The notes under the pieces: generated by a model
The model's database searches: none
Seen by the model: only the letters and a program-made list of their open reading frames with translations
Told to the model about the DNA's origin: nothing
Source: a virus
IMG/VR virus record: IMGVR_UViG_3300024520_000478
Coordinates: 1 to 24,628 of that record
Strand: one strand, 5' to 3'
Length of the DNA stretch: 24,628 nucleotides
In this document: in pieces, positions 1-24,628 of the stretch
Layout: each line of letters opens with the position of its first letter
Position numbering within the stretch: position 1 is the stretch's first letter
Program-made: the position numbers and the translations under genes

Positions 1-331
1 AATAGGGAGGTCCGCCACCTCCTAACTGCTTGCAACGTGTTTCCTGAGAGGACACTGACGATCCATACATCTCACTCAGCGTCGATGTCTCGTAGTAATT
101 GTACCCACCCGTTGATCGGTCTACCGAGTTGAAGTTGTATGCCAGCACTGGCTCATCAATGTCCCCACCGAAATCGCAGTCGTAGAAGGTTGTGTTCCTC
201 GGCCAATTGAGTCTACCTGCGATGCTATAGGCAGAGAGGCTACCCGGCGCCACACCGTCGCCGCGCACACCTTGACCCTGACTAGGCGCAGCGAACACGG
301 CAAGAACGATCAACGCTGCGAACCTCCGCAT
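1..331 (-). CDS. Secreted protein of unknown function (3' end outside window)
   Basis: The reading frame opens at the ATG at 331-329 and runs without a stop to the window edge, giving about 110 visible residues. It begins with a typical signal peptide: Met-Arg-Arg, then a hydrophobic core (FAALIVLAVFAA), then a polar Ser-Gln-Gly region where cleavage could occur. The mature part is rich in Gly, Tyr, Ser and Asn, with a Cys near residue 52 and another near 100. I do not recognise the family. It starts 3 bases after the stop of the 335-1099 gene, so the two are probably co-translated; both have signal peptides. The Shine-Dalgarno is weak, which fits translational coupling. Role unknown: periplasmic or surface factor, or a virion component. 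Confidence 0.6.
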   Translation of the reverse strand, partial: MRRFAALIVLAVFAAPSQGQGVRGDGVAPGSLSAYSIAGRLNWPRNTTFYDCDFGGDIDEPVLAYNFNSVDRSTGGYNYYETSTLSEMYGSSVSSQETRCKQLGGGGPPY

Positions 332-334
332 CGG

Positions 335-1099
335 CTAAGACCGATTTCGGCATATAGTGAAGGATGCCGTCGACACATACGTCCCTGTCTCCTGCACCCG
401 CAAGTAATTGAAACCGCTGATGTTGCGGACGCCACCGAGCTCGATCGCGACATCGTTGTCGAGGAGGACGTGCGTGTCCCCGATCCCGTTTCCCGTTGAG
501 TCAAACAGAAAATTCGCACAACTCGTGTCCACTTCTGTCGAGCAGTATTGCAGCGTCAACGTCTGAGTCTCCGCATCCCCCAGATTGTCTCGATCGAACG
601 AGATGCTGATCGGTCGGGTGTCGTTGCCGGCACCGACTTCGTACTTCGTGTCGAAGCCGTCACCGAATCCCGTCACGGTGACGCAATCGGACGCCCCCGC
701 TGCCACATCAACAAGTGAACCCTTGATGCTCAGCGTCGAGACGTTCGATCCTGTCTCTGGCGTCGATATAGTCAAGATGAAGTAGCGACGCGCCGTCGTG
801 TAGTCGAGGTTGCTCACATCAGCCGACAGCGACGTAACCGTGTCGCACGTTGCCGCTGCGTAAGCCTGCGTATCACAGGCGTATAGCGTCCCAACAAACG
901 CGGACCCAAGATCAAAGTTGATAGTCGAAGATAGCAACGCCTCCCGACCTAATTTGTACGTTCCCGCAGCATCGCTAAAGTCGAAGTATTTCCAGACTTC
1001 GGCCCCGCCAGTCTTGGGGTCGAACTGACCGATCTCTGTGATTCCACTCGCCGACCCAGCCACGAGCAGGACCGCGAGCATTGCCAGTATTCGTTTCAT
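335..1099 (-). CDS. Secreted protein with two copies of a Cys-containing beta domain
   Basis: The 254-aa product starts with a signal peptide (KRILAMLAVLLVAGSASG, residues 2-19). The rest is beta-prone and appears duplicated. Unit one (about 35-128) and unit two (about 140-252) each hold a Cys pair (C75/C85 and C186/C194). Each ends in a matching stretch: FILTISTPETGSNVSTLSI in the first, YLRVQETGTYVSTASFTI in the second. No family is recognised. The start overlaps the stop of the 739-aa gene upstream (ATGA at 1099-1096), so it is the penultimate visible gene of the late operon. An exported, disulfide-bonded protein could be a surface or periplasmic host-modifying factor, or a virion decoration. 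Neither is demonstrated. Confidence 0.75.
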   Translation of the reverse strand: MKRILAMLAVLLVAGSASGITEIGQFDPKTGGAEVWKYFDFSDAAGTYKLGREALLSSTINFDLGSAFVGTLYACDTQAYAAATCDTVTSLSADVSNLDYTTARRYFILTISTPETGSNVSTLSIKGSLVDVAAGASDCVTVTGFGDGFDTKYEVGAGNDTRPISISFDRDNLGDAETQTLTLQYCSTEVDTSCANFLFDSTGNGIGDTHVLLDNDVAIELGGVRNISGFNYLRVQETGTYVSTASFTICRNRS

Positions 1100-3315
1100 T
1101 CCTTCACCTCCTGCGGCGAATCGCCGCGATTAACTTCACCGTCCGCCGACCTAGCAGCGGCGCCTGGGGCTCGCCGGGTAGCTGCCTTCTTGATGGCTTG
1201 CTCCAGCCGAATCATGTAGGACGGGATCTCCGCTTCGGTCGGCAGTCGCATCAAGTCGCGCAGGAGTTCTCGGTCTGGGGCGATTACTTGCAACAAGAAC
1301 ACCCGGTCGGCTTCTCTGCTGAGTTGACCGGACACCCTCTCGAGCAGTGAAGCGGACCCCTTGAGCGACGACTTCCACGGAGTCCTCAACGCCCTCAAGA
1401 CCGAAGCAGCCCGATTCTGTACACCCGTGTTGCTTCCGGTGGTCGTCTCCATCGCGACCTTCCCGAGCCGCCCGCGCTTTTCCTGGCTCAGCACTTCAAG
1501 CAACATATCGAGTTCGTCTAGGTAGTCCTCTCCCATGATCTCGCCGATGGCGTCCCGATTCTTCGCGAGTCGGTTCTCGATCGGTCCCAGCGTTGCGCTC
1601 CCACCCGTGATGGAGTTGGGCCTCGGGGTGCCGAGAACGTATTCCTGAACAGAATTCTGGAGCGAGGAGATCGCCTTCGGATCGTCGCCAGCGACAGCAA
1701 TTGCCCGCCGTGCGTCGGGCATGGACGACACCGCAATCCGCCCCACGTTCAACTCCGGGTTCTTGCTGCTCAGGGTGCGAATGAGATCCCCCCCCGTTGT
1801 CTTGTCGGTATCGGTCAGTTCCTTATACGCACGCCAACTAGCCCGCGCCTTGTTCCACTGCTCGAGATCAGCGTCCGGTGCCTCGATGTTGTCGATGAGA
1901 TCGTCGAGAGCCTTGCGTACCTCACGGGCCTTGATTGCACTGATCGCGGCCTCGCCGCCAATCTCACCGTCGCGCTCGATGGCGAGCAACCGACTGCGGA
2001 GGTTCTGCACCTCTTCCATTCTGAGGTGCGCCGGTTGGTCGGGCGTTCGTTTCGTCAGGCGGCGGACCACGCGCGGGACCAGGTCTTCTTGGAATCGGCT
2101 CGATTCTAGGACTTCCTGCGCTGCCTCCTCGATTCTAGCTAGTTTCATGTCGGGCATTTCGTCAAAGGGAATCGCATCCCAATCATCTCGTGCCGACCTC
2201 GCGACTGCCTCTATGTTCGCGTTGGCCGCGTCGACGTACTGCCTTGCCGACCCGTCGCGAACTGCGTCGGCGAACTGCTGACGAAGCTCGCGAGCGAACT
2301 TATCCTGCTGTCCAGCCACGACGTTGCCCCATCGGTCGCCCGACTCTGGGATTCTCTGAAGTCCCTCTTCCATCCGCCGCCATGTGTCGCGCAGCGCCCC
2401 TCCCGCTTCGCCCACCTGGGATGGCCGAGCGCCACCAGGACCGGGCATATGGTCTAACGACCGATCCATCATCAGCGCAACGAGTTCCGGGTAGTCGATG
2501 TCGCCATCTGCATCGACGGGTAGTTTGCCCTTGAGCTGCGAGGAGACATCGAAGAGATCATCCATCTCGAACCTCGGCGGCTTCGCCACGTTCTCTGTGC
2601 CGGGGAACATGGCGTTCCACATCCGATCCGATCGCTCGTTAAGGATCCTTAACAATTCGTGCGCCTCTTCGGGAGCGTCGGCGACGAAATCCTTCGCACG
2701 CAAGCGATTCATCGCGGATACTGTCTTCCCAGCCTGCCGCTTGACGACGCTCGGCAGAAGTAGCGGGGTGGCAGCCACTGCTGTCCCAATCTCTGCCCCA
2801 GCGCCCGCAAGAGTCGCGCCCAGGCTGGGACGCTCCCCCTCTGCCGTCATGTAATCTGTCACGCCCTCGCTCACGAACGGAGTCGCGAAGGACATACCAA
2901 TCTCTGCTAGGCCAGCCATTGGACCCAGTCCCGCGACCGTTGCCGGCAGGTAAGGAAGTCCTCGTCCACCACCGGACAAGGCCCGCTCTGAAAGCGTTTC
3001 GGGGGCGCGGATTGGGTACTTGTTCGTCGGATCGGTAACCGCTTCCATCCCCTGCTCGCGCAGCTTTGCCATCTTCGGCAGTAGTTCATTCGGTCCTGGC
3101 TCACCACGCAGACCAGCACGCACACTGCTGGGTGACCAGTCCGGTCCCTTCGCCCAATCTCCCACCGCAGCGAGGATCGACCCCACGTCGAAGGCACCCT
3201 GCGCCCCGCCCCACGCGATGCTCTTCAGCGGATGCTGAGAGCCGACCGCCTCTTCCACCGTAATTTTTCGAGGCTTGCCGCCGGTTGCCTCTGCGACCGA
3301 GATCACGCGACCCAT
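1096..3315 (-). CDS. Large putative internal virion (DNA-ejection) protein
   Basis: The 739-aa product has a Gly/Pro-rich N-terminus, two hydrophobic Ala/Gly-rich stretches (about 119-150 and 163-191) that could enter a membrane, then a long, charged, mostly helical region (about 200-690) and a basic tail. Long helical proteins with an N-terminal membrane-active part, placed downstream of the tail genes, are typical of internal proteins ejected with the DNA by short-tailed phages. No enzymatic motif is visible. The ATG at 3315 lies directly next to the upstream stop (TAG at 3318-3316), so coupling is likely. The function is inferred from position and composition, not from a recognised domain. 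Confidence 0.6.
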   Translation of the reverse strand: MGRVISVAEATGGKPRKITVEEAVGSQHPLKSIAWGGAQGAFDVGSILAAVGDWAKGPDWSPSSVRAGLRGEPGPNELLPKMAKLREQGMEAVTDPTNKYPIRAPETLSERALSGGGRGLPYLPATVAGLGPMAGLAEIGMSFATPFVSEGVTDYMTAEGERPSLGATLAGAGAEIGTAVAATPLLLPSVVKRQAGKTVSAMNRLRAKDFVADAPEEAHELLRILNERSDRMWNAMFPGTENVAKPPRFEMDDLFDVSSQLKGKLPVDADGDIDYPELVALMMDRSLDHMPGPGGARPSQVGEAGGALRDTWRRMEEGLQRIPESGDRWGNVVAGQQDKFARELRQQFADAVRDGSARQYVDAANANIEAVARSARDDWDAIPFDEMPDMKLARIEEAAQEVLESSRFQEDLVPRVVRRLTKRTPDQPAHLRMEEVQNLRSRLLAIERDGEIGGEAAISAIKAREVRKALDDLIDNIEAPDADLEQWNKARASWRAYKELTDTDKTTGGDLIRTLSSKNPELNVGRIAVSSMPDARRAIAVAGDDPKAISSLQNSVQEYVLGTPRPNSITGGSATLGPIENRLAKNRDAIGEIMGEDYLDELDMLLEVLSQEKRGRLGKVAMETTTGSNTGVQNRAASVLRALRTPWKSSLKGSASLLERVSGQLSREADRVFLLQVIAPDRELLRDLMRLPTEAEIPSYMIRLEQAIKKAATRRAPGAAARSADGEVNRGDSPQEVKE

Positions 3316-4548
3316 CTACTGCGCCGCCTCGAAATATCCGCCCGCAGCGTTCCATGTCGCCGGTCCAGCGTTCGTTTTGTAAACCACCCCTTCGACCCAC
3401 TTCGCCTGATCCTCGGGGAGGTCTTCGCCGCTCATCCGGTCGAGCTTCGGCCCGATTGCATCGAAATTGATGGGGGCGTCCATGAACTCCTTACGCTTCT
3501 TGCGGGAGCCTCCGATGCCTAGGATCGATCGCCTCGCGCCCCGGAACTCTTCCGGTATCGTTGCCCTGGCCTCCTCCTCCAGGCTGTCAAAGAAGTTCAA
3601 TTTGCTCCCAGTGCGATCAACGAAGCCGTTTTCGATGGACGAGATCATCAGGCGTCGGGTAGTCGGCGTGAAGGAACCCGCGTTAGTCAACGTCCTCAGA
3701 ATGCGCTGACCGATAGCCCCGACATCGCTCTCGGCTGCGTTGATGACGGTCTGTCCCTCTGCCGTCGTCACCTGTAGTCCCGGCTCGACACCACCAACAA
3801 AGAGTTTGACGAGCGCCGCATCATTCGCGGGGTTCTTCCAATCCTTGCCACGAAAGAAACTCCAGTCCTCGACCATCTTGTCGAAGCCCTGAGCCGCTGG
3901 CTTCGCGAGGGCTCTGAACGCCTTTATCTGGTCTTCGTGCGGGACTCGCGCATTCTTCCTAATGGCGAGCTGTGCCGACGCCAGCTTGGGATCGATCAGC
4001 CCTAGCCTGCTGATATTTGGGAGACTCATTCCCGTATAGCCACCACCACCGGGCGTCGGCTGGCCTTGCGGTTGTCCTTGCGGTTGTCCTTGCGGTTGTC
4101 CTTGCGGTTGTCCTTGCGGACTCGCTCCACCTTGCATGTCACGCACAACACCACTAAACAAATCCCGCCGTGCGTCCTCGGACCTTCCACGCGCCAGATC
4201 GTATTCGGCACCCGCACCGAAATGTTGACCTTGTTGCCAACTAACGTAGTCCTCTGGGCTCTGCTTGAATAGCGCTTCCTGCAAGTCCCTGGACGTTGCA
4301 GCCTGCATCGCACGACCACGAGCCTGGGATCCGCGTAGCCGAGTCTCAATCTCAGACACACCACCATGCTCTTGTGCCATCTGCCAAGCCACGCGCGGGT
4401 TCGCACGAAGAGCCTTCGACCAATAAGCCGCTTGCTCGCCGCCGATCGTGTCGAAACTCTGCGCGGCCATCTCGGCAAGCTGGCGCCGATCCGTGACCCG
4501 TTGGTTCGCGTCCATCACATTGCCGAGAATCCCTGCTAGTCCACCCAT
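3316..4548 (-). CDS. Putative internal virion protein with PQGQ repeats
   Basis: The 410-aa product has a helical, Gln/Arg/Ala-rich N-terminal part (1-140), a low-complexity linker of Pro-Gln-Gly-Gln repeats (about 144-163) followed by poly-Gly, and a C-terminal helical domain (about 175-400) with Asp/Lys-rich segments. The repeats come from a 12-bp tandem repeat in the DNA. The position between the small virion proteins and the 739-aa protein suggests that it belongs to the set of internal or ejection proteins. No catalytic motif is seen and no family is recognised. The start at 4548 lies 14 bases after the upstream stop, with no competing start in front. Confidence 0.6.
   Translation of the reverse strand: MGGLAGILGNVMDANQRVTDRRQLAEMAAQSFDTIGGEQAAYWSKALRANPRVAWQMAQEHGGVSEIETRLRGSQARGRAMQAATSRDLQEALFKQSPEDYVSWQQGQHFGAGAEYDLARGRSEDARRDLFSGVVRDMQGGASPQGQPQGQPQGQPQGQPQGQPTPGGGGYTGMSLPNISRLGLIDPKLASAQLAIRKNARVPHEDQIKAFRALAKPAAQGFDKMVEDWSFFRGKDWKNPANDAALVKLFVGGVEPGLQVTTAEGQTVINAAESDVGAIGQRILRTLTNAGSFTPTTRRLMISSIENGFVDRTGSKLNFFDSLEEEARATIPEEFRGARRSILGIGGSRKKRKEFMDAPINFDAIGPKLDRMSGEDLPEDQAKWVEGVVYKTNAGPATWNAAGGYFEAAQ
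4064..4119 (-). repeat. 12-bp tandem repeat, about 4.7 copies
   Basis: On the plus strand the unit ccttgcggttgt is repeated four times exactly (4064-4111), followed by a partial fifth copy (4112-4119). It lies in frame in the 410-aa gene and encodes the PQGQ linker. A 12-bp unit keeps the reading frame, so copy-number changes would only lengthen or shorten the linker. Confidence 0.95.
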
Positions 4549-4562
4549 TCTATCCGTCCAAT

Positions 4563-5309
4563 TCAGCTAGAAAGAAAGTTCCCTGGATTTGTAACACCGC
4601 TAAGCCAACCGGGTTGCTGACCGACTGCATAAGGCTGTGTGCCCAGCGCCGGCCCCAAGAACCCAAGCCACGGGTTGTTGTAGTCCTGCTCTGCTTGCCA
4701 TCTGTTGAAGTCCTCGCCGAGGCTCTGACCCGCGATCGACCTCTCTTCGTTACCGAAGTCGAGCATTTGATCGTATGTATCTGCGAGGTTCCGCGTCCGT
4801 TGCTGAGAAGCATCGACGCCAAGACCACGCTGCGCGTTTGCGGTGTCTTGCTGGTACATCGAGAAGTCCGCAAGTTCCTCACCTATGCCCGTGGCGAAGC
4901 GCGCTGCGCCCTTCTGCATGATGTCCTGATAGCCGCCCGTCTGACCCCATGAGCCGCCGTATTTGGCCTCGAGGTCGCGCTGCGCGTCCTCATAGGCGAG
5001 CAACGCTGGGTTGTAGATCGCTTGCTGGGCGTAGTCTTCCGCGTTGAAATCGCCGGCACTCTCGCCGGCCAACATGCTTGCGATCTGCGGGTCATACTCT
5101 CCGAACAGTGCGCCCAGACCTCCAACACCCTGGAACGCGGCAAGCTGATTCGCGGTCGCGTCGGGCGTGATCTGTCCCTGGTACGCTGGGACTCCCTGCC
5201 CGAGTTGTCCCTGTAAATCCCCCGTAAGACTGTTTAGGAGGGACCTCTGCCCCCGCGTGAGAACGTCGACCGTTTGAGATCCGCCAAAAACGTCGTCCAT
5301 AAAACCCAT
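4563..5309 (-). CDS. Virion-associated protein of unknown function
   Basis: The 248-aa product is rich in Gln, Gly and Ala, with a central helical region (about 95-215) that contains many Gln, Asp and Tyr residues, and a Trp/Pro/Gly-rich C-terminus (PWLGFLGPALG near 215-225). The ATG at 5309 is preceded by GGGAG 12 bases upstream. It sits between the 175-aa and 410-aa genes with almost no spacing. Gln/Gly-rich proteins in this position are common in short-tailed phage gene clusters and are usually annotated as hypothetical structural proteins. I do not recognise a specific family. Confidence 0.6.
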   Translation of the reverse strand: MGFMDDVFGGSQTVDVLTRGQRSLLNSLTGDLQGQLGQGVPAYQGQITPDATANQLAAFQGVGGLGALFGEYDPQIASMLAGESAGDFNAEDYAQQAIYNPALLAYEDAQRDLEAKYGGSWGQTGGYQDIMQKGAARFATGIGEELADFSMYQQDTANAQRGLGVDASQQRTRNLADTYDQMLDFGNEERSIAGQSLGEDFNRWQAEQDYNNPWLGFLGPALGTQPYAVGQQPGWLSGVTNPGNFLSS

Positions 5310-5311
5310 AT

Positions 5312-5839
5312 TTATCGTCTCCCACCAGTGCCCAAGCCGCCCGCATAGGTAGCCTCGAGTTGTTTCATCAACCCAGCCAAGCCTGGATTGTCATTCGGTT
5401 GCCATCGGTTCGTCGATCGGCTCGGATAAATCAGGTTGCCCAGGCGTCGATCCATACCGCCAAGTCCCTCCAGAGCTTCTCGCGTACTATCCCTAGCTCG
5501 GTCCAGGGCATCGCTCGACGGGTCGAGGCCAGCGGACTGCGGGGAGTAAAATCGATCGAATGCCTGAGTCGAGGTCATCGGCATTGGTCTGCCTGTCATG
5601 CTGAGCGGACCCCCCTGGTTCAGCCCGCCACCACCAGCACGCAAGAAGTCTGCACCTTGCGGCACCTTGAAGGTAGAACCAAGGCCGGCTAGGGATGGCG
5701 TGTTGCTTACCATGCCAGCGGATGGCGCTGCCCAGCCGGATATCACCGGGGCCGCAGCACCCGAAAGAGCGGCAGCACCTGACGGGATCGAGGTCGCCGC
5801 AGCACTACCACCAAGAGCGCCAAGTAGGGGAAATGCCAT
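5312..5839 (-). CDS. Small virion-associated protein, Ala/Gly-rich N-terminus
   Basis: The 175-aa product starts with a weakly hydrophobic Ala/Gly/Ser/Pro stretch (1-50), followed by a Gly-rich turn region and a helical charged segment (about 105-165). The stop of the 140-aa gene overlaps its start as TAATG (5841-5837), which strongly suggests translational coupling. No family or motif is recognised. Context suggests a minor structural or internal protein. The N-terminus does not look like a classical signal peptide because it has no basic n-region. Confidence 0.6.
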   Translation of the reverse strand: MAFPLLGALGGSAAATSIPSGAAALSGAAAPVISGWAAPSAGMVSNTPSLAGLGSTFKVPQGADFLRAGGGGLNQGGPLSMTGRPMPMTSTQAFDRFYSPQSAGLDPSSDALDRARDSTREALEGLGGMDRRLGNLIYPSRSTNRWQPNDNPGLAGLMKQLEATYAGGLGTGGRR

Positions 5840-6264
5840 TAGCTAGTCCTCCGTATTCCGAGCGATGCTGTGAGAATCCCACCCGCAGCCATCGCAGACA
5901 CGTTTAGAGATACCCGATCGAGTCTCGATACCGAGATCACCGGGTCTTGCTCGTACTCGTAGACCTGAATTGCGCTCGGTGTCTGAGTGTCTTTGTTCAC
6001 TCCATTAACCCGAAGATTGATCGTCGGATTCGGCGTGACGTTCGAGCAGTAGACCGTCCAAGTATCTATTTCGCACTCATACAACGGGATGAAGACGGAC
6101 ACGTCCGCGTTCTGCGTGACCTTCGCGTCCACTTGCGGATAGCTGAACAGAAAATTCAGATTCACCGCATCTCGCACCGAGGTTAGTCTGCGGTTGAGTT
6201 CTCGAATGAGCGCGTCCATCTCCTGACCCGTGTAATGAATCTGTATATTCGAGATGAGCGGCAT
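5839..6264 (-). CDS. Small beta-rich virion protein of unknown function
   Basis: The start was set at the ATG at 6264-6262. It overlaps the preceding stop as TAATG and has GAGGAA about 10 bases upstream. A longer frame begins with GTG at 6303, but that codon is inside the previous gene and has no Shine-Dalgarno. The 141-aa product has a short helix (about 9-32, TGQEMDALIRELNRRL) followed by alternating hydrophobic and polar segments typical of a beta sandwich. It resembles the short helix-then-beta layout of head fibres and tail appendage proteins, but no family is recognised. Confidence 0.6.
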   Translation of the reverse strand: MPLISNIQIHYTGQEMDALIRELNRRLTSVRDAVNLNFLFSYPQVDAKVTQNADVSVFIPLYECEIDTWTVYCSNVTPNPTINLRVNGVNKDTQTPSAIQVYEYEQDPVISVSRLDRVSLNVSAMAAGGILTASLGIRRTS

Positions 6265-8264
6265 TATCCGAAATTCCTCATTCGTCCAGCCTGCCGGAAC
6301 CACGGTATGATCGCGTCAATCGCAAATGCACCACCCCCGGTCGCCTTGACCGTGATCGTGTGAAAGAGTGCGGACTTGTTGACCTTGAGCCTTCGGTAGA
6401 GCTTTTCGTTCATTCCGTTCGGTGCCATCGTGAATGACGACATCTTGTACGCGGAAAGATTGGAGTTGCCTCGGAACTCCACCGTGATCGTCACGTCAGA
6501 AGACGCCTCGAGGAAGAAGTCGACCCATCCAAGATGGGCGTTGGACCCTGGGAACGGCGACAGCCGCTCCGACTTGATCTCTAACGGGATACTCTGCGGC
6601 CCCACCGAAGCCGAATCCACCACGAAGGGACTGATGAAGGGTCGGTCAGAAAGGTGGTCGATCTCTGAGCCGGCGCGATAGACGATGCCGTTACTGTGTC
6701 CTGCCAATACGACAGGAAAGCCCTGAAGGCTCTTGGCACTATCCCACCGTCCCTCATAGTTATCCCAGTTGATGTCTATATCGTCCCAGTCCGCGCCAGA
6801 CTCAGACCTGAACTCTGCAAAGCAGTTGAAGGGAATCTTGTACACGGACCACGCAAGACTCTTGTCTTCACTGTACTGCGCGACCAGTATCTGATCGGCT
6901 TGGTCGGTAGTGGCAATCGGGCTCGCTACCGTCCACCAAATTTGCTTGAGCGGGATATTTCTCGTGCCGAAAGAAGATCCAGATTTATCGTTGTCGAGTT
7001 GACCGACGACGTAATCTGGAATATCTACGTCCGCCGGATACTGTTGATTCGGGTCGAGGGCTTCGATTCCGTTGAGCGTCCGCGAAAGAATCCGCTCGCC
7101 ATCGGGTACGTTGCCGTTCTTAGCAACCGCCCCGTAGATAGATGTCGTCTTTTCGTATAGGAACAGTTGCTGCGAATCTCCGGTGTAGACAAGTTCCATC
7201 CACCCCTTTTGGAACCCGACCATGATGCGGTCTGCGATAAACTGAACCGTCACAAACACACCCAACTCGGTCGGAGCGTCTATGAAGTCCTGCACCGCAA
7301 GCGTTTCATAGGCGCCGGCCCCGCTAAAGCGCATCCTTCGCGGGTACAAATTTCCACCTTCTGTCGTACCGAAGTAGAGAACCCGATTCCTATAAAACGC
7401 GACCGCCCTCGCAGTATCAATCACGTTCGGCCCCGCGCCGATTGTCGTTCCCATGTTCGTGAGAGTCGCAGCCGGCCCGTCGTACCTCTTCACCCGGTCC
7501 ACGCCATTGGTAACGAGAAGATCGTCGTCGAGAGGCCAAGTCCAGAACAAGTCCGATTCGGTGCCAGTGAAATCGTCCACACCCGTCAGGTCGTCGAACC
7601 ATCCTGCGACCGTGTTGTAGACGAATAGACGGGTCGTATTCATCGCAGCGAGAAATTCAGTGCCGTCTGACGACTTATATGAAGCGAGGCCGACAATCGG
7701 CAACTCTGGGTCTTCGCTCCACGTCATTGAACCATGCGCTGCGTCAGCGCCCGTATGCAATGAATGCAAGCCCCAGTAGACCCAGCACTCGGCTCTTTGG
7801 TTGGAAGCCCCGACGAAATTTTTTTGCACCCAGGGTTGAGTGACGTAGCCTATCTGCGCTTCCGTCACCGTATCTATGACAGACCATGCGTATCCAGGTG
7901 CGGCGCTGAGTGCCCCAAAGTCCTGTAGACTGAATGAATCTTTCTCTACGCGCGCAAATATGTTGCCGTTGACCGGATCGTTCCATGTCAGGGCGATCGA
8001 CTCGGGAACGAACTTCCTTGTGGCTACATCTAGCGTGTAGGCGATCGTCGGTGAGTCGCCTAAAGCTCGGGTCATGCCGCTAGTCGACGCTACGCCACAC
8101 GATGACAACCTACTAAACCCAACCCGTCGATGAATGCGTGACCGGAACACATGCGCGTCGTTTAACTCTTGGAAGGCATTATTAGGCGACAGCCAGGGCT
8201 CTTTGGCTTGGTACATGCCCGTCTCGACATCGGCGATCGGGAACGGCTGATGCGCTGCACTCAT
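6264..8264 (-). CDS. Large tail structural protein (beta-propeller-like, nozzle or hub candidate)
   Basis: The 666-aa product is almost entirely beta-prone, with many Trp/Tyr/Gly/Asp turns and segments such as LLVTNGVDRVKRYDG (about 250-265) that look like propeller blades. Its N-terminus (ETGMYQAKEPWLSPNNAF, about 14-31) is a motif I associate with tail proteins of short-tailed phages: extended N-terminal arm, then an Arg-rich stretch (HRRVGFSR). The size, the beta-propeller look and the place after the connector and fibre genes suggest the tail nozzle or hub. The start overlaps the upstream stop as ATGA (8264-8261). The structural role is inferred; a fibre or depolymerase role is less likely but possible. 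Confidence 0.6.
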   Translation of the reverse strand: MSAAHQPFPIADVETGMYQAKEPWLSPNNAFQELNDAHVFRSRIHRRVGFSRLSSCGVASTSGMTRALGDSPTIAYTLDVATRKFVPESIALTWNDPVNGNIFARVEKDSFSLQDFGALSAAPGYAWSVIDTVTEAQIGYVTQPWVQKNFVGASNQRAECWVYWGLHSLHTGADAAHGSMTWSEDPELPIVGLASYKSSDGTEFLAAMNTTRLFVYNTVAGWFDDLTGVDDFTGTESDLFWTWPLDDDLLVTNGVDRVKRYDGPAATLTNMGTTIGAGPNVIDTARAVAFYRNRVLYFGTTEGGNLYPRRMRFSGAGAYETLAVQDFIDAPTELGVFVTVQFIADRIMVGFQKGWMELVYTGDSQQLFLYEKTTSIYGAVAKNGNVPDGERILSRTLNGIEALDPNQQYPADVDIPDYVVGQLDNDKSGSSFGTRNIPLKQIWWTVASPIATTDQADQILVAQYSEDKSLAWSVYKIPFNCFAEFRSESGADWDDIDINWDNYEGRWDSAKSLQGFPVVLAGHSNGIVYRAGSEIDHLSDRPFISPFVVDSASVGPQSIPLEIKSERLSPFPGSNAHLGWVDFFLEASSDVTITVEFRGNSNLSAYKMSSFTMAPNGMNEKLYRRLKVNKSALFHTITVKATGGGAFAIDAIIPWFRQAGRMRNFG

Positions 8265-9067
8265 GGGCCGACAGTTCCCTTCAATTCAGGGCTCGAACCA
8301 CCGCTGATGAAAGTAATGTCTGCCACGGCACCACGCACCGCATAGCCCGCTGTACCCGGCGTGAGGGGGCCTGGGGCACCCGTGTAACCGGAGCCAGTGA
8401 GACGGTTCCCGTTCCCCCCCGGCATGGCAATGTCGCCCCCAGCCCCAGGTGAATAGGGTATGATGTTAGTCCCGAAGTTCCCCGGAGTTCCGCCACCACC
8501 AGGTGCCCAAATCTCGCCGTCGACGTTGGTGATGATTAACTCCACTCCTGCGTTCAGGATTATTGCATCCCCGGCATTGCGACCCGGTGTTGCGAGTAAA
8601 AAATAGGAGTCTGCGTCGATACCGTTTGCCCCCGCAGCACCACCTAACGTGGCAGTGCCAGCGACACCGTTCGTTGCCGAAGAACTCTCATCTGCACCCC
8701 CACCATAACCGCTAGTCGTCCCAGCGCCGCCGCCGCCGCCGCCACCACGCGCCAAACTCGGGCTTGTGCTGCCAGTCTCAAAGAAGTCCTCTCCCCGATG
8801 CCCATTCCCTCCGTCACCACCCTTGCCAGTGATGCGCCCGAGGTTGGTTAGGCGAACGACTGACCCTGAAGGCAGGTCGACCCATAGACCAGGCCAGAAT
8901 GAATTATCTGAGCCGCACACAACCCCATGCGCCACTGTCAAAAACACGTCGACCGCAGATGTTGGAGCCCCGAAGAGCAGAGTGACGGATTGTTTCGTCG
9001 TGTCCGAATGGATCGTGGCGAAGTTGCCTTCGACGGTGGCTGCGTTGGCGAGGCCAGGGACAATCAT
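8261..9067 (-). CDS. Glycine-rich receptor-binding tip (adhesin-like) protein
   Basis: The 268-aa product has an N-terminal beta part (1-90) and then several Gly-rich segments: GKGGDGGNG (near 82-90), a run of eight glycines flanked by Ala (near 108-117), APGGGG (near 192-197) and PGAGGDIAMPGGNGN (near 208-222). The repeated pattern of a short beta strand before each Gly run (GRITGKGG, GEIWAPGG) is characteristic of the glycine-motif adhesin tips of phage fibres such as T2 gp38, where Gly runs form a polyglycine-II core. It is flanked by a fibre-like gene upstream and the tail hub candidate downstream, with ATGA overlaps on both sides. Likely role: host receptor recognition. Confidence 0.65.
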   Translation of the reverse strand: MIVPGLANAATVEGNFATIHSDTTKQSVTLLFGAPTSAVDVFLTVAHGVVCGSDNSFWPGLWVDLPSGSVVRLTNLGRITGKGGDGGNGHRGEDFFETGSTSPSLARGGGGGGGAGTTSGYGGGADESSSATNGVAGTATLGGAAGANGIDADSYFLLATPGRNAGDAIILNAGVELIITNVDGEIWAPGGGGTPGNFGTNIIPYSPGAGGDIAMPGGNGNRLTGSGYTGAPGPLTPGTAGYAVRGAVADITFISGGSSPELKGTVGP

Positions 9068-9780
9068 GGAATAGTCGTTATCCCAGGCACCGACGTGACC
9101 AGCACGGAACCCGACTGCAACACGGTTAGGTATACCATCGTCCTCGCGCTCGCGGTCGTATCGACGGCGGGCAGAGATCCCCCAGGAGATCGGTAGTCGG
9201 TTCCGAACGTAACGATGTGACCACCCGAGCCGCTCTGCACGAGATCCAGCGCAACCGTCGTTCCCTTCCCCGCCTCGCTGTTAAGCGGATTCGAGATCGT
9301 TGTGTCCGCAGCAAGTGTCGCGTACTTGAAAGGCGACAGTGCCAAGTCGATTGCGATGAGTTGATCCGGTCCAGCACCGTCAACAGTCGGAGTGACCTGA
9401 GCGTAAGTCGCAAACTGGCATGTAATGAAGTCGCTTTTGGAGTCGAGTCGCGGGAGCGTCGGAATAAGACTCGTCGCGGTATCCATTGGCTCGATGTCGA
9501 CGTTCTCCCACGCATCCCCATCGCGTACCTGGATAACAAGCCGACCCGTTCTCTCATCGGTCGCGAAGAAGATCGAACCGTTCTGGAACGCCACCGCTGG
9601 TCCGTCCCTGTTGGCGATCGTGTCGCGCTCGAACGTGTGCCTACCTTCCTGATTCCCGCCCGTTGACATCGAATGCTCGAGGTTGATGGCTGTCTCGATT
9701 TGATCGTTATTGGCGCGAATCGTGTTGTCGCCGACGCTGATCTTTGTGTTCCCTGGTGGGTTGTTCTTGTCCCATACCAT
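9064..9780 (-). CDS. Tail fibre/appendage protein
   Basis: The 238-aa product begins with a conserved-looking N-terminal module (NNPPGNTKISVGDNTIRANN, about 6-25) that I associate with fibre-type proteins of phages and prophages. Its C-terminal part (about 150-235) has the pattern YATLAADTTISNP...GTTVALDLVQSGSGGHIVTF...SPGG, a beta repeat typical of phage fibre C-terminal domains. A central segment (RLVIQVRDGDAW) resembles a short beta hairpin. It precedes the Gly-rich adhesin gene with an ATGA overlap, so the two may form the shaft and tip of one host-recognition appendage. Assignment is by pattern recognition; the exact family was not checked. Confidence 0.6.
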   Translation of the reverse strand: MVWDKNNPPGNTKISVGDNTIRANNDQIETAINLEHSMSTGGNQEGRHTFERDTIANRDGPAVAFQNGSIFFATDERTGRLVIQVRDGDAWENVDIEPMDTATSLIPTLPRLDSKSDFITCQFATYAQVTPTVDGAGPDQLIAIDLALSPFKYATLAADTTISNPLNSEAGKGTTVALDLVQSGSGGHIVTFGTDYRSPGGSLPAVDTTASARTMVYLTVLQSGSVLVTSVPGITTIP

Positions 9781-9782
9781 CG

Positions 9783-10430
9783 CTAGAAACTCCTTTTCCA
9801 GCGGCGCGCATTGGGCCGCGCTTGAGCGTATACATGCAGTCTGCTCTTGTAGGATTCGTAGAGGGCTTGTTCTCGGGCGAAGCCCGCCGCATCCTCGGAC
9901 TCGGCCAAGAACTCAGAGGCCGCCGCCGTGATAGATGCCAGCGCATGAATGTCGTTGTTGATGCCATCATTCGACAGGTCGGCACTCGGGCCGCCGCGAA
10001 TTGGGATCTTGATGATGTAGGCCAGATCAGGAATCGGGCTCAGGATCACTTGCCGGCCATGAAAGAGAATCGCCGAGGGTTTGCCGCTCGCAGACGTGTC
10101 TCGGTCGGCGTACTCAAAGACCGCACGATCTGTCTCGACATCGAGAAACTTTGTGCTTTGGGCGATAGTCGAGCCGCCACCGTCTTTGTATGAGTTGATC
10201 CAAGCCGCTTCGCCGTTGGGCGCGATGACCTCTTCGGCGTAGGCGTAGGCATCGGTGCCGATGGTCGTATCGAGGTTCCACAACCCCTCGCTGAACTCGC
10301 CGCCAACGTCTGCCGGTATGACGTATCGGTAGGCACGGTTCAGGTAGGCATCGATATCACCGTCGTCTAAATCATTGGACAGGTCCGAAACGTGTTCCGT
10401 GAAACGGGTTCGCATGTCAACGAGATTCAT
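9783..10430 (-). CDS. Head-tail connector/adaptor protein
   Basis: The 215-aa product has the layout of podovirus head-completion adaptors: an N-terminal helical segment with Asp-rich turns (SNDLDDGDIDAYLNRAYR, about 17-34), a beta-rich centre (about 50-150) and a C-terminal helical region (about 160-210). It lies just after the capsid genes and before the fibre genes, where such adaptors (P22 gp4-like or T7 gp11-like) are found. The ATG at 10430 has GGGAG eight bases upstream. A strong hairpin (10448-10477) ends just in front of that site. The connector role is likely from context; the subfamily is uncertain. Confidence 0.6.
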   Translation of the reverse strand: MNLVDMRTRFTEHVSDLSNDLDDGDIDAYLNRAYRYVIPADVGGEFSEGLWNLDTTIGTDAYAYAEEVIAPNGEAAWINSYKDGGGSTIAQSTKFLDVETDRAVFEYADRDTSASGKPSAILFHGRQVILSPIPDLAYIIKIPIRGGPSADLSNDGINNDIHALASITAAASEFLAESEDAAGFAREQALYESYKSRLHVYAQARPNARRWKRSF

Positions 10431-10447
10431 TCAACAGGCTCCCAGAA

Positions 10448-10477
10448 GAGGGGCAGGAGCCGCAGCCCCCGCCCCTC
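10448..10477 (-). other. 13-pair RNA hairpin in front of the connector gene
   Basis: On the minus strand GAGGGGC (10477-10471) pairs with GCCCCTC (10454-10448), followed by a G-U pair and GGGGC pairing with GCTCC (one G-U), closed by a TGCG tetraloop. Where the plus strand would have an A-C mismatch, the minus strand has G-U, so the structure fits minus-strand RNA better. It is followed by TTCTGGG, not a U-run, so a simple intrinsic terminator is doubtful. An mRNA-stabilising, processing or translation-control element is possible. Confidence 0.65.
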
Positions 10478-10490
10478 AACCTCTCCGCTT

Positions 10491-10922
10491 CTAGTAGTCG
10501 TTACGACCACAGAGGAGCGAAACCGCATAGGTCGGCGCGGTCGTCGCCGTGCCGGCGTATGTCACTTCCAAGTTGACAACGAGAGCAGAGCCACCCAGGG
10601 AAACGGCATTCACCGTGGTCAGGGCAGCATCCGACGCAGCGGACTCGACAGCCCCGATAGCGCCGCCGAAGTCGGCGCCCCCGTCGAGAACTTCCGTGTC
10701 TCCTGCGCCAGTCGCGCCGATCTCGAGATCAGCCGCACTTGTCGTCGCTGCGACATCAGCCGCCGCGACCACCATCTTCGCATCGAAAATGATCGTTCCA
10801 GCCGGCAGCGTCACTACCGTCACGTCCGTGGTTCCCGTGAGGGTGCCAGGGGTGACGTAGAACGTATGCCAGCCGAACGGTCGAGCGATGTCTGGAGATG
10901 CCGGAACGATTAGATCAGCCAT
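10491..10922 (-). CDS. Small beta protein, putative capsid decoration protein
   Basis: The 143-aa product is rich in Ala, Thr, Val, Gly and Asp, with alternating beta segments and almost no charged helices. It lies directly after the major capsid gene, 12 bases downstream of its stop side. Its composition and its place between capsid and connector are typical of capsid decoration or head fibre proteins. The N-terminus (ADLIVPASPDIARPFGWHTF) is extended. No family is recognised. A structural role on the head is inferred from context only. Confidence 0.55.
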   Translation of the reverse strand: MADLIVPASPDIARPFGWHTFYVTPGTLTGTTDVTVVTLPAGTIIFDAKMVVAAADVAATTSAADLEIGATGAGDTEVLDGGADFGGAIGAVESAASDAALTTVNAVSLGGSALVVNLEVTYAGTATTAPTYAVSLLCGRNDY

Positions 10923-10934
10923 TGTTCAGCCCTC

Positions 10935-11981
10935 CTAGGTTGGGGCGGATTCGGTGTTGGTCAAACGAATGACCCCGAAGTCCGCACTGTTGAAGGTTGC
11001 CTTCTTGATACCGAACACGGAACCGGCCGCGATTCCCTCTTCGTTGCCGTAGTCGTCGTCTTCCTCGCGATACGAGAAATAAGAACCACCACCAGCACCA
11101 CGCTTGGTCTTCTTCACGGCATTGCCAAAGGAAACGACGCCTGCACATGCTCCGAGGAACACGTTATGCGTCACATCCCCGACCCGCTGGATGAACTCCG
11201 ATTCGTGAAGCACGACACCGTTGTATTCCCCAAGCGCACCCGTGTAGATGGGGTTGCTGGAGCCACGCTCGCTCGCGTTTTGGTGAATCTCGGTCCATTG
11301 CGAGTTCCCGGTCGCGGTCTTCATCGACCGAACCGAGTACGGATGCAGGACGGCCACATACTTCGGCTGTCCGTTCACCATCGTTGGCTTGACCCTCGGA
11401 TTCGTCACCTTGGCCTTGGCGATTGCATCGTCGAGGTCATTGAGATCGAAAGCCGATCCGGTGTTGTTCACCAGATGAGCCGCATCGGGTGCCGTGAGCG
11501 CATTGCCCGCGAATCCACTCGCGCCGAGAATCCCCGAAACGGTTTCCTCACCGTCGCCCGCCACTCCAGCGAGGTAGGTGAACAGCATCGTGTCGTAGAT
11601 TCGAGCAAACCAATCGGACAGACTGTCCCGGCCCTCGGCCCGAAGGTCGTGAACCGTCCGCTGTTGCGTCATACCTCGGAAGGCATGGGCGTTGCGGAGT
11701 TGGTCGATTGCGACGGAGTCCTGATTGAATGTCAGAGCCGACTCAAAACCCTTGAGACGGGTATCACCCTGGACACCGTTCGAGCGATCTTGGCTTCTGA
11801 GGTCGTACTTGACCACATCACCTGCCGCGTCGTTCAGATCCGTGAGGAGCTTGATGATCGCGTCATTGCCGCGCCCCAAGAATCGCTTGAAGTAGGTCTT
11901 CCCGAGAGTCTCTCGGAAGAGTTGCAGGGACCAACGCTTGACCGCTTGCGCGTCGTTGGTCCCGAATTCTGTTACCGCCAT
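10935..11981 (-). CDS. Major capsid protein, N4-gp56 family
   Basis: The 348-aa product carries the recognisable pattern of the N4-gp56 capsid family: N-terminal FGTNDAQAVKRWSLQLFRE (6-24) followed by KTYFKRFLG, and a C-terminal part with YVAVLHPYSVRSMK (about 208-221) and NPIYTGALGEYNGVVLHESE (about 243-262). It forms the HK97-fold shell. The length is close to that usual for the family. It is preceded by a 270-bp gap with its own promoter candidate and several hairpins, which fits a gene needing high expression. The ATG at 11981 has AGGA about 12 bases upstream. No N-terminal delta domain is seen; scaffolding is provided by the separate gene upstream. Confidence 0.9.
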   Translation of the reverse strand: MAVTEFGTNDAQAVKRWSLQLFRETLGKTYFKRFLGRGNDAIIKLLTDLNDAAGDVVKYDLRSQDRSNGVQGDTRLKGFESALTFNQDSVAIDQLRNAHAFRGMTQQRTVHDLRAEGRDSLSDWFARIYDTMLFTYLAGVAGDGEETVSGILGASGFAGNALTAPDAAHLVNNTGSAFDLNDLDDAIAKAKVTNPRVKPTMVNGQPKYVAVLHPYSVRSMKTATGNSQWTEIHQNASERGSSNPIYTGALGEYNGVVLHESEFIQRVGDVTHNVFLGACAGVVSFGNAVKKTKRGAGGGSYFSYREEDDDYGNEEGIAAGSVFGIKKATFNSADFGVIRLTNTESAPT

Positions 11982-12036
11982 TGGAGGTATTCCTGTTAGG
12001 TCGGATGCGTCGGGACGGAACGCGGAGATACGCCCT

Positions 12037-12052
12037 GCGCGCGAATGCGCGC
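12037..12052 (-). other. GC hairpin in capsid leader
   Basis: GCGCGC, loop ATTC, GCGCGC on the minus strand: a perfect 6-bp stem with a 4-base loop, about 55 bases upstream of the capsid start. Confidence 0.6.
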
Positions 12053-12174
12053 CGCACGATAAGGCTCGTGAGCAGCCGGCGCTGGAAGGGGCGCCACGCT
12101 ACGACCTGGGCCGGAAAGCCCCGCTGTTTACGTCAACGACTCGCGGGGTGGAACGATTCCCCGTGTACGTCCTG

Positions 12175-12188
12175 CCCGCCGAAGCGGG
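12175..12188 (-). other. UUCG-tetraloop hairpin in capsid leader
   Basis: On the minus strand the sequence is CCCGC-TTCG-GCGGG. The closing C(UUCG)G is the classic extra-stable RNA tetraloop. On the plus strand the loop would be CGAA, so the structure is best explained as minus-strand RNA. No U-run follows, so it is not an evident terminator. Confidence 0.7.
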
Positions 12189-12216
12189 TCGCTGCTTATG
12201 GCAACGAATCCATTTC

Positions 12217-12244
12217 ATAATACACGCTAAACGCTAAACGCCAA
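12217..12244 (-). promoter_or_regulatory. Sigma70-like promoter for the capsid gene
   Basis: On the minus strand, TTGGCG (12244-12239) and TATTAT (12222-12217) are separated by 16 bases. The -35 box lies within the central 8 bases of the 22-bp dyad, and an extra half-site is in the spacer, so a factor bound to the dyad would directly meet the polymerase. Host sigma preference is unknown. Confidence 0.55.
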
Positions 12245-12252
12245 TTTAGCGT
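12224..12252. promoter_or_regulatory. 22-bp dyad operator ACGCTAA-N8-TTAGCGT plus a half-site
   Basis: On the plus strand ACGCTAA (12231-12237) and its inverse TTAGCGT (12246-12252) are separated by 8 bases. A further ACGCTAA (12224-12230) directly precedes it as a tandem copy. The same dyad with the same spacing occurs at 20575-20596. As RNA it could also form a 7-8-bp stem just after the scaffold stop codon. Confidence 0.7.
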
Positions 12253-13400
12253 CATTCCATCCCTGAGATACCCAACCTCTTCCCGAGTGCCCTCATCTTC
12301 TTCTCTTTGGCATCTGGGAATAGAATCGGGTCTGCCCGAAATGCCTTCTCCAGAGCGTCAAATTCCGCTTCGTCGGCACTCGGCGAGACGCTTCGTGCCG
12401 CACCCTTCCGAGCCAGACTGCGGGGCGCATCGGAAACAGACTCGACCGAATCGGAGTGTCCTAAAGGCGGCGCCTGCGCCGGCCCCATGCGCTCGAGGAC
12501 CGACATTTTCCACATCACGTTGTCGGAGGCAAAGGCTGCGACGAACTCGTCCAGCACGGGCGCCACATCGGGGAAGAACTCTTCCACCTTCTCGCCGATG
12601 CCAGACTGCCGAATGAACATCTGCACGTCACCGATCGAGCCGGGTCGGAAACCCTGCCGGTTCGCCTCGACGATCAGGGCTTCGGAAATGAAGTCGTCTG
12701 CCTTCTGCGCGGCGTCGAAGAGCGGCTGATTCCGCTCACGGTCGCGACTGACGAAGTGATGCTCGAGCTGCCGGGTGTTCTCTTGCCGTATCTGGGCCGG
12801 CGTCGGTCGCATCGCTTCCTGGTAGGCGCTATGCGCCGTCGCCTGCATCTGCGCCGACAGTTTCTCTTGGTCGACGTAGACACTCTGCCCATCCTCGGAC
12901 ACGACGACGGGAATGCGGTTGGAGTCGGCGGCAGGCGGGGGTGTCGCGATCCCGGCACCCGAGCCCTCAGGCGGCCTCGTGGGCATCGGTGCCTGACGCT
13001 GCGACATCGCAAGTTCCGCCTGTCGCCGCTCCGCGCGCAACCGCTGGAGTTCCTTCTGCAAGCCCGCCTCACGTCTCTCGGATACCGCAATCCGCTCGCC
13101 TACGTCCGATTCGTCGGGCTCTTCGGTCGGCGTCTCTGTATCTGAGGGTTCGGGCGTCTCGAGGCGCAGATTCCCAGGCTCCTCTTCGGCCTCGGGCTCC
13201 TCTTCCGCTGCCGATTCCGCTTCGGCAGGTTCCGGCTCTGGTTCCGGCTCGGTTTCCTTCGCCTCAACGGGTTCCGGTGCGGGTTCCGCTATCTCGGCGT
13301 CCGGTCTGTCGTCTGGATCGACTTCAGGCGCCTCGCCTAGCAGGTCGTCGAGGTGATCATTCATTTCGTTCGGGTCTTGGGTCGGAGATGCTGCGGTCAT
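12252..13400 (-). CDS. Capsid scaffolding protein
   Basis: The 382-aa product lies between portal and capsid genes. The N-terminal third (about 15-105) is a very acidic Glu/Pro-rich disordered region. It is followed by a heptad-like helical stretch (RREAGLQKELQRLRAERRQA, about 110-129), a Pro-rich linker and a helical C-terminal half, and ends in a basic segment (KEKKMRALGKRLG), which in other scaffolds is the capsid-binding part. No protease motif is seen. The start overlaps the portal stop as ATGA (13400-13397). This composition and position are typical of the scaffold of N4-gp56-type and P22-type heads. The family was not matched by sequence. Confidence 0.75.
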   Translation of the reverse strand: MTAASPTQDPNEMNDHLDDLLGEAPEVDPDDRPDAEIAEPAPEPVEAKETEPEPEPEPAEAESAAEEEPEAEEEPGNLRLETPEPSDTETPTEEPDESDVGERIAVSERREAGLQKELQRLRAERRQAELAMSQRQAPMPTRPPEGSGAGIATPPPAADSNRIPVVVSEDGQSVYVDQEKLSAQMQATAHSAYQEAMRPTPAQIRQENTRQLEHHFVSRDRERNQPLFDAAQKADDFISEALIVEANRQGFRPGSIGDVQMFIRQSGIGEKVEEFFPDVAPVLDEFVAAFASDNVMWKMSVLERMGPAQAPPLGHSDSVESVSDAPRSLARKGAARSVSPSADEAEFDALEKAFRADPILFPDAKEKKMRALGKRLGISGME

Positions 13401-15505
13401 CGGTCCCCCATCGCCACCTGGCGCTGTTGTTGGCGGTTCTCAAGCATCGAAAGGAAAAATTCCTTCTCGTTCGAATCCGATTTCTCCCACAACTCGGCGA
13501 GCTTCGATGACACGTCGCTTTCCTGCTTGCTGTGCTTCAACGACTCTTCAGCCATGTTGTGTCGCGCGGTTTCCTTGTTCTTCATTGCTTCCGTCATCGC
13601 AGCCTGTTGCATCTGCTGCTCGAACATCTTTGCCTGCTTCTCTGCGCCGGCAGCCTGCGACTGCTTCGCCTGCTCGACGTATGCCTTCAGCCGTTCTCGC
13701 TGCGATCTCGAACCCGTCGATGTCTCGACGATGACCTCTGGATCGACCGGGATTCCCGCCTGGATCATCTTGAGTTGAACCTCGAATTCCATCATGCGGA
13801 GTGTTGAGTTCTCACTCGAATGCTCAAGCTCGATGTTCCAGTGCATTGATCGGAGATCACGCAGCGCAGCCCGCGACTTCGGGACCATCTGCCCACCCGG
13901 CTGTCGCGGGTCTGGCCCCATCTCGACGATGAGCCCGTTGCCGACCTTGTACTTCGCCTCATTGGCGACATAAGACTGAACCTGATCGTCAGGCATGGCA
14001 CGCGCAATCGCTTCGACGACGCGCCGCACAACCTCGTGCTGCGCGTGTTCGTAGTTCGAGATCGGATCCTGAACGACTTGCCGAGACTTGTGGTATCGCA
14101 GCGCGACCGTCGTTGCGGCTTCAGCCTTGGATGCCGGTTGCATCACCCCGCTCGAGGGGATGCCGCTCACCTTGTCGACGAGATCCATTGCTGACGCCGC
14201 ACGCTGCAAGATAGCCGCAGAAGGTGGCGTAATTACCTTCTCCTGAACTTGCCCCGCCGTGAGGGCGCCCTTCTTCACGATGGCAATGCCGGCAGGGCGC
14301 CGCATCTCGGCGGAAAACTGCGATTCATCAGAAATCGCACCCTCTTCCGCGATCGTTCCCGGTGCCGTGGACTGCGCGATGTACTCGATCTCGAGGCTCT
14401 TGCTCTTGTTCAGTTCCATCTGCGGGTCGAAGAGGTTACGCACCAACCCGTAAGCAGTACCCTCTTCCTCGTCCATCATGTAGACGTAGTCGACGATCGA
14501 GAACCCATCGAACGGGCCTGGAGAGTCGTACTCGGCAAGGATCTCGGGACCGACAAACTCGCAAACCTTGACGGCTTCCTTCGTCGTCTCTTCGATCGAG
14601 TAGGGCTCGCCCATGTCGATCGCCATGTCGACCCGCTGCCTCTGCTCGTCGTCGATCTCGGTACGCTGCCCGGTTATCATGTGCGTGGCGAACGTCACAT
14701 CGACAAACTCTTTGTACTCGTAACGGATGACGCGGACCTTGCGCTTCTGACGGTCGAAGTAGTAACGACTGTGCTTTTCGCCGTCGTAATCGTCGATCCC
14801 GCCGCCCAGGTCGTCCGATGCGTCCTCCGACCACGACCCCGCAGAACCAATATCGGACGGGTCGTTGCTATTGGACAGTTCCGCCCACATCCTCGCCTTT
14901 TCGGGGTAGGCGTCCTTGAACTCACCCTTCGACAGCCAACGGTCCCAGAACACATGGCGCGCATCGCTGCGGTCGGCTTCGATCGACGACGAGTCCCAGT
15001 GGAGTTCGAACGGCATGATCCGGTAGACGTTGATTTCGATCCAACCCTGGCCCTCGCTCGAGGGCACGACCTCGACGTGCATCCCGCACTCGCCGGCAAT
15101 CGTTCCCGTCTTGAGCTGAGCAGCGGACTTGCGCTCGTAGCGCGCATCCTGAAGAACCTGATCCTTCACGATGTCGAGAACCTCGGCCAGGAGCTTGTCC
15201 TCGGCCCCCGAGCCCGTCACCATCGGCGACCGCTGCGCGTCGGCGTACATGCCGAGGAACGAATCCACCTTGTCCTTGATGATATTGAACGAGAATGCGG
15301 GGCGTCCCTCGTCGCGCAGATAGGCCAAATCCTTCGATTCCCACTGTCCCTCTAGCCGGGTATTGTGGTAGAAGCGCTCCGCTCGGTGCGCCTCGGCGTG
15401 GGCCTCTCGGGTATGGTCGACCGCTTCCTCGAACAGTTGCCGCGCATTGCGGAGCTTTTCGCCGCCGTCGTCCTGAGCTTCGCCTGGTTCTGCGTCGTAA
15501 TCCAT
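13397..15505 (-). CDS. Portal protein, P22-like
   Basis: The 702-aa product matches the P22-like portal layout. The N-terminal helical region has EGQWESKDLAYLRDEGRPAF (about 52-71) followed by SFNIIKDKVDSFLGMYADAQ (about 72-91), a conserved portal signature. The stem and clip region lies in the centre, with an acidic DDYDGEKHSRYYF segment. A long C-terminal helical and Gln-rich coiled-coil stretch (about 600-690) may form a barrel. It forms the dodecameric DNA channel at the head vertex and binds the terminase. The ATG at 15505 follows the 958-aa gene's stop by 9 bases, with AGGGG in front. The size is close to that of P22 gp1 (about 725 aa). Confidence 0.88.
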   Translation of the reverse strand: MDYDAEPGEAQDDGGEKLRNARQLFEEAVDHTREAHAEAHRAERFYHNTRLEGQWESKDLAYLRDEGRPAFSFNIIKDKVDSFLGMYADAQRSPMVTGSGAEDKLLAEVLDIVKDQVLQDARYERKSAAQLKTGTIAGECGMHVEVVPSSEGQGWIEINVYRIMPFELHWDSSSIEADRSDARHVFWDRWLSKGEFKDAYPEKARMWAELSNSNDPSDIGSAGSWSEDASDDLGGGIDDYDGEKHSRYYFDRQKRKVRVIRYEYKEFVDVTFATHMITGQRTEIDDEQRQRVDMAIDMGEPYSIEETTKEAVKVCEFVGPEILAEYDSPGPFDGFSIVDYVYMMDEEEGTAYGLVRNLFDPQMELNKSKSLEIEYIAQSTAPGTIAEEGAISDESQFSAEMRRPAGIAIVKKGALTAGQVQEKVITPPSAAILQRAASAMDLVDKVSGIPSSGVMQPASKAEAATTVALRYHKSRQVVQDPISNYEHAQHEVVRRVVEAIARAMPDDQVQSYVANEAKYKVGNGLIVEMGPDPRQPGGQMVPKSRAALRDLRSMHWNIELEHSSENSTLRMMEFEVQLKMIQAGIPVDPEVIVETSTGSRSQRERLKAYVEQAKQSQAAGAEKQAKMFEQQMQQAAMTEAMKNKETARHNMAEESLKHSKQESDVSSKLAELWEKSDSNEKEFFLSMLENRQQQRQVAMGDR

Positions 15506-15514
15506 AACGTGCCC

Positions 15515-18391
15515 CTATTCCCCGCCGAAATCTTTGCCAAAAAGTTCATCAAAATGCGGATCGTCTGATTTCACCTCAACCGTGGCCGCGGGTTTTCTCA
15601 ATTCCATGTAAACCACGTCTGGCGTACCTAACAGTTCATCATCCCAATCGTCAGGTCGGAACTTCGGATCCCAGGCGTCCTTCTTCACGACATCGAAGCC
15701 TGAGTCGCCATAGATGCGAGGCAGACCACCACCGATATTGAAAGCATCGAGCTTGGTGCCGCCCTCACTGGTCGCGAGAGCCACGAGGTAAGGACTAATG
15801 CCTTCGTGCTTGCCGTCCCTGTGGTTGAAGACCGAGACGATGTCGCCATCCTTCTTGATCGCGAAACCCGCTGATCCATCTGCCGTCAAGTATGTCCGCA
15901 TACCCGCGTATTCTTCAGGCGAGTAGACGTATACAGACGCACCGAACTTGTTGGTGGCCTTGGCTGAGGATATTTTCTCGTGGAAGAGCGCCGGACTATC
16001 AATCCGATTCACTGGCGGGGTGGGCACGCCGAGCTTCTTGTACTTAGCCTGCACCTTCTTCGGCAGGTAGAACTGAGTGGCAGGCTTGCCGCCTACATTG
16101 TCGACGCCAGCTCTAACAGATCGTCTTCGGAAAGATCCGGGTTGGCTTCCCGCAGAGCGCGACGAACGTACGACTCCGCCGGTTCGCTGGTTGAGTTGTC
16201 TGAGGTCTTCCCCGGTTCCTGCGCCCCTTGCTCTCGTTGCTCGATCAAGGCGTTGAGCAGCGGACTCAAGAGCCCTGCTGACTGGAGGGCGGACGCCAGC
16301 CGATTCTCCCGCTCCGAAACCTGACCCTGGGCCAAGGTCGGTTCCGCCGCCGTGTCCCCAGTCGGACGCTTTGAGTCTTTGGATCTGCTCGCCATAGCCT
16401 GATTCCCTTAGAATGGTATGAAACTCGTTTTGGCCGCCGAACAGCGTAGCGAAGTCAGGCGTCTCTATGATTGTATCGTTCCCGATGGCACCCGACTTGA
16501 GTATATCAGGAATACTCAACTCCGTCGATTTCTTCGCCCGGTCTGTGAAAGCCTTCACCCACGACCAAACAGTCTCTTGGATCTCTGCGGGCGACCACAC
16601 CTCGCCAGTCGTTCGCTTCAAAACGTCTGCCGCTTCGCGCACCAGCAAGTTCGCCGCGAGGTAGCCGGAATTCTTGGTCGCAACCTTGCCGATCTCGTCC
16701 GTATCCCTAACGAGCCGGCGCCCGCCGAAGTCTTCTTGGCGGAATCCCAGCCCCCTAGACATATGGGTGTCTTGGGTGATCTCGTTCATGTGACCGCGAA
16801 GGTTCAGGTAGAACGATGATACCTTCGGGCCCGATATATTGAGTTCAGAGGCCGGCTTCGTGAACGATCGGACCGTGTTATTTACCCATGCGTCCATCAC
16901 CGAATCAGATCCCTTGTCTCCCTCAACCGACTCCGCCATGATTCTCTTGATGGTGCCGATATCCTCCGGTCTGCCGGCGCGAGTCCAATTCTTCCAGATA
17001 TTAAGCGCGTTGCGTAAATTGGATTCGACAGAGGTCTGCGGGCTTGTCGCCGCAAGCAGCGATGCGAAGCGACCTGCATCGTCTCCAAAAATCTCCGTAA
17101 TCGCCTGTGCGGACGCGCGATACCAACCCTTTTTCGCGGCGCCTGCGGCAGCCATAGCTGCGATCTCATTCGGGGACGCAGAAAGTTGCAAATAGTCGTC
17201 GATGCGGATGCGGTCGTTAGGTGTCAGAGACGCCTGCTCATCCTGGGTCAGGAACTTCGATATTCGATCTTCCAGTGGCGCCTGCGAAGCGTTAGGCGCA
17301 AGTTGTCTCAGCCCAACACGGGGGACCATTGGAACACCATTGAGGGTTTGGCTCAGCCCGCCAACCTCCGTCGCGGCGGGGGCGTCGATGGCGCGGGGGG
17401 TGTGGGCGAACTCCAACTGATCGACTAACGCGATTGCAGATTCTCCATTGGAGGTGCGAATCCTTACCTGACTACCCTTTAGGTTCAGGTTCTCTAGCGT
17501 CGGCTCAAGTAACCGAGCATCTTTCCGCCCGCCAGAGATTATGCCGACAACCTCTACAGGTTCCGGGCCAAGGAACATCCTCGCCGGGAAACCTCGCTCG
17601 ATCAGCGCAGCCCGCTTATCCCGAAGGTGAGATACACTCTCCGCTGACTTGGGCGACCGCTCATCAAAGATACTTCGCGACGGGAGCCCCTCGGCAGCAC
17701 GACGAACCCTTGACTCAGATACAATGTCTGGAGCGATGGCGCGGGCTGCCTTCTTCGCTGCCGTCTCGGCTGCCGTCTCGGCTGTCTGCCTCGCAGCCGC
17801 TCGTCCTAACCCTGCTGGGCCGCCCAGGACGCCACTTATCGCCAGATCGGTTGCCACGTCCCCACCCAACGCAAAAAGCTCGCCTAAGCCACCCTCGCGG
17901 GCCTTCTGACCGACTGCTGTAGCCGCCATCCCAGACCCGAAACCCAGAGCCGCGAGGGGTACGGTCGGGGCAAGCAACGATCCAGCCGCGACGTAGGGCG
18001 CCGCCATTGTTAGTTCGGCTGCCATTCGCTCGCCGGGTGTTTGCGCCTTGAAGGGTTGCTGTCCGAAGTCCCACTGCGATTCATCGGCAAAGCCAGGAGG
18101 AATCTCAGACATAACGTGCGGAAGCGTCATCTCGGCAATCGCCCTCGGACCTGCGGCGTGGTCGACGGACGTGATTGCCTCCCAGATGCGGTCGGGATGA
18201 TCTGGGCCTGTCATTGGACTCATCGTCGGCCCGTGAGGAACTGGCTCGCGATCGATAGTTGCTTCGGCGGCGGTGCGAGCTAGCAGACTCGACATATCGT
18301 TATAGCTAGCGGGGCGACTTCGTTGCCTCCAATCATCACCCAGAGCTTCGCCGCGCATCAGCGCATCAATGATTTCGCTTTTGGTAGCCAT
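15515..18391 (-). CDS. Multidomain virion-linked protein with HhH-GPD-like and GNAT-like parts
   Basis: The start is the ATG at 18391, overlapping the TerL stop as TAATG; an upstream in-frame codon at 18556 only adds a shadow of TerL. Product 958 aa. Residues 120-200: hydrophobic Ala/Gly-rich stretches that could reach a membrane. Residues 400-620: LLAATSPQTSVESNLRNAL (445-463) resembles the endonuclease III stretch LLSAQATDVSVNKAT. LNISGPKVSSFYLNL (517-531) resembles the helix-hairpin-helix LPGVGRKTANVVLN, and TQDTHMSR (539-546) resembles VDTHIFR. K523 and D541 are 18 residues apart, as are K120 and D138 in E. coli Nth. Residues 660-770: Gly/Arg linker that overlaps a nested ORF. Residues 775-935: GNAT-like, with PRIYGDSGFDVV (891-902) and a final PDVVYMEL strand. 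The place between TerL and portal is unusual. Candidate injected effector or virion enzyme. The domain calls are inferred by eye. Confidence 0.75.
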   Translation of the reverse strand: MATKSEIIDALMRGEALGDDWRQRSRPASYNDMSSLLARTAAEATIDREPVPHGPTMSPMTGPDHPDRIWEAITSVDHAAGPRAIAEMTLPHVMSEIPPGFADESQWDFGQQPFKAQTPGERMAAELTMAAPYVAAGSLLAPTVPLAALGFGSGMAATAVGQKAREGGLGELFALGGDVATDLAISGVLGGPAGLGRAAARQTAETAAETAAKKAARAIAPDIVSESRVRRAAEGLPSRSIFDERSPKSAESVSHLRDKRAALIERGFPARMFLGPEPVEVVGIISGGRKDARLLEPTLENLNLKGSQVRIRTSNGESAIALVDQLEFAHTPRAIDAPAATEVGGLSQTLNGVPMVPRVGLRQLAPNASQAPLEDRISKFLTQDEQASLTPNDRIRIDDYLQLSASPNEIAAMAAAGAAKKGWYRASAQAITEIFGDDAGRFASLLAATSPQTSVESNLRNALNIWKNWTRAGRPEDIGTIKRIMAESVEGDKGSDSVMDAWVNNTVRSFTKPASELNISGPKVSSFYLNLRGHMNEITQDTHMSRGLGFRQEDFGGRRLVRDTDEIGKVATKNSGYLAANLLVREAADVLKRTTGEVWSPAEIQETVWSWVKAFTDRAKKSTELSIPDILKSGAIGNDTIIETPDFATLFGGQNEFHTILRESGYGEQIQRLKASDWGHGGGTDLGPGSGFGAGESAGVRPPVSRALESAAQRLDRATRARGAGTGEDLRQLNQRTGGVVRSSRSAGSQPGSFRRRSVRAGVDNVGGKPATQFYLPKKVQAKYKKLGVPTPPVNRIDSPALFHEKISSAKATNKFGASVYVYSPEEYAGMRTYLTADGSAGFAIKKDGDIVSVFNHRDGKHEGISPYLVALATSEGGTKLDAFNIGGGLPRIYGDSGFDVVKKDAWDPKFRPDDWDDELLGTPDVVYMELRKPAATVEVKSDDPHFDELFGKDFGGE
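16093..16395 (-). CDS. Nested 100-aa ORF, alternate frame within the 958-aa gene
   Basis: The ATG at 16395 is preceded by AAGGGA with 8-base spacing. The frame is +1 relative to the host gene and ends in TAG at 16093. The product reads like a natural acidic helical protein: a variable charged N-terminus (1-30), an amphipathic helix (NRLASALQSAGLLSPLLNAL, about 31-50), a Gln/Glu/Ser linker, and a C-terminal segment ending NPDLSEDDLLELAS. In a 60-base sample (16141-16200) third-position GC is 14/20 in this frame against 11/20 in the host frame, and the host frame here reads as low-complexity Gly/Arg linker. Unknown function. An antitoxin, partner or chaperone of the surrounding protein is a hypothesis only. 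Confidence 0.5.
   Translation of the reverse strand: MASRSKDSKRPTGDTAAEPTLAQGQVSERENRLASALQSAGLLSPLLNALIEQREQGAQEPGKTSDNSTSEPAESYVRRALREANPDLSEDDLLELASTM
17757..17780 (-). repeat. 12-bp tandem duplication in the 958-aa gene
   Basis: The unit gctgccgtctcg occurs twice in tandem (17757-17768 and 17769-17780) and encodes an Ala-Ala-Glu-Thr repeat in the helical, Ala-rich part after the hydrophobic stretch. It keeps the reading frame. Confidence 0.85.
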
Positions 18392-20019
18392 TACATCGTC
18401 ATCGCTGAGCGGGTTCGTCCACGTCGACCGCCATCGCGCGCCTTGCGCTGCGCCCGCTGCACGCTCTGAGCCAGACTCACCTTCTCCAGCGCGAGGTGGC
18501 AGTAGGCGTTTGCGTGGCGAAGATGGTCGTTCTTCCGGCCACCCGTGACGACCCACCTCGCCGTTCGGTCGCCCGTCTCGTCGTTCTCTTGGACGACGCG
18601 CTTCAGGTTCGTCATCTGCGGAACGAACTCCTCCTGCCAGAACTCGTCCTTGGTGTAGAACTTCACGCGCCGGTCAGTGATCGACCGATGCGCGTCGTCG
18701 AGCAGCCACGTTCGTCCGACCTTCACGAGCGCATTGCCCTGGTGCCAGTCGGGGTCGGTCTTCTTTGCGTTGACGTAGAGGCAACCCCACCACCCTGGGT
18801 GACTCTTCACGAAGTCGCGCACGCTCGAGGTGTCCGCGCCCTGATCCATCACGCCCGATTCGACGTGGAACTTCTTCGCAATCGCATCGAGCTCGTTGAA
18901 TGTATCAGCGCGGCCCCTTGCGATCTGCACCGAGTCTCGCTCGCCCGTGCGGACACGAACCTCGTACCAGTGAGGTTTGCCTGGGTCTACACCCATCGCC
19001 GCCGGTCCTTCGTGTCGCAGGGGCCGCGCGTCATCTGTCAACAGATCCGTGAGCTGGCTCTCTGTGATCTGGTCTTCTGTCTCTGCGTATGCGCGTGCAA
19101 GCACTTGGTTGTAGAACTCGCGCATTCGACCGCGATCGACCGCGACGTTGGCCGAGTGCAGGATGTCCGCCGCAGTCTTCGTCGGCGAGCAGAGTTGGCT
19201 GGCCCAGTAGCCACGATGTCCGAGAACGTCGGGTTTCACTGCGACCCACTGTCCCCGCTCTCGCTTCAGCGGCTCTCGGCATTTCGAGCAGAGGTAGAAC
19301 GGGTCCGTGTTATGCGGCTCGGCAATGCACTCGGGGTATGTGTCCTCGAGGCTCGTCCATCCGTTGCACTTGCTGCAAAGCCAGTTCCACATGCGTTGGT
19401 CGGAGGCTTGGTAGTCGAGATCGACGCCCCACTCTGGAACGGTCGGCGTCGACAGGATCGTCATCTCGGGTGTCATTGATCCGTCGAGACGATGCTCGGC
19501 TGCGTCCCAGCGCGAGTCATCCATCTCGTCGCGCTCGTCACCGTACAGTCGGTCGATAGGCATACTCTTGAGCTTGCTCATGCTTTTCTGCTTGGCGCCG
19601 CCCTTCTGCCCAGCACCCCGGAAGTAGATAAACGACCCACCGATTTCTTTCAGCCCTGCGGCGTCGGTGTTGCCGACAACATCGTCACCCCAGACGTGCT
19701 GATTGTTCGCCAGGAGCGGCGAGAATCGACCCTTACTGAAGTCCTGCACCTCGGCATCGGTTGGGAACAGGTACAGGATGCCGCGCAGTGTTTCGGATTC
19801 CGCCTCCTCGATACAACGCAGGACGCAGGCGATTGTAAATCCCATCTGCGCGCCTTTGATGATCGTGGTTCTCCGCTCGTGTTCGTCGATGATCTCGGGC
19901 AGGTACGGGTAGCGTTTGAAGTCGACCGTCACGCCCCCGTCGATCTGCACCTTGGCTCGGTGCATGGCGAAGGACGGACTCACGAGCGCAGCCACGTCTG
20001 ATTCGAGGGCGGCACTCAT
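18391..20019 (-). CDS. terL: Terminase large subunit, lambda gpA-like (TerL)
   Basis: Start chosen at the ATG at 20019; the upstream in-frame extension to 20208 only shadows TerS. The 542-aa product has an ATPase domain with a gpA-type Walker A variant (KGAQMGF, 55-61; the usual terminal GKT/S is absent, as in lambda gpA KSARVGYSK) and a Walker B (IDRLYGDERDE, 155-165). A zinc-ribbon insertion follows (C215, C218, C244, C247). The RNase H-like nuclease has acidic residues D345 (GVDPG), D392 (MDQGAD) and D498 (NDHLRHANAY). It packages DNA into the prohead and cuts concatemers. It lies 31 bases after TerS and is coupled by TAATG to the 958-aa gene. Only a G-rich, weak Shine-Dalgarno is seen. 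Confidence 0.92.
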   Translation of the reverse strand: MSAALESDVAALVSPSFAMHRAKVQIDGGVTVDFKRYPYLPEIIDEHERRTTIIKGAQMGFTIACVLRCIEEAESETLRGILYLFPTDAEVQDFSKGRFSPLLANNQHVWGDDVVGNTDAAGLKEIGGSFIYFRGAGQKGGAKQKSMSKLKSMPIDRLYGDERDEMDDSRWDAAEHRLDGSMTPEMTILSTPTVPEWGVDLDYQASDQRMWNWLCSKCNGWTSLEDTYPECIAEPHNTDPFYLCSKCREPLKRERGQWVAVKPDVLGHRGYWASQLCSPTKTAADILHSANVAVDRGRMREFYNQVLARAYAETEDQITESQLTDLLTDDARPLRHEGPAAMGVDPGKPHWYEVRVRTGERDSVQIARGRADTFNELDAIAKKFHVESGVMDQGADTSSVRDFVKSHPGWWGCLYVNAKKTDPDWHQGNALVKVGRTWLLDDAHRSITDRRVKFYTKDEFWQEEFVPQMTNLKRVVQENDETGDRTARWVVTGGRKNDHLRHANAYCHLALEKVSLAQSVQRAQRKARDGGRRGRTRSAMTM

Positions 20020-20050
20020 GCCCGCCCGCCCGTGCGTGGTTGCTTCGGGG

Positions 20051-20530
20051 TCACTCGCCGCCGCCCTTCTGCATGTCGTCGTGGGCCATCTTGCGAATCG
20101 CCTTCCTGGCTTCAGGGGAGAGCGACTCGGCAATGGCTCGAGCTTCCTTGCTTGCGGTGAGCGGGTTGTCTGGTTGGTTGCCCAGGTCGACGGCAGAGCG
20201 GTCGCCATACTTCGCCCGGTTCATAACCTTCAGCGACCACTTGATGTTGTCGCTCTGCAATTTCGCGGCGCCGGTCGACTCCGATGTCGCGTGCATCGCG
20301 TTCTCGTCTGCGAGGTCGATCAGCCGGTCGAAGTAGTGATCGGCCTGATCCAGTCGCGCCCGCGCGTAGTTCGGACCAAATTTGTCACTCGCCCCGCGCT
20401 CCCCATCCCGCCACCGACGCACGGTCTTTGAGCAAGGCATAGCGTCGTCACGGCAGATAGACTCGAGCGACTCACCGGACGCGAGGCGGTCGCAAATCTC
20501 TGTAGCGATGTCTTCGGAATAGGCGGCCAA
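20051..20530 (-). CDS. terS: Terminase small subunit, Sf6-like (TerS)
   Basis: The 159-aa product begins with YSEDIATEICDRLASGESLE (4-23), SICRDDAMPCSKTVRRW (24-40), the N-terminal HTH of Sf6/P22-type small terminases, which binds the packaging site. A helical oligomerisation region (about 50-115) and a tail that contacts TerL follow. The start codon is TTG at 20530. It is preceded, after a stop two codons upstream, by GGGG with 6-base spacing, and no other start is available in frame. The gene is next to TerL, as in most tailed phages. Pairing of an Sf6-like small subunit with a lambda gpA-like large subunit is mosaic. Confidence 0.88.
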   Translation of the reverse strand: MAAYSEDIATEICDRLASGESLESICRDDAMPCSKTVRRWRDGERGASDKFGPNYARARLDQADHYFDRLIDLADENAMHATSESTGAAKLQSDNIKWSLKVMNRAKYGDRSAVDLGNQPDNPLTASKEARAIAESLSPEARKAIRKMAHDDMQKGGGE

Positions 20531-20573
20531 CGCTCACCCCAAGCGGTTGAATCCACCATCAGGATGCGTCAAC

Positions 20574-20597
20574 AACGCTAAAAGTCTACTTAGCGTT
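20574..20597. promoter_or_regulatory. 22-bp dyad operator upstream of terS (same as at 12231)
   Basis: Plus strand AACGCTAA (20574-20581), 8 bases, TTAGCGTT (20590-20597). The core ACGCTAA-N8-TTAGCGT is identical in half-sites and spacing to the site at 12231-12252. One arm covers the last codons and stop of the HTH gene. On the minus strand TAGACT lies in the central 8 bases where the -35 box of the other site lies, but no good -10 follows (CATCCT at 16 bases). It may need an activator. Confidence 0.7.
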
Positions 20598-20849
20598 AGG
20601 TTCCCCTTTATGGTTCGAATTTTGCCTGGGAAATGACGGTGCGCGTTTTGCGCCGCCGCACATGGCACCATCCGCAGCGTGGCGCCTGAGTGCCTCGATT
20701 GCCTTTTCAGTTTCGATGAATCTACTTCTTCCGATCTTGAAAGATGGGATGAGGCCCGATTCGAGCCACCGATGAACCTCCCGTTCGCTGGCGTCTACGA
20801 TTTCAGCGAACCGTCGCGGTCGTGTGAAGACGGGTATGACTTGTTGCAC
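20586..20849 (-). CDS. Excisionase/MerR-type HTH DNA-binding protein
   Basis: The start was set at the GTG at 20849, which has AAGGGG six bases upstream. A longer frame from TTG at 20894 lacks such a site. The 87-aa product has a helix-turn-helix of the excisionase/AlpA/MerR-like type (about 8-52): RRFAEIVDASEREVHRWLES (11-30), then GLIPSFKIGRSRFIETE (31-47), where the wing follows. Such proteins act as recombination-direction factors or as transcription regulators. The gene ends inside a 22-bp palindrome that recurs before the capsid gene, so it is a candidate binder. No integrase is nearby, which makes a regulator role plausible. Confidence 0.75.
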   Translation of the reverse strand: MQQVIPVFTRPRRFAEIVDASEREVHRWLESGLIPSFKIGRSRFIETEKAIEALRRHAADGAMCGGAKRAPSFPRQNSNHKGEPNAK

Positions 20850-20906
20850 ATGGAGCCCCTTGGCGGTGACCCGACAGGAATTGCCGTGGCACAACAGGAG
20901 GTAATC

Positions 20907-21116
20907 ATGCGATGCGCATCATTGGCCTTCGGAAGTCGATGGCGAGGCTGCGCTGTGGGCAGCCTCACGCCGGAGTTACGCAGGGGACCTCAGGACGACT
21001 CGTGCGATCCGTTGGGCGGTAAAAATGGAACGACCAACCGTTACCTAGCCAGGTTCCAATTAATCGACGCCTGCGTCATTCTTCTTCGATTGCCGTTTAG
21101 CTACGGACCTCCGTAA
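20907..21116 (+). CDS. Possible small plus-strand ORF with perfect Shine-Dalgarno (doubtful)
   Basis: The ATG at 20907 is preceded by AGGAGGT (20896-20902) at ideal spacing, and a 69-codon frame follows to TAA at 21116. The protein is Arg/Gly/Leu-rich without a recognisable motif, and the last 57 bases run antisense to the 65-aa zinc-finger gene. A long palindrome (20941-20971) falls within it. Coding is unproven. The perfect Shine-Dalgarno may be chance, or this may be an antisense regulator. Confidence 0.2.
   Translation: MRCASLAFGSRWRGCAVGSLTPELRRGPQDDSCDPLGGKNGTTNRYLARFQLIDACVILLRLPFSYGPP
20941..20971 (-). other. Hairpin upstream of the HTH gene
   Basis: GAGGCTGC (20944-20951) and GCAGCCTC (20959-20966) form an 8-bp stem with a 7-base loop. 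A further 3 bp (GGC/GCC) lies beyond a two-base bulge. It lies in the 210-base gap between the zinc-finger gene and the HTH gene and about 90 bases upstream of the GTG start. No U-run follows on either strand, so this is not a simple intrinsic terminator. Confidence 0.55.
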
Positions 21117-21257
21117 CCACGCTGCCTGCCTGCACGCATCGGAGCAGAAGACCCGCGTACTGCGCTTGGGCTCGAAAACCGAATCGCAGTCAGACGCCGC
21201 ACAAACGCGTCTAAGGATTTTTTTGATTACGGGTAGGTCTTCCAACCACTCAACCAT
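21060..21257 (-). CDS. Small zinc-finger protein
   Basis: Start at the ATG at 21257 with GGAG ten bases upstream; a longer frame to 21329 would overlap the previous gene's coding region. The 65-aa product has a Cys motif: C-x4-C in VCAASDC (18-24), then the FCSDACRQAAW stretch (37-47), a pattern known from phage and bacterial small zinc-finger proteins. The rest is basic, with a C-terminal Lys/Arg tail. It may bind nucleic acid. It overlaps the preceding gene by 8 bases. The T-rich segment at 21219 (plus strand) lies within this gene, coding for KK. Confidence 0.6.
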   Translation of the reverse strand: MVEWLEDLPVIKKILRRVCAASDCDSVFEPKRSTRVFCSDACRQAAWLRRSVAKRQSKKNDAGVD

Positions 21258-21495
21258 TTGATCTCGACTCCGCTCGTTTGGCGGCGCGTGGCTTACGTTT
21301 CCTGTTCCGCTCCACCTGTGCATCGACAAGAATCAAGACCATCGCCTCGAGGTACACGAGTTTTCGCGCGAGCGTTTCGCTCCGGTGGAGCTCCATCTGC
21401 GGCAGTCGTGATTCGAGGCACGGGCACATTGGCCCGGTCGGTGGAATCGGCAGCTTGCAGTCTGGGCACCTGGGCGTGAGTCGCGCTCCGCTCAT
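21250..21495 (-). CDS. Small protein with zinc-ribbon-like cysteines
   Basis: The 81-aa product has CPDC (10-13) and CPC (24-26), with Pro-rich loops, possibly an N-terminal zinc ribbon of treble-clef type. A helix (about 36-62) and a Lys/Arg-rich C-terminus follow. The start overlaps the upstream stop as ATGA (21495-21492). It is one of three Cys-motif proteins in this early region. No function can be assigned. Confidence 0.6.
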   Translation of the reverse strand: MSGARLTPRCPDCKLPIPPTGPMCPCLESRLPQMELHRSETLARKLVYLEAMVLILVDAQVERNRKRKPRAAKRAESRSNG

Positions 21496-21794
21496 TCCGT
21501 TTCCTTCGCCGGCTGGGTTACGGGTTCGAGTTCAACTCCGGGGTCGCTCGCATTGTCGACGAGCAGGTTGAACGCCATCGACGCAGCCACGCAGAGCATC
21601 TCTGAAACCAGATCATTGATGCGCCCCTGCTCGAGAGCTTCCTGTGCGTAGTTGCGAAGGTCGAGGCACTCTTCCATTCCTTCCGCAACCGGATCGCCGC
21701 AAAAGGGTTCGTCGAGTGACTTGCGGTACTGGCTTGAGCATTTACGCCACCGCTCTTCGGCGCGTTGGTCGAAGTCCGAATCGAAGTCGCTCAC
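21492..21794 (-). CDS. Hypothetical acidic early protein
   Basis: The start is the GTG at 21794, which overlaps the nuclease stop as GTGA and has GGAGG eight bases upstream. A TTG at 21809 gives a 105-residue frame but has no such site. The 100-aa product is acidic and helical, with five Cys residues scattered (such as C19, C32, C43 and C68). No family is recognised. Context: early operon next to the nuclease and zinc-ribbon proteins. Confidence 0.6.
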   Translation of the reverse strand: MSDFDSDFDQRAEERWRKCSSQYRKSLDEPFCGDPVAEGMEECLDLRNYAQEALEQGRINDLVSEMLCVAASMAFNLLVDNASDPGVELEPVTQPAKETE

Positions 21795-22102
21795 CTCGGC
21801 AGCCTCCAATCCCTGAACACCGGCAGCCGCATGACAACGAGCGCATCCTCGATTCGCTTGTTCTTGCGCTTGATGACTGCGACGGGCTCTTGCCCTGGTC
21901 CGGCGTTCGCCTCGGCTTGCTTACAGGCTGCGAGCATATCCGCGTATCCTGGGGCACCGAGCAGTTTGCATTCGATGGCGAAGTGATCGTGAATGATATC
22001 GGTCTTGCCGCCCTGCTCTCCCCGAGTATCTGGCCCGCGCCTGACCCCGCCGAATATTTTGGCGACGGTACGCTCCCATTGCTTCCACGCTTTGTCGCTC
22101 AC
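21791..22102 (-). CDS. PD-(D/E)XK nuclease, Holliday-junction-resolvase-like
   Basis: The GTG start at 22102 overlaps the upstream stop as GTGA and has a GGAG-type Shine-Dalgarno in front. The 103-aa product carries the PD-(D/E)XK pattern: E10 in WERTVAKIF, D35 in KTDIIHDHF, and ECK (44-46) of AIECKLL, followed by basic residues (IKRKNKR). These are the catalytic acid, metal-binding Asp and E-x-K typical of small resolvase-like or very-short-patch-like nucleases. The length is close to phage resolvases. It is placed beside the replication gene, so a role in recombination or DNA branch resolution before packaging is plausible; substrate not shown. Confidence 0.7.
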   Translation of the reverse strand: MSDKAWKQWERTVAKIFGGVRRGPDTRGEQGGKTDIIHDHFAIECKLLGAPGYADMLAACKQAEANAGPGQEPVAVIKRKNKRIEDALVVMRLPVFRDWRLPR

Positions 22103-23007
22103 GACTCAGCCTCCGCGTTTCGCAGCCCCATCTCGATCACGTTGGCGACGGCTTGTGGTGATTCGGCAGGCCGATCCTTCGCGTCCTGCTCAGCCTGCCG
22201 TCGTCGTGCTTCGGCCATGACCTCGCGAGCATCGCGACTCTGCGCCCCGCCCGTCCGCTTGCGTGTTGGGTCGGGCAGGTACGAGCCCTCGACATTCGCA
22301 TCGAACTTGCTGGCCCGGAATAGCGTGGTCGCCGTGAAGTGTTTCATCGGGTCGAAGCCGTCACGCTCCTCGGTGCCGTGCTTGCGGATGTAGCCCTCGA
22401 CGGCGCGTTCGAGATCCACCTCGGTTGCGCCGTCGGCGATTCGGGCTGCGACGATTTCGACCTGCTTCGATCCAGGCTTGGGAGCCCACCGAGCCCCATG
22501 CTTGGCTGCTCTTGAAACCAAGACAGGCCAGACCAACCGAGCCCGCGAAGCGGGTGAGTCGGACGCGTTAGCGTCCGGTTCTTCTCTCTTCTCTCTTCTT
22601 TCTTTTCTCTTCTTTCTTCTTTCTTCTTTCTTGTGTGTACCATTCATGTCCGAGGTAGGTACATGAACGGGTGTCGATTCTTCGGGTGTGAATCCGTGCT
22701 TATTCGAGAAGTTACGGATGTGTACATCCCACCTGTTGGGGTACTTGCGGAGCCTGTACTTGAGGGTTCGAAGCAGGACCGATACGAGTAAATCGGCTCT
22801 ACTTTGCTCCAACTCGCCGGCAATCGAGAGCCTATCGAGTGGTCGAAGGCTCAAAATGTCGCCCCGTTTGCCGGCGTATCTCTCCATTGCGAGCCGCCAA
22901 ATCTCGACCAACATTCCACGCTGTGCGGGGTCGGCCCAGACATCCTGGGTCTTCGGATGGTGTGCGACCGAGATGTGAATTTTCGTGTGCGGTTTTGTCC
23001 TGGGCAT
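22099..23007 (-). CDS. Replication initiator / replisome-organizer-like protein
   Basis: The 302-aa product has an N-terminal winged-helix-like part (about 20-95; RGMLVEIWRLAMERYAGKRG and RADLLVSVLLRTLKYRL), a central low-complexity run KKEERRKKRKERREKREE (126-143), and a C-terminal part (about 155-240) that ends in DPMKHFTATTLFRASKFD (219-236). This last stretch resembles the C-terminal motif of phage replisome organizers or DnaD-like loaders. It likely binds the phage origin and recruits the helicase. The start overlaps the zinc-ribbon stop (TGATG). A 54-bp polypurine tract lies inside the gene, as the lambda origin lies inside its O gene. Moderate confidence; no catalytic motif is present. 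Confidence 0.65.
   Translation of the reverse strand: MPRTKPHTKIHISVAHHPKTQDVWADPAQRGMLVEIWRLAMERYAGKRGDILSLRPLDRLSIAGELEQSRADLLVSVLLRTLKYRLRKYPNRWDVHIRNFSNKHGFTPEESTPVHVPTSDMNGTHKKEERRKKRKERREKREEPDANASDSPASRARLVWPVLVSRAAKHGARWAPKPGSKQVEIVAARIADGATEVDLERAVEGYIRKHGTEERDGFDPMKHFTATTLFRASKFDANVEGSYLPDPTRKRTGGAQSRDAREVMAEARRRQAEQDAKDRPAESPQAVANVIEMGLRNAEAES
22561..22667. other. Polypyrimidine tract flanked by inverted repeats (candidate replication origin)
   Basis: 22579-22632 is 54 uninterrupted pyrimidines on the plus strand. On its left is GGACGC-GTTA-GCGTCC (22561-22576), and on its right TTCATGT-N11-ACATGAA (22643-22667). The tract is in frame within the replisome-organizer gene, where it encodes a Lys/Glu/Arg run. 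Mirror-like homopurine stretches can form triplex or easily melted DNA. Inferred only from position and composition. Confidence 0.4.
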
Positions 23008-23189
23008 CAGTGAAGAAGCCTCCCCCGTTGATCCTTCAGAGCCTCGACGGCCCTCCGTTTCAACTCTTCAGTCCATCTTTTCGACGCGCATTCGGGACAT
23101 ACAAGGAAGGTCCGCTTCGGCGTCCCTTTGCGTACACTCCAGCGCCAGAACTTCCCGCAGCTTTCGCACGTCGATGAGCGGTACTCCAT
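23007..23189 (-). CDS. Small zinc-ribbon protein
   Basis: The start at 23189 has a purine-rich Shine-Dalgarno (GGGAAGAGAAGGAG) immediately in front. The longer frame to 23384 is a shadow of the upstream gene. The 60-aa product has CESC (8-11) and CPEC (31-34), a standard two-knuckle zinc ribbon with aromatic residues between (FWRW, TFLV), then a helix rich in Lys/Glu/Arg. It could be a DNA- or RNA-binding accessory in replication or transcription. It lies 14 bases after the winged-helix gene and ends in a TGATG overlap with the replication gene. Confidence 0.65.
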   Translation of the reverse strand: MEYRSSTCESCGKFWRWSVRKGTPKRTFLVCPECASKRWTEELKRRAVEALKDQRGRLLH

Positions 23190-23203
23190 CTCCTTCTCTT
23201 CCC

Positions 23204-23494
23204 TCACCGCATCGCCCAAACGATCGCCTGCCGACCGCTCTTGGTGGCAGCCCTCTTCCCTGAATCCTTGAGCAGTCCGCCCTCGACGAGTTCGCCGCGA
23301 CGTGGGCGCGCACTTGACGGATTGAGTTTGAGCGCATCGACCATCTGCTCGTCGGTGAAGCCTTGCCGCTGCGTGCAGGCCCACAAGTAGATTCGACGGC
23401 GCTGGCTGCCGGCAGGTAGAATCATGGACTCGGCGGCAGCTCTGGAAGTGTCAGAGCCTCGCACGAATGGCAATGTTGGCTGTGTTGCTGTCAT
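23204..23494 (-). CDS. Winged-helix DNA-binding protein
   Basis: Start at the ATG at 23494 (GTG one codon earlier at 23497 is also possible), after a run of seven Gs in the minus-strand reading and short spacing. The 96-aa product has SDTSRAAAESM (14-24), a frequent N-terminal motif of phage winged-helix proteins. A helix-turn-helix follows (about 32-72: RRRIYLWACTQRQGFTDEQM, then VDALKLNPSSARPRRGELV) and a wing (GLLKDSGKRAATKSGRQAIVW). It is probably a transcription or replication regulator in the early operon, just downstream of the Cro-like gene. Confidence 0.65.
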   Translation of the reverse strand: MTATQPTLPFVRGSDTSRAAAESMILPAGSQRRRIYLWACTQRQGFTDEQMVDALKLNPSSARPRRGELVEGGLLKDSGKRAATKSGRQAIVWAMR

Positions 23495-23519
23495 CACACC
23501 CCCCCAGGCGGTTCAAAGT

Positions 23520-23551
23520 TGCGCGCCAATTCCGAACGACCTGGGCGCGCA
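23520..23551. other. 8-bp inverted repeat in the 138-bp early gap
   Basis: TGCGCGCC (23520-23527) and GGCGCGCA (23544-23551) with 16 bases between. It lies between the Cro-like gene and the winged-helix gene. No U-run follows on either strand. Possible regulator site or RNA stem; nothing else is seen in 23495-23632. Confidence 0.55.
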
Positions 23552-23632
23552 CAGGCCGGGGGAGGTCAATGCCAGACCCCGTTCGTAGCTATCCGCCGCG
23601 CTTGAGTCCTGATGTGTCACACTTGCGAGTCA

Positions 23633-23854
23633 TCATGCGGCGGACTCGGCGGGCTCAAGTTCTTCGTATGTGACGACGCCACCTGAAGGAGTAGGACGAG
23701 AATGGCTGGCGCGGACGATTCTGGTAGCGATGTCGATACGGCATCTAACCTCTTCGTCTGCGATGCGATTCACAGTCGAGAGCGGGATGCAGGTTCGATC
23801 CGCAAACGCCTTCCGCGACCCGTCGACATTCTTGATGTATTCGGAAAGTCTCAT
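23633..23854 (-). CDS. Cro/CI-type HTH regulator, probably leaderless mRNA
   Basis: Start at the ATG at 23854; the upstream in-frame codon at 23905 lies across the operator and promoter. The 73-aa product has an HTH of the Cro/CI type (about 12-45): SRKAFADRTCIPLSTVNRIA (13-32), then DEEVRCRIDIATRIVRA. A short acidic C-terminus follows. The promoter candidate TTGACA (23890-23885), 18-base spacer, AATACT (23866-23861) places transcription start at or next to the ATG, so no ribosome-binding site is present. An operator, TTCCCGAAAACGGGAA (23866-23881), fills the spacer. It is the first gene of the minus-strand early operon and is likely autoregulated. Confidence 0.75.
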   Translation of the reverse strand: MRLSEYIKNVDGSRKAFADRTCIPLSTVNRIADEEVRCRIDIATRIVRASHSRPTPSGGVVTYEELEPAESAA

Positions 23855-23860
23855 GGCGTA

Positions 23861-23890
23861 AGTATTTCCCGAAAACGGGAAGACTGTCAA
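23861..23890 (-). promoter_or_regulatory. Minus-strand promoter with central operator
   Basis: Minus strand TTGACA (23890-23885), spacer 18, AATACT (23866-23861). The 16-bp perfect palindrome TTCCCG-AAAA-CGGGAA (23866-23881) spans the spacer, so a bound repressor would block polymerase. The ATG of the Cro-like gene begins 6 bases after the -10 box. Confidence 0.65.
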
Positions 23891-23894
23891 TCGC

Positions 23895-23935
23895 AAACGG
23901 GACAAAAGGTTCTATTTCCCAGATTCGGTTATCAT
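23895..23935 (+). promoter_or_regulatory. Degenerate operators and possible promoter of the 153-aa gene
   Basis: TTCCCAGATTCGGTTA (23916-23931) is a degenerate copy of the 16-bp operator, and AAACGGGA (23895-23902) is a right half. TATCAT (23930-23935) is a good -10 candidate for the 153-aa gene, but the matching -35 (AGGTTC, 23907-23912) is poor. A weak or activated promoter is likely. Confidence 0.45.
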
Positions 23936-23953
23936 TTCTCTCTGGGGGGAGAT

Positions 23954-24415
23954 GTGAAGAATCTGGTTTCCGACGCAATTATGGATGCGTTCTTCGAGCT
24001 CGTGGATCGCGATGGGATGGCGACGGTTCGCAAGCGGGCCGGCATCTCGAGCAGCACGTCGGATCGGTGGGAGAAGCTGCGCGCCCAGAAGAAGTCACCC
24101 GGCATCAACCGCTCGAATCTGGACGCCCTCTTCAACCTGGAAGAAGTACGCAGCGCAGCGGCTAGCGCCCTGCTAAAGCGCCCAGATCAAGACCAGACCG
24201 CCTGGGAGGCGATCTCCGGGGAGCTTTCCGACATCCTTTCCCCTGCGACCGGATGGCTGCTCGTGCGCCACCTGCGCGAAATGAGCGAGTTGGGCATCCT
24301 CGATTCCAAGCTATCCGTCCTGGCCGGCGCGATCGGATCCCGGCGACTGGCACTCGACGAGGGCGGCGCGGTTCGCAAGTTGGCGAAATCCAAGAGAAAA
24401 CGGAAAAAGGTTTAA
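23954..24415 (+). CDS. Putative phage repressor (153 aa)
   Basis: The start was set at the GTG at 23954, preceded by a run of six Gs and GAGAT. The longer frame from 23702 crosses the Cro-like gene. The 153-aa product has an N-terminal HTH-like region (about 8-45: DAFFELVDRDGMATVRKR, then AGISSSTSDRWEKL), a helical centre, a possible dimerisation part (about 80-125) and a basic C-terminus (KLAKSKRKRKKV). No LexA/CI peptidase motif is seen, so a non-RecA-cleaved repressor is possible. Operators lie on both sides of the gene. It is on the opposite strand to almost all other genes. Repressor role inferred from position and operators. Confidence 0.6.
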   Translation: MKNLVSDAIMDAFFELVDRDGMATVRKRAGISSSTSDRWEKLRAQKKSPGINRSNLDALFNLEEVRSAAASALLKRPDQDQTAWEAISGELSDILSPATGWLLVRHLREMSELGILDSKLSVLAGAIGSRRLALDEGGAVRKLAKSKRKRKKV

Positions 24416-24417
24416 TT

Positions 24418-24433
24418 TTCCCGAAAATGGATT
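24418..24433. promoter_or_regulatory. Operator copy upstream of plus-strand promoter
   Basis: TTCCCG-AAAA-TGGATT (24418-24433): the left half is exact and the right half degenerate compared with TTCCCG-AAAA-CGGGAA at 23866. It starts 3 bases after the repressor's stop codon. Confidence 0.65.
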
Positions 24434-24460
24434 GACCGTTCCCAAAAATGGGACGATACT
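24432..24460 (+). promoter_or_regulatory. Plus-strand promoter with central operator
   Basis: TTGACC (24432-24437), 17-base spacer, GATACT (24455-24460). The spacer is filled by TTCCCA-AAAA-TGGGAC (24439-24454), the same 16-bp palindrome type as at 23866. Transcription would start near 24467, giving a short leader with GGAG (24479-24482) before the ATG at 24490. Confidence 0.65.
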
Positions 24461-24489
24461 GATTCCATCAACAACGATGGAGTTAGCCA

Positions 24490-24628
24490 ATGCCCGCAAG
24501 ATCCCTTCAGTCCAACAACATCATCAACGTCGCCGGCGACGCCATTGAGCGGCAGGCGGAAGCCGCCCGAGCCCAAGGTGAGATTCGCTCCCTGCGGCTG
24601 GATCTCGACATCGAACGTGACGCACGCG
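24490..24628 (+). CDS. Start of a repressor-controlled plus-strand gene (partial)
   Basis: The ATG at 24490 has GGAG seven bases upstream. The 46 visible codons are open to the window edge. The N-terminus is polar (Ser/Asn-rich) and then a helical charged segment begins (AIERQAEAARAQGEIRSLRL, about 18-37), suggesting coiled coil. It is transcribed from the operator-bearing promoter at 24432. Likely the first gene of the opposite early operon. Function unknown. Confidence 0.6.
   Translation, partial: MPARSLQSNNIINVAGDAIERQAEAARAQGEIRSLRLDLDIERDAR

Follow-up and report, generated by a model that had tools for sequence, protein, structure and literature searches.

A heptameric homopurine tract inside a probable phage replication initiator gene as a candidate DNA-unwinding element

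Introduction

An uninterrupted run of 54 pyrimidines lies inside a predicted gene of the virus record IMGVR_UViG_3300024520_000478, whose 24,628 nucleotides (24.6 kb) were analysed as a whole and are referred to here as the window. Is such a run kept for the protein segment that it encodes, or does the DNA itself have a function? A sequence-only reading of the locus had assigned the tract to a replication gene and proposed, by analogy with the lambda origin, that it marks the phage origin or a triplex-forming melting site. Our analysis favours a lambda-like phage replication origin situated inside the initiator gene, with the tract as the segment at which the DNA unwinds.

Repeat structure and stability of the tract

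The run previously placed at positions 22579-22632 has exactly these limits. It is pyrimidine on the plus strand and is the longest single-class run of the window; the second longest measures 17 nt, and no run exceeds 28 nt in 300 first-order Markov sequences as long as the window. Translation likewise confirms the Lys/Glu/Arg linker described before, which reads H-KKEERRKKRKERREKREE-P and is built on the protein repeat KKEERRK. The earlier description missed that the tract is a tandem repeat with a period of 7 bp (7.7 copies, 87% matches, and 0 indels according to TRF) and the coding-strand unit AAGARAG. With its short unit arranged head to tail, it is a simple sequence repeat. It also contains homopurine mirror repeats, with perfect 11-nt arms separated by gaps of 0, 1, and 5 nt.

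In nearest-neighbour energy calculations, the tract has the lowest duplex stability among the 50-, 54-, and 100-bp stretches of the window, with an energy of -62.9 kcal/mol over its 54 bp compared with a window mean of -80.8 (sd 4.3). Its GC content is 31%, versus 59% for the gene that carries it. The tract is accordingly an A+T-rich, easily opened, strand-asymmetric segment, with the purines all on one strand. The codon usage is also distinct: all six Arg codons of the tract are AGA, a codon used for 23 of 363 Arg residues (6%) in nine other long open reading frames (ORFs) of the window. GC skew across the window mostly tracks gene direction, with no distinct turning point at the tract, and is therefore uninformative about an origin.

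The gene carrying the tract and its neighbourhood

The window encodes a P22-like portal, an Sf6-like small terminase, and a gpA-like large terminase. The designation of the tract-bearing ORF as a replication gene was not borne out by database comparison, since no relevant match was obtained in Pfam, PHROGs, NCBIfam, or PDB sequences. Neither a related-locus search nor tblastn against phages (E 0.01 and 10) revealed homologues, and none is present among ten records with a related terminase. An hhalign comparison of the protein with Phage_rep_org_N (PF09681, 31 members) gave nothing (probability 0.2%), in line with the lack of a Pfam domain match. AlphaFold models are weak, with a pLDDT of 47 for the whole protein and 63 for residues 1-118, and a Foldseek search with the latter model returned no match at E 0.001.

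Because the gene has no detectable relatives, we infer its function from gene context and from analogy with other phages, which make it a probable replication initiator. The order of a weakly repressor-like gene, the tract gene, and a RusA-like gene (Table 1) resembles the order of regulator, initiator, and junction resolvase in other phages. When neighbouring genes were used as queries for synteny, a 97-aa gene matched nothing beyond distant mycobacteriophage records and a single record of a Mesorhizobium phage, and the RusA-like gene had no match.

Two further observations concern the genomic surroundings. In a terminase relative of the window (L004), a long ORF upstream of the terminase appears primase/helicase-like by eye. 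Elsewhere in the window, positions 4057-4119 hold a perfect 12-bp tandem repeat of 4.7 copies, which encodes PQGQ-type repeats in a 410-aa ORF.

Table 1. Positions of the tract, its gene, and nearby features in the window
Feature	Position	Strand	Basis
RusA-like Holliday junction resolvase of the adjacent downstream gene, 4-bp overlap with the tract gene	21791..22102	-	Family search
302-aa ORF carrying the tract, probable replication initiator (inferred)	22099..23007	-	ORF call; gene context; without family match
Perfect 7-bp inverted repeat, 4-nt loop, coding-3' side of the tract	22560..22577		Inverted-repeat search
Homopurine (coding strand) tract, 7.7x AAGARAG, proposed DNA-unwinding element	22579..22632	-	Run count, TRF, duplex stability
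Five GTAC-centred sites, KGTACWY at 22635, 22658, 22720/22721, 22740, and 22755, weak candidate iterons	22635..22761		Motif count, 5-mer excess
Dyad of two inverted CRTTCATGTNC copies on the coding-5' side, at 7 bp from the tract, candidate site of initiator binding	22640..22670		Inverted-repeat search
Weakly repressor/Cro-like gene, upstream, same direction as the tract gene	23633..23905	-	Match at E 0.011

Candidate binding sites beside the tract

Inverted repeats had been reported on both flanks of the tract, and a perfect 7-bp pair is indeed found on each side (22560-22566/22571-22577 and 22643-22649/22661-22667). Allowing one mismatch lengthens the second of these to 10 bp (22640-22670). 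Since the window contains 21 perfect 7-bp inverted repeats with gaps of 3-12 nt, a single one near the tract is unremarkable; having such a repeat on both sides, each no more than about 15 nt away, has a chance of about 2e-4 by our own post hoc estimate. The dyad formed by the extended repeat, TTCATGTNC, consists of two inverted copies that are the only two in the window, and at least two copies also occur in 9 of 100 shuffles.

Five GTAC-centred sites cluster within 127 bp, on the side of the tract where other phages carry iterons. The motif KGTACWY has 17 matches in the window, against 8.3 expected, and six of these are in the cluster, one site matching on both strands. GTACA shows the highest local 5-mer excess in the window (score 5.92; runner-up 5.58), and no site of the GTAC cluster is among the top ten of the window for 6-mer excess. 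Regular iterons were not found beside the tract, the observed upstream repeat score being reached by 188 of 200 shuffles. Selected post hoc, the GTAC cluster and the dyad are weak candidates for binding sites.

The heptamer in other viral and bacterial sequences

Exact (AAGARAG)x4 is present in 17 viral contigs. In 12 of them, the heptamer lies in the middle of a replication-initiator-like gene; ten of these genes can be assigned to families and two have no relevant family (L016 and L021). The assignments, by Pfam or PHROG, are to DUF6291 and replication initiation (L013, L015, and L020), Phage_rep_org_N (L019 and L025), DUF1376/primosomal proteins (L022), and DnaD-like helicase loaders (L018, together with L023, L027, and L028, assigned via near identity with L018). 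In the other five contigs (L012, L014, L017, L024, and L026), the heptamer is outside initiator-like genes and not in genes of normal length. A control heptamer, (AAARGAG)x4, occurs in nine viral contigs, and two of these (L147 and L154, encoding one protein) carry it in a gene that is initiator-like by resemblance only. The numbers of contigs are small (17 and 9), so that the difference between the heptamers is a suggestive and not a decisive one.

Sampled stretches of bacterial genomes contain at least 119 AAGARAG tracts, in at least 118 stretches. Among the tracts listed, 65 of 119 are in no ORF of 80 or more amino acids on either strand, and 38 of 119 are in an ORF on the purine strand. 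Nine mid-ORF cases are found among the bacterial matches listed, of which one is a recognised initiator (L132, identical to the L019 protein). The heptamer is thus a common, mostly non-coding bacterial microsatellite, and the viral genes of normal length that contain it are only initiator-like ones.

Some long purine tracts were noticed in other settings. In three of the five viral contigs with the heptamer outside initiator-like genes, long heptamer purine tracts (L012, 1511-1575; L024, 5027-5088; L014, 7471-7504) adjoin genes that resemble small terminase subunits by eye. A cyanobacterial genome (Trichormus, L049) carries a homopurine tract of 343 bp that includes the heptamer (3423-3765).

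Iterons before the purine tract in several initiator families

Most initiator families with the heptamer have iterons of 10-11 bp directly 5' of the tract on the coding strand. These are 10-bp repeats AACCGAAANN in L013, L015, and L020, and 11-bp repeats in L016 (GGGTCCAGCYR) and in L018 and L023 (TTTGGGCACAG). Repeats of GTAACG, spaced by 12, 11, and 10 bp, occupy the same position in the gene for the L019 protein (L156), and L025 also has iterons there. The control-heptamer match L154 also has 11-bp repeats (AAACAACAACA) directly 5' of its tract. No such iterons were detected beside the tracts of L021 and L022 by a shuffle-scored repeat search.

A relative of L018 from a search that made no use of the tract (L246, 65% identity within the N-terminal domain) retains GGGCACA iterons, spaced by 11 bp, and 36 nt of purine tract, with changes in the spacer bases, the heptamers, and the encoded residues. 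Nucleotide identity between the two genes is 222/321 before the iterons, 46/60 in the iterons, 26/38 in the tract, and 266/439 after it. As the heptamers have drifted and the 36-nt purine tract has been retained, it is the homopurine character that is kept in this pair and not the exact repeat.

Codon choice after iterons in an unselected set of replisome organisers

Phage_rep_org_N genes were gathered by their N-terminal domain alone, without regard to tracts, and the best 80 of 136 relatives were surveyed. Three or more copies of a 7-mer within 90 nt are present in 33 of these 80 best organiser genes, compared with 33 of 358 neighbouring genes. Under a strict criterion (repeats that contain a C and are spaced by 9-13 or 20-25 bp), spaced iterons occur in 50 of the best 80, of which 30 remained after removal of near-duplicates; a looser count of 56 of 80 took in A/T-rich repeats as iterons.

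When the segments of the 30 non-redundant genes are aligned to the iterons, an alignment chosen after the layout had been seen, the 45 nt 3' of the last iteron are 0.75 purine and 0.71 A+T, relative to gene means of 0.60 and 0.61, and the 45 nt 5' of the iterons are 0.64 purine. In the 48 nt that follow the iterons, ATA accounts for 32 of 37 Ile codons (215 of 675 in the rest), AGR for 24 of 26 Arg codons (243 of 490), and GAA for 95 of 110 Glu codons (537 of 723), comparisons whose p values ignore shared ancestry beyond the 75% redundancy filter. There is no significant bias at four-fold sites or in Leu and Lys codons after the iterons of these 30 genes, and no codon bias in three 48-nt windows 5' of the iterons. 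The ATA excess continues at 48-96 nt (24/34); at 96-144 nt no Ile bias is seen and Arg AGR goes in the opposite direction (3/15), and a weak ATA excess is observed at 144-192 nt (24/49). The purine-skewed ATA and AGR codons that follow the iterons point to selection on the DNA in these phages.

Homopurine runs of at least 24 nt are found in 13 of the best 80 of 136 initiator genes and in 2 of 602 neighbours; when only genes with a K/E/R-rich 10-mer are considered, the counts are 13 of 46 and 2 of 28. K/E/R-rich segments of the organiser genes, sampled regardless of iterons, gave no support for a general choice of purine codons in such linkers (AGR 39/86 versus 1443/3272 in the largest bin). 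The equivalent segments of the organiser genes are mostly mixtures of A, G, and T without a pure purine tract. A reading of the relatives' segments as DnaA-trio-like was dropped, the heptamer having no 3-nt phase.

Comparison with known origins

In lambda, four annotated iterons (39034-39118) are followed by an A/G-rich stretch on the coding strand. According to a review (PMC5043065), the A+T-rich region of this origin has nearly all purines on one strand, a neighbouring 40 bp open upon O binding, and the origin requires transcription. The layout proposed for the window resembles that of lambda, where the origin lies in the middle of the initiator gene O, with binding sites on the 5' side and an A-rich segment with purines on one strand on the 3' side of the coding strand (PMC5043065). 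The two differ in that lambda has four annotated iterons of 18 bp and a shorter, imperfect purine segment, whereas in the window regular iterons were not found, the purine tract is perfect over 54 bp and consists of 7-bp repeats, and an O homologue was not detected.

Replisome-organiser origins of Gram-positive phages offer a second comparison. SPP1 oriL is embedded in gene 38, and the same is suggested for ORF20 of 80alpha (PMC5499656); as proposed for the window, the origin would lie within the organiser gene (80alpha gp20; SPP1 oriL), and a RusA gene is found downstream in 80alpha. In the 80alpha genome, a putative origin is annotated within the initiator gene (gp20), which precedes the genes for a helicase loader and RusA. 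Unlike in the window, the segment after the 80alpha repeats is A+T-rich and not homopurine, so that a homopurine tract would be one form of opening segment and not the rule; the window protein is not detectably related to these organisers. Heptameric simple sequence repeats of bacteria share a 7-bp tandem unit of identical sequence with the tract, but in our sample they are mostly outside ORFs, whereas the repeat in the window is inside a gene and in an origin-like position. In the open PMC literature, at the level of titles and the beginnings of abstracts, no report of heptameric purine tracts in phage initiator genes was found.

Alternative explanations

A serious alternative, which we rate as rather unlikely, is a neutral heptamer microsatellite that arose by slippage or unequal exchange in a permissive K/E/R linker, every frame being tolerated and the DNA being functionless. 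The period-7 array, the wide and mostly non-coding occurrence of AAGARAG in bacteria (with one recognised initiator gene), and the differences in tract sequence and length among close relatives all agree with such an origin, and the exclusive use of AGA in the tract would be expected from any heptamer expansion. What this explanation leaves aside is that heptamers in viral genes of normal length are confined to initiator-like genes, that iterons adjoin the tract in most families, and that the codon bias after the iterons is seen even without the heptamer. In addition, slippage within a gene should favour units of the 3-bp type, as a 7-bp unit breaks the frame unless the change amounts to 21 bp.

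Selection on the protein alone is improbable in our estimation. Under it, a charged, disordered linker would be needed as such, for hinge length, DNA contact, or multimerisation, and the tract would follow from Lys and Glu codons being purine by nature. K/E/R-rich segments are indeed found in 46 of the best 80 of 136 organiser genes and in 28 of 602 neighbours, and Arg codons of K/E/R segments overall are not purine-biased. Demands on the protein do not account for the AGA codons of the window tract, for the ATA and AGR bias after iterons, or for the purines kept in L246 despite residue changes. We consider it very improbable that the site is opened or marked by an unusual structure, be it an intramolecular triplex or an R-loop with a purine-rich transcript. 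The mirror repeats of the tract would suit the former and its coding strand, which is the purine strand and yields a purine-rich RNA, the latter; transcription is also needed at the lambda origin (PMC5043065). Since the corresponding segments of organiser genes are mostly mixed and that of 80alpha is not purine, neither triplex nor R-loop can be the shared mechanism, and the triplex put forward earlier finds no support as a general one.

A model for an intragenic origin

In the lambda-like origin that we favour, the initiator would bind on the coding-5' side of the tract (22633-22761), at the dyad and perhaps at the GTAC sites up to 22761. The bound initiator would strain the DNA and so open the adjacent A-rich, strand-asymmetric 54 bp, which would give the helicase an exposed strand to load onto. 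The encoded Lys/Glu/Arg linker may be a flexible hinge that tolerates the DNA sequence of the tract.

The earlier proposal of a lambda-like origin in a replication gene is therefore upheld in part: the anatomy of the tract, the layout seen in other phages with its codon skew, and the lambda comparison agree with it, and regular iterons and a family match are lacking. The accompanying suggestion that the DNA itself is selected gains support in other phages, from codon skew and from L246, no homologue of the window gene having turned up for comparison in the collections searched. Free variation of the tract among relatives, named at the time as evidence against an origin, was encountered for exact sequence and length; position and purine- or A-richness are usually kept.

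A broader and more tentative possibility, which we hold to be doubtful, is that unrelated initiator families share one intragenic design, in which closely spaced iterons run directly into an A/G segment of some 45 nt that is strand-asymmetric and under DNA-level selection. The 7-bp homopurine repeat would be a convergent form of this segment, read as single-stranded DNA by the initiator or the helicase loader. If this were true, iterons followed by an A/G-asymmetric, linker-coding segment with an ATA/AGA footprint would make origins predictable from sequence in unclassified phages. It would also allow a test of whether selection on the DNA of the opening region acts on composition, on strand asymmetry, or on repeat phase.

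Iteron spacing and turnover

The iterons themselves show several regularities. In an L016 gene without family match (13332-14243), the 11-bp GGGTCCAGCYR array fills most of the 170 bp 5' of the purine tract. In the initiator genes L156-L235, the iteron spacing shrinks toward the A/G segment, from 12 to 11 to 10 bp; by our count, a spacing ending in 11 and 10 occurs in 30 of 56 genes, with a core that varies among GTAACG, GTGACG, and GTCCCG. The spacers between the GGGCACA cores change together (GTTT versus ATCC in the related L018 and L246), as if the iterons of these two genes evolve in concert.
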